A program made the position numbers and the translations under genes. The notes beneath the pieces were generated by a model, which was given only the letters and a program-made list of their open reading frames with translations, did no database searches and was not told the DNA's origin. A stretch of 64,000 nucleotides of DNA, from assembly GCA_947568835.1 (NCBI GenBank), contig OX387602.1, positions 17,473,021 through 17,537,020 of the forward strand. Reading direction: 5' to 3'. Shown here in pieces: positions 1 to 64,000 of this stretch (position 1 is the stretch's first letter; each line of letters opens with the position of its first letter). This stretch comes from Protonemura montana (taxonomy: Eukaryota; Arthropoda; Insecta; Plecoptera; Nemouridae).

Positions 1-3000
1 CGAATTTGTTTTCATCGTGCAAATATATACAGCACTTGTGTGCAAATTCGAACATAAAATTTGTTTCTATACCTATACTTCGTGCGGTTTGGTCTGCCGT
101 TGCTTGCGTAGCCTGTACAACTTGAATATAATCCAACACCACAATTCCCTTGGTACCACAATGAGATATTGCTCTATGTAGCACACATTATACATCCTAT
201 CTACACATCGCCTGCTTCCAGGGAAATCTTACTGCTTATAGGATTCCAATGACAAGCGATCACTTTATATCGGCCGTAAAGCTTAAAGCTGATATCCCGC
301 CCTTCACTTTATGACATTCACCAAATGTATCACGGGCCAATCCTGTGAAGAAGAAAGGAAGCGAAAGTTTGAATTTAAATGTGATATAATTTTCGATCCG
401 AGTTCGGAATTACCTGGCGCCAAGCATGCCCGTGCTGCTGTCCTCGCAGTGGAGGTGCCGAGTAGGCTGGAGCTGCGCATGGTGTGCTGCGCGGTGGAAT
501 GCTGTGTGGAACATTTTCCTTCGCGATACAAGTGTGGCTATCTAGCGGGCAGCCTTAGTAGTCTTCTTGTCTATTTCTTACGCAGCGCCTCTCCTTTAGT
601 CTTCGAATTCGTGCAACGAATAGAAACGATGTTCTGGAATAAACGAAACTTTCAGCTAGTTTGTGATTTTCTCGTTTTAAAGTAAACAGTTTTTGCTTTT
701 GGAAATTCGTTCAAGCTTTTTTTCGTATCCGAGCAAACTGACTGTCGTTTTCGGTCCAAACGCCGCTCGGATTTTTGTTCACGCCGTCGTGTCCAGAATG
801 TGCCCCACCCCACCCCATCCCACTCTACCCCACCCCTTTCGTCTTCGTAATCTACTATCTGTCTAGCAGGGATAGGCCCTTGCCCCAAACCTAACTCTTG
901 TGAAACAAACTATCAAGTCAAAAGTTACGCACAACAAAGAATAAGCTCTGGTGCCGCGTGCTGGAACTTTCGGACCCGGCGTCGGTCGCCACAGACGCCG
1001 ACGCCCGGAGTCTAACCACGCTCGGCTGTGGGCGTGGACGGCAAAGCGCGACCAAACAGACTTTCCACGCTCCAATCAACTTTTCCAGCCGAAATGAATT
1101 TTTCGTTAGCCAGGAATTCTTTCTTTTGTATTGCAATATATCACAAAGACGTGGAAAACAATTCGTTTTAGCTTTTATCCGAGATGAAAAATGTTTTAGA
1201 CAATTTTCTCTTTATGACCCTCTCTAATGAGAAAATGATTACCAACGAGTTAGTTCACGACACCTAAAACCTTTTCTAAAACTTTATCCTAACTAGTAAT
1301 TAATTGCTAATTATAGACTAATATAGCAACATACCTGCACATGTCGCAATACTGTTTCGGGCGTGCATATATTAATTATGTGGTTTAATCAAGGATTGCT
1401 TTTGATTAGCGAGTAATTCGTAATCAGCCGCGTTCATTATCGCCACACTCCTCGTCAGAATGAATGGGTTCCCCGGTTTCAGGCACCTACAGTAGGCAGC
1501 CAACATCCATTGCTACCAGGCTCTACGATCTGTGCCAGCGATCGTAGCGAAAGGCTACGTCTGCAGGCTGCCTCCGTGATTTATAGGCAGCCAGTGCAAT
1601 GTCGGCCCCGATTTAGCAACCCTAGAAAGGATCCAGCCTAGTGCAACCCATTCGTTCCTAGCACGACTTGTATAAGACAGTCAGTTGGAGGCATTGTGCA
1701 TTCCGTGATCAAATTTGAGTTAATCGGCAGCCAACGTTCGACAAAGGATATCGAGCATTCCGCAGTTTGCTGAAAACTGGATGAATTGCGAGATTTATTA
1801 GACTATTGAAGACAATCAAAATTATTGGATCGGCTTTGCAGCGTTTGCTCAACGTGCAGGGCAATAACTGATGTATAGACTAGTTTGCAGAATTCTCGGA
1901 TGTTCAAATCAATAGAATAATGTTTCAAATAACTGGGTAGATATTTTGGACTTTCTTGATTATCTCGAGTCCCCCCTGAGACGCTGCAACATGGTTTAAC
2001 TTGTTCTATTGCAATAGACTGTACTCCAACGTATCGCAATTATAAGTTCCCGGACATAGCAATCAGCAGCTGCACTCTGCAGTGCATTGTTTGTCTTTGC
2101 TTCGACCTGCCTCTCTCACCGAGGGAATGGTACCAGTTAGGTGATGATACCGGCTAGGTGTTGATACCGGCTAAGTGATGATACCGGCCAGCTAGTTGAT
2201 TGTGTTCATTCACAGTTACACAGCCGTCCCTTTGTCAACAGCGGTGCAAGTCATAGAGTCAATGGTTGATTGATGAAGTCATCTAGTGAGTAATGTCATT
2301 CGACAGTTGTGCTCGGCGCAATCTGCGCTGGCTCACCGCAGTCCCCAATTAATCATGATCTCTTATTAAATTACCATGGAATGGCTCTTGGTTGTGTAGA
2401 ACAGCAACAACCTCGATGCAAAATATGCAAGCCAGGCCCAAGGCTCGGGATCCTGGAAAACTCAATTCCGCCGAACTGATTTTCGATGTATCGCAAATAA
2501 TTGAAATGGGGCAACGAAAAATGTTCACTCGCGTGTAAATTCGTTCCTTATTGGTTCCCTGAAATCGGCGGTTTTCTTCCGCGATATTTTTTTAATTAAA
2601 AAGCTCGCTCTTCGCTATTCAATAGCAATTTCCCGCGCCACGTTCTCGGAGCAAATATCAACGTGCTTCGGGGTACAGAATTTTGAAAAAATTTGTTATT
2701 TCGCATAAAATAAAGCATAGAAAATAGTTTTAGCTCGAATAATAAACTGTGCCGGCTTGTAGTCGTCGTGTATATGAACTGTCTGCATAAAGAAAATACT
2801 GTTTTGTGTGCCCTTTTTTCTTTTGACTTGTTGGCATTCCTCGACCTCATCAAAACATCCTGTCTGCAGACATCGGGATAAACTCCAGATTGAGAAAATG
2901 CTCCAGCCAGTTTTTTTGCTGCGCTTCGTTGTCTGCCAGTCGCTCTCTATATCTTTACAATTTAAACTTCTGCCTTCACGCTGTCAGCATCACACAAACC

Positions 3001-6000
3001 AAGCGGAATCGCTAACTCGAAAACTTTTGCTGTTGATTTTGCATTAAATCGCTCTACTCAATTACAATAATTTCATGAATGATCATAATAACAAAGATAA
3101 TATTAAGCGAAACTTTTCTTCGCTCATTGAATCAATTACGAGCATAGAGTTGTTGCACTGCTGACTGATGAGTATTTGCCCGCGTTCGCTCCATACTTCT
3201 TTACATTCCATAAGTTTCAACTGCAATATGAGAAGTAAGGAAGTACGGAACTGTCGCAGGGCTGTTGTCAATTGCGACGCTTCAAGCCGCACCGTCGCCC
3301 CACTACACAAGTCGTCGCACAAACTGCACTCACTGTTGCACCCCGACGATGATGGCGTCGCGTCCCAAAGAGAAGCCCTGTTCCTTGCTCCCATGCAGGC
3401 CCGGGACGACGCCGCAGCCGCTGGTACCCACCGTCCTCCTCCGCCGACTGAATGCAAGAAACCGACTGCGGGCTTTGGGCACATCTCCCTGGGGGATGGC
3501 TACGCTGCTAAAAATGGATCCCTCACATGACCGCGATTGGTCCAGCTCACCTTACCCCTTCCACGTGATGGTGGCAAACCAAATTTGTCTCATTTCTTAA
3601 AATACATCGCGCACACTTTTCTCGAGCCGCAGTCTATAAATGAGTGTATCCCGAAGGCACGGCGCCTTCGTTTCGGCGTCTACTAGCAAGGCATACACCA
3701 GACCACGCACGCAGACGGCCCAACACTGAAACTAGACGCACATAGACGAGAATGCAACACTCTTGGCGTATTATTTTTATTTTTAAGCAGATCCTTCTTG
3801 GGGGATGCTGCGGATGTCTTGGGAAGGGAACGCGCCCCTGCCCCGCTCCGCGCCGCGCCACTAAGCTCAAGCTGTCCTCCGCACATGTGGTCCTCATTGG
3901 CGCGGTTGTCTGCACTGAACTCGAAAGCGGCCCAAACGAATTTCATCCAAACATCTTTGTACCGAGTCCCAAACTCATACCTGGCGATCATAAAACGAAC
4001 GGTCCCTTCTCTCTCACATTGTTTCGTGTTCTCGTTGTAAACGCGAAATAAATAGAAACGAAAAATGAAATTGGTGCACGTTTGAAATGTACGGGTTTGT
4101 TGCTCGCAACGGCATATGTTTTGGGAATGCGAATTATTGGTACTGTTTTGGCATCTGCTATACTCGCTAGTGATCAAATTATCCTCATTAATGAAACAGT
4201 GACGCGCTGGCTGTGCGTGGATCACATGGCTCAGATCGTAGATGGAGGTGGAGGCCGGAGGAGGCCATGTGTTCGTCAGTGCGAAGGGTAGGGATCACCA
4301 TACTACGAGACTGCCGAACAGAGTGAAGGGAGGCATGGGATGCCCCGCTTCTATTTTTAGGCGGTATTTTGGAAGAAATCAGTACAGTTGGAAATCAAGT
4401 ATCTCTCAAATATCGGCTTGGATATGTTTTATCCCCACCTTTTATTACTTAAGAGCTATATCTAGCCATGTGCTTTCAGTTGCCAGTTTATTTTCTTACT
4501 CAGGCAGATTAATTTACATCCAGAAACAATATTTTCCATTGAATTACGATTAAATTTAAGTTTTTTCATATCAATGGAACTTACAGAAGTGCCTACTCTG
4601 CAAATTCGCAGAATTCTTCTGGTCGGCATGCGGCGCATGATCGTATCATGTTCAAAGACACTTCTTTGACGAGATGAGATATTTGGCAAAAACTGATAGG
4701 TCAACCGTTGTTGTGGGGGTCAAATCTTTGTCTATTACGACGATCGCGGTCAATGTCAATATCCCTTTCCACTCAGCAGATCGGCCTGTGACGTAGCCCA
4801 TGCAAGCCCGCGTGTGAATGCGTTACGTCACGGCATGACGACACGGGAAGTGGTCAAGCTGCTTGAATCGAATTATAATGCAAAAAAATGTCAAAAAATA
4901 CCCTTTTTTAATTTTCTCATCCTTTGGAACTTCCCTTAATAGCGGATATAAAGTTCATCGAGTTAGCATCCCTTTTTTCCTGAGCCGTACACATAGATGG
5001 TCTTGATTCGTGAGCTATTTATGCCAGTTTAATTATCTGTGGGTTTCGTAAATGCTTCTGTGCAGTTGTCTCCTACATCTGTGAGAGTTGCCTCTTCCCC
5101 CACACCCTCTCCCCCTTTCACCCCACCCGCTCCTTCGCACCAGTCAGCACATGTGTCATCTTCTGGGTACGAGGCGACATGCTCGCCAGATGCAGCCGTA
5201 GCGCCGAAGCTCTTCGTTTCTTACCGGATGTGCGGTGGAGTCTGTACCGCGCCATGCCACCCCCGAGCGTAGCATCCCTGCCTTTGCTTGTTCCTATAAC
5301 TACACCACTCCCGCCTTTGTCACAACATTGCGTTTGTTAGCAAATAAGGAAATGTTCACTGAATCGTTTCTTGCATCATAAACGCGAACGAGTTTTACTT
5401 ACTTTCGGAGAATTTAAATCGACCGGTTACTGTACATCGCCTTTGAGTACGCACACGTTCGCTCGGTGCGTTTTTACCTGACCTGTAAATGCGCGTGCGA
5501 AAGTATGAGGTGCAAGGCGACGCACCTTGGTACAGTGTGACGACACAAGTGAACGCGACGCCGACGCCGTCAAAACACGCGGTGCTTTCACACATTTCGA
5601 CGAAGAAACTGTCGTGCGCTTGATATTGCGGTCTTGATTATTACCCAAGCAAAATGAAACTGACGAAGGAATTCGTATGTGTGGTGGTGTGTGGCTATCT
5701 TTAGCTGCATAGCCGTGATGACGTAGTGCTAGCAAGCATGAGCGTCTGCTGAGATCGCTTGACCTGACCCAAGACGACTGTGTTACCAACTAACTTGGTT
5801 CAAACAAATTACACGGCTGAAATCTAATAAAACGATCTGTTGCGAGCGCAATGTTCAGTTTGGAATTGACACTCGACAGTTTGAGAACGACAGAAGCGGG
5901 CCAAAACGCCAATCGGCCTGTGATACTTCACGCCAGATATCCTAAATAGTGTAGTCATGCCTTGAGCGGTCCGCACCCACTCAATCGGTCATCCCTAATT

Positions 6001-8676
6001 ACGTTGGCAAAATTGGCTCTATATAAACAGACGGTTGTCTTTTTGCCAAACTCACAGTTACCTATCGCGGTATGTTACGTTCCAGCTAATTTGTAACTTG
6101 AGCAATTGCTGTCTTGTTTACGTAACTGCTCTATAGCGAGATCCAATTTTATATTTGATTCAATTTTAAACTTACACATTTTTCTTCTTACTGCCACGAC
6201 AGCTACGGCCAGATCCATGCCTCTAAGTCGCTCTTCTCTCCACATGCTTTGATTCCCTCAGAGTTCGATCAGCGGACGTTGAAACTGTTGCTTCGCGCAG
6301 TTCTTGACCAAAGCTTGCTCTCGATCTGCCGCTGCTAATGACACTGTGCTCGTGGTTTAATTATTTGAGACGAGCCGATGTTATTCATCCGCTCAATTAC
6401 GAGTCATCAACACATGTTGGTTGCATGGGTCTTGCTCCCAGCCGAGAAATGGCTGTAAAAAGCGGAGAATGCGTGGGGCAACCCGCGTCTTCTCCGTGGA
6501 ACTGGCATTGGCAGGCGGGCTAGCATTGCGATCGTCAAAGACGCGCTACCGGCTGGCAACAGACAAAGTTCGATAATTGAAATGGTTTTTTTTTTGTTGA
6601 GTTGTGGAAAGAGAGTGTGGACCTACAGTATCAACTCAAAAGAAAAAATAAATTATGTCGCATTTTCCTCGCTATCCCCGTTTGTCGAATCTGTCCAAAC
6701 TTCCAATTCATAAGAAAGAAAATAAAAAGAGCAGTCCGAACTTTCAGAATACAGATGGTAATTTTCTTTACATGTCTCTAGCTCATGATTCAAGGTTCAT
6801 GGCTCAAGATTATCCATTCCCATCTTGCCTTTTAGGGGGCATCAAAGGCCTCGACAACACGTGCTGCTCTCCGAACAAACGCCTTGTCTTTCCTCCCCGA
6901 AGCTTTTCTTATGATATAACGGCGCCGCACGGAGGCTAAATAAAGCTTGCATGGCCGCCCGTGCAGCTGTGTCAGCCCCCACCGCGCCGCGGCGCCGACT
7001 CCGAAGACCAAGGCTCCAGGCAGCGACGACGTCGATGGCGTCGCGTTGACAACGCGGAGGAGGCTCCCCTGGAATCGCTCCAGCCTAGCCGCACGTGCCA
7101 CGTGCCTTGCCGTTGGGAGACGTACGGATATAGACACACGTGTCAGCGTACGACCCGAACGCATATCGCCGTACAAGGCGTCGTTTTCACCTGGCTCCGA
7201 TGCTTCACGCCATGTCGTTGGTGTTACTCATTTCCCACGTGCTTTCCTGATTTTCGATCGATCTGTCTCCTGATACATAAGATCTGCGACCATATTCGAG
7301 ATGTTTCCACGAACTCATTTGTCGGAAGCAATTTTTTCCGGTAGCTGCTGCCCATCCTTTTGAGTTAGTCTTTATTGCTATTTTGTTACAGGATGTACAA
7401 ACTCAACTGTTGTACCATGGAAAAGGATATGGAAATTTCTCATCCAAAGTCTCATTGGACGTTTCACTTCATTGACAATTTATAAAAACTATTTTTCACG
7501 CTGGCTTTAGCGCAAGCCGGACTGTCGACGAGGTCCTAGGAATTTCATTGAAAATTTTGTTCGTGGTGAGTTGTGATTGTTGATGCTACCGCACCATGAT
7601 CTTCGACGTTGACACCTTGGCCTAGAGAAGAGTGCAGCCAATTCTTGCCCGTGAATCTCGCCTGCATAGTGCTTGATAGTAGGTGGCTTGAAACGGTCTA
7701 CATTTGCATAGCGTGCGAGCGTCCGCGTTGGAAATAACATCCGAGCAGTCAGAGTGTGTGTGCTGACGAGTCGGCTCCTAGTATGGCGCGCCGCCAACTG
7801 GGATTTCACTGAGAATAACTCGCTCACTGGCATCGCATTACCATCTTAAGGGTGCGCTAGAGTTTGCTCCATTGTGGCAAAAAGTACTATATAGGTAGCA
7901 CCAGAGAGGCTCGGAGGGGTGAAAGAAAATATTAAAATATTTCTCGAATGCTGTTTGCCAAACTACCCTCCATTTCTTTAGCTTTGGCGTTATATTAAGC
8001 GAAGTTACTCTCTCGTACTAGATCAGAAACGCCGTAAATACCAAGTGAAATGTATAAATGCATGTATATTTGCATTCTCTTAATGTCTCCGGGTGAATCC
8101 CCTGACTGAGAGAAATTCCGTGCGCGGTTCTGTCATGTGTCAGATGAACGGCGGAGTCTTCCAGAAATGTGAATATAATTGAATAAACCTGCGCCGTCTA
8201 GACATGCGACTTGCACCTCTGACGCATTTTGACCTGGATAGGGGTTTGCACGGGAGTGATGTTGTAAGGGAAGAGGAAATGCAAGGAAAACAGGCTTTCT
8301 AGATAAACTGCTTCCAATCCGACTCGTCTTTTTAGGGGCAAGTGAATCAAATTGACACTCAGGCATCGAATATTGTATCAAGATATTGTATCTCGAGTGC
8401 GTATGAGAAGGGATTTATTTGTATCGAATGGGGTGCGTATCGCCTTCAAGTGAGACCAGCGCGCATTTTCGAGTGCGAACAACCCTAATGTGCTAAAATC
8501 AGATCAAAAGTGAAGCAAATTTGCATTGCATGAAGCTTTACCTAAATAATATATAGGTATCAGTCACAATATGATTATTGCAAATCCCGGAAAAATAGGT
8601 TGCAGGATTGGATAAATAGAGGGACCTCCTGGGGATTTAAGGGAACTGGAGTAGGTAGTAGGGGTGTAGGTAGTAG
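1..8676. other. Non-coding stretch, probably mib1 intron or upstream DNA
   Basis: I see no exon with recognisable protein similarity on either strand. The open frames here are short, lack conserved motifs and are not flanked by matching splice sites. Because the first visible mib1 exon begins in the middle of the ankyrin domain, this stretch should be intron or contain upstream mib1 exons that I failed to recognise. Apart from a 17-bp triplicate near 2138 it shows only ordinary unique-looking sequence. Confidence 0.5.
2138..2188. repeat. Tandem repeat, 17 bp x 3
   Basis: Three successive 17-bp units share the core GATACCGGCTA with one or two substitutions per unit. It is a short minisatellite in non-coding DNA. 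Confidence 0.8.
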
Positions 8677-9091
8677 GTATTAGCGTTGAGTATAGGTTAT
8701 AGGTAGAGTTTCAACGTCAATGTTACAGTCTCTGCGTGAAAAATGACTACCTTACCGACAAAAATGCAGAGTACCGGAAGTTCACGTTAAGTGGAGCCAC
8801 TGTAACATGAAATTTAATTTCGATATTTATAGTAGGTTACTCGCTTATGAATATCGTTACATGTGTATCAATCGTTGAGGTAAACATTGATGAAGATTTT
8901 TTGAGCATGAAAAGTTTCAAAAGTGAGTTAACCTACGAGAAATATCGAAATTAAAATTCATACGACAGTGGCTCCACTTAACGTGATTGTCCGGTACTCT
9001 GCATTTTTGTCGGTAAGGTAGTCATTTTTCACGCAGAGACTTTAACATTGACGTTGAAACTCTACCTATAACCTACACTCAACGGTATTAG
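8677..9091. mobile_element. Foldback MITE copy 1 with 7-bp target duplication
   Basis: The element runs 8684-9084 (401 bp). Its outer ends are a perfect inverted CGTTGAG / CTCAACG, and the two arms remain complementary for well over 150 bp, so nearly the whole element is one long hairpin with a short centre. It is flanked by the direct repeat GTATTAG (8677-8683 and 9085-9091), read as a 7-bp target-site duplication. It has no coding capacity and is closely similar to the copy at 18340-18751. The superfamily is unknown. A 7-bp duplication is uncommon; Dada and some P-like elements are the candidates I would compare. Confidence 0.85.
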
Positions 9092-10519
9092 TGGTGGTCG
9101 ACGACGGGTCATGACAGGTTTCGCTGTTCCCCGCCCCCGCATGTCATGCAAGTATACAAGCATCCAGGATTTAGCAGTTACCAAGGTCACGGACCGAGGC
9201 TTGCCCCAAATATTGCGGCTGCTGCTACGCGGGCTGTTTGACACGGTGTAGTGCGCTTTTTCGGACGACTTTTGTCGCACAATGATGACAGTTTTATAAG
9301 AATGTAAATCACGAGATTTTTTATTGTAGTCCATCCTCATCGTGTGACACGCATGTCACGATTCACGCGTGACTGAATGTCCTGCACGATCACGCACGAC
9401 AATTTGAGGTGCTTGCACACTCACGCACGCTCACGCTTCAAGTCGTGAGTCACACGTGACTAACGTCATGCAACCCCCTCTAGTAGGTATCCATAGAGTT
9501 GAACCTTGGCGTCGACAGGACAGCAACCAAACAAAAGGGCGGCAGAACCTTAGGGTTAATGATTGAGATTGACATTGTTGATAGCTGTTAAAATCCACTA
9601 CCAACAATCACATCAAATTACATCAAATCAAATCATCAAATCATCAAATTCAAATCATCAAATCATCAAATTCAAATCATCATCATCATCAAATTATTCT
9701 CATGAACTAGAATAACTTTATAGGTGTAGTAGAAAACATCTTCTAGCATAACGACGTCGCACATGGGGGTTACTAATCCATCATGCGATACAGACCATGC
9801 TTAACGTATGTTGCTGCAGAATATTGCTATAGAATAAGAAAATATGTGAATATGTGCTGGCAGCTTGATGCATGTGTACCTTGCAAAGTGAGCATATTTC
9901 ACTTATACCTCGCACAAAGATAGCTCCGACTCTATTTGCATGTTAAACGCGCCCTGGTCGCAGCGATGAATTTCTTCCACCGACGCTCACGGTTTCTTGT
10001 GTAGATCTTCGACCCTGTAAACCCAAGGCACCCTTGATCGAGTGCTTAGTTTGTGCAGACACGGCTACACCGTCACACAAACTTGGCGAAAGCAAAGGAA
10101 GTATCAAAATATCAACATTCACACAGGGATCACTTTGTGGGTCCTGATAACAAATGTGCTTCCACGTGTCATTATGTCATAACCCTGAAAGTGGGAAACG
10201 TGTGAAAATCATGTAATGTGGGCATAGTTATACCAAGGATAGGCAATCGATAACTTTGCACAATGCATAAATTTCGTTTCCAATTCCTTTACCTCAACGT
10301 CAGATGGTTTTACGTTATGCTTCCAGATTGCAGTTTTTCATTAGGTGAAAGTATATCCTACTTGTCTCCTCTAAATATCTTCTCTAACCATCTGTCGCAT
10401 GGCTGACTTGAACCCCTTCCATGACATTTTGGCGTATAAATTGCACCAATTGTGCGTTTGAAACTCTTTTTTCATGGTCAATAATGGAATGTTTGGTAAA
10501 AATGTTGGGCATCCATTGC
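9092..10519. other. Non-coding, low-complexity interval
   Basis: It contains a patch rich in CACG/CGTGAC half-sites (about 9340-9475) and an ATCAAATC-type low-complexity run (about 9607-9697). No exon or RNA gene is recognised. Confidence 0.5.
9607..9697. repeat. Low-complexity CATCAAAT repeat
   Basis: Irregular tandem iterations of ATCAAAT/ATC units end in a short (ATC)n run. It is a simple-sequence tract. Confidence 0.75.
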
Positions 10520-11469
10520 ATAGCTATAGTAGGGGAGGAGGGGTCTAGTTGTCTCAAAATCTACCATAATCTAATAATAATAATAATCTACAATGTGCAT
10601 ATCTTCTAGAAAAATGAAGTTATTCTTATGTTATATTTTTTTATTGATTAATACACATTTGGTTATATTGTGCATTTTTTTGCGATTTATCAGACCGTCA
10701 GTTCAATTGCTATGTCTCTTAGTTGACCTGTAAATGTTTGAGACTTTTAACCCCACATGTGGGTCGAGTTGTCTCACACACTGAGGCTAGTTGTCTCAGT
10801 GAGAAATTTCGTCTTGTGATCATATAATTAATTTAATTAAAATCTGCATCAGTTACTTTATGACAATACCAAGTCAATGTTCGATAATTTATGTCAAAAT
10901 ATTTTGCCATTTTTTCCTGCAACACAAATTGAGCAGCGCGTAACATGACATCGGTGCTACCAGCCCCCGACGAGTTTTTTTTATAAACTCGTTATAAACT
11001 CGTAATTGGTAAATTTTTGTAAAAAAAAAATCAATTACTTACCATACAAACAAAATGAACTTACTATACTGAAAGCTACCTCTGGGGTTATGTCATTCTG
11101 TGACAACTAGACCCATGATAGACTTTCAGCTTTACATTAAAAATTAATATACTTCGCGTGCATATATTCATCATATAAGAAATATTATAAACAGACAATA
11201 TGTTTGCTTAAAAGAATATAAATATGCACATTCAATTAGATGGCTATTTTTTCGTAAACTATAAATAACTTGGCAACAGAAAATTTACTAACCACTTGTC
11301 AAAACAAACAATCTCTTCCAGGAGTGTGAATTATGCACCGAAACGAATGAAACTGTCAGAATAGTAAGATATTTAGACGTCGAAGTAACCCGGATCAGTA
11401 TTTTGACCATTTGGAGTCGATATTTTAGCCCCTGAGACTTTTAGACCCCACCTCCCCTACATAGCAATA
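10520..11469. mobile_element. Non-autonomous TIR DNA transposon with likely 9-bp TSD
   Basis: The element spans 10529-11460 (932 bp). Both ends start GTAGGGGAGG(A/T)GGGGTCTA in inverted orientation, giving roughly 28-bp imperfect terminal inverted repeats. The flanks ATAGCTATA (10520-10528) and ATAGCAATA (11461-11469) match at 8 of 9 positions and are read as a target duplication. A GTTGTCTCA motif recurs inside the left third, and the reverse complement of the TIR core, CAACTAGACCC, appears near 11103. No transposase frame is present. A 9-bp duplication would suit a Mutator-like element, but the family is inferred only. Confidence 0.7.
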
Positions 11470-11603
11470 ACTGTGATGCGATTGTTTCAAGGATTACATT
11501 TTAGAACGAGAACAGGAAGACCTATAATTTCTTCTCCTAAACTGAGTTTCACTTTATGATTTAAATTCCCATTGACTGATCGAGTTTCGTTCCCTGTGCG
11601 CAG

Positions 11604-11823
11604 TGCGATGAGGATCTTGCTGCTCAAGCTGCCCCGGCCGTGGATTGTCGACGAGAAGAAGGACGACGGGTACACGGCGCTGCACCTGGCTGCACTCAAC
11701 AACCACGTGGAGGTGGCCGAGCTGCTCGTGCGCCAGGGCTCGGCTGACATGGATCTGCAGAACGTGAACTTACAGACCGCCCTTCATCTCGCAGTGGAAC
11801 GCCAGCATACACAGATTGTCAGG
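11604..11823 (+). CDS. mib1: mib1 exon: ankyrin repeats
   Basis: The acceptor is CCCTGTGCGCAG with the exon starting at 11604; its first base completes a split codon. The frame then reads [20 protein letters not shown], nearly the vertebrate Mib1 sequence, and continues with two ankyrin repeats carrying the TALHLAA and TALHLAV cores. The exon closes with QHTQIVR at a GTTAGT donor (phase 0). The exon is markedly GC-richer than its introns. An open frame starting at 11572 upstream is an artefact of reading through the acceptor; the internal ATG at 11608 is not a start codon. Confidence 0.95.
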
Positions 11824-14800
11824 GTTAGTCCAAGGAGAGCGGCAGCCAGGTCCAGAGCGGGTGCGAGTCTACCTGTCAACGCCCTGGATTTCCAGGGCAG
11901 GCATGGAGATTAATCTGGTCCAGTTCCATTGTAGGCATTACGACAAACATTGGCATTCGACGATCGATTATCGAAAATGTCTCATCGTACTTTTTATTTT
12001 TATATGAGGATAGACATTAATTTTCTTCTTTCCTTTAGCTTATAGCAAATGAATCAAACTAAAGGGACCCCTTGGCTAAAATCGGCGATTTCAGTCCACT
12101 GTTTGCCAGCAAAAATATGAATATCTACAGCATCAAAATTTTCGAATACATTTTCTAATGCAGCTTTATATTCTTGTTGGTTAGGTTCAGCTAATTGTGT
12201 GAGACGTTGAGCGTCTAAGTATTTGCTAGGAACACTTTGATCTGCTCCTCTTTGTGGCCACCAAGCGAATGCCCCAGGAACATTTCCCATACCGTTCTTT
12301 TTATGGATGAACTGATTTTTATAAAGGAGACTGTGAAAACTGCATTCATTGCAATAATGGTCCATATGACCTCAAAGCAATGCTCCTTTGAAAACCGGCC
12401 CTCTTACAACATTTCTAATTGAGCGGTTAGGAGCGTTTAGGGGGCGGGTGGGGGGGGGGGAGCACAATTTTCCAGGGCCGGCTCCTGCACGGGAAATATA
12501 ATGGCTCACTTAATTCAGAGGTAGAATGAGCTGTAAAATTAGTCCTTAATGAAGAAGTCGTTGCAACAAATTCAACACAATTAACTCGTTAGGTGTGCAT
12601 TCGTATTTTACCACCGCTAAGTACTAAAATAGCCCTTGGAAGTAAGTACGCGGATTCGAACCACGGCTGCACTCGCTTGGTGTAGTAATAGTCGCCTCAA
12701 ATTACTCTGTACATACTTTTAATAGTAATGAGTGCAGCAAAAAGCAGGAATCATAAAACGAAGTGGTACATTTTATGACGGATAAAACGAGCGTTATGAA
12801 AATGTGATGGTTCACATTCAAACTCTAAGGTTGATTAATTTAATAGCTCTTTAATAAATTACCGGGGATTAGTACTGTTGGCCTGGCAAGTAGTTAACCT
12901 CGGTCGTTAAAAATTCTCTGGTTTACACAGTTCTCACCTGACTTGGATACAAATAAGGGTAAAATCGTGCTAAGGGAGCAAATCGTCAGATTATCAACCC
13001 AATTGAATTATTGTGTTTTCATTATAATAAGAACAGAAGTCAGATACCAGACACCAGACTTCACTTGCAACTCGCTTATGTGGCAATCTAATCACGGTTC
13101 AATTATAATTTTCAATAATTAATTATACTTCCTGAACTCTACCTGTAAAGAGTGAGAGTAAATTCCATTCATGTGCACAGATTTCAGAATTCAGGTGTCA
13201 AATTGATTATTTTTGGTGTTTGACTCCCGCTGCCCCGCAGCAGGAACACTCGGGTCAAATAACGTTGATTTTATAGTACTGTTATTCTTATGGGACTGCG
13301 ACCCTTGAGAGCCCTTGGATGGTTCTTGGACGGTGTATGCTGTGGATGATGGGGATAATGATAAGGGAGGACTCCTGTCGGATAGCACTAACGTAGCCAG
13401 ACTTTAGTGTCTGACTTGAAGTATTTTGTTTATGAGTTATTTGTTTTGTTGGTTTATTTTTTCGGTTTATTTTTTCATAACATGTGTTCGGGTTTAATCA
13501 GCCAATTTACTGATGCAACATTTTATCAATCAATCAGAAAACACTACAGGAAAGTCCCTTGACATTGACATGGACAGTGTAACTAATACCTACTACAATA
13601 TTCCTGCATTCCATGTTACCGAGAAGTTGACAAGCAAGATGACCCCCTCCAACCTCTTTAGAGTAATAGAATTGGTTACCTATCCGATACCTGGCACTGC
13701 GAAATGTTGCTTAACTTGATTCTCAATGCTTGCCGCACCGTGTTTTTCATACTTTTGTTCTTACTACATACATTGCATACATACATTACACATTGCATTG
13801 CACTGCACTACATACATTTCTTCACAAAATTGTCAGTCTGTTGAGAAAATGACAGCCTGATAGACTGTAAATTGTTTACATGTATGTGTGATTGATTATT
13901 GGGGTTTAATGATGCACTGTTTTGACAAAGGGCCCTGCGGCACTGATCTTATGGCGTTGGTGAATGAGCGGGAGATGATGAACCTAACCTAGCCTAGAAG
14001 GGAGGAGGGGAAACCTGGTGCTGGCAAGTAGCCTACTCCCGTCGAAAAGCACCAAGGGGACCACCGGCTTAACGTCCCTTCCGAAGGACGATACAACGCA
14101 AACACCAGGATTTCTCCACAAATCCATGCTGTCGAGAAGTTGCTATACTAATTTTCATCCCTCCAACCTCTCTCCCAAACAGAACTGCTCATGTGTTTGA
14201 TGGTCACCCATCCAATACTTGACTCAGAGCAGTGTTCGGTGAACTTTGGTGATCCAACGAGAACCGGTGTTTCCAACATGCCCAATAGTTTGGTAAAGAA
14301 AAAAAACATGAGTAATTTGGTTAGTAAAGGAGTGCCAGACTTGCAACTTTGACTAACCAAAATGGTGCTGCGTCGTCAGCTAAAAGTATGCAGTAAAATT
14401 AATTTGTCTCGGGAAGATATCCCTTTTAATCTGCGACACCCTTGTTGCAGCTCCTGGTCCGGGAAGGCGCCAACCTCAACATCCCGGACAAAGACGGAGA
14501 CACACCATTACACGAGGCCCTGCGACACCACACACTGTCGCAGTTGCGGCAGCTGCAAGACGTTCAGGACGTCGGCAAGTTGTTGATGGGTCTTGGCAGC
14601 CAGGGCGCCGACAAAAAGAGCTCGGCCTCCATTGCGTGCTTCCTGGCCGGCAACGGAGCCGACCTCGCCATTAAGAACAAGAAGGGACAGACACCGCTCG
14701 ACCTCTGTCCCGATCCGAACCTCTGCAAAGCGCTTGCAAAGTGCCACAAGGATAAGGACACGTATGTAACACATGCTTTTTTGCTGACTGATCGAGCAGG

Positions 14801-17800
14801 GGATGTGATGAATGCCAGAGAGGAAGGCACAATAAGATCATCAATTGCTTTTGTGGTATATGTCTCGGTGAAAAGTGAATAAATAGAACCTTTTGCCAAC
14901 ATAAGAATTCCTTTGCTAATGTGTTAAATTCTATATCTACTATGGTGAATGAAAGATGTATTTTTGTAGGATATTTTATTGGCAGTATGTAAATTAAGAT
15001 GGATGTTTAAATATTGTAACTTGTCCAACAAAATTAAACGTCAATATTATTGGTTTACCTTTAGATTATTCCTTGTCTGTTATGTGTTCTCACATCGGTC
15101 TCTCACTTTTTATTTATTTTGCAAGTTGTAACGCATTTTGTCTGTTTTTGTAGTGACCAAATCGAGCCGAGACGATCAGGGGGCGTGACTTTGGACGAGT
15201 GCCTGGTGTGCAGCGACCTCAAGCGTGACACGCTGTTCAAACCGTGTGGTCATGTCGCATGCTGCTCTGTCTGCTCTCCACGGGTCAAGAAGTGTCTCGT
15301 GTGTCGAGAGCCTGTCGCCAACAGAATAAAGGTATCAAGCCACGACCAACAGTGCAAGGCTGTTATGTAGGCCACAATGCATTTACGTATTTTTGACTAA
15401 GAAAGATACAGTAGTTGGTGAGCGTTGACTGTTGTTGATTACCAAGACTTATCAATACATCTCAGGTGAAGCTCACACAGATATTTTATTCTAGGTTAAA
15501 ATTGCTATCCAAAACCTTGGGTAAGGGTATTCCCACATAGTCTTATGGAATTCCTCTCGCCTAAAATGTAAAAAGGTCAGGATCTCTTGCGATGCATGAT
15601 TTTTTTAAATTTTTTTATTTAGTCTTGTTGCACTTCTCCTTCTGCTGATCATCGAATGAGAAAAGCCGTCATTTAGCCGTCATTTAGCCCAGTATGTGCT
15701 ATCTAATTCTGTGTCTTTCTAGCATTGCGTTACAGGGAGAAACTGTGGCTGATGGTTGCTTGTCGAAACATGTAGAAAAAATCTCTAAATTAACAAATTT
15801 TACAAATACATTTTCAGATCCAAATAAAAATCCAGAGATTGAAACTGTCTAGCTGCTATTGTTCTTGGGCTTGCCGATTATCACTTAACACCAACATCTT
15901 AAATAATCTATATTGCTCAGAAAATACAAGTGCATTCAGTCAAACCTTTGATACCTTGTCAATCTCCTCTAGTGTTATTTTTGCGAGAAGAACTAATGGA
16001 AAGAAATTCACGGACAACACTTAATCTCGTAATTATAAAGAAGACGAAACACCTGGATTGCCTGATGTTGGAACATTAATCAAGTCTTCAAGAACTGACT
16101 TTTTATCCTTGGCATAGTTTTCCACCCAACTTGTTCCTCAAATGGCCTTTCAAACTTTGATACTATAAGAAACAATTGAAAACAAAATAGAGTTAAAATT
16201 TGGTTTATTGCTGTTCCAGATCGAGGAGTGTGTGGTGTGCTCGGACAAGAAGGCATCAGTGCTGTTCCAGCCGTGTTGCCACATGTGTGCTTGTGAAGGC
16301 TGCGCTGCACTCATGAAGAAGTGCGTGCAGTGCCGTGCGCAGGTGGATCACATGGTACCGTTTGTCGTGTGCTGCGGCGGCGCTGGCACAATCGCCGACG
16401 TGCAGGCCGAGATCGAGGAGGAAGCACCGGTTAACGTCAACCCTATCGGTGAGATCAGATGAGTGGTGGTTTTTAACAACAACGAGGCCAGTGACACTAG
16501 TCCGGCATCGATCATTATCTTGCAATGGTGGATTCATTGAACCCACAAGTATAATATCAATTTATCTACTTTTCTTTCATCTTTGCATACTTGTTTGGTC
16601 CTTTCTGTTTTTCTTTGCAACTCATATCAAAGTCCAGCTGGTTTGAAAAAAATCTTATGGGAAAATTGACTCAGTAGCCTGCTAAGAACTAAATAAGTTG
16701 TGGGGGAGTCGGTAACGCACTGATGTTCTTTGAAACTTTTGGGTGGCTTAGTAGGATGCATGGTTGAGGCATATGTACATGTAAGCAGTGAAGTGTATGA
16801 AGCCAAACAACTCATGTAGACACTGACATTTATTGTGCAAGAGTGCTGAAGCAGTTTGGCACCCAGGGTGGCCACAAAAGCCTGTTGGGGCTACATTTTT
16901 GGAACGCCGTAGACAGTTTTGCTTAGACTATAAACGCAATAACCACGGAAACAATTAATTCTGATCTCATCCCAAATATATTTCTGCATCGATTTATTAT
17001 TAAGGGTTGTGTAAATTAAACAATAGCGTCTTTATTTACTTCAACTGGCGAAGCTCGTCAGCTGGCACTTGTGCCATCTAACAGAATGTGTCATAACTTA
17101 TAGCCTCATAGGTCTTCAAAGGTGATTTTGTTACACAAAATTAATTAACAAATCTCTGAAGTACTCAGACACAGAGCTACAAGCGTCACAAAGGCGATAT
17201 GCTTTCTTCGCATGCGGTTTTAGAATGTGTACCTCTAATTGCAAAAAAAAGAAAGACGTTTAACGAAGCAAAAATATATTGGATTACTTTTCAAGAAACA
17301 AACAAAGAATATATTCTTGAGCATTATTGCTTTTTTCTATTTAGATGATGCTGTAACTTGCTCCAACCTGTAAATGTTTAAATGCTTAAAATATAGTAAA
17401 ATGAAGCATTTGGCTTTGGAACATTGCATTTTAGATTTTTTTTAACCTAATAATGGAATAAAATTCATGAAAAACTTAATGTAAGATAAATGCATTAAGG
17501 ATTTACAAAGATAAACTTCCCCTTCATAATTTAAAACTGAATATTGTAGTCTTACTTAGTAGCTTCAAAACTTGTATATATCACAGCCTAAAAGCAGTGG
17601 TTAAACCTTCACAATGCCAGTATTAAAAGATAATTTTAAAAAGAAATGTGTCTTGAGAGGAATATAAACTTATACCAGCTTAATCCTTCCCTCTAGATGC
17701 TGTCAACGTCAACGTCAATGTCAACGTGGTTGGTGGAGGCAGTGGGGGTGGTGCATTGATGAACAACGGCAGCCGAGACACGTCGAGCTCAGACATCCAG

Positions 17801-17977
17801 AAGCTTCAACAGCAGCTACAGGACATTAAGGAACAGACCATGTGTCCAGTCTGCCTGGACCGACTCAAGAACATGATCTTCCTGTGCGGACATGGCACGT
17901 GCCAAATGTGCGGGGACCGGATGGCCGAGTGCCCCATCTGCCGTAAACAAGTGGAGAAAAGAATTCTCTTGTATTAG
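11604..17977 (+). CDS. mib1: E3 ubiquitin ligase Mind bomb 1, C-terminal part (five exons)
   Basis: Joined exons 11604-11823, 14451-14761, 15154-15331, 16220-16448 and 17697-17977 encode the last 405 residues or so of Mind bomb 1; the vertebrate protein is about 1,000 residues, so roughly the N-terminal 60% lies outside the window or was not recognised. The visible part gives the end of the ankyrin repeat domain (residues 1-160 of the fragment) and three RING fingers (about 194-228, 241-275, 363-395), ending RILLY before the stop. All intron phases (0, 2, 0, 1) join without frame breaks. By family knowledge Mib1 ubiquitinates Delta/Jagged ligands in signal-sending cells and drives their endocytosis, activating Notch in neighbours; the last RING is the main catalytic one. 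The gene converges on the FOG-family gene at 25842. No defect is seen, so it is very probably functional. Confidence 0.95.
12054..12290 (-). CDS. Unidentified 78-codon ORF with foreign-looking codon use
   Basis: Antisense to mib1, within its intron. From the ATG at 12290 the frame reads [18 protein letters not shown] near the start and ends FSQGVPLV at a TGA; the frame stays open upstream to at least 12365. The composition is protein-like, with three tryptophans, an alternating amphipathic middle ([13 protein letters not shown]) and no low complexity. Codon use differs from the neighbouring genes: Gln is almost always CAA, Leu is often TTA, and Asp/Asn/Ile mostly end in T, while mib1 and FOG exons prefer C/G endings. 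I cannot assign a family. It could be a fragment of a transferred bacterial or viral gene, a contaminant, a transposon relic or a chance frame. No splice sites or promoter were identified. Confidence 0.3.
   Translation of the reverse strand: MGNVPGAFAWWPQRGADQSVPSKYLDAQRLTQLAEPNQQEYKAALENVFENFDAVDIHIFAGKQWTEIADFSQGVPLV
13891..14291 (-). mobile_element. 5S rRNA-headed SINE, copy 1
   Basis: Read on the minus strand, the element begins with a 5S rRNA-like head (TTGGAAACACCGGTTCTCGT, then a GATGGGTGACC-like box C), continues with a body containing CGTCCTTCGGAAGGGACGTT, and ends with GTCAAAACAGTGCATC plus an ATCAAT-type tail. This places it among 5S-derived (SINE3-type) retroposons. Internal 5S boxes would supply the RNA polymerase III promoter. 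It has several substitutions relative to the other copies. Confidence 0.85.
14451..14761 (+). CDS. mib1: mib1 exon: last ankyrin repeats and linker
   Basis: It starts directly after TTGTTGCAG with [10 protein letters not shown], completing the repeat begun in the previous exon. [20 protein letters not shown] follows and is almost invariant in Mib1. A second block ([20 protein letters not shown], then [20 protein letters not shown]) ends the ankyrin domain. Vertebrate Mib1 has about a dozen extra residues after DVGK that are absent here. The exon ends KDKD plus two bases at donor GTATGT (phase 2). Reading past the donor gives a spurious extension. Confidence 0.95.
14762..15153 (+). other. mib1: mib1 intron
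   Basis: This 392-bp phase-2 intron runs from GTATGT to TGTTTTTGTAG. AT-rich; no feature is seen. Confidence 0.9.
15154..15331 (+). CDS. mib1: mib1 exon: first RING finger
   Basis: The first base completes the split Thr codon. A short linker, [13 protein letters not shown], replaces the longer serine-rich linker of vertebrates. The RING starts at DECLVCSD and continues through [11 protein letters not shown] and KKCLVC (fragment residues 194-228). The spacing of Cys and His fits the atypical first RING of Mib1. The exon ends NRIK at donor GTATCA (phase 0), a slightly weak donor. Confidence 0.95.
15332..16219 (+). other. mib1: mib1 intron
   Basis: This 888-bp phase-0 intron runs from GTATCA to GCTGTTCCAG. 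AT-rich; no further feature is recognised. Confidence 0.9.
16220..16448 (+). CDS. mib1: mib1 exon: second RING finger
   Basis: It starts [19 protein letters not shown] and forms the second RING (fragment residues 241-275), then VPFVVCCGG as in vertebrates. In the loop where the other Mib1 RINGs have PCGH, this copy reads PCCHMC (extra Cys at about residue 257). The exon ends in an acidic linker and VNVNPI plus one base at donor GTGAGA (phase 1). Confidence 0.95.
16449..17696 (+). other. mib1: mib1 last intron
   Basis: This 1.25-kb phase-1 intron runs from GTGAGA to TTCCCTCTAG. AT-rich; no repeat or RNA gene is recognised. Confidence 0.9.
17697..17977 (+). CDS. mib1: mib1 terminal exon: coiled helix and catalytic RING
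   Basis: After the TCCCTCTAG acceptor the first two bases complete an Asp codon. A repetitive NV run ([10 protein letters not shown], encoded by GTCAAC hexamers) and a Gly/Ser linker precede [20 protein letters not shown], the conserved helix that leads into the third RING (CPVC...CGHGTC...CPIC, residues 363-395). The protein ends [11 protein letters not shown] at TAG (17975-17977). This RING is the one essential for ligase activity in the family, and all its Cys/His ligands are present. In vertebrates the linker shows only a short NTNVN, so the NV repeat is expanded here. Confidence 0.96.
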
Positions 17978-18332
17978 CCATTTTTTGTCACATTAAGGGA
18001 TGCATTACTCATTAATGCTATTGGGGTGGGTTGCGAGAGGAAGAAAGTAATGGCGAGTGGGCGTTACGGAAGGTGGTGTAATGTTTAAGTTCAATTTGTT
18101 TCATTGCTTGAGAGGAGAGTGAACAATACTTTCAAGTTTGTTGTGCAATCTCATATTTCCTGTTCAATTTAGTTTGCTGGTTAATTTATTTGGCTCAATA
18201 TACTAACTATCAAGCATTAGAAATGAAGAATACTCGATTACACTGCACAATTTAATCAGGATAAAACAGTTAGTGTACAGCAAGTTACAAGTCTATGAAG
18301 AAAGCAAGTATCATTGCATTGCTTTATTAACA
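17978..18332. other. mib1 3' flank / probable 3' UTR
   Basis: Unique-looking AT-rich sequence directly after the mib1 stop. No polyadenylation signal can be assigned with confidence, though an AATAAA occurs farther on near 19550. Confidence 0.4.
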
Positions 18333-18758
18333 GTATCAGCGTTGAGTGTAGGTTATAGGTAGAGAAACAACGTCAATGTTACAGTCTCTGCGTGAAAGAT
18401 GACTACCTTACCGACAAAAATGCAGAGTACCGGAACGTCACGTTAAGTGGAGCCACTGTAATATGAAATTTTATTTCGATATTTCTCGTAGGTTACTCGC
18501 TTTTTAATATCGTTACGTGTATACCAATCGTTGAGGTAAACATTGATGGAGATTTTTTAAGCATGAAAAGTCTCAAAAGCGAGTTAACCTACGAGAAATA
18601 TCGAAATTAAAATTCTTACGACAGTGGCTCCACTTAACGTGATGTTCCGGTACTCTGAATTTTTGTCGGTAAGGTGGTCATTTGGCGGCCATCTTTCACG
18701 CAGAGACTATAACATTGACGTTGAAACTCTACCTATAACCTACACTCAACGGTATCAG
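18333..18758. mobile_element. Foldback MITE copy 2 with 7-bp target duplication
   Basis: The element spans 18340-18751 (412 bp) and is very similar to the copy at 8684-9084, including CGTTGAG / CTCAACG ends and extensive arm-to-arm complementarity. It is flanked by GTATCAG on both sides (18333-18339 and 18752-18758). Compared with copy 1 it carries a short insertion (TTGGCGGCCATC region near 18683) in the right arm. No coding capacity. Confidence 0.88.
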
Positions 18759-20193
18759 TGACTTATGAAGCAAGTGATGTCTGCAAAATTATTGTGCACA
18801 ATTAGTATGTATGTACCCACCTCCCTACCCTTCTGGTTTGGTCATTGAAGCAGTCATCTAATTTTCTGTTAAAAATATCTGTAATTTCTTAAAATTTGGT
18901 TGTGGTTATACACAAATGTGGGAAAAGGATTTGCATGGAAATATCTAAAAATGAGATTACAAATGTGCTACATTTTTAGATTAGTAGACACAAAACTACT
19001 AAATTAAATTAAATATTGCTATAGTCTTCTAATTTTTAGTAAAATTCAGTTCATTTGACCTCAATGTTGGTTACTTTCATTGTTTTGAATAGGTTCTTCA
19101 GATATGAAGTTCAAGTTCTTCAACTTTTGCTCATCTTTGTGCAGTTGGGTCTTGCTGAGGCTTTTGAAATACATGGTTCGAGATTTAATTTGGTTGTACT
19201 ATGAAACAGCAGTAAATTTGTGTACTGAGTATCTAAACTAAATCGTAAATAGCAAAAATACTGGCTAGTAGGATAAGAAAATGTATAGCGGGGCACACAT
19301 GGATTTATAACATTTAATAGTAAGCTTGTATAATGGCCTAGGATGTTTTCTATGAATATATTAACATTATCATTACCCACCACAGAAATGTTTTAGTCTA
19401 TGCCTTAATAAGTATCTCTATATGTATTGACAAAAATCTCATTTTTATTTACTTACTAGCAACATTTATTTTTATTTCTTTTGTATGTACCCATCCAAAT
19501 TCAATGAGCTTTGTAGTATGAGGTGGTAGTAGGTCTCTACCTACTTACAATAAAACATGTTTTACCAAATCAGCTGACAGGGACAGCACATAGAAATATA
19601 TTACATTTAAAATTTCATTCACATGATTAGTGCATGTGGGTGGTTTGTTACTGGTTAGGTTTACTTTTATTTATTTAGATATGAAATTGGACTGCTAGCT
19701 TTATTGTACCTATTCAATCATAATCTACTATGCACTTCAAACAATGAACCTTTTGTTCCGAGGCCCTTATATGTTTATTGTTTACATTTTGTTTATTCAT
19801 TTGCATTATAGGCATTATACTACTTACATGCCACTATGTAACATACCAAAATGGTATGCATTTACTATCAACTAAGCGGTCAGAAACGCTGATTGTTTGT
19901 GAATGCCCCAGGGTGTACACTGTACAACTATAAATTATGCTTTTATTAATTTGAAATCAGATGTTCTGTTTTTATTTAGTTAGAACTACCTTGGACTTAT
20001 CCAAAATATTCTATCCTGTCCTATCCTGTATAAAAAATAAATAAGAATAAAACATAAGAGAAAATTGGGTTCAAATTGGAGCAAACATGTGGCCGCTGGA
20101 GCGCAAACAAACATCGACATCTTTCGAGAATCTCGGCCTCTTCCCTCTTAAGGGGATCCCTTATCCCACCCCCGCGAAAGCTGGAATATGTGT
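18759..20193. other. Intergenic AT-rich DNA
   Basis: No gene, RNA or clear repeat is recognised between the MITE and the first tRNA-headed SINE. It may include the distal mib1 3' UTR. Confidence 0.45.
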
Positions 20194-20437
20194 GTCCGGA
20201 TAGCTCAGTTAGTAGAGCACCGACCGGCAATTGGGAGGTCCCGGGCTCGTATCTCGGTTTGGTTGCACATTTTTCCAGTCTAGCTTCATTTTCAACATAC
20301 AGAGGTTTCTCTTTTCTGGGGTATGAAAAAATTAAAGATTTCGCTGCGCTCATCAACTACTGAAGGCACTGACTAACACCAACTGTCCAGTACCACAGGA
20401 CCCATTGAGAAAACACTGCGTCGTTAAACACGACAAG
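20194..20437 (+). mobile_element. tRNA-headed SINE sharing the tail of the 5S-headed SINE
   Basis: The 5' part is a tRNA-like head: GTCCGGATAGCTCAGTTAGT (A box) and a degraded B box GGGCTCGTATC about 35 bases later; the anticodon arm is no longer foldable. It ends with AAAACACTGCGTCGTTAAAC followed by ACGACAAGG, close to the AAAACAGTGCGTCGTTAAAC end of the 5S-headed SINEs in this window. A shared 3' end is expected when different SINEs are copied by one LINE partner. Confidence 0.65.
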
Positions 20438-21321
20438 GCTAGTAAGCAACCCATAGCACACATGAACACCACGGGACTGCCTATACGTAAGGCGAAGCAG
20501 GCCGTCTAAAACCGTCCAAAACGTGAGTCGAATTTGTCGGTTAGTACCAGGCGCCCAGCCGACGAAAGAGTATCGCCGAGCGTGACGTCACACTCCACGT
20601 GCTCGATCGACCTCGCCTCGTGTTATCAACTGACTGAAGCTCCTCCTATGGGCAGACTGGTTTTTAATGTTCATCGAGGTGATAAAAGCAATGGCGGCCA
20701 CAGCTGCAATCATACCAGGAACCTCGCTGATCGACTAAAATGTACCTACTCGAGGGAAGTGGATATTGGCGATGCATGGTGCTTCGCAACACAATCTGAG
20801 TTGCGTTGTAAATAGCGTACTATTTTATTTTGTTCTTTATTCTAAATATTTCTTTGGAATGAGGTGCCTGCATACTTCATTTGACATTCCTCTTCATAAT
20901 AAACTTGTAAATTTGTAAAAAAAACTTGTCACAGAAATTTTTTTGAAACTACGAAAAGCTAATACAAAATCGTATAATGTTCTGCATTTAATTAAGCTGC
21001 AAGTGCAACAAATATCTTAAATGCGCCTCACTTGTTTTTGTTTTCTTCCTTAAATGTGTAGGATTAGGGATTTGCGTGAGACTACAACAAATTATTTTTT
21101 ACTTTTTAGTCCACCTTAAAAATGTGTTTTTAAAAAAAAGATCTAAAGACATATATAATTAGGCACTTTATACTCTCGCACTAGTATGTGTTCCTAATAA
21201 GAAAATACCCCGCGCATTACAAGCGTTTGCAATTTAGATAAGATATCACCCATCCGAAAAGTGAATTTATGAATTATGAAAATGTTCGTAAATTTTAAAT
21301 AGTTACTAAACTATTCCACTG
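20438..21321. other. Intergenic DNA without recognised features
   Basis: A GC-richer block (about 20530-20800) has an open frame but no recognisable protein motif. The rest is AT-rich. Confidence 0.4.
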
Positions 21322-21555
21322 TTTTTTTTTTTTTTTTTTTTAACGTGACAGGCTCAAGTCGTATATAAACACTTGATTTTAGACTTGGTAAAAAAAAATC
21401 ATGAAAGTTATATTTCGGATCATCTCTCCCCATCCCTTCACTTGATCCATGTTCCAGGTGAAGGGCTTGGAAAGACAAAAGTAGGAGGTGCCGGGAAGCG
21501 AACTGCGGAACCACGCATTGGAACTCACGAACATCCCACTGCGCTACGAGGACGC
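21322..21555 (-). mobile_element. tRNA-derived SINE with poly(A) tail
   Basis: On the minus strand a tRNA-like head (CGTAGCGCAGTGGG A box; GCAGTTCGCTTCC B box, 21487-21555) leads into a body of about 145 bp and an uninterrupted A20 tail (21322-21341 on the plus strand as T20). Head, body and tail together describe a retroposed SINE of about 234 bp. No clear target duplication is visible. Confidence 0.65.
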
Positions 21556-22627
21556 ATTTGCTGATATTGATTTGTTATCAACATGCAAGTCAATAAAACA
21601 AGATGTAAATAAATCACTTCTAGCAGTAATATTTATGTGTGAATCCTGATGGGTAGGCCACTCATCGTACACGTGTGCACTGACGTCGTGTTTCCAGTCC
21701 AGGCGTTGGGTGTGCAGTCACTTCAATTTCCACTCAAAAAATATTGAAAAATCAATGGACGTTTTTTACGTTTCTTACGTTTATTCTTGATTTTTGAAGA
21801 TTCGCCCATACTGTGGTCTATGGGGTAGTTTGCACCCCCGAACACGATGGGCTATTATGGGTACGATTCCGTTATTTTATAGCTTCAAGGTTGGCAGCTC
21901 AGCAAGGTGGGTACACGGGTTACCGGCCGATGGCCGTGATTTATCGACATTTTAATTGATCAAGTACATTTGATATCCAACAGATTGCGTTTGCGATCAC
22001 TGTGTGCTTTAACTCGACTGCTGGTTCGGTGATACTTGTTTGGGATGGTTGACCAGGAGACCTACCTTCGAACAACGGGGTTCGACTGGCGTTCCTCCAG
22101 TCGGACTTCAAGGCTTGCATTTTCGCGTTAGATCGTGGCAACTGGTGAAAGCCCATTTTTTGGAGTGGCCGCGTGCCTCAGCACTGCTTGGTGTTGGGGT
22201 CCGGTCCGGCATCTACACAGTGTGTAGAAGCGAAACCTTTTGTCTCTATTAGCGCATGGTTGATATCGTGGTGGTGGTGGTGCTGATGGTGATGTTGGTA
22301 TCGATGTTGGTAATGTTTCTGATTTAATTGTTTTGATAATGTTAGTGTATATTAGCTTCGTTATATTGCTTATGTTTGTTAATTTCTGTATGTATGTCGC
22401 ATGATTATATAATATAATTCCGAATAATTTGTGTATATATTAATTTTTCCCCCTTTTCCAACATCTTCTTATATATTTACTTTATGTAATTTTTCGTACT
22501 TAAGTTACATTTTCTTTTAGTAACAGTAGCCATCTTTTCATTTGGCGTTCCCCACCATGGCCAATATTGTTTCGTCGATGCTTTCACCCCCTGGTAGTCA
22601 GGCTAGGAACTAAAATATAATTTGAAA
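21556..22627. other. Intergenic DNA without recognised features
   Basis: Mostly AT-rich, with a short GGT/GTGGTGATG-type simple stretch near 22270-22310. No gene is recognised. Confidence 0.4.
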
Positions 22628-22747
22628 TTTTTTTTCTTGCCCTGGAGGATGATTGGTGTGATTAAAAAAAGATTTAGGCAAGGAGGATCGAACGCAGAAC
22701 GTTTGATACCTGATGCACCCACATAAATCGCTCGACCACAACTCCGT
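22628..22747 (-). mobile_element. Short tRNA-headed SINE relic
   Basis: The minus strand reads CGGAGTTGTGGTCGAGCG (A box) and GCGTTCGATCC (B box) about 40 bases later, then a short body ending in an A8 run near 22628. The TGGTCGAGCG A box suggests a Ser/Leu-type tRNA origin. Confidence 0.5.
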
Positions 22748-22976
22748 CAGAAAATCAGAAAAAAATCTCAAACACTGCCTCCACGATTTTCAATAAAAGA
22801 TATTTCGACGAAACATTATAAACATCAGCTTCAGTATTGCCCATCATCGTACAAAATAAAAAATACGTTTGAAGTCTTGTACAGTTTACTCATCCTGGAT
22901 CTTTCACTAAGTATGAACAGACTGTCGTATTACACCACTTGGACACCCAGGACGACGGTGCCATACACTGGCGCTG

Positions 22977-23275
22977 GCCCTTAGGTCTAGCATCAAGCGT
23001 CTAGGAACGATTATAATGAGTGTTACGCATCATCAGCGCCACCTGTTGACAGGATTTTGTACTACACTTTGGACAAATATGTTGATATTTTCCTGCTGTA
23101 TTTTCATAGTTATTTTCCGATTAGTTAATGAATTAGATTAAAAATCAGACTTGGCAAATGTCTTCAATTATTACAAGTCCATAGTATAGTACAAAATCCT
23201 GCCAACAGGTGGCGCTGATGATGCTTAACACTAATTATAATCGTTCCTATACGCTTGATGCTAGACGTAAAAGCC
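22977..23275. mobile_element. Inverted-repeat MITE beside the hairpin array
   Basis: About 85-bp arms (22981-23064 and 23186-23270) are inverted copies with over 90% identity, sharing GTCTAGCATCAAGCG and CAGCGCCACCTGTTG, around a 120-bp AT-rich centre. The arm similarity extends outward as GGC(C/T)(C/T)TTA. No target duplication could be defined with certainty. The right end abuts the hairpin array at 23279, and the left flank (CACTGGCGCTGG, about 22967) resembles the CTGGCGC module of the hairpins. Confidence 0.75.
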
Positions 23276-23278
23276 CCG

Positions 23279-23319
23279 GTGCATGAGCGACTGGCGCTCC
23301 GCGCCAGTCGCTCATGCAC
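23279..23319. repeat. Hairpin 1 (19-bp perfect stem, TCC loop)
   Basis: The stem 23279-23297 pairs with 23301-23319. On the minus strand the loop is GGA, closed by C-G. Confidence 0.93.
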
Positions 23320-23362
23320 GCTGCTGGGCCCTGGCGCGGAGCGCCAGGGCCCAGCAGCGTGC
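23316..23362. repeat. Hairpin 2 (22-bp perfect stem, GGA loop)
   Basis: The stem 23316-23337 pairs with 23341-23362, sharing four bases with hairpin 1, so only one of the two can be fully extruded. Confidence 0.93.
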
Positions 23363-23418
23363 CGGTGCGCCCGTGCACCTGAGCGCGCTTCGCGCGCTCA
23401 GGTGCACGGGCGCACCGG
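23362..23418. repeat. Hairpin 3 (27-bp perfect stem, TTC loop)
   Basis: The stem 23362-23388 pairs with 23392-23418 with no mismatch. The minus-strand loop is GAA. It is the longest stem of the array. Confidence 0.93.
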
Positions 23419-23458
23419 TGAGCGTCCAAGCGCGCGAAGCGCGCTTGGACGCCCACCG
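23416..23458. repeat. Hairpin 4 (14-bp stem plus outer 5 bp, GAA loop)
   Basis: The stem 23422-23435 pairs with 23439-23452; after one A/C mismatch, 23416-23420 pairs with 23454-23458. The centre contains the GCGAAGC motif. Confidence 0.9.
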
Positions 23459-23462
23459 CTGC

Positions 23463-23493
23463 GCGCTTACGCGCGCGAAGCGCGCGTAAGCGC
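23463..23493. repeat. Hairpin 5 (14-bp perfect stem, GAA loop)
   Basis: The stem 23463-23476 pairs with 23480-23493. The centre contains GCGAAGC. Confidence 0.93.
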
Positions 23494-23496
23494 TAC

Positions 23497-23547
23497 AAAA
23501 TTGCGGAGCGCGACTGGCGCGAAGCGCCAGGAGCGGTCCGCAATTTT
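23497..23547. repeat. Hairpin 6 (24-bp stem with three mismatches, GAA loop)
   Basis: The stem 23497-23520 pairs with 23524-23547. Mismatches lie at 23508, 23512 and 23513. Its outermost pairs are AAAATT/AATTTT, the only AT-rich end in the array. Confidence 0.9.
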
Positions 23548-23620
23548 CCTGGTATCTATAGTATGCGCTCAAAAAAGAAAATTAGAGGTCTTAATGAATT
23601 AGAGATCACTGCGGGAGTTG

Positions 23621-23705
23621 TACGGACGGGATTCGAACCCGGGACCCCGGCAATTTCAGCAATACTCACTAGAGGTAGTGCCTTGTACCGCTCGACCACG
23701 CGGAC
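23621..23705 (-). mobile_element. tRNA-Leu/Ser-like SINE head or tRNA relic
   Basis: The minus strand reads GTCCGCGTGGTCGAGCGGTA (A box) and CCCGGGTTCGAATCCCG (near-perfect B box) about 50 bases on, with room for a long variable arm. The acceptor stem does not pair and the anticodon loop is only four bases, so a working tRNA is unlikely. Confidence 0.55.
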
Positions 23706-23810
23706 ATAGTTACACAGGCATTTTTATGGTATATAAATTCTTCTGACTGCAGCTACCATATGTGAATAATTTGAATGTCGTATTCCAATGGAAAAAATAT
23801 CCTGTCAGTG

Positions 23811-23890
23811 AGCGGGATCGAACCAGGTCACAATGAAGTTTGTTGGTTCCGAAGCAACGACATGTCCATTGTGCTACGCAGACGGTCGCC
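23811..23890 (-). mobile_element. tRNA-like SINE head or tRNA relic
   Basis: The minus strand has CTGCGTAGCACAATGG (A box) and CTGGTTCGATCCCGC (B box) at tRNA-like spacing. Acceptor ends do not pair. It lies among three other tRNA-like units of the same orientation. Confidence 0.5.
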
Positions 23891-24150
23891 CCTGCTGTGG
23901 TAAACTGAATATATTTTTATTTCATATCTTATGGCCAGTATTGTATACTTATGCTTGTAAATCATCTATAAATTACTTATTTACTAATGCATTGATTGCT
24001 TACCTGCTTGTCTCACTTGCCATGTGCCAGTTCCGGTTTATTATTTTGTTTTTCATAAACTACGAGCAGTAATCTGCGGTAATACCACCGGGCTGTCTCA
24101 GTCTGATGAAAATATCTAAAAATTGTGATAGGTATCTCAAACGCGTGACC

Positions 24151-24585
24151 GAACGGTTTGGTGTGTTGGAAACACCGGTTCCCATGAGATCACCGAAGTT
24201 AAGCAACACTGTACTGAGTCAGGTTTCGAATGGGTGACCATCATGCACATGACCAGTCCTGTTCGGGAGGGAGGTTAGAGGGATGAAAGTTAGTACAGCA
24301 ACTTCATTCGCCTTGCTTTCAACCTCTTGACAGCATGGATTTATGGAGGGATCCTGCTGGTCAAGTTATACAGTCTTTCGGAAGGGACGTTAAGCCGGTG
24401 GTCCTCATGGTGCTTTTCGACAGGAGTAGGCTACGTGCCGGCACCGGGTTTCCCCTCCTCCCTTCTAGGCTACGTTATGTTCATCATCATCCACTCATTC
24501 ACCGACGCCATTAGACCAGTGCCACATGGCCAGATGTCAAAACAGTGTGTCATTCAACACCACAAATAAATAAAATCAAACGCGT
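24151..24585 (+). mobile_element. 5S rRNA-headed SINE, full-length copy
   Basis: The head begins GAACGGTTTGGTGTGTTGGA and contains GATCACCGAAGTTAAGCAAC and AATGGGTGACC, corresponding to the A and C boxes of 5S rRNA. The body has GGAAGGGACGTTAAGC, and the 3' end is GTCAAAACAGTGTGTCATTC then AACACCACAAATAAATAAAA. It is the only plus-strand copy in the window and among the best preserved. Confidence 0.88.
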
Positions 24586-25841
24586 GGTCACCTGTGACTT
24601 GAAAAATCACCCACATAATCCATGGATCAACAGACGGGCGAGCAGTTAATAACATTTAACAAAAAATATTCTTTCTCAACATGTTGAGCTCAACAATTCT
24701 TCTTTTCCCCATATTCTGCACCTGGACTTATTTTATCTGGGTGTGATCTCACCACACTAGGAACAAGAAGCCCAAAATGAATTAACAAAATCTATTACAA
24801 TCTTTATGTGACTATAATAATGTATAACAACACATTTTTGAGAACATTGAAATAAATGACACATATTGTCTAACTGCAAGCCAACTTTTTGCTTGGCTGT
24901 CTGCTCAACGATATGATTAACATTTACATAATGAATACAACGATCTAAACCAACGAGTTCTTATCTCTACACATTCATGGAATATACATTGAAGTTACTA
25001 TTAATTGAGATTAAATGGTCAATGGCCAAGGGAGAAACGAGAAAGAGATACTATGTGTCTTCCGGGAGACTCATTAACATCAAGATCTACCTGCAAGAGT
25101 TACCAATCTTTTAGCAATGTGCTTGGTAAACATTTTATCACTAAACTTCTTTTCATTGGTTTTACCAGCTTCCAAAATTATTATTTTTTACAAAACAATA
25201 GTTAAATAAAATAAATACAAAAGCTGAGTTTTCAGCTGTGTCAAAATAAAAACGTAGCGTGTGAGGGAGACTTTTGATCATTTTCAAGTGACTTTTTAAG
25301 TTTTTTCTAACATGAAAGGGACGATAATTTGATGTACTTTGTACAGTCCCTCTATCTGCCAAGAAGAACGACTAGAGGTTACTTATAATAACCTGCTGAC
25401 ATGGCAGACATTGATCTACAGCCCAATCTATCTAAACATATATTTGTTTAAAAAAAAATATATATAAAAAAAATATATATAAAGAATCTTGATTTTCTTC
25501 CTTGACTAAAAAAAAATGCCCAAACAAGGTGAATAATTCAACTCGCAATAGCTTGTACACTGGCCTTCGTCATTAAAAAAGCAGTATCACATTGACCTAA
25601 GCAACTTCTAGATAAACATTCTAATATGCAATTTGCAATTCCAAATTGCAAGTTGTTTTTTACAGGCAAGAAGTCCTCTAATCAACAAAACGTTACGTGA
25701 AGAAAATTATCAGATACTATGAAGTTGGAAGACTTGTAACATTTATAAAGCTTGCTTAGCAATAAGATGAAGACATAATCGTGGTCTGTCCGACACAAGC
25801 TTTGGCAAATATCTGTGCTGCAAATTTCAGCAGACACGAAA
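24586..25841. other. Intergenic DNA / probable 3' UTR of the FOG-family gene
   Basis: AT-rich, including a (TA)n/A-rich stretch at about 25450-25490. No gene is recognised. The part nearest 25842 should be the minus-strand 3' UTR. Confidence 0.4.
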
Positions 25842-26396
25842 TTAACGGACGACAGGCGCTTCGGTCTGGTTCGACCTAGACTCCCCCAAGCAGTAAAACT
25901 TCTTGTGAACAATAAAGTTGGATAAGTAAGCGAACGATATGTTACAAAATTTACAGTATTTCGGTCCCGTCTTTTTCACCAAACTTTCCGATAACAAGTT
26001 AGCACTGTTTTCCATCGCGTGGACAGAACCGGAACTGTTCTCGTGTTCCGAGTCTGAGCAGATGACCGGTTCTGTCTTAATGTTTGTGATGTCGACTGCC
26101 TCCGGTGGCGAGGGTGCAATGTCCTCTTCCTCACGCTTGATGGTCTCCTGGCTTACAGAATCTTCGTGTTCGCCAGGCGTTGGGTCGTCGTCCTTGCCAG
26201 GACTGTGCACCAGCTTGTGGTGACGTACGACGTTGCCCTTGTATGTCGAACTGTAGTTGCAGTGCTCGCAGAAGTGCAGCCGATCGTTCCGGCTGCCGTC
26301 CGTGTCCGGGGATGTCGATGGCGCGGGTGCGGGCATTGCAGGCACTGGGCTTACGGGCTCCTCATCGCCGACCACGCACGAGATGAAGTTCTCCTC
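25842..26396 (-). CDS. FOG-family terminal exon: last CCHH and CCHC fingers
   Basis: The exon starts after TGTTTCCAG with EENFISCVVGDE, matching the conserved block after the HFDKK fingers of vertebrate FOG. A CCHH finger (CEHC...HHKLVH, about 751-772) and the terminal CCHC finger (CKFC...HKKFYC, about 856-877) are intact. Between them lie IKREE and IKTE, both of the hydrophobic-K-x-E type used for SUMO attachment, near K795 and K815; FOG proteins are known SUMO targets, but use here is inference. The stop is TAA at 25842-25844. Confidence 0.95.
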   Translation of the reverse strand, partial: EENFISCVVGDEEPVSPVPAMPAPAPSTSPDTDGSRNDRLHFCEHCNYSSTYKGNVVRHHKLVHSPGKDDDPTPGEHEDSVSQETIKREEEDIAPSPPEAVDITNIKTEPVICSDSEHENSSGSVHAMENSANLLSESLVKKTGPKYCKFCNISFAYLSNFIVHKKFYCLGESRSNQTEAPVVR

Positions 26397-29300
26397 CTGG
26401 AAACAGAGGGATAATGGTGAGGTCAGCTCTCAGGTTTGCCATCCATAAAAATAAATAAATAATTTTATTATATTATTTGTATAATAATGGGAAAATGTGA
26501 GAAATTGTTTCTGGTTGTATAGTGGATTGTTTCTTGTTTCGAAAAGACGATTTTCTCAGACATCACGGTCCAGTCTAGAAGATTTTGCTTCTAATTGATA
26601 CGCAGCAGATTTAATTTTAAAATGTACATATAAATTCAGGCAATCCCATATCAAGATCGGTATAGGAACCCCTGTACACCCCCTGTCGTCCTTAAAATAC
26701 AAATTGCCTCATTGACTGTCTGTTCATTACTACAGGTTTTGACCATAAAAGATATTAAATTATAATATTCCAAAATAATATTTCGGTAGCCCGACACAAA
26801 ATTCTCTAGAACTTTCACCCAACCCACCTGCAAAACCTGCAAAACCCACCTGCAGATCAGTGGCCTTCTTTTCAAAGTGCATCCGTATGTGCGTGCGCAT
26901 GCCGCGCAGCGTGTTCCCCTTGTAGCGACAGATAGTACATCGGAAGGCCTTCACTCCTGAATGGCTGTCCATGTGGCGTTGGGCGGCACTCGCCGTCGCT
27001 GACACGACGTCACAACACAAACACTTCCAGCCGCCACACGTGTGCGCTTCGCTACCCGTCGTCACCGTCTTGCACTTGACACAGCGTCGGCTGCAAAAAG
27101 GAGGCAAAATTAGAGTTGAGAGTGAGTCGACTTACTTGAAGAGTAAGTGGAGAACAGAAGTTTGCTCCCAAGGCAAGCTGGTACTTTGTTTGCAATATAT
27201 TCAGCTCACGTTTAAATCATTTTTAACTATCAATAAAATGCGTTTCCAGATTTTTGTCTTGTCTCTTGCATACAGGTCATTTGAGAGACTAAAAATTGTA
27301 GGATTTGCAGTTTGATTTTTCTGTAGACTTCTTGGGAGTATGTTAAGAGATCTGAAGGACGCTCTGGTTCCGTTGTAAAATAATCAAGCGGAACCCTCTC
27401 CCGCCACTGCTGTCAAAGCTCCGACCAAAGGTTCACAACACTTGGGTTCATTGCGTGTTAAAAAAAGGCACAGCAAGATCAAGAGTCTTTGAGGAACAAA
27501 TGCAAATGTAGAGAATTTTCTTATCAACTGATGAGTTCTGACTCATGATCAAAGTAACCAAATTTTCAAAGTGATAAAACTAGCTATTTTCAGCCTGGAA
27601 AACATTGAAATGTTTTTCTGTTTTTCTTGCATTGCAATGTTTTTATTTTCTTTATATTCTCATCTATCTTGCTTTGATCCAATGAGATCTTTGGTTTTAA
27701 CAAAGTAAAGGGCCATGTGTTGTTCATGGTTAATTAATAGGCTTATCTATTGTAAGTTATAATAGTATAGATAATAGTGTTAGTAGGTTTCTATAATTAA
27801 GTTTTACCTGAAAGTAACTATACCAGTCGTTTTGCAGTCTTCTTTATTCTCAACCCTCTTCGGACAGTAGTATGCCTGGTGCGCCGATAGGTTGTCGAGA
27901 GAGGTGAACTTGATACCGCAAGCTGCACAGATGTACTGGTAGAGCGTAACAGGAGGTTTTGCGGGAATCGTTGCAGGAACGGGACTGGGGGACTTTGCAT
28001 CCTTGCCCATCGGCGTCAAAGGTGCCGGAGAGTGCCCTGGCAAAACAGGGCTGGGGCCTTTTCCATCTGATTCGCTGTTTGGCTCGGTCCGTGCAGAACA
28101 ATAGTGCTTCTTGTGAGCAATGTAATTGTCGTGCAAGCAGAACACTATGTTGCACTCTTGGCATTTGGACACACCTTGCTTGACTAAGACTTGCGGTGGT
28201 AAAGCCATATCATGAGAGGAAGCGCCGCCCAGTTTGGCCATCTTGAGGTTCTGAGGCTTGTTGGGGTCTTCCGGCGAAGAAGCATCTCTGCTGCCGTCGG
28301 TGATGGAGTACCGTCTTTTCACCCCATTGTGTACGATGCCGTTGTGGGGGGATGTTTGCGAGCGATGGCCGCAACTGCCCGGCCGGCAGCACGAGTCAGA
28401 GCTCCGCGGACGCTTGGCGTTGGTCAGGGAAGAGGAAGAGAGAGCAGGAGAGATGGGGGAGGGGGTGGAGGATGTGGAGGAGAGGGGTAACGAAGGGGCG
28501 CAGATGATTTCTTCTGATAGCTCGTTTCTTCTGTTCTCTTTTTCGTCTTCATCAGAGTCGAGATCCACTACCAAGTCACCAGCTTCAGAAGACACTGCAA
28601 AAATTAATTAGAGTATTCAATATTTGCTCATTTTAGTTATCAATTCAACCTGCTTGAATAAAATAATTTTAAGTGAAAGGAAAGAAAAACTCAGAAAGCA
28701 ATTTGGTTATATCTTTGATAAGAGCATTCACCCTTTTCTCCTTTAGTTTACTTCGCATGGTGGCAAGCAGCAGTGCCTTTGTTATTTTTAATTTGTTTTT
28801 CTTTCAAAAAGAGATATAATCTCGTTGAGATAGCAGTTGTAACTTAGTTAAGGTCATTATACTAACGCATGTTACGCATTTTGCACGCTACCAGAATTAA
28901 ATTATAAATTATTCATCGATACTCTAGTGTTGATAAAACTGCATGATTCGGCACCAGACTTGCAAAAATACGATGGGTCAACCCAAGTGCACACTGCAAT
29001 TCTGGAGCGAAAGCACAAAGATAAGAAAATTATAAATATAAATGGAAATTATGAAAGATAGCGGAGGGCATTACCCATTCGGCAAATCGCCACAGGGCAC
29101 GTTCCCTCACCTGAGATCGGCGACCTCCGCATGCTGAGATCCAACGGCAGACTGCTGTCGATGACGCGCATTGGCGTCGCCTTGATTTGATGAGATTTCG
29201 CCTGTTTGGTTGGCTGCATCGAGCCGTCGGGCAGCAGGATACATGCTGTGTTGTGTGCCATCGCCGCCAACGCCGGCAGCATGCTGGCCCCCTGCAGCAT

Positions 29301-31672
29301 TGTCAGCGGCACGAGCACCACCGGTGTCGTCGGTAGCGCCAGATACGATTGCTCCTTAGGAGACTGCGAGGGCGCGGGGTGTGCGACACCTTGCTGCATC
29401 TTGCGTCGGGTCTCGCAGTAGTGCAACTTGTGACCACGCAACGTCTTCGCCGAAGAGAATCGGATGTTGCAGTCCTGGCAGTACCGATCGACGAGATGAG
29501 GGGATGGCGGCTGCACGGGTTCTGATCCACTCCCCGGAGAAGTGGCGTGCATCCGCATATGTCTGTTGAGGCTGACTTTCTTGTCCGCGCTGTAGGAACA
29601 GTGGGGACACGCATATTGTTTCCCTGTGCGTAACGCTTTGGCGGCATGCTCGCCGTCGTTCTGCGTCGCTTCTGTCATGTCCGAGCACATGCTCTTGCCT
29701 TCCTCGCTGTCGCTGTTCTCACCTCGTCCTGAAACCAGAGGCGATGTCTCGATAACACGGTCTATGGTCCCATTGGAATCACACCTTATTTCTTGGGTTT
29801 TCCCCAGTTACTAATTTCAAACTACCATTACGCTAATGCTAAATTTTCTTTGCAAAAATGGCCCCAAATGGTCACTGACAACGATGGAGGATGATACTAG
29901 GTTGAGTCACCGCCGTTTATCGTGTAAAAAAATTTTATTTCGTAATTTCATGCAGATAACTCGCGTTTGAGACAGGTTTACGCTCAATTAATTATTATAA
30001 ATGCTAACTTCAATTATTGATTTACACATATCGATATTTTGAGTCTCAATTATTCAATAGGTTTGTTTAAAAGGACGGTCTCAAACGCCATCAGTTGGCA
30101 CCTAACGTTACCACGTGTTGCCGAATCGTTTACTTAGCAGAAAGTTCAACATTATCGCAGGTCTTCTGACTGTCCCTGGAAACTCAATGCAATTTCTTTG
30201 GTAGCAGCTAAACCCGAAACTAAAATTAGATCTTTCTCCATACGCTTCCGGGTTGTGTATGTAACATTTTTCCGGTCTGGACGAGCATGACAATGGAATT
30301 GGTTTAATTAAGTATGTGTAGAAGCGTCAGATAACCCTTATCTACTATATTTATTTACTGATTTGCCAAAGACTTTGAACTAGAGACTAAACTCTCAAGG
30401 GTACAGATGATCGGGGTAATCCTAAATGGACTAACCTTTCGCCGCCTTGGGCCTGTGTGAGCAGTAGTAGGTCTGATGCGCCTCCAGCGTGCTCAAGGAG
30501 CTGAAGCGTATGCCGCAAGGAGTGCACATGTACACGGGCACTGTTCGGCGGGAAGCAAAGAAACAAAACAGTCAGAACGGCACACTTCACAGAACTGTAC
30601 ATCCACAGAGACAGCGCGGACGAACACACTCTGAGATGCCAGAAGAGGAAGCAAAGGAAAGGCCGACGCCCATGTGCCAAGAAAACTCAAGTGCACAGTA
30701 ATTCAATGTGTTATATATACAGTGAACTGTTGCTTATAGGTTAGGTTTAGAACCGACCGACCAATGTACAGGGATACCAGTCGAAATGAATACAAAAGAT
30801 TTGAGTAATATTTTCGCTTTATCTACTACAATCTATAATCTCGAGACATCAAGGTTTAAATTTTCGAATATATAAACACGTTATCTTTGATCAAGCGCAG
30901 AGCGTTGGCTAGAAGTTATCTATGCGTTTTAATCTCAGTATTAATCTACTTCTCTCACAATTAATCTCAAACTTGATACAGCTTGCTGAGCTATCGAGCG
31001 TAAGATCTTCCAAGCATTTGATCACGGCGTGCGATAAAACACGCACAAAGATTGCTTTTCAAAAATAAATGGCAGGCTTTAACACAAACAGACAGGCACC
31101 CAAGCCGCAAACAAAAACTGCTATTCTAGAACTTTGAACTTTATGCAGACTTTTATCAGTATCACTCAACTATAAATAATTGTGCAAGACAACACCAATT
31201 ATTTATGATTACGGAGCAATGCTAAATACGCTGTTGGAAGTCATGTGAAACGAAAGTAATGTTTAAAATTAACGGCTGCCTCCAAGTAAGTAGCACCTAC
31301 CCTGCACTGAGTCTGCTTTGCTGACAGGCACCTGGGTCGGCGTTGGCGTCGGCGTTGGCAGACAGAAGTACGGACTAGCCGCGAGCGCCGACGGTAGCGC
31401 CGCGAGGAATTCCGCCGTGATGCCTGTGGGTAGCCGAAGAGCAGGGTCCGTGGCAAGCCCAGCTTTCAATCGCAGTCGTGGCACTTCCTCGGCCTTGCTC
31501 TTCGGGGGAGGCGACTCTGCGACGATGACCGAAGGGGGCGTCGCTGTCGGCGTTGGCGTCGGCGTTGGAGTCGGCGTCGGCGTTGTGGTGCCAGCGTCGT
31601 CTCCCTGTACGACAGGCTGCTCGGCGCGGGGCTTCTCACCCTCGACGTCACTCACCCAGTCGTCGTCTTCAC
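25842..31672 (-). CDS. FOG/ZFPM (u-shaped) family GATA cofactor, 5'-incomplete (six exons)
   Basis: Exons, in transcript order 31672-31301, 30540-30436, 29728-29111, 28594-27808, 27090-26850 and 26396-25842, join in frame (phases 1, 1, 1, 2, 0) to give about 891 residues ending in a natural stop. About ten zinc fingers alternate CCHC and CCHH types in the FOG order, with final finger KYCKFCNISFAYLSNFIVHK followed by KFYC, and a PLDLS motif (about residue 354). By family knowledge the CCHC fingers bind the N-terminal finger of GATA factors, and PxDLS recruits the corepressor CtBP; the protein acts in the nucleus as a GATA coregulator in blood, heart and gut development. Vertebrate FOGs are 1,000-1,150 residues, so the N-terminal part lies upstream, beyond 31672. 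No defect is seen. Confidence 0.93.
26397..26849 (-). other. FOG-family intron
   Basis: This 453-bp phase-0 intron runs from GTGGGT to TTTCCAG on the minus strand. Three GCAG|GT-like donors in tandem lie at its start (26828-26850). Confidence 0.85.
26850..27090 (-). CDS. FOG-family exon: paired CCHH fingers
   Basis: It starts after CCTTTTTGCAG; the first base completes a Ser codon. RRCVKCKTVT and AHTC may form a small Cys/His unit. Two closely spaced fingers follow: WKCLCCDVVSATASAAQRHM (CCHH, about 651-671) and CTICRYKGNTLRGMRTHIRM (CCHH, about 679-699) then HFEKK, among the most conserved parts of all FOG proteins. The exon ends ATDLQ at donor GTGGGT (phase 0). Confidence 0.95.
27091..27807 (-). 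other. FOG-family intron
   Basis: This 717-bp phase-2 intron runs from GTAAAA to TTTTTGCAG on the minus strand. No repeat or RNA is recognised. Confidence 0.85.
27808..28594 (-). CDS. FOG-family exon: two CCHC fingers
   Basis: The acceptor is AATTTTTGCAG; the first two bases complete a Val codon. The exon opens with an acidic stretch (DLDSDEDEKENRR), then a Ser/Pro-rich disordered part. CCHC finger CQEC...HKKHYC (about 510-531) and, after a Pro-rich spacer, CCHC finger YICAACGIKFTSLDNL...HQAYYC (about 588-609) follow; YYCPKR after the latter is typical of FOG. The exon ends GIVTF plus two bases at donor GTAAAA (phase 2). The alternative GTATAG donor 18 bases earlier would break the frame with the next exon. 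Confidence 0.93.
28595..29110 (-). other. FOG-family intron
   Basis: This 516-bp phase-1 intron runs from GTGAGG to TTTTTGCAG on the minus strand. No further feature is seen. Confidence 0.85.
29111..29728 (-). CDS. FOG-family exon: CCHH and CCHC fingers plus CtBP motif
   Basis: It begins after GGTTTCAG with an acidic segment (GRGENSDSEEGKS). The CCHH finger CPHCSYSADKKVSLNRHMRM (about 200-220) is close to vertebrate FOG, and the CCHC finger CQDCNIRFSSAKTLRGHK and HYC (about 243-264) follows at the usual distance. After a hydrophobic, Pro-rich spacer comes SSLPLDLSMRR, containing PLDLS (354-358), the family CtBP-binding site. The donor is CTCAG|GTGAGG (phase 1); reading on gives a spurious 30-residue tail. 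Confidence 0.95.
29729..30435 (-). other. FOG-family intron
   Basis: This 707-bp phase-1 intron runs from GTTAGT to GGTTTCAG on the minus strand. No further feature is recognised. Confidence 0.85.
30436..30540 (-). CDS. FOG-family short exon: one CCHC finger
   Basis: This 105-bp exon encodes VPVYMCTPCGIRFSSLSTLE then AHQTYYCSHRPKAAK, a single CCHC finger (about 130-151) of the GATA-binding type. Both neighbours join in phase 1. The acceptor GCCGAACAG has a weak pyrimidine tract; the donor is AAAG|GTTAGT. It could be skipped without a frameshift, since 105 is divisible by three and both sides are phase 1. Confidence 0.92.
30541..31300 (-). other. FOG-family intron
   Basis: This 760-bp phase-1 intron runs from GTAGGT to GCCGAACAG on the minus strand. 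No feature is recognised. Confidence 0.85.
31301..31672 (-). CDS. FOG-family exon: disordered N-terminal region with TP repeat
   Basis: The acceptor is TTCTTCATCAG; the first two bases complete a Gly codon. The exon reads EDDDWVSDVEGEKP, then a (TP)n run encoded by GGCGTC/GGCGTT-type hexamers on the plus strand, a basic stretch (PRLRLKAGL) and LPTGITAEFLAALPSALAAS, then a second short (TP)n. No zinc finger or enzyme domain is present. It is assigned to the FOG gene by phase match (phase 1), strand and distance rather than by strong similarity. The start codon is not here; at least one further 5' exon is required. Confidence 0.82.
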
Positions 31673-34600
31673 CTGATGAAGAACACATGCTTACTAACAG
31701 CTTTTTAACGCACGCTGCTCTCAGCTGGGTCCAACACAATCCTAATTTAGATACGTGGAGATTAGATTCGGAGACTATTTTATTTCAGTTCACAATCAAG
31801 ATGCTATTACGATAAAAGCTATTATAGACTAGAATACTTTTGGTCGATTTATGCTTGATAATAAATAATGGTTGCCAGTCGGAATGTAAGAAAGAATCTT
31901 TATTGCGATCGATAATGTGCTCTCTTTCCTCCTCCCACTCGCGCTAACCTCTCGGCTATTCTAATGCTGATCTGCTGCGATAGTAAAGATAAGAAACTTT
32001 AAAGTCTTATCGCCGGCGGAATCTAATTTTGCAGAGTAAATATTTGCAAGAATAGATACGGATCAACCTAGATTATCAACATTTGCACATACTATAATCT
32101 TTTAATTGCAATAATATCAGACATGGGACCGCATTTAACACAATAAATTACAGACAACAAGAAGACAAATTCTATAAAAAAACAGAGATAGATAACATAG
32201 ATCAATCGATCAAGTATCATATACACAATTATAAATACACTGCTATAGTCATTCAAAAACCTGGCACCTCCACCAATGTAAAGTCACTCCCGTCAAGAAA
32301 TAACAGAAGTACTTAGTATTTACTGTTTTGTAATTGAAACGATCTTGGCGTGCTCTGTGCGTGTATTTTCTAGCCCAGTCCAGACAAGGTGTAATTATCG
32401 GTAAAATCGGGTGTGATTGGCGGTCGCAATCACCACGCCCTGTCAATCAAGGCTCTGCTGGGGCGATGATGCGATGCTATCGCGTCTGCCTGCAGTCCGT
32501 CTGTTCAGTTGTAACAGCTGGGCACTCACTGGTCGCTACCTCAGCAGCGTTCCTGGACCCCTAGCACCGTTTGCATCAGAGCTAACGAGCACGTCTCTTT
32601 CCAGTCATAGAAAATACATGCCACTGAAGAGGATTGGACAAGGAAAATATTTTTTTAATGCCTTTTCTTGCTTGTGTTAAGTTTCATGACTGGAACGACA
32701 AATTTTAGTCGACAATGTAAAACATGGTAGTCAATTAGATCACCTGTCTTCATAAACCTGTACCTGTAGCATTTCCCAGCATTTTTGTGGAGCATTTCCC
32801 AACAATAACTCATCGTCATTACGGCATGACAGTCCCTATTGGTAGAGCTACAAAAGAGGGTTTCGAGTAATCAATTAGAGCCATGAAAAACACTTCTAAA
32901 CGAATAGTTGTGTCATAGGAAAGTTGGCCGGTGTGGCGTTGTAAAAACAAACGAAGCAAGGAGCGAAGTGGAGCTCGTTCTTGTTCGCTGGCATCGGTAC
33001 ACGTATGGCGATACCATCGCGACAAGCCTTCTCTGCAGCAAAGGAAGACAGGCGAGCTCTCGGCCCGGCGTGGTGGCGGTCGACGAGAAGTCGCAGCCAC
33101 CGGCCAGTGATATGCCATCCATGTGACAGCTCGGGTAATTATAGGGGATGGTCAACAAATTGCGCCCCCACTGTCTCATTATACATCGGACACTATCGTA
33201 ATGATCGCAAAATAATTCGCTCGTACATTACGATCACTTTTTTTATACAATAGCACATTCGCCAAGTATTTAGTGAACGATACAAAAACCCGAGTCATGG
33301 GCAAGTAGGGATTTATCTGGGTTTGAATCTTGATTTACAGTTGGTAGTGGTGTGATTTATATCTGTGATAAGATCGGTTTAACATGGCCGCACCCACTGC
33401 CACTTTAAGATACCTACTAACCAGTAAGCAGAGACACTCGTGGTCGTAATTAAAAGCAATCGCCATGTTCACCGAAGAAGACTCTTCGCGCAGCGCAGAA
33501 GAGATCTTTATTTTAGGAGCTGTGTTTCCCACACATTTTTACTTCATTAGCTAGTCTGTTAAGTCTCAATTAAAAGCATTTGCTATGGCGTAAATGGCGT
33601 CCATTGATGATGAACAGAGATGATAAAAGATGGAGAACGGGCTTATTAACTACCTGTAACTGTAAGCGAATCATCTTCGCGATCATCAGGAGAGACATCC
33701 CCAAACTTAACAGACGTTCCCTTTCTTTAATTGGAAATTAAAACTGAAGCTCGAAATACGAATCCCAAAAGATTTCAGTCGAGATGTTAACTTGCACGTT
33801 TAATTACTGCCCCAATGTGTCTATCTTTCTTTTTTAAAAGGATCATAGAACTATCGAGACTTTATTCTAACTTTTGAATTTAGCGTAATGAGCAACCAAA
33901 TTTGAGAGAAAAAAAATGGTCTGTTGGAAAGTTCAAGAGCATGCACCAAATAGTGTGCCAAATCAATCAAGTGAACTAAAGCTACGCAAAGCTACATGCA
34001 ATCCACTCGAGCATCGATCAAACAGATCAAACATCTGTTTTTTGGCAGCAATCTGTTTACAATAAGAATATCTTCAACATATGTTGCGAGTTACCTTCAA
34101 TCACCTCATCATTAAATCGGACAGTCGAAGGAACGAGCATTGATAGATTCATATAGGAGCGTAAAAGCTAGCCCCCAGATTTTTAGATAAAGCCGCCACT
34201 CTTCAGGAGTTGAAAGGCGATATCAAATTGATTGGTAAAGCATGCAAGTCATTTTGCATATCTGGCTTCTTTATTGAAAATTACTCGACTAAGCGTCGAG
34301 ACGCCGAACTTCGGACGCCGCCACGCGAGTCCAGTAGGCGCCGCGGCGGTCAGCCCACGTGACAGGTCGAGGTGTGGATCGACGGAAGCCGCGACGGACA
34401 GTACCCATTGACCATTCTATCACAACACATCCCATTACCATGCCCATTCTCACCTCTCTCGCTCCGTCGGAACTCTCGCTCCCATCGAATAATTTATGTC
34501 AGATGCATCTTATAGTGCAAGATCTTGGACTAAAGATTATCTAAATGGAGCTGGTACAGTCGGAGTCGAGATCGCGTCTGCTCGGAGGTATAAGCCACCG

Positions 34601-35128
34601 ATAGCAAGGTGTTATGCCAGGCATCATCCATATTCATACGAGACAATGGTATTTCATGTGTGGGTAGCTTGAAGAGTTGGTGTGTAAGCACCTTTTACCA
34701 CTAGACGTCCGAAAGTGCAAAAACTTAATGTAAAGAGGATGATAATTTTTGAAGAGATAACTAATGCATCATTTCTCAAGTAGATTATCAGGAAAACGCT
34801 GCATCCCCTGGCTTTTATCCACGCAGGGAGCTCGAATATGATGTATGCAAAGGTGTTCTGTTCCATCGAAAGCCTCGAGGATCTGATAATAATTTGAGAT
34901 CATTTCGAGAACGTGATTGGATTCCTAATAACTCGATGTGATGTGTATGTTAATGCCTTGATAAATCAACTAATGTGCTTAGAACTGCCGATAACATCAC
35001 ACCGAAATGTATTAGCGAGTTATAAATCAGCGTCGACAATCTGAAATTGATCTTTGAAAAGTCGACCTGATAGCAAGAGATCGATAACTGACATGCCTCG
35101 AATAGCGTTTTTATGTTTGTTTGATTTT

Positions 35129-35180
35129 TTCTTTCTCTCTTTCTCCCTCCCTCTCTCTCTCTCCGTCTCTCTCTCTCTTA
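35129..35180. repeat. Pyrimidine-rich (CT)n microsatellite
   Basis: Imperfect CT/TTTC dinucleotide run of about 50 bp. Confidence 0.85.
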
Positions 35181-38100
35181 TTCTTGAAAGGTTTTTTGAG
35201 ATAAGAACATAAAGAAGGAAAGTTGAAGGGAGTAGTATTTTTGGGCGCCAGCAAGACTGCAGTGCTCTACAATCCAGATAAGCTGATGGGAAACGGAGAT
35301 AACAATCTCTGGTACAGTCGCCACTAGAATCAATCATTGACGAGACGGAGCAGTCTCATCTCCTGTAGGGTATCGAAAGGCTTTACAACGGGTTTCAGAA
35401 AGTCAGCATGGGATTCTCATGTTTTCAGAATCATGGCTTCCCTCCAGTTGTCACTTCAAGCATCGTTTCATTTAATGATTCAGTAAAAAATCAAAAAAGT
35501 ACCCGGCTAAGGTTTCTGAAAGTTCATGCCATGAATATGCACTGTTAATTTATAGTTGTTATACAATGCCCGATTAAGGAACCGAATGAGAATCGTGGGT
35601 GTTACTTTTCCACTAACGGAGGTGACGTCCATCGATAAAATTGGTCTGTCTGAGTCTTCGCGCAGGGTGTGTGGGTCAAAACAAGTCAGTGGGTCCGTGT
35701 CATTAGTGCCGGAGTGTCACAAGGTATCTGCAGGCGGGCCCTGGAACTACCAGTCTGCCAGAATTAACATGTAACAGGTGCTGGTATAATTGGGCCACGC
35801 TATACATCTAGATCTCGATCAAAAACGGGCTTCCTTCGACCTGAACGAACCTAACGTAAAAACAGATCTTAAGTACAGATAGCAAAGTTATTATATTGTT
35901 AAAGAAACCACGCTAAAACTCAATCATCACACAGGGGAGGTGACGATGTTTTTGCTCCACACTCGTCAAGTTTTGTAAGAACACTAGTTCAGAACATTAA
36001 CAGCATGAAAAACACTATAAATAACTTAATCGTGATTTTATAGGTTTTTAATTCGAGCAGTTAAAAACGTTTCAAAGGAATTTCGATACCATGTAGTTCT
36101 GGAGACGGAGTACACGTTCTAGCCCCTAGAACATAATGCCGTGCAGATTTATTTTCGAAATAAATTGGAAATCAGAGATTGGAAATCCAGGTTGCAAGCA
36201 TATTTATTTCTCTGGTGTCTCCTCTGGTTAACTCCAAACTATGCATCAGTCATATAAATAATATTCGCATCTGACAGAATTTGTGCATTCACGAGACAGA
36301 GAAAGTTACCAGGAAACTTTCTGATGGATTCGAATAGGAAGTCACAAGAAAACAGATTTAATATATCATTTGTTTTATCGCAAGAAAATGAATTCTAACT
36401 TTGAATATCAGGAATAAAATTACAACTTTCGAGATGATATAGGTAAAATCTGCTGCGCTATTGTTACATTTGCCGATATTAATGTCGCCAGTTTGAGGAC
36501 CACATACTCGTCTCGTACACACAGTTTGCGTTCGCTTCCAAATAAATTACTTACGGACAACACAATGACTTTAATTACGCGAAATGTGAAAGTTGATTTA
36601 GATATCTGCGATCTTACGCTATAAAATACAAATGCACGACCAGCTACAACCACCAACTGCATTATGCACCGAAATTGAATCTTGAAAGTGCAATCAATTA
36701 TTGGTAATGATAAATAAATATTACTGAAAGCCAACCAAATAATTGTACCCCAGACATAACGTTAATTAAACTCATTGTCCATCTGTGTTATATAAAGGAT
36801 TCAGAAAAGAATCGTGTGATTTTTTTCACCGATGTTTTTTTTCACCGGAACGTCAAAGATCAATGTGGAGATACCGTTCACGGGCAAAGTGTTTGGGTTG
36901 GGTTGATATCAGCACATAGATAACAGCTTCCAGTAATGTTCTATCAAACACACGGGGAGGGGTCTACATTATCTATTATCACATATCGGAGAGTGAAGGT
37001 AAGTCAATGCCAAGGTAGGCAGGATGGTATCGCTCTGAATTTGTATACCTACACACTTCGAAAACGATAGAGCATTTCGATAGATAGAGCATAGAGCATT
37101 CAAGCGTAATCGTAAAGAGCATTCTCCTATGTTCAAAAAATGAAAAAAAATAACGTAGGTAGTTGAAAAATTGCACCGGGATACTTTTCATCAAAAATGC
37201 ATCATCGCATTAATATTAAACGTTAACTTGTATATATATAAGGTGAATGCAAGTTGTCGGTGCATTTCCTTATTGCAACGAGATAAAATAATGCACATTC
37301 GAGTTTCTAACCTGCTGTTCAGTATTAATTTCAGCTGGGAGTCGTTTTCGCACACACCACCTTAAATGGGTTACTTATTTTATTGGACGCTTGATGCATC
37401 GATTACGATTTATCTATAGGCCGCTTTTACTTTGCGCATTTGTAAACGTGGGAATGCCAGATTAGACAAAATCCTACTCGAGTCTCTACGTTCAACATTT
37501 TCGATTTCATTTTTTCATTTCATTTCATTTCGATTTTATTATTTAAAATAAGGAGTGCACACCTAAATCAAAATAGATTTTAACTATGTGCTCACAAAAA
37601 AAAAATTAGCTTGTGACATGTTGTGTCATACCTAAGTGCCACCACAAAAATCTATGCAATACCAGAAAAAAAAAATAACTTCATACAACTTGTAAAATAG
37701 TAAGCGAAAATTGCAAGCGAGCTGCACACGTCGGAACCAAAAAGAAGGTCGGACTAATTGCACGTTATCGTCACAAGCATAAAACTCTCGTGGCAATTAG
37801 CGTGCGTCTTACCCAGCGGACCAAATCGGCCGATTGCGATATGAGACAAGACGACGCGACGCGAACCCGGCACCTCCACATCAACGCAACGAACAGCGCC
37901 GCGTTGTACGCAATCGCAACACAAACATCCCAAAAACTCTCACTAATCATCGACTTAATTGTCTATCTATTCTATAAAGTCGATTCACCAGCAAAAGCAA
38001 TCCAAAATAATTCGTGTGCTGGTCTGGTCGACAATACACAAGCACACAGCTAACTGGGTGTTTTTTATTACTCTTTATACAGTTTGATATCGTTTGATCA

Positions 38101-39357
38101 GCAAAGAACGCCGGATGGACTGAGTTATCAATGCTCGTCATCATTTTCCATCCATCGTGCGGCCGTGGGACGATAGAACCAGCCTAACGTGGCCGCACAT
38201 CGACCAATCCGGAGTGTGCTCGCCGTGATAGCGGTATCGGCTAGCCCATCTGGGCGCGCTCACAGTACGCTGACTGGCTTGCTGATAACCGATCAAACCA
38301 AGACAACGCGCGGCGGCACCGGAGAGTGGGCGAGCTGAGATATCCCGGCCCAACGCCCGCCACCCCAGCAGAATGCCAGCCTGGTATAGGATGGTACACA
38401 AAAACCAACTCCGTTACTGTGCAATGCTGATTGCTGTAAATTGTGCGAGATTGCAAAATTAAGTGAGTCTATGAGCTAGAAAAAGGGTGAATATTATCGT
38501 GGTATGTAAACTGTAAGAGTAAATCTCAAAATTTTGTTTTTAAGGTGTGTCTGTACTATTTTCGAAACACGTACGCAGTAGTTTTTTTTATATGTGAAAA
38601 GTCGTCGCGTAATTCTTTATCCGTCAATGAAAGCAGCGAAATTCGATTTCAGGTTCTTACCTGGGTAATGGACGTAAGAAATATACGATCTGTTACAGAA
38701 TCGCGCAGGCGGTCCGTAATGGACAATACTTCTTCATCTTGTGATAACAGATCTTTGAGCGCTGGCGCAGTCCATATTGAACTATACGTCAAGCGAGTGA
38801 TAAGGAATCTGTATGCGATCTTGGTTCGTGGCCGGGCCAGGCCCTTGCTGGGGCGGCTTGCATCCCACGGTGAGTCCTCGCTGATACGATCGCACTTTGC
38901 TGTTGTCCTAACTTGGCGAGATAGCAGCTAAGTGAAGCAGCTCGGTACATTCGCTAGCAAAATAAGAGGCACCTTTCCTCTGAACACGGGAAAACATCGT
39001 CATGATGATCCATGCCAAGCTAAGAACGACATGTCTTAAAAAGAAAATATGATCAGAGATCTAAAATTCACTCATCGAAGACAATTGAAAAAAATGTCTC
39101 ATCATTTGATAAATCTCCGTCACTAGACTGTAGTAGCTGTCAATCGGACATGCACGTGTGGTAGCCGTAATAAATAGATGCAGCATTTTAGGAGCTACCT
39201 GTATTGAAACCAAATCAAGTCGAAATCAGCTTGTCACCAGGTGACTGACAGTGACACGGAATTTTCTCCGACTACTTGTCGAGACTCAGGTGCAGCCACC
39301 CGACGATAAAACGCGCGAAGAAAAAGTTTTCAACGCGTTCACAAGAACGGGCGGAGA

Positions 39358-39379
39358 CCCCCCCCCCCCCCCCCCCCCC
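39358..39379. repeat. Poly(C) run, 22 bases
   Basis: An uninterrupted run of C. Length is likely polymorphic or uncertain in assembly. Confidence 0.85.
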
Positions 39380-39599
39380 TACACAACTTCTTGCTATCGT
39401 CACCACAAATCTTGCGTATATTCGTTTTGATAAAACGACTTGCATTAAAACGCGTATCATGAATTACGTTGTTTTATGGTAATTGATGCTGGAATATCGA
39501 TTGTTTTGATTATTCCAAGGACTGGCAGCGTCTAGCGAGTTTACCCATGTCACGCTAGTTGGTTCGCCGGCGTCTCGCTTGGTGCCGACGCCGACGCAA

Positions 39600-39900
39600 G
39601 AAGGGAGAGAGCGCTAGCTTCGTTATCTCTTATCAGGCCGGCGTCTGAACCACGCAGCCCCAACGTCTTATCAGCCTCCTACCAGCCACCGCTGGCTTAT
39701 CGGTCACTATTAGAATATCTAAATATCCATCCGCCTTAGAGAAATGTAGTCCCCACCCCATCGCCCATTGCACAGGCGAGATAAGAGGCTAGGCCATGCC
39801 TTATTTATATTCATCAATGCTATCAGCGCAGAGCAGAAATGTTTATTAGGCTAGCCGCGCTTGCACTAGAGCTCTGCCGTCTTACAGGCTGATAGCGCGG
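39600..39900. promoter_or_regulatory. Candidate enhancer: cluster of GATA motifs
   Basis: Strict WGATAR motifs on either strand occur at about 39623 (TTATCT), 39630 (TTATCA), 39668 (TTATCA) and 39779 (AGATAA), with near-matches at 39697 (CTTATCG), 39818 (CTATCA) and 39887 (TGATAG). The chance rate is about one strict site per 500 bp. The block is GC-richer than its flanks and lies upstream of visible FOG exons. Confidence 0.35.
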
Positions 39901-42200
39901 AGAACATTTACAATCAAAACAGAAACTATTGTCAGGAAAACTATTTAGGCTTGAGAGAAAATCTATTCGAAGTGATGGAATACGGCGATAAGGATTCGCT
40001 TGGAAACGTGCTCGTGTAGAGTAGGCACAGTGTCATTCGGGAAAGATTTCTGAACGGTTCGTCAAACGAAGGTGTGAAGTTTAAATTTAGACCCGAGCTA
40101 TCAATAGGATCGTTTTCGATAAGACATTGACAATAAACAATGAAAACCACTTAGAAAACGTGTGAAACCATTTCTTGAGAATGCGGCAATGTGCTAATAT
40201 AATAAATAAAAGATCGGAAGCGAATCTTAAGACACCTTTATAGACATTTGGATCAAAAACCGCCCCTAAATTGAGTAGCGAGTCGTTTAAGCGCAGGCTG
40301 TTTAACACAATGTAATATAACCGTGTTTATGTTTCTGAACTCAACTATAACTAGTTGTTAACAAACGATTTGTGGGCACTGCTCACACTTCATAACCGCG
40401 ACATAACGATCTAATTACATGCTTCGACCCAACTCCCAACTCCCAGTAGGCTATTACCTGGCATATGGTAGGCAGTCCTATACCTATGTATCTCAAGAAC
40501 GTGCTCTTTGCTTAGCATTGGCCAAGCTTTATTGGTCATGCTTTCAGGCGAAAACTCTATGTAATAATAATCATGTAAAAGCTGCATATTATGACTACTA
40601 TAGCTTAGTGGGGCTACACCATCAGCACAGAGTCTTTATCACCGAAGGAAGCAGCCCGCAATACACGACGCTTGGAGCAGACCATCAGCGGACGAAATCA
40701 CTGCAATTTCTAATTGATTACAAACCTTTTACAGAGGCACGAGTTGTAAAAAATGCCGGTTATGTTATGTTGTATCATTTAATTACAAGATGGCTGAGTT
40801 GTTGCGAGCTTCGCTGTGTTTGATATTGAGTGTTTGGCTTACGATTTATTAACATTTAGCAATATAAATTTCACGAACGGAATTTTAATGGAAGTGAACT
40901 GTTAAATGGTCTGTTCGTCTCTTGGCTGGCAAAGCCAGTATCAAACTGTCGTCGTACCTGCTTTTAACGCTCGCTAGCATAGTCACGGTTATCAAAAAGC
41001 TTCTCACACTTGCGATAATATCTTTCCCTGTTATTATATTATTTTTCGATATAAAACACACTTTTTTGTACAAATTACACCACTTTTGTAGTATAAACAA
41101 TTATCAATTACAATGCTACCTTACCTGATAATTATTTTATATGTGTGCAAAGGTATCCAATTAACGATAACAATACGAATCCATTAAGACATATACGAAG
41201 CAAATAAGTAAAGCCTTACATTACACAGGAGGATGTTATTTATAGTGATTGCTTGATGATACTTTAAAAGCTTCTTGTTGGCTGCTTCTTGCACACGCTG
41301 ACAAATTGGACATCGTACTGTCACAACGACGAGTGGGCGAAAATCACAAGGAGTGTAAAGGAGGATCACTGCTGCAGACACGTTATGTGTTAGTAATTCA
41401 CACCTGGACTCGAAATAACAGAGTGCACGGTATACCATATGCTAACCAACAGCGCAAGTCGAGCAAATCGAAAGGGTTTATCCACCCATTTAGTTAAACT
41501 ACCATGCAGAATCAAGAAAGATTCATTATCAAGATATTTTCCCGGTGTGTAGCTATCTTTGGACCACATCGTATACGGACGATGATCGCCGAAAAGCGTA
41601 TCGTAATTTCACATGATTCGGCTCCACACACTCTCGATGTACCGCCGAGATATGGGCATGCAGAGAAGCACGTCTTCGATGATAGGCTCGCCGCGCAAAT
41701 GTCCATCATTCCATCATACCATCTAGGAACCTCCGCACTCGTATCTAGGATGAAATCTAGCAACTCTATAGGCGGAGAACAATGGCAACTAAACACATGT
41801 TGGCAACGATTAAACTCATTTTCTAGCTGAAAACATTCCGCGTCGATCGTAGCTCATGATCTTGAATTGAATTATAGAATCCGAAGTTATTTTTTTATAT
41901 AAAATAATATAATGTAAAATAAGTTTTATCGCAAAATATATAACGTCCATTTTATTCAATTTGTTTGCAGCCGACGTATACAAAGACAATGCTTAGACAA
42001 ACAATTCGCAGATGTGCTCGATACTCGCTTTCGACCCGCTACCTGGAAGCGAGTATCGTTGTCAGCACCCATTTTCACATGTAACCACGATGAGATTTCC
42101 CAGCGCTGAACCAAGTCGAAATGCTCCAGCAGCGAGTTGTTAGAATATTTAATTTTCACGCTCTTAATTGCCGCACTGGCAATTGAAGTGTCACAATTTT

Positions 42201-42630
42201 AATTGATTGATTTGTGGTGTTTAACGACGCACTGTTTTGACAACTGGCCCAGCGGCTCTGGTCTAATGGTGTCGGTGAATGAAGGGATGATTATGATGAA
42301 CCTAACATAGCCTAGCAGGGAGGAGGGAAAATCCGGTGCCGGCACGTAGCCTACTCCTGTCGAAGAGCACCAAGAAGACCACCAGCTTAACGTCCCTTCC
42401 GAAGGACGGTACAAATCAAAGAGCAGGATTCCTCCACAAATACACGCCGTCGAGAGGTTGATAAGCAAGGTGAATGAAGTAGCTGTACTAACTTTCATCC
42501 CTACAACCGCTCTCCAGAACAGAACTGGTCATGTGGATGATGCTCACCCATCTAACACCTGACTAAGCGCAGTGTTGCTTAACTTCGTGGATCTCACGAG
42601 AACCGGTGTTTCCAACACGCCAAACAGTTC
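42201..42630 (-). mobile_element. 5S rRNA-headed SINE, copy 3
   Basis: On the minus strand it starts GAACTGTTTGGCGTGTTGGA and carries the 5S-like GAAGTTAAGCAACACTG, the GGAAGGGACGTTAAGC body and the GTCAAAACAGTGCGTCGTTA tail followed by AATCAATCAAT. It appears full length. Confidence 0.88.
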
Positions 42631-44124
42631 TGTCCACAATTTTAACGCCCTGTTCAAAGAGTAGTAAACTGTAATAACGACTAGGAGACCACAATTACCC
42701 ATTGAGGCTTGATAAACGCGATCACTTAATTACCAACAAGCCAAGTGCGCTGAGGTGTGAATTACATTTCTGCTTCACCACAAAGCAAATTTCTTTCACT
42801 AAAAAAAAACCAAACACCTGTCATGGCTTTGCACAAAACTTCAAAGTATGAGGTATAAATCGAAATCCAATCAAAAACATTCCACAAAACAGCTGTAAAA
42901 TAATCATTTTCACCTCACGAAGAATGTTTTATAGATCTCGGTGTAATTAACGATTTGCTACAGGCGAGTCAGATATCTTCCATTTGTTCGCGGCTATCGT
43001 TCACACTGCAAGAACAGCGAGCCAGGCGCGAGAACTAATTAGCCGTGATCTGTTACTCGAGTTCAGCTTGAACCGTGAGTTTAAATAGACATTAATCCAC
43101 GATCGCTCGCGATAACGCCCGTTTAACGTTGAGAGAAGTGTAAAAGTCTCGTCACGCCAAGATGGCGGCATGGTTTTCTGTGTTGTTGTAGGTGTTGTAG
43201 GTGTAGAAAAGACGGACGCCGACGCGGGCCGCGGTGATGGTTGCGTCCTGGACCGAGTCCGGACCGCGAACCGGCAAAGTGGCTCGATGCGCGTGATAGC
43301 GAGGAGCCCAATTCCGTGATCCGACCCGAAGACCGTTTTAGATCGCGCGCCGATTGCGTCGCCGCCGACAGTTTAAGTGCATGATCTTCTAATCGTTTTA
43401 ATGGCGCGGATGTAGTTACTAATTACTGGGAGATGCTTGTTATAGAGTCTGTTATGCTTTCAGACATACACACACACATTATTTTTATGCGTAGGCGTTG
43501 CAAAGGAAACGAAAGCATATGCAGCAAAGAAGTTTGACGAAAGTTATCAATTGTGAACGCCGGACAGCCGCATAGCTGTAGAGTATTTTAATGTGTATAT
43601 GCTATTTGCTTGGGACTTTAAAGTGACGTTGTTCTGGCAGCGAATGTGAAGTTGAATCAATTTCAGTCGGTGATTCGCCGGGGTCTACTTTAGGCGAAGC
43701 GAGGGTCGATCATTACCGCGAGGTAATCCAGAGTCCTGAGGTTCTCTGACAGATAAAAATAATAAATCATTGATACAGGCAAGTTGCAGCCCTTCCAGTT
43801 CCATCCACCTAGATTTCCCAATATTATCTGCCGGCGTCGACGACACCGCCACCGAGAAGCTCCCGAAAGTAATACAGGAAATTTGGCAGCAAAGGCGTCT
43901 TTTTATCCGGGGAGAATTCGTTGATAAATTACTAATGCAGTGATAAAACTGTTTGAGTGTGTGTTACATTCTCCCTGCTTTTTTTCACCCTTTCAAAGGG
44001 AACCATATCGCCCTCAGCGCGACTTTCCACAAAAAAGTGGCACGGTGGAGGTGCCAGGTTTGGTGGAGTATATTCGTTTCCACGGGGAGAGCCGTCGGAT
44101 GCAAGTCACGAAAAATGAAAATTC

Positions 44125-44378
44125 GTTGATTGATTGATTATTGTGTTTAACAACGCACTGTTTTGACAACGGCATGTGGCACTGGTCTAATGGCGTCGGT
44201 GAATGAGTGGATGATGATAAGGATGAACGTAACCTAGCCTAGAAGGGAGGAGGGGCAACCCGGTGCCGGCAGGTAGCCTATTCCTGTCAAATAGCACCGA
44301 GGGGACCACCTGCTAAACGTCCCTTCCGAAGGACGGTACTCCTCGAACAACAGGATTCCTCCACAACCCCATGTTGTC
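44125..44378 (-). mobile_element. 5S rRNA-headed SINE, 5'-truncated copy
   Basis: It contains the body (GGAAGGGACGTTTAGC) and the tail GTCAAAACAGTGCGTTGTTA followed by AATCAATCAATCAA, but the 5S-like head is absent. 5' truncation is typical of LINE-mediated retroposition. Confidence 0.85.
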
Positions 44379-47344
44379 ATAATAACAACTGCACATTACG
44401 TTGTTGTCAAAGCACTTAACAAATCGCAAGATTCCTAAAAGCAATTCGCAATTCGCAATTCTGCAATAACCATGGTTCCCAGGCTTCTACGAGTAGCGGC
44501 GTCAGTTCCCGAGGACCGAGCCAGCCGATCGCGTAGCAATAAATTGATCATCACGCTCTGAAAAGATTCTCTGTTGCCGCAGCCAAGATTAGCTCGGCAG
44601 AGTATCCTAATGACACCCCCTACCCCAACTGATTCTACCTCCAGATACTCATTGTTACGTAAACGAGCGCGAGTTCGGAATCAGTTCCGCACGCTCGCAA
44701 GAGAAAAATTACCAGAACCGAAAAAGAACGAGCCGAGATAAGAAAATAAAGGTGATGCATTGAGGAGGATAGAGCAAGAGAGACGGAGGAAAGGGAGAAA
44801 AGTTTTCATAAAAATTTGAAAAAGAATCCTCATTGAGCGGAAGGGGAAGTATCGACACGAAACCAGCTGGGGGATGCCGGGCCTCATTATCATATCCTCG
44901 GTGCATCCGATATGCGAGCCGCATTACATTCATCGAGAGATAAGAGGGGGGGAGGGGGGGCCTCCGGGACAATGGCGCCGGGCCCGCGAATCTCTGCAAG
45001 TTGCTGGCTCCGGCGGAGAAGTAAATAATTCCTAGGGAAAACTCAACCCTCCCGCGAAAGAAAATCTACGCTTTTCTCTGATTACAGCCGAACAGTGATG
45101 CATTAGCAGCTTTAGCGCAGGACTTTTAGTGTGGCTTGATATTCTACGCTTGATGCAGCGTTATATTGCACAAATCATGGTGCATCAATCATCAACCTTA
45201 GCAAAGATTGGCGAGTTGGGCACAGATCTATCAACATGATCTTAGAGGAGTCATGAGAGACATGAAGTTACTACCGAGTACCAACTATGAACCTCAACTG
45301 AATCGGAAAAGAAAACTTACTTGATTTCTGCAATATCACAAAGCGTCAAACAACGATGCTGTAGCCGTTGAAAATGCAGCTACCTTGTAATGCGCGAGTA
45401 CAGAACTTGAGCGGTCTTAGACCTTGCAGAAAGCCAGTATCCGTCGAGCAGCTCGTGTAAGCTCCTACTATATTACTGGGTGTGATAGCGGCTGTGCACA
45501 GAAGACGCCCAAGATTGGAGCGTCCTTATCAGACGCGGCCAGGCAGGCAGGCAGCGCCTAGATCGGTAAGGAGCGTCGAGAGAGCGAGACGTGAAGAGCG
45601 CCGATAAACAAGAAAGACGGAGACGGGGTGGAAGAGGCTGCACAACGCACTGGCACCTCATATACAGCGAGAGCGATAACAAACTAAATACACAACGCGA
45701 AGGAATTAGAATGTCAATATTGAACAAACCATCAAGAATTAAAGGATATCTGCAAATTCCGCCATCAAGATATTATCCGATAGTTGGATAGTTGGCTAAG
45801 TCAAGTTATGGGTAACTATAAGAGGTTAAGGCCAAATTTGGCGAGTGATTAAAGATAATGTTTGTTGGTTTTTGAAATCTAGCTGCTTGAACAAGAAGAT
45901 AGTGTCGTATGGCGGCGTAAGACATGGATATTTATAGGGTGATCAAAAGTTATCTATGAACTGTGAATCAAGATTATTTCCAAGAAAGATACGAAATCAT
46001 AAAGCAGGTGATGTTCACCAGTCAGTATTAGCGGGTAAATGGGAAGATCAATTTCTATTGGTGTACATGCATGGTAATACCTATTTACAGTTTCGCCAAA
46101 CATTGGCTTTGCATAACAATGAGCAATGAAATAACTAGCAAGAAATAATTACCTTTGAACATGTCAATATTGTGCCTAGCCGCGAACACGTTCTAATTCA
46201 ATTTGTTTTTCAAGAGTTCATAATTAAATAATAACTTTTGATAATCACCTGACCAAACTATTAACTTATTAAATTTAAAAAATCAATAAATACAAACACG
46301 TTCGCATGAGAAACAAGATGTAACTCTTCGATAACACGTCGAATTGATTACGCGTTTCCAATTAACACTAAATCATCATCTTGCTGCTAAACAAATCGAT
46401 CGAAGCATGCACAGAAAGTTCGCCCACCTAACTACCAGTTGGACAAACAAGCAAGCAATATTCGTCGAGATTCGAAAATTTGCACCACGCACGAGGAAGG
46501 TGGGTCTCTCAAATAAGTAACCGGGACCGAGGAAAATGCAGAGAAACACGAGGATGAGGCGTTGCAACGGCTTAGCAATGGTTTTATTATCTAGACCCAG
46601 AAATAGGTATAGATACAGATGATGTGGATGTTCTTTCATTACAATATATCCTATAACATTAAGAAAAAAATAATAAACCACTGTTATGTTCCATTTTTTT
46701 TACTCTTTAATATTACAGTCTGTAATAATCCGAAAAGCGCAGCGCTCATGAAACCTGAACCATCTTAATCTCGAATTGACTGTAGAGTGTAGAGTTTACC
46801 ATGGTATGGTCCACCAGTCAAGATCCAGCATCTTTATCTCCTAGATCCATCATTAACGTATAATTCTCACGCGAGGCGAGCAACTAAACTAATCAAACGG
46901 CCGCCGTTGAAATCTTTTAGCGATGTGAAAAAATACATCAAGACGCCCGGAGAGCATGTTTCCCTGAACCGAAGATGTTGTCTGATTGAAAATGGAATCG
47001 GCATCGGATCTCAGACTGGAGTCCAGACACGAACGGGGTACCAAGGGTGAGATCGCCGAAGCCATTAGCAAAGAGTACCAATCCTCATCGAGGTACAAAT
47101 GCAGGCGTTGAATCGCAGTCTATTACTGAAACGATTTTCATGGCGTATCAATAAAGATCACTTTATAGTACCTATACTTTACTTGTCACCATCAATATTT
47201 TTGTATTCAAGCGAGGGCTGATGTGGTTTATACCTACCTATATACCGTACCAAATTCGGCGGATAAAGTCTACTCGCCCCAGGATCGACGGAGGCCTTTC
47301 ATCCAAATTGGTGACACTATAACATCGACGCCCGGCGTCGCTCT

Positions 47345-47360
47345 CCCCCCCCCCCCCCCC
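47345..47360. repeat. Poly(C) run, 16 bases
   Basis: Uninterrupted C run within a GC-rich patch. Confidence 0.85.
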
Positions 47361-47896
47361 TACCACTAGCGCCAACAAGCCGGCGGCGTCGAGTGTTCGA
47401 CGAGTGATAAGCAGGCGGCGTCGCGACGCTTTGAAAACACATAACTCAGCCAATGAATCCAGACGCGCGCGGCGGGCTGATTCGCGTCAATGCGCGTCGA
47501 ATGTTACAACGAATGGTTTTGCTAATTGTGAAATGACGAAAAAGTGATTATTCATTGTTCACAAGTGCTTTTTATACTTTATTTGCTTCATGTGTAATAA
47601 AACTGCACTAGCATCAATTCGATGTGTGTGCTTTTACCTTATGTTCTGTCAACATTGTTTTAAAATGTTTAATGGTGATAAATAAATAGAAATAAAATAA
47701 ATGTTTTACTTGTTTTCAACACAATTCCGAGGTTACATTTATAACGTGAGTTATTTAGCAAATTCTGTTGGTATGCACTTGCATGCATGCTGAGTGCACT
47801 TTTGACGCAGATTACGACGATTATCAGCGAAAAAAGCAATTGCAGTTTTTCTCTCAGAGGAGTAGTATCATTGATTTTTAGGTGTAGACAGAGGGC

Positions 47897-48241
47897 CAGC
47901 GTTAATGTTAAACTTTCCGTTGAGCAAACGAGTCAGCAACACGTAGTGCCGGTAGGTGCCACCCGACAGCGCTTGCGGTCGATCTTAAAAAAAAAACTCT
48001 GAAATTGAATAATTACGACTCTAAATATCGAAATATGTACACCAATCGTTGACTATAACATCAATAATGATTAATTGAGCGTAAACCAGTCGCAAATGCG
48101 AGTAGTTTGCAAGAAATAACGAAATGACATTACTTAACACTCAAAACGAAGGTGACTCCACCTATAAGCTTCCTCAATTTTTGTCCTTAAGGAAGTATAT
48201 CTGGCAGCTATTTCTCGCAAAAACAATTTAACATTAGCGCT
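47897..48241. mobile_element. Diverged relative of the foldback MITE
   Basis: The ends AGCGTTAATGTTAAA and TTTAACATTAGCGCT are inverted, and the interior shares blocks with the MITE at 8684 (CCAATCGTTGA, TGACTCCAC for TGGCTCCAC, TTTTTGTC-TTAAGGAAG for TTTTTGTCGGTAAGG). Identity is much lower than between the two good copies, and no target duplication was defined. Confidence 0.55.
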
Positions 48242-50154
48242 ATGGTAGTACGCTAGTATAGTGCGAATTAATACCTGCTAGAAACGGCCGTACAACAAGC
48301 AATCACCTAACATCGGTCCTATAATTTAATTAAAAAATTTTAAATAAAAATCGAGCAGAATGAAGGCAAGCGAAATCCTGGTGGCCTTTAGAGTGTTAAC
48401 CGCCATTGGCGATCGAAATATGAGCCTCGCTGAGAGCACGAGTACACGATATCCTACACTTACACCCATTGTGGGAGATGCAGGTACGGCGTCAGAGGGC
48501 ATGAGTCTACAATCCGAGTCAAGTTACTCGATGGTGGATAGTAATCGACACCATCCGATGTACCGCACGGGGGAGAGGGTGGTGAAGGGGAAGGAGTGTC
48601 AGACAGCCTTGTTTTACGAGCAACACCGAGTTCAATGCGACAAAAATTCACAAATGACAGCGACGAATTGAAACGATTCGAAGAATTAGGAAATTCTTTC
48701 GCCCATTTCCACGACAATCTTATCGAACTATTTCACACAATTTGAAAAACTTTCGCAAAATGTCATTTTCAAATAGACGTGACTCGCGCTGATTCAATAT
48801 GAAGACGAAACCGTCGCTCCGAGATTTTCCGGGACACGTGATTTTTTTTCGGAATATGATTGACTGTTTGCAATCAATCCAATCATGTCAAACTGAAAAG
48901 ATTGTCCAAATCTACTAGCATATTCCGACGAGGGTGACAGGAGAGTCGAGGTGATTGACATATCTCTGGAGACAGCCGCTATATGCTGCAGAGACGGGCG
49001 CGTTATCAGAGAGCGGGGGTGGTGGTAGGAGGTGGGACGGGGGGCTGCACCCGGGGGTGGTTTGATATCAGTAGAAAGCAGCCGGCTCATAAACCACCCG
49101 TGTGGAAAAATGATACGCAGTCATATATACACACCAACACTGGCGGAGTGACACCTTTCACATAAGCCAGAAGGAGAGGCTGCGATATCTTACGTTTTGA
49201 CGCGAGTGAGATGGGAAAGCTATTTTCATTTCCAAACTCGAAATACGTTATTATCCTGTCGATCTTTTATCACAGATACCAGCCAACGTAAACCATCCCC
49301 TTGGCAATTTGAGGTTCCAATTTTAGAAATGAGATTTAAGTATTTGGCGGAGGAGAACTAAATGGTAAACAGGCACATCATATCAAATCATTGCCAAACT
49401 TCATATTCGTCAATTTCATGAAAATTGAGTTTTCCAGTATTTTATGAATTTTCGACGGAATCCAAGATTATTTTTCCATCCAAATCGTTTCGCGCCCTGA
49501 ATGTGCATAAATCAGAACGTTTTTTTTCCGCTGGTTCGTGAAAAACTCTGATAAAAAAATAAGCTGATCCTCCGGATTGGCCAGGATTGCTATCAACTGA
49601 AGAGCTTATTGGTTCGACGATATCTACCCACTTCGATCTAGAGCCAATCGAAGGCAGGCATTAACAATTCATAAAATCTCGAGTCGGGAATTGAATTTGA
49701 AAGATGCCTCTCCGTGACAAAGCACGTGGCCCAATCCGAGACTCGCGTCGTCGTATTAGCAGACAAACCTCACTTATCGTGGTATCGACGAGGCATTGTG
49801 CTTTTCATTAAAACAATACAATTCACTCGACATTTCTGCGAAAGTGCAGTCATCCACTCGAAAAGAACTCATGTCGCTGCTACCACTGCCAGGCACTCGA
49901 AGCCAATTGATAAGGGAAAGGCGCACAGAACCGAAACCCACTGATAGCGAGCACCACTTTGGCTTAATTCAACTGTTCATTGCACCCCCGGCTGCCTCTC
50001 TTATCTAAATATTATTATATTATTGTATTTGTCTCTACATTTTCCCATTGTAAATGTGTTGTTTTTTTTTGTGCTTTCGTTATCTGGTTTCTCTCGATTC
50101 GTTAGCTAATTATTCTATCTTCTTCCTCTGCGTGAGAACGCGGTCTGAGAGGGT

Positions 50155-50445
50155 TTGGAGGCGCCGGTTTGCGTGGAGGTGCCCGGTTTTAGAGAGGTGC
50201 TTGCTCTGTATGTTTGTTACTCATTTGTTACACATAAGCCACTCAATCGTGACATTACCAGCAGGTTTACACAGCAACAGAAGGCTTTGCACTGCGAAGA
50301 GTGTAAGAAGAGTGGGCACGTTAAAACGGTATCTCCGCCAGTTATCTCATTTAGCAATCCATCTGAAACTTTTACGAAAAAAAAAACGCTAAAAGTAGAA
50401 GACTGGAAACTGAATCATAAATATAGCTCTGATATCATTAAGTGA
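50155..50445 (+). CDS. Unidentified ORF with zinc-knuckle-like motif
   Basis: A 96-codon frame contains KALHCEECKKSGHVK, that is C-x2-C-x4-H without the final Cys of a CCHC knuckle. It reads as protein-like in the middle (ALYVCYSFVTHKPLNRDITS) but has no recognised family or splice signals. It may be a decayed transposon fragment or chance. Confidence 0.15.
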   Translation: MEAPVCVEVPGFREVLALYVCYSFVTHKPLNRDITSRFTQQQKALHCEECKKSGHVKTVSPPVISFSNPSETFTKKKTLKVEDWKLNHKYSSDIIK

Positions 50446-50931
50446 CTGTCTTACATTCCACACCATTTGTCTCAGAACATTCTCATTCTTTTATCAGTAG
50501 CGCATCCCCTACCGCCCCCGCGCCCCCGCCCACCTCACCTCCAGCCACCGTTTGCCGCCCCCAGGTTATCAAACCCACCCCCGAGGGGTGACAGATAGGG
50601 ACACACTTTTTAAAATATTCAACCTCTTTCCATTTCTCAGAATATATACTTTATCTCGGCATGCATCATTCTTACTTTTAAAGTCGGAGCTTTTCCATTC
50701 GTGTCGCAGTAGCGATCTTAATAAGTCAGACATAGGCTACATTTACATTCGGCCAAACTTCAAATTCGTGCAAAGCTAGTAAATAATGAGTCTGAGAGGG
50801 ATTAATTTAAATAACTAGAGTAAATGTAACCCGAAAGGTGTGACGCCAGGGTACTAATTAAGTTATCAATAGCGCCAATTTTTACCTTTTTCCCAGCATG
50901 CTCCGATGGCGATAACGATTAATTGCTGGGA

Positions 50932-50945
50932 GGGGGGGGGGGGGG
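50932..50945. repeat. Poly(G) run, 14 bases
   Basis: Uninterrupted G run; a poly(C) run of 12 lies 113 bp downstream (51059-51070). Confidence 0.8.
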
Positions 50946-51509
50946 TGGCAGGGTAAGAGGGAGGGCGCCTCCCGTCGGCGGTGGTGAAATTGCATTATCG
51001 ACGAATGGTGCACGGCAGCGAACATGAGGGTCCTAGTTTAGATCGGGGACATAGATACCCCCCCCCCCCCTTCCCACCCAGACCGCAAAATTACTTTTTT
51101 CTTCCCGGCGCCCGGTTCTTCATGCTCGCAGGCGACGCCATGCAGCCACTATCTCTTAATTTCACGAAAAAAACTTTTTCTGATGCTTGCTATCTGATGA
51201 TTCGAACGGCCTCCTCGCGGGGGATAATTAGTAAGATAATGAACTTGGCTGGTGTCATTGTCACAAACATTGGCCTCACCCCTGTGACGCTGTAACAACG
51301 TAAACTTGATACCGTTCCCGAGAAGACTTTGCCGTGGTGTAACGGACATAAAAATCCGTTTTCTTGATTTTTTCGAAAACTTTTAAACTTTGAAGTGAAA
51401 GTAGCTTCGAAGATTATACGCTCGTAGCGCTGGAGGCAGCTGGCGCTCGGAACGCGGTGTTGTTTTCTAGCCCCAACGATGAGCACTCATCGACTACATC
51501 GACACTCAC

Positions 51510-51568
51510 CGGAGGTCGTGCCATCCACACCAAGAGAGCTCCATCGAGTCCTGAAGAGAAGGACTTAC
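51510..51568 (-). promoter_or_regulatory. Candidate recursive splice site with possible 59-bp RS exon
   Basis: On the minus strand (FOG strand) a pyrimidine tract (ACTTTTTTCTTAGCAG) is followed without gap by GTAAGT: the AG|GT junction lies between 51569 and 51568. This is the arrangement of ratchet points in long animal introns, where a 3' splice site regenerates a 5' splice site. A second donor, CCG|GTGAGT, ends a 59-bp segment at 51510, as in recursive-splicing exons of vertebrates. An alternative acceptor CTTCTCTTCAG (51551-51553) would define a 41-bp exon instead. Confidence 0.4.
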
Positions 51569-52201
51569 CTGCTAAGAAAAAAGTAACAGATTAGTATACG
51601 AAATAGTTCAATTCACAATTATTCAGACATGTATAAAACACAAGTTTTTAGGCACACTCCATGGTGGCAATTAAAAATTCAAATGCAAAACCAGCGCCTG
51701 CCAAACTAAACTATATGTGAATCTCCTCGTATGTGTAAACTCTTTTGTCCTTCAACCTCTTTGATTGATTTAATTATGCCCTTACGGTGCAACATCAAGG
51801 TTAATTGTCATGCATTAATTAACTTCAATCCTCCCATCATGACGTACCAGCCACCCAACACCTGCCCTATTATGACACCTGCTCGACGCCGAACGCCTGT
51901 AAGCACAGTCAGCAAATTCGCGCTATTCAAATGAGACGCACGTTTCGCATAAGGTCGAGAATCGCTTGGCCGCAGCAGCTCTTAGATATCAAGTTCATTA
52001 ATTAAACGGATGCAATGCGGGAGGCGCGCGCAGTTTGCATACCTGAACGCTATTCAACTGCCAGTTATGTTGGGTGGTATTTGGAATCGATTAGCACCGG
52101 TCAATAATTGGTGTCACCCGTTGTAAATCTCTAGCTCCTCGCAACGAGGGAACTATATCGCGCTGTCGCCAGTCGTTGCACCCTCGTGCCCCCTGTCTCC
52201 G

Positions 52202-52217
52202 CCCCCCCCCCCCCCCC
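52202..52217. repeat. Poly(C) run, 16 bases
   Basis: Uninterrupted C run in a C-rich 100-bp patch. Confidence 0.85.
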
Positions 52218-52719
52218 TACGCGCCACCCCCGGGGTGCAACAGGTTGTCCCCCACCTTATACTGGCGCCCCCTCCCCCCTCCCCTCCCCCTTTACAGAGT
52301 TGCCTCTGTTTTCAGGTTTTGATAGCTGGCTTTCAGCTCGCTGTACTGTCCGTTGAATGTCCGTTGGTTAACAATCCACCATTGTGGTTATTGATGTGGT
52401 GAACTCTATTAGCGCTTTTGTTATATCACGTTGTCAATTAGGTGTACTTAATGTGTAGACACATTTGAAAAATTACAGCATTCACGAATTGGTAAAAGCT
52501 AAAATAGCCGATGTAACACAAAAGGGAACTTTACTTTGAATACACTGCCATGCAAAAATAATATCAGTTGACCATCTTCGTTTCTCTGCCTAAATGTGAT
52601 TGGTTTCCCCTTGCGATTTTTTTTTGTTTTGTTTCCGTTATCTGATTGTGTCAAGTTATGTTGGTCTGAGTGTGGTGCTATCGGCCAACACGATACGTTG
52701 GCGCAGCAGTAGTGTTTCA

Positions 52720-52905
52720 GGAGAGATAGCTCGCTGCTAAGCCTAGAGTAAAACTGATAAGATCTAATGAATACACAGAGCTAGTTATGTAGATATGATC
52801 GTCAAATATCCTGCTAGTCCGATGCGCGGGAGATTATTGCTATAGCAACGAAGCTTATCGGGCTCATCTCTCTCCCAGTTCTTATCGGTTCGTTTATCAG
52901 TCCTG
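52720..52905. promoter_or_regulatory. Candidate enhancer: GATA motif cluster
   Basis: AGATAG (52724), TGATAAG (52755) and TTATCA (52894) are strict WGATAR sites; CTTATCG occurs twice more (52854, 52881). Five GATA cores in 180 bp is above chance. It lies on the 5' side of the visible FOG exons. Confidence 0.3.
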
Positions 52906-55712
52906 TACACTCAGTCTCAGAATCGCTGGTGGCGACGTCGAGACTGGCGATTGGACACCACAATACAGCCAGACAGTCGACGGGAGGTGCTATACTATGT
53001 ATATTTCACGAAGGTGGAATATAAATATTGTAATTAATGAAAAGAAGGTACATTTTTGGTTAATTTCCATGAAGTTTTCATGCAACGATCGTGTGGGTAA
53101 CCATTTGCATAACTGCAATTTGTTGCATGTGAGCACATCTAGAACCTTATATCCTCTAATTAATGAACACAATTAATGAAAATACTTCCTGGCCAGGTGA
53201 TTATCTTAGTATCAATTAATTTTTGAATGTCATTACCGAAATATATTAAAGGACATGGACGTATGGGAGTGTGTACACGTATTTGGCACCTCTCCACTTA
53301 AGATGACTTTAACTTTCCAGCAGACAGATCGCGGGAAGGAGTATGTTACAGTTACTGCAGAAGAGTGAAGAGGTCATACTCTGACTAGACGGAGGACAAA
53401 ATCTTGTCGTTTGGTGTACCCGAAAGAACCCACGACTATATTTGAACGCAGTACCGAATTATCGGGTAGACATCTCGCAGAGTCGATATGAAAACGGTTT
53501 GATCAAAACGTGTTTGTCGAAAACAATGTTTGGATGTCTTGGCATTCGTTCGTTCGCGTTAGCCAAGTTAAATAGGGCGAGTTGTAAAGTCGTTTAGTTC
53601 GACATTTGGAAACAAGATTAAACGATTAAAGCGACGAGGATTTCTCTAAAAAGGCAAGAACGAGTTGGATCAGCGAGCGGATTGTTTGTCAAGTGTCGCA
53701 CACAGACCTGAAGGAAATTATGTCAAAACTTTGAAAATGACGACTTCTTGGTATTTAGTTTGAGTGACACTGACGTCTGATTGGTAGATCTAAGATGATG
53801 TCACATAAAATCCACTCCAATCAACTTTACTAAAAAAAATGTTTGGAAGTTTGAAACGTATTTTCTTTTAAAACTAGGAATTCATAACGAATTCATAAGC
53901 ATATAAATAATACGGTGACCAGGAAGGTAGATTCAAAAAGATTGCGTCCGTATGGTCTAGCTAATACAATAAAATAAACGACGGCATGAGTTTTAAGCAG
54001 ACATGCCTGCCGCTTCTGAAGTTCTAATAGATGGTAAGGAAGGAGTGGGAAGACGACTTGGAGGATATGAAGAGATAATGCAGTACAAAGCAAACGCGAG
54101 GTAATGAAGTGTGAAAAGTGTGGACTGCATACCAGATGAGGTAAGAGACGTGCGCGCACGCGTGCAACAGAGACAAAGCGAGATGGAAATGACAGCGAGA
54201 GCAAGAGAGGAAAAGCGAAAATCTTCCAGTCATCTTCTGATGGTTCCTACCAAAATTTGCATATCCTATCAGACTTGGATCAGTTTTGAGTGAAGACCTA
54301 TTCTGAAGAGGAGATGAAAACGAGGAATTTCGTTGCGAATGACATCTCCAGCAATAAAAATCAGCGAATAATGACGTAAAGGATGGGTTGAAAAACAAAG
54401 TTTTACGTCCAAAATGCGAAGGAAACACTAGAAGTCGCAGAAGATGACGATCGTCACCGTCGCTATTACATTTCATCCATTCACTGAGCCAATGAGATGA
54501 AAGAAAAGCAAATTTATTTTAGAGACTACGCTTAAATATACTGACAATCTTCTAAATCTTCTAACATGTCTACTGATATGTATTTTGTGTCCAGTACAAA
54601 GTTCGTGCATCGCTTTCACACCTCAGGTGTTTCTAATTGTTTCTGTTGTTTGTTTCACTTCTTTGTAAGTCGTGTATGGATAGCCCATGTCGTGATGTCG
54701 CAAGACACCTAGGTACAATACTTCATTTGAATACACCACATAAGACTAGGTCTACACACATGACCAGGGCCTAGGGTCATATACAGCAACGCAATATAGA
54801 AGAAATGACTTATCTTGTTTATCTTTCCTACAAGTTCGACACTGGTTATCTGAAACTTGTCTGGACTTTCGCGCTTGAAATTATCTGAGAAATCAGCTGA
54901 CTTGTGACCTGGCCAGAACACAAGGTGACCTCTCACTCTCTTATTTGTATGCAATGGTAGTTTTAACAGTGGTCATGTTGGTCATATCACTCTCACCTTA
55001 TCTTGAAAACTTCTTATTGAGCGAGCAGAGGACAAAAAAATAGATAAATTTATCAAAACCGGATTGTGGATCATAAAAATATCAGTAATAAAGAGTTCAT
55101 AGACCAGCGATATTATAAGCATAGTTGATCTCATCTTCATATCAATGAGTAGAAAGAAAACCCCGCACCGATATATTTTCCACTAATTTTCTCAGGTCGA
55201 TAATATCAGTCTATCATATGCGAACATTGAGTACACAACACACTATACACAACGAGGATTCGAAACAATGATCCATTCCAGTTTGTGCAAAAGTTAGTTT
55301 GGCAACAGTACGATACATAGATGAGTTTTGAAATGATATCGGTGTGTTGGTCGATCGCTCCCTCGCTGGCTGGCATGGCTCTTCGCGGCTCCAGAATTGA
55401 TTTCTTATTATAGGAGCGGCTGCAGCCAGAGTGCCTTATCGCGCTCTCCCACATTGAATATATTTCATATGTTCACATTGAAGCGTCAGAGGGACGCCCA
55501 GTTGTGGGTGGGGTGGGCGGCCGGGGGTTTGGGGGCAGGGGAGACGACTGCATCGGCAGCCAGGCATGGGCTGAAACTGGAAGGCTTATCACAGGATGAA
55601 AAATCTGGTCCGGGGAATCAACTGTAAGGTGGGCGTCCCTGTTATCGCCTGGGACACACGACCTGTCATTGCGCGGGCAAGCCAATCTCCGCGAGAACGG
55701 TCAAGATGATAC

Positions 55713-55740
55713 GTGTGTGTGAGTGTGTGTGTGTATGTGA
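55713..55740. repeat. (GT)n microsatellite
   Basis: Interrupted GTGTGTGAGTGTGTGTGTGT tract. Confidence 0.8.
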
Positions 55741-57129
55741 GTTTCATTTCATCCCCTGCACACCACTCGTGTTGATAACACGATTATAACGCGCCGAATG
55801 GAACGTAATTGCATCGCTAAATCCGTCCGTAACTCGTAAGCGGGGCACAATTATTTCGCGACCGCAAAGATCCCGATCTGCCGACTTTGGTGTTTGCGCA
55901 GTTCATTCGCAACACCAATTTCATGTTTTACTTCAATTATAACCTGGTACCACGAAAAACACGAGCTTATCCGGCGAGATCTTACAAGGAATATAAGTTG
56001 TTTCATGCAGGTCGGCGCTAATCGGACAAAAAACAAAATACAGTATAACTAATTTGATAATTATTTTTAATCGAGATCGAAATCTTGATGAAACTATGGC
56101 CCGGATAAAAGAAAAATTGGTTTAGGACGGTTTCCAGCCCTTTGTTTCGGAATGGCAAGAGAAATTCGAACATTTCTCAACAGATATTATATTTCTTATA
56201 AACGAATTTAATTGGGTAATTGCGCTACGACAAAAATTACAGGTTGTAATAGAAGAAAAAAAAAAGTTAAATCATGAACACAAAAACGTGCAGCAAATGA
56301 TATAATTACTTAATTTGGATCAAAATTGTAATTATACTATTTTTAATTAGAAACGTGCGTAAAATAAACTGGATAGTTTCCTGATCAATATCGCCCAAAA
56401 ATGGTTTCTTTGATATGTCGATAAGTTCCGACTTCATAAGTGGAGGCGCCGAGTTCATCACAAAAAAAGCTAGCCGGACATCGCTATTCGACCTAGTGTT
56501 CTATTACAAATAAGCCGAGTTGCCAACACGCTTATCGTATTTGGCACCTAATAAAGATGTTACTTATGTAAAATAACAGATAGGGTATCATCCCTTCCTC
56601 CAAGATGATAAATTCTTACGACAACGACTCCTCCCGATGAATGTACGCAAAGTGCAAACACCAAGGCGGGTGAACGCCTCGCTAACTTCCATCCGATCCA
56701 CCGGTGATCCAATGACGACGCCGACGACGCCGACGACGACAATTTCTTATGGTCTACTACACTTCGATATCTCCGTGGAAAAATTGAATCGGTATTATCG
56801 ACAAAAACCACCATGTCGTACACTCGCGATAAGCAATGCGACGGTTGGTAACCCTGTTGGCGAGATAGCGGGCGCTGGCGGGCACCACAGGGGCGCTGCC
56901 TCGACTCGGGCAGGGGGGGTGGCGTCGCAAAAAGCCGGACCTGGATGTTAGATGAAGCGTTATGGCTGTATCTCGCGCCCCCATACCCCATAGCACAGGA
57001 GTAATGGCGCGAAAGTGTACGATATCAGCGGGAGCCGTCAGAACAAGCCGTGCGCATTTCTGATACAATGAATTCCGTGATAAGATTGCCTAGAGAAAAA
57101 AAAATGAAATGTTCGTGCCGCCGTGTCAA

Positions 57130-57620
57130 TGCGCATTATCATAAAGTGGTTTAGTTATTCAGTTGTCCCGATAACTGGAATGAAATAATACGAGAATGTA
57201 TGAATGTGCGAGTGCTACGCTGCGATAGCGGAGCGGGAGTACAGTGACTTGAACTGATAACGAATTTGAAAATGGAATATTCGTGCTGTATAGCATGTTT
57301 GGTTTGTCGTTAGCTAGCTAGCCCCGGCTGGCTGGGTGACTGGCTGGGTGACTGGCTGGGTGACTGCTGTTTACAAGTTCGATCAGCGGTGCTGCCACGA
57401 CGCCGGACGACGCCGGCCGGCGATTGATGTAACTAACTCCGACGTCGCGCGCCGGTTATCAACTTCCTTATCAACACAATGCCGTGATAACTGACACGAG
57501 GAGTAATTTGCATCGACGAGCTAACAATGAGCATTCTTAGGAAGAACGTGACAAACTCGGCGATCTAAATTCTAAATAGCGTTCCTGAAAAGCGATGATT
57601 GGAGACTGAGATAAGAAATC
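57130..57620. promoter_or_regulatory. Candidate enhancer: GATA motif cluster
   Basis: Strict sites at 57136, 57255, 57456, 57468, 57485 and 57609, plus CGATAA/CGATAG near-matches between 57160 and 57235. Three of the sites fall within 35 bp (57456-57490). Motif affinity for GATA factors is established for the family; use here is inference. Confidence 0.33.
57330..57365. repeat. Tandem repeat, 12 bp x 3
   Basis: Three perfect copies of GGCTGGGTGACT. Confidence 0.9.
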
Positions 57621-60600
57621 TGCGGGTGAAATATAGAGTACCAAGAATTCATAACAATCGGACCTTAATGAGCACCCGCTAAAGATATTGTGTTGCTTTG
57701 GATGAGATTGCAATCGCTCTCAGTTGCATCAGTTAGCGGCGCACTGACGAACTACTTCCATTCGCCGTGGTAATTAGCCGCAAGACGTAAGAAAACAAGT
57801 AGAAATGCCAGCAAGCCATCATTTTCAAATACAAAATACTGTTGTACACCATGACAACCTCCATGGTTTAATGTTAAGTAAATAGTTCAACGAACCTGTA
57901 AGGTCCAAAAATAACAAAACAAAGAAAGTGCATCTATTTTGCAAACACCCATTCGTGCAAATACCACGAGTCACTTTTTAATATTCCACCCCGTGTCTAG
58001 TAATGAGCATTAATTCGTGTGTAGTATTTTATTAGAGACATCAACGAAACGTGCGGACACGTGGGTGGGCCGGCGCACTCGTCGCCGCCGCCTAAAGAGC
58101 ACGTGTCGCGGTGCAACGATCCCAGGCGGCAGTGGGTGCAACTTTCATTACAAGATCGATCAGCGAGCTTGCTTATCGCCGATCGGCCATCGACGGTATC
58201 AGATTCTTAGCTTCACGAGTACACGAAGTATGGGACACGAACCCATATCTCAAGATTCCAAAACAGCTGGACAATATTCAAGAAGTAATAAGCGTTGTTT
58301 TAGGACGATTTTTTTATAGGTTATGTTGAAAGCAGCCAAATAATCAAGTCCAATCTTATTAGCATGTTAGAATTGGGCTTACAATTTCAAGTGTACTCCG
58401 CAGAATTGCGGTCTGTACCGAGCACCTGCCCAATTTAAATAAATCAAGCAGTAAAGTACAATCATTGACCGATGCCAAAAATTAGACATTGCCCCATCAT
58501 CATACAATCATAACAACAATAAATAAGGCTTCGTTTTGAAAAGGGACTCGAATGAATTGCATGTATACATAATCCGAGAAAAAACTAAGTGAACAAACAT
58601 TGCAATTACGTTCCTGATCTGTATTGAAACATCTAGGCGAAGTTGGTTCGCCGCGCAGACAACCCACAATCATCATGTCAGTAGCTAAAGAAAGCCCGAA
58701 GCCGTCGCCATCAATGCTCTTATTACAACGAGCCAGTTCGCCATAAACCCCTCAGCAGCAGCCATTACTTGTGTGTTCAACATGCATCTTTGATTGAAAG
58801 TAATGACTAGAATACTCTGCATCTTGATCGAAGAATAGAAACCAAGACTATATCACGAAGAATAATCAGGTTGGTATGGTTTATGGGCCACCCACATCAT
58901 ATTATAGTTCGGATCAAAATCCGATATGGATGGCTAACCATTTTATTGCGATGATTTTTATTTAAGGGTTGATGTAGTTCAATATAAGCTGAATTGAAAC
59001 ACCAATGATAGCTGATAGCTAATCTTAAACAGTTCTCTTTAGATCTGTCTATAAAATTTGCAAATATCTTACAACATTGCCATTACATGGCGGTGTAAGA
59101 CCGCGTCGATACCGACACAAAGAAAGTCCCTGTTCACGCAAGCCCATGACGTACACACAAGCATTGCAATTGCAAAGGTGATATTACCGATATCTATTTT
59201 CTTCCTTTTAGTGCGTAGTGGACGCGACGCCAAGAAGTTGTCAGCGAAAGTGTTTTACGTTGTTGCTCTTCCTGCGTAGCTATCACGCATGCGTGACACA
59301 TATAATCTCCCCCATCGCAAGATAACGAATTTAGCTCCTATACTTGGATAGGTCTGTTCTGTGCTGTACTGTTCAATGCCAATACAGACTTGCAGTAGGC
59401 AGGGCGGCTTATCAGGTTATTATCACGGACTTTATATCAGCGGTGCGATCTCCCCTGTGCACAGCAGTTCGTCCTGGTGCTAGTCACTTACAGCCCTGCC
59501 CCGCTTGCCCCTCTGCCCCCCGCGACAGCCCGTGGCAAGGGGTAGAAGCGGACGAGAATAGGATGTTGTTGCTTCATGGTTTGTGAGCGCTGAGTCGGTT
59601 TTACATTAGGATAAGTGTTGATAGACTTTCAGCTTGAATAAATTTGATAAAGAATGGATTCAGGACAAAACTGGACGTGGTGATAGTTACTTTTTTTTGG
59701 CTTGTAGAAAACTTTCGTGATGTCGAGAAATTGATGGAAAGGAAAGTAACAAGGAAATGATAATTGTCACTTCTTTGTCCCGTTGCATAGCACTTCGAAA
59801 TAATAACTGCATCTGTGCAAAAAGTCGGTGTTCACATTTACACTTATCTTTTTATTGCTGCCATTCCTATTGCAGATTTTTCAATGATCGTTGTATGTTG
59901 CCGCAATCTTGATTTCTTGATTTTTTACTGAAAACCTACCACAGGAAAAGCACAATACACGAGTATATTTGCATCCAAAATCAAGTTCAGTTCAACATCT
60001 CTCAAGATAATTTCATGGAATAATGACAAGGTAAATTACTAGCAAAATGTGCGCCTTCCGTGTGTTGTCCTGCTTAGCAATTGTGCTACTTCTCATAAGC
60101 GAGTCGAAGAAATCAATTTGTGAAGCGACCTCTGGGGTCAATATCCATTAAAAGATTGTGTAGAGATTACATGTAAATAATGGCCGAAACATCACCTGCC
60201 GAAACTGTCGACTCACCGTATCGAAAAAAACGTTCCACCTCCAGAAGTTTTGAATTTAATCAGGTTTACTGTCAGTGTATAAAACGAAATGATGCCAAAT
60301 TAACATTTTAAATTGTAATGCAAGAAAAAATGTATCATTTCATAGCAGGAAATAACATGTACCGACGGTGTCCAGAAAACCAAAAGATCTCGCTGTTTTT
60401 GAGGGATTTCAGCACCAGCCACGTTCGATAACCTAGCATCTAGCTCCTAGACATTTACTATCCAAACAGTCAGCAATCTTTTCCTGTCATAATCTACCGC
60501 GGGGCGAATCTAACGCTGACCGGTCATCTTGCGACTGGAACCCAACCCCTTTCTGCAACACCACTACATCGCACCGTAAAGCGGACATGTTATCGTCTTG

Positions 60601-63600
60601 CGATAACCCTGCACCCTTTGCACCCCTTCGCTTATCCTCTTAATACATTAATATATTCGCTCGTTCACTCATAGCCACCCCCTAAGCCCAGGGGTGTGAT
60701 ATCAAGATGACCTCTCCCAGGGCGACTCGTAAAATAAAAATACTGCCCTCGTGGTCACAAGTCTTTTGTAGAAGGTGAGGACACAAGTGTTGTGCGACGA
60801 TCTCTTGGGACAACCTTTACGCGATGGATTCAAAAGAGAATAATCAGGCATCGCATTTTTAATAACTTCATTTACCTACGCGCGGCTGGTCCATACTATT
60901 CATGCAAACGCACAAAATGCATGGTACTTAAAAGTTAAAACCGGTTGCGTAGTCCATGACACAAAATTCTAAAAGGTGCAAATACTTTCTTTGTGAGTTC
61001 GATAAATAATTAGGACATAATGCGAGATATCGCGATCTTACTTTATCAATGTAAAACAAATTACAGACTATAACTAATGTCACTGCAGTTGCAAAAGCAG
61101 AACTGCAGTGAAGTGCATCCTAAAAAATACCATGCCGTCTTTCGAAAACACCTTGATCGAATAATAAAGAGCGGAGTCGTGGCGTCGCTTTTCGAGTCGC
61201 GACTCCAATTAAGGTGTTAGCCGGACAGCGTGTGAATGAGAATCGATGGTGTAGCACAGATCTGACTGATGAATGAATGCTCCTCGATCTTATCCGGCAC
61301 CCGAAGACGCTGCCAGATACGAAACCAGTTCCAAACGTCCGATCCATCGCCACGTCTTGATTGGAATGAAAATATAATTGGGCTAGCAGGTAGCACATTC
61401 AAGTCAACTCATCATAACGTGGTTGCTGAAGGCGGTAGGCTTACTTTACAATGCAGAGTTTTCATTGTAAACTTCGCCAGCTTTTGCACCCCTATCTTTA
61501 AATCGCCATTCATTTACCACCCTCGACTCTAATACGATAAGACCCGCGTGGTCCGTTTCTCCCCGACTAGAGATTGTTATATTAGTAGCTATCTAGTGGG
61601 CATCTCTTTGTCTTTGTTGAACGCATTGCAACAGCGATCTGCCATCGCTGTCACTTCTGCGAATGCTGGTACCGGCACAGAGCCAGTGCCATCACTCAAC
61701 ATTGAGCACCCTGCACTAAATCTAGCCGGGCAATCTTTGGACACACCTGGATTTAAAACAAAAGAAAACAAAGAACAAATTGATTGTGATCTTTGGGATG
61801 GGGGTCCAAATTCCTTTTAAGAGCGACCACGTCATATTATTTAGACGTAAGAAGACATAACAATCAAGTTTGAGATTTTGGCTGCGTGCTGAGATCTCGA
61901 GAAGGATCTTACATGATGAGTGAAATTAGCAAATGTCTCCAATTTTGTTTTTCTTGTCGCTTTTTCCACTTTGTTCATTTCGCATGATATAGGTATGATA
62001 TATCGAAGCAAATATAAGTGTACTTCGTTCGATTAATGTCTCCGCATTGTGTAAAATAATTATTGTTGTAAGCTATTAGCTCGACGCAGATGAGAGGCTT
62101 GCCATGCAATTCACATAGAGCGCCGAGCTAATTAGAACCCAGTAAGCTCGTACAAATTGTTTACGAGGTATTTGTGACTTGACCAATTAATATATGTCAT
62201 TACTGAAGTGGCAATCAAATAGCACATGCTGTACCCTTACGATTATCAAGTCCCCACTAAAGAACTTCTGCCAGATCAAAACGAACGATCGACATTTTTA
62301 CCCCGCGAAAACTCGACGACGACGAGGCGATCGAAAACGGCAATCGTCTTACGGTTTCTTTGGCGTACATTCGCGATGTGTCTCAAGACGCCGGCCAAGT
62401 TGGTCAGATGCATGTCATTCGCTTCCGATCAAATCTCACCGTACACATGCGACTGGCGAGCACCGTACCGCGCTACCGCGACGTGCAAACCTGGCGACAA
62501 TTCACATTGTCCACCAGTCGATCTGTCCTCCGCACCGCGTATATGATGTTGATATGAATATGATGATCGGGCCCAGATAGCCAGGCTGCTAATATCCATA
62601 CAATGTCACGGCATATGGGGACTCAGAAAGCACGCATAGCTAACAATGTAATTACGTATTAATGAGATGCTTGCCTGAAATCAGATGAAAGAATTGGTTA
62701 TTCAAAGTCGTCTAGTACCATACATTGGTCAGCAATCAGTAGAAAATCAGCTGTGACAGTCGTTATACTCGACTTGAAACCGATCGGAAAACCGAAATTT
62801 GAAACAGGTTCTCGAATTCCGAGTCGTCCGACTTGCGGAATCCTTATCGGCCGGTCGTGGAGGTGCCGAGTTCGCGGGCCCGCCTCGCATCTAGGTCGTA
62901 ATTTCGCAGCATTTTTTTTTTTCAACTCGACAAGTAAAACAACTCATTTCTGACTATGCAACTTTTATGACGTACACATAAACTGAGTTGGAGTCGTATC
63001 AAAAACAGATCACGCTGTAAAAAGCCGACCGAAGATCGATCCGCGGCGGGCCGAACGGAACGACTCCATACCAGTGAACCGCTGCAGGCATTTCCACAGA
63101 TAGATACTACCCAGTACCCACATGTATATTACACATTCTGCTGATTACGACAACTAATTTATATTTTCCAGACGGGGCATCTAGCTCTATGCTTTCCAGA
63201 TAACGTCCCAGTTTCGCCTTTTATCTGGAAACCACGTCTATCATGTAATTTGTAAATATATTTTTTATCGTCTCGTTTCTATACTTAGTCGTATGAAATC
63301 ACGGTTGGTGCTGGTATAATTTGCATATATGTGCTGGGCGAATGTGAACGGAGATAGTGGCGGGGTTGACTAGATGCACGAGCTTGGCGCTATGATGCTG
63401 GGCGCCGGGGCGGGGCACGGGAACGGGGTGACAGGCCGCTACTCGCATCCATCCCTGTCAAGGGGACGTCGCGACGCCTGAAGGTAGCCACTCAAGCGCC
63501 CAAAACAAACCCCCACCTAGCGTCGGTCACCCACGTTTCAGAGTAGCGCCGAGCGCTATCATGTATAATGGCTATGGTGCAAGTTATTAGTCCCTGTATT

Positions 63601-64000
63601 TAGATTTGAGGAGGGCGAAGAGATGGGAGCGATAGCGATACGCCTCGTATGCAAATCTAGACGCCATGTATAAGTTCCTAACAAGATCTATCATTCATAT
63701 TATTTAATGGCATTTTTTAATTCTGTGGCGCAATTATTTATACCGGCTGATTTGCTTTTTTTTACTACTAAATATAAAGAATGTACTTTCATAGAAAATA
63801 ACGAATTATTTGATTTTGGCTTCAGATTGTACTTCGAGTCCAATTATGAGTGGTAATAGAGTATGATGTGACTCCACTTCATCACGAAACACATTTGGAA
63901 TTCAATCAGAACTCGTCTTGTGTGTCGTTCGATCATAAAAGATGTGAAAAATAATGAAATTCTTGATGAAAACCTCGGCCCTGTCCGATAAACCAAACAA

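Follow-up and report, generated by a model that had tools for sequence, protein, structure and literature searches.

A chain of six hairpins inside a dispersed non-coding repeat of Protonemura montana, with loops inverted between copies

Perfect palindromes in DNA are expected to vanish or decay, yet dozens of copies of the hairpin chain described here stay paired while their sequence shifts, which raises the question of what such a chain belongs to and what keeps its arms complementary. The chain lies at 23279-23547 of the window, that is, the whole 64,000-nucleotide stretch of Protonemura montana DNA that was analyzed. A sequence-only reading had reported six consecutive palindromes there, and we verified all six, each closed by a 3-nt loop, in a block with a G+C content of 72% against 43% for the window (Table 1). 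The same reading held that the palindromes follow each other without spacers and overlap by 1-4 bases. This is true of the first two junctions, where hairpins 1 and 2 share four bases and hairpins 2 and 3 share one, but the other three, when only perfect stems are considered, have spacers of 3, 10, and 3 nt and look abutting only when imperfect outer pairs are counted. That the arrangement lies beyond chance was borne out by every comparison: 20 rounds of dinucleotide shuffling of the complete window yielded no perfect stem of at least 12 bp with a 3-6 nt loop, just 2 of 1000 shuffles of the array itself yielded a stem of at least 12 bp with a 3-nt loop (the longest being 13 bp), and the predicted single-strand DNA fold of the array, at -171.3 kcal/mol (z = -21.5), was equaled by none of 200 shuffles. 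An assembly accident is an unlikely source, since the same array recurs at many assembly loci with diverged flanks.

Table 1. Features of the hairpin array and its surroundings, in window coordinates
Feature	Position	Strand	Description
Window copy of the dispersed mosaic repeat	21356..23936	+	Other copies extend further on both sides; limits from similarity among 20 long loci
99-bp inverted repeat adjoining the array	22976..23275 (arms 22976-23074 / 23177-23275)	.	Arms 91% complementary
Hairpin 1	23279..23319	.	Perfect 19-bp stem, loop TCC
Hairpin 2	23316..23362	.	Perfect 22-bp stem, loop GGA
Hairpin 3	23362..23418	.	Perfect 27-bp stem, loop TTC
Hairpin 4	23422..23452	.	Perfect 14-bp stem (longer if mismatches are allowed), loop GAA
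Hairpin 5	23463..23493	.	Perfect 14-bp stem, loop GAA
Hairpin 6	23497..23547	+	24-bp stem, 88% complementary (three mismatches), tandem G.A mismatch, loop GAA
Degenerate tRNA-like segment	23617..23706	-	B-box-like GGTTCGAATCC; ARAGORN, lowered threshold
Second degenerate tRNA-like segment	23803..23883	-	B-box-like GGTTCGATCCC; ARAGORN, lowered threshold

The array is part of one truncated copy of a dispersed, mosaic, non-coding repeat. When the genome itself (258,480,905 bases in 34 contigs) was searched with the block, at least 36 matches covered at least 286 of the 311 query bases, a lower bound that includes the window's own copy and comes from scoring 40 of 561 candidates; the identity of the other matches was 77-94%. 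We fetched 20 loci of about 8.3 kb first and 42 other loci in all, chosen by their match to the array or to its left flank, and in 37 of these 42 the array or a remnant stands at the same place of a common repeat, so that the proposal of the sequence-only reading to look for dispersed arrays within a defined element gave a positive answer. Two-sided anchors delimited 38 arrays or remnants from the 42 loci and the window; no anchor pair was present in L045, which has lost the array, in L047, or in L046, L049, and L050, where remnants were recognized by eye. The arrays fall into two subfamilies, the second of which (L036-L043) lacks hairpin 5 and has 24 additional bases ahead of hairpin 1. Hairpins are also gained and lost within single copies, with deletions in L033, L035, and L044 and an expanded hairpin 5 in L034. 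The enlargement in L034 (473-779) consists of repeated GCGCGCGCTC and is possibly a snapshot of array growth via slippage.

Similarity to the window starts at 21356 in 18 of the 20 long loci and stops at 23936 in 16 of them, and the other copies continue on both sides in sequence that they share, which identifies the window copy as a fragment and the array as internal. The left end common to the copies is CAGTGTCGGACTGGCC..., starting with CAGTG, and the common right end, ...AAATCACATCTA(G), lies about 3.9 kb from it, with the array some 2.2 kb from the left end in fuller copies such as L010. The suggestion that these might be terminal hairpins is thus not supported, and as the array lies within a larger repeat, we rejected both an independent array element and a terminal hairpin. 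With up to two substitutions, the left-end sequence CAGTGTCGGACTGGCCAG was found in 15 of 21 sequences, and its reverse complement in none of the 21 (fetched stretches of about 8-16 kb). A second copy of the left end lies downstream, in the same direction, in 5 of 20 loci (L011, L019, L022, L023, and L025) and, in more divergent form, in L015 and L017. The left-end sequence CAGTGTCGGACTGGCCAGGGC has 83 copies on the plus strand and 84 on the minus strand genome-wide, is repeated at a 34-bp spacing at C5:921508-921664 and C13:1499922-1500010, and also lies about 110 kb or less from the ends of several contigs.

Signatures of known classes of mobile element were looked for in the repeat. A DNA transposon with terminal inverted repeats was rejected, as the fetched stretches of about 8-16 kb contain no such repeat. 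Helitrons begin with TC, end with CTRR preceded by a hairpin, insert between A and T, and encode a Rep/helicase. The element starts with CAGTG, its right end, ATCTA(G), resembles CTAG in part of the copies and is followed by a variable base, and the tested ORFs contain no Rep domain; this candidate was also rejected. Inspection of the junctions by eye gave no acceptable target-site duplication, the one 5-bp candidate being in L024. Among eight element ORFs from L019 and L022, none has a transposase, reverse transcriptase, Rep, or terminal protein domain; seven match nothing and one has a weak match to DUF5867 under the cut-off. Nor is there a long reading frame, the longest stop-to-stop frame in 20 loci being 210 aa (in six loci without a clean left end the element start was placed by eye). 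The element is presumably a non-autonomous mobile repeat. In a search for spread to viruses or prokaryotes, the 22-base G-run had no match in viral contigs and a 25-base hairpin pattern had none in genome contigs; a 17-base hairpin pattern matched 49 viral-contig stretches, presumed to be chance matches of a short GC-rich palindrome.

The array has a simpler relative in the same genome. The inner hairpin CTGGCGC-NNN-GCGCCAG occurs at 703 places genome-wide, the reversed-pattern control at none, and in 680 of the 703 the loop is GNA or TNC (348 and 332 by strand). At 28 loci without an array (L051-L078) the hairpin is present once per module, and the modules are often paired head to head. The module's hairpin is built from an invariant inner stem of 7 bp, a GNA loop, a tandem G.A/A.G mismatch, and an outer stem with paired changes, for example, T-A to C-G in 4 of 21 distinct sequences. 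In isolated copies, the module reads in order as a tRNA-like segment, a spacer, a G-rich stretch, the hairpin, an A-run, and tRNA-like segments on the opposite strand. Beside the tRNA-like segments, a strongly conserved core of about 120 bp, aligned from 15 hand-picked loci, holds the single hairpin. Across 20 loci (of 22 named, L052 and L061 failing the position filter), the majority agreement reaches 0.94-0.99 in the four 30-column alignment windows around the hairpin and its G-rich stretch, is 0.90 in the one that follows, and lies at 0.54-0.83 in the other 16. The conservation of the hairpin tip is partly built in since the tip was the motif by which the loci were found; the G-rich stretch guided only the choice of L062-L066.

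The mismatch and the loop of the single hairpin are kept as well. Because L067-L078 were selected by the mismatch pattern, which makes the 21/21 and 48/49 counts that include them partly circular, we counted the mismatch in L051-L066 alone, 16 loci for which it was not a criterion. All 37 loops behind the G-run core are GNA in these loci, GA/GA is kept in 36 of the 37 hairpins (two more cores lack the exact inner hairpin), and the tandem mismatch is kept in 13 of 13 distinct 55-mers, tabulated for hairpins with GCGCGNAGCGC and a flank starting GCAAA or GCAGA. Genome-wide, the tandem-mismatch hairpin with a GNA loop is present at 457 places, a small number of which belong to arrays, namely, that of the window and at least one more; the same mismatched stem with a flipped loop is present at none. 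The G.A motif and the GNA loop are stable motifs on the plus strand. Hairpins of the d(GCGAAGC) type are exceptionally stable, and the motif is used in work on stable hairpins.

Hairpin 6 is the counterpart of this single hairpin and retains the mismatched form in the window copy. The inner sequence of the single hairpin recurs in hairpins 1 and 2, and the right arm of the 99-bp inverted repeat next to the array can be aligned with the spacer lying before the hairpin of single-hairpin modules. The array appears to stand in for a single hairpin whose loop is GNA and whose stem has a tandem G.A mismatch, and added hairpins may have taken the place of the core's G-rich part along one lineage.

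How well the stems are kept could be read from 36 arrays, the decayed L044 and L048 being left out. The two sides of a stem change together: 98.7% of 4022 pair cells are paired, and both-side changes affect 23 of the 116 pairs (shuffled mean, 8.9) and 81 cells (shuffled mean, 13.3), with none of 500 shuffles as high. Slid structures gave 0-4 pairs with a both-side change, a comparison that somewhat favors the true structure, which was taken from the window copy. A separate count on longer stems found 4092 consensus, 90 compensated, 27 G.T, and 65 broken cells. When variants were divided by sharing among 35 copies (L012, on a long branch, being left out as well), the private ones comprised 34 broken, 12 G.T, and 7 compensated types, and the shared ones 22 compensated, 11 broken, and 5 G.T. 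Correction is therefore not instant, given that private stem variants are mostly unpaired, and the pattern is the one expected if pairing matters in spreading copies or returns with time. In the same 35 copies, private substitutions per base amount to 0.56% in stems, 1.09% in flanks, and 0.70% in flank CpG columns. The changes can also come in groups, as in hairpin 4 of L031 and L032, where three adjacent pairs differ jointly.

The loops behave differently from one hairpin to the next. Hairpins 2, 3, and 4 exist in both orientations on unchanged stems, with 23 GNA and 14 TNC loops in hairpin 2, 10 and 27 in hairpin 3, and 19 and 16 (plus three others) in hairpin 4; both GGA/TCC and GAA/TTC pairs are present in hairpins 2 and 4. 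Hairpin 1 has a TNC loop in all 35 scorable copies (the other three having other loops or gaps), hairpin 5 has GNA in all 26 (one copy has GAC, and 11 are gapped, including the subfamily without this hairpin), and hairpin 6 has one orientation in 37. Stem length alone is no predictor of flipping since hairpins 1 and 6 are long-stemmed yet unflipped. On a tree of the flanks (38 rows), hairpins 2, 3, and 4 need 11, 5, and 5 changes, and hairpins 1, 5, and 6 need none. With shuffled means of 11.5, 9.0, and 11.9 for the three flipping hairpins, the orientation of hairpin 2 has no tree signal, whereas hairpins 3 and 4 do carry one; the changes are not to be read as event counts because recombination or exchange among copies could spread old flips. 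Near-identical copies differ by a flip, namely, L022 and L023 (10 of 829 flank sites) and L038 and L040 (15 of 798).

Loop inversions of this kind have precedents. In PMC8794818, pure loop inversion and joint compensatory changes are described as footprints of template switching in RNA genes (rRNA and microRNA), and both are seen here, with the difference that they affect a multicopy nuclear repeat in which three of six hairpins are flipped and three never are. Chloroplasts provide a further case of small inversions at hairpins, according to work cited in PMC3123225; the avian inversion hotspots of that paper had no stem-loops, so that inversion at hairpins is no general rule. The sequence-only reading had offered repeated templated inversion as an origin for the array. 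Loops are indeed inverted between copies on the same stems; this bears on how the hairpins are kept up, not on how the array arose.

One account of these patterns would be purely mutational: the hairpins would be functionless, template switches would re-copy arms and flip loops, and the repeat would spread by other means. Loops that flip while stems stay unchanged, joint compensatory changes, and mismatches without strand bias all fit this account, as does the fate of hairpin 6, whose tandem G.A is lost in most fetched arrays. Among the 38 arrays, CCAG is followed by GAGC in 4, TCGC in 28, and TTGC in 4, with no match in 2, so that 4 keep the mismatched form and 32 have it perfected or nearly so. 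Outside arrays, however, the mismatch is rarely perfected, the mismatched stem having 457 places and the perfected one 68, with 47 of the 50 listed among the latter on array loci; moreover, the core is better conserved than its flanks, and hairpins 1, 5, and 6 never flip. We consider a purely mutational upkeep unlikely. Since template switching alone leaves the mismatch, the unflipped loop, and the conserved core unexplained, we infer that there is selection on a folded single strand as well.

We therefore favor, with a probability of roughly 0.58, the reading that the array is the hairpin region of a non-coding mobile repeat in which a selected folded signal is combined with upkeep by template switching. 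The single hairpin would act in folded, single-stranded form and be recognized by whatever carries out the copying of the element, and this strand could be single-stranded DNA exposed at a fork, single-stranded DNA in a transposition intermediate, or a transcript. A folded hairpin read by the copying machinery would explain why the core, the loop orientation, and the G.A mismatch are kept, and the most likely role of the single hairpin is that of a fold-dependent signal in the copying of the element. In the array, replication of the hairpin chain would provoke template switches between arms, which may re-copy one arm from the other, producing joint compensatory changes, and invert loops while leaving stems untouched. 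The loop flips probably record errors made when the folded DNA of a mobile element is copied, and perfect pairing would be upheld partly by selection among spreading copies and partly by the copying error itself. Flipping and fixed loops in one array amount to a natural experiment that sets selection on a folded strand against self-templated repair; its internal control is the single hairpin, which bears the mismatch and is unflipped at hundreds of places. Should the hairpin prove to be a copying signal, it would offer a lead to the mechanism by which an unclassified mobile family works.

One candidate for the folded strand, a transcript, deserves separate consideration in view of what flanks the array. 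The sequence-only reading knew of no SINE with this design; to take this as the absence of any relation to SINEs would be too strong, as degenerate tRNA-like segments lie beside the array. ARAGORN calls them at a 90% threshold, the default giving none in the window. The first segment (23617..23706) has no Rfam tRNA match, just a 15-base tmRNA fragment under threshold, and a scan of the window stretch and 21 loci found no standard tRNA, only sub-threshold tmRNA fragments and one weak tRNA-Sec. The module could nonetheless act at the RNA level, as part of a tRNA-derived, SINE-like transcript whose hairpins would be a signal for a partner reverse transcriptase or precursors of small RNAs. This possibility draws on the A/B-box-like sequence of the flanking segments and a very stable predicted RNA fold. 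It agrees less well with the runs of T that, when the tRNA strand is read, separate the reverse-strand tRNA-like part from the hairpins. Such runs are expected to stop RNA polymerase III. G.T mismatches are not favored over A.C in the array stems (27 vs 23 cells, 17 vs 17 types), and this equality disfavors selection on one RNA strand for these stems. Flipped loops would alter the tip of the RNA, and Rfam assigns the hairpins to no known RNA family, its microRNA-like and other matches all being under gathering scores. Function of the module in RNA is, on balance, decidedly unlikely. In its neighborhood, the module is nearest to tRNA-derived SINEs with a conserved central domain, a known insect design represented by HaSE1 and HaSE2 (PMC3272025); as in these, tRNA-like parts lie by a conserved block in many dispersed copies. 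Unlike them, the element is a far longer mosaic, measured in kilobases, with tRNA-like parts in both orientations and with inverted and tandem modules.

Downstream of the array, 24148-24268 (+) is 5S rRNA-like, scoring 58.1 bits, over the Rfam gathering score. The repeat around it, about 420 bp long (24148-24569), also matches L009, L010, L019, and L022 and looks like a 5S-derived SINE.

The nearest structural match that we met is the telomere of Streptomyces, in its archetypal and atypical forms. According to PMC7205883 and PMC4513846, packed palindromes within about 160-180 nt (five to eight in one study), 3-nt loops of the GGA, GCA, or GNA type, many with sheared G.A closure, and compensatory changes in one strain typify these telomeres, and, judged on its sequence, the array appears to share the packed palindromes and GNA loops that define them in PMC7205883. 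The array might then be a replication or terminal hairpin of a rolling-circle, single-stranded DNA, or telomere-like element, comparable to Streptomyces telomeres or parvovirus ends, and the existence of tandem and inverted module arrays would suit such a role. The Streptomyces palindromes, however, are bacterial, lie at chromosome ends, bind Tap/Tpg on a 3' overhang, and include some CTTG loops, whereas the array is nuclear and internal to a dispersed repeat, and its loops, which point to either strand within a single array and change orientation from copy to copy, do not behave as a signal on a one-strand overhang would. At the loci examined, the array lies inside the repeat and not at a replicon end, and the eight tested ORFs contain no Rep or terminal-protein domain. 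Given these differences in place, proteins, and strand rule, the Streptomyces telomere is a look-alike, and we regard a terminal or replicative hairpin as very unlikely. A bolder reading is improbable as well. In it, an animal nuclear mobile element would replicate or transpose by means of a chain of superstable DNA hairpins with GNA caps, a working structure that would have arisen in convergence with the telomeres of Streptomyces and the ends of parvoviruses, and the flips would be footprints of a strand-switching copy step.

By life-style, the nearest counterparts are mitochondrial hairpin elements. The repetitive hairpin-forming elements (RHE) in sponge mitochondria and the GC clusters in those of yeast are palindromic hairpins that are scattered, at times with two or more in a row, and are treated as mobile (PMC2800124 and PMC4478555). 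These are organellar, whereas the array lies on a 33-Mb contig that carries a ZFPM-like zinc-finger gene; moreover, the stems of the sponge RHE are conserved while the loops vary, whereas here the loops are mostly GNA/TNC and the stems covary. The open frames of a ZFPM/FOG-like zinc-finger gene lie at 25842-29690 (-), with a Pfam CCHC_ZFPM2 match in 27804-28595 and protein matches that are unnamed, hypothetical, or named ZFPM1; the gene is indicative of a metazoan host.

Among other repeat classes, Foldback elements, which have long inverted repeats, resemble several fetched copies that form head-to-head inverted pairs (such as L057, with arms of 497 nt at 98%); the full element differs from them, the search for its terminal inverted repeats having been negative. 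CRISPR arrays consist of identical direct repeats and unique spacers of even size. With its few short direct repeats and uneven spacing, the array is not one of them. We found no description of such a hairpin array in the open-licence literature searched.

The single-hairpin module also builds larger structures. Tandem single-hairpin arrays with periods of about 1.69-1.79 kb and some GTA loops are found at 28.86-31.15 Mb of contig C1, where the module is used in a satellite-like manner. An 818-bp tandem repeat of two inverted hairpin modules makes up L055:1-3701, with at least eight hairpins in 3.7 kb, and L059:1-2270 is a palindrome of about 2.27 kb, 97% self-complementary, that holds four hairpin modules.
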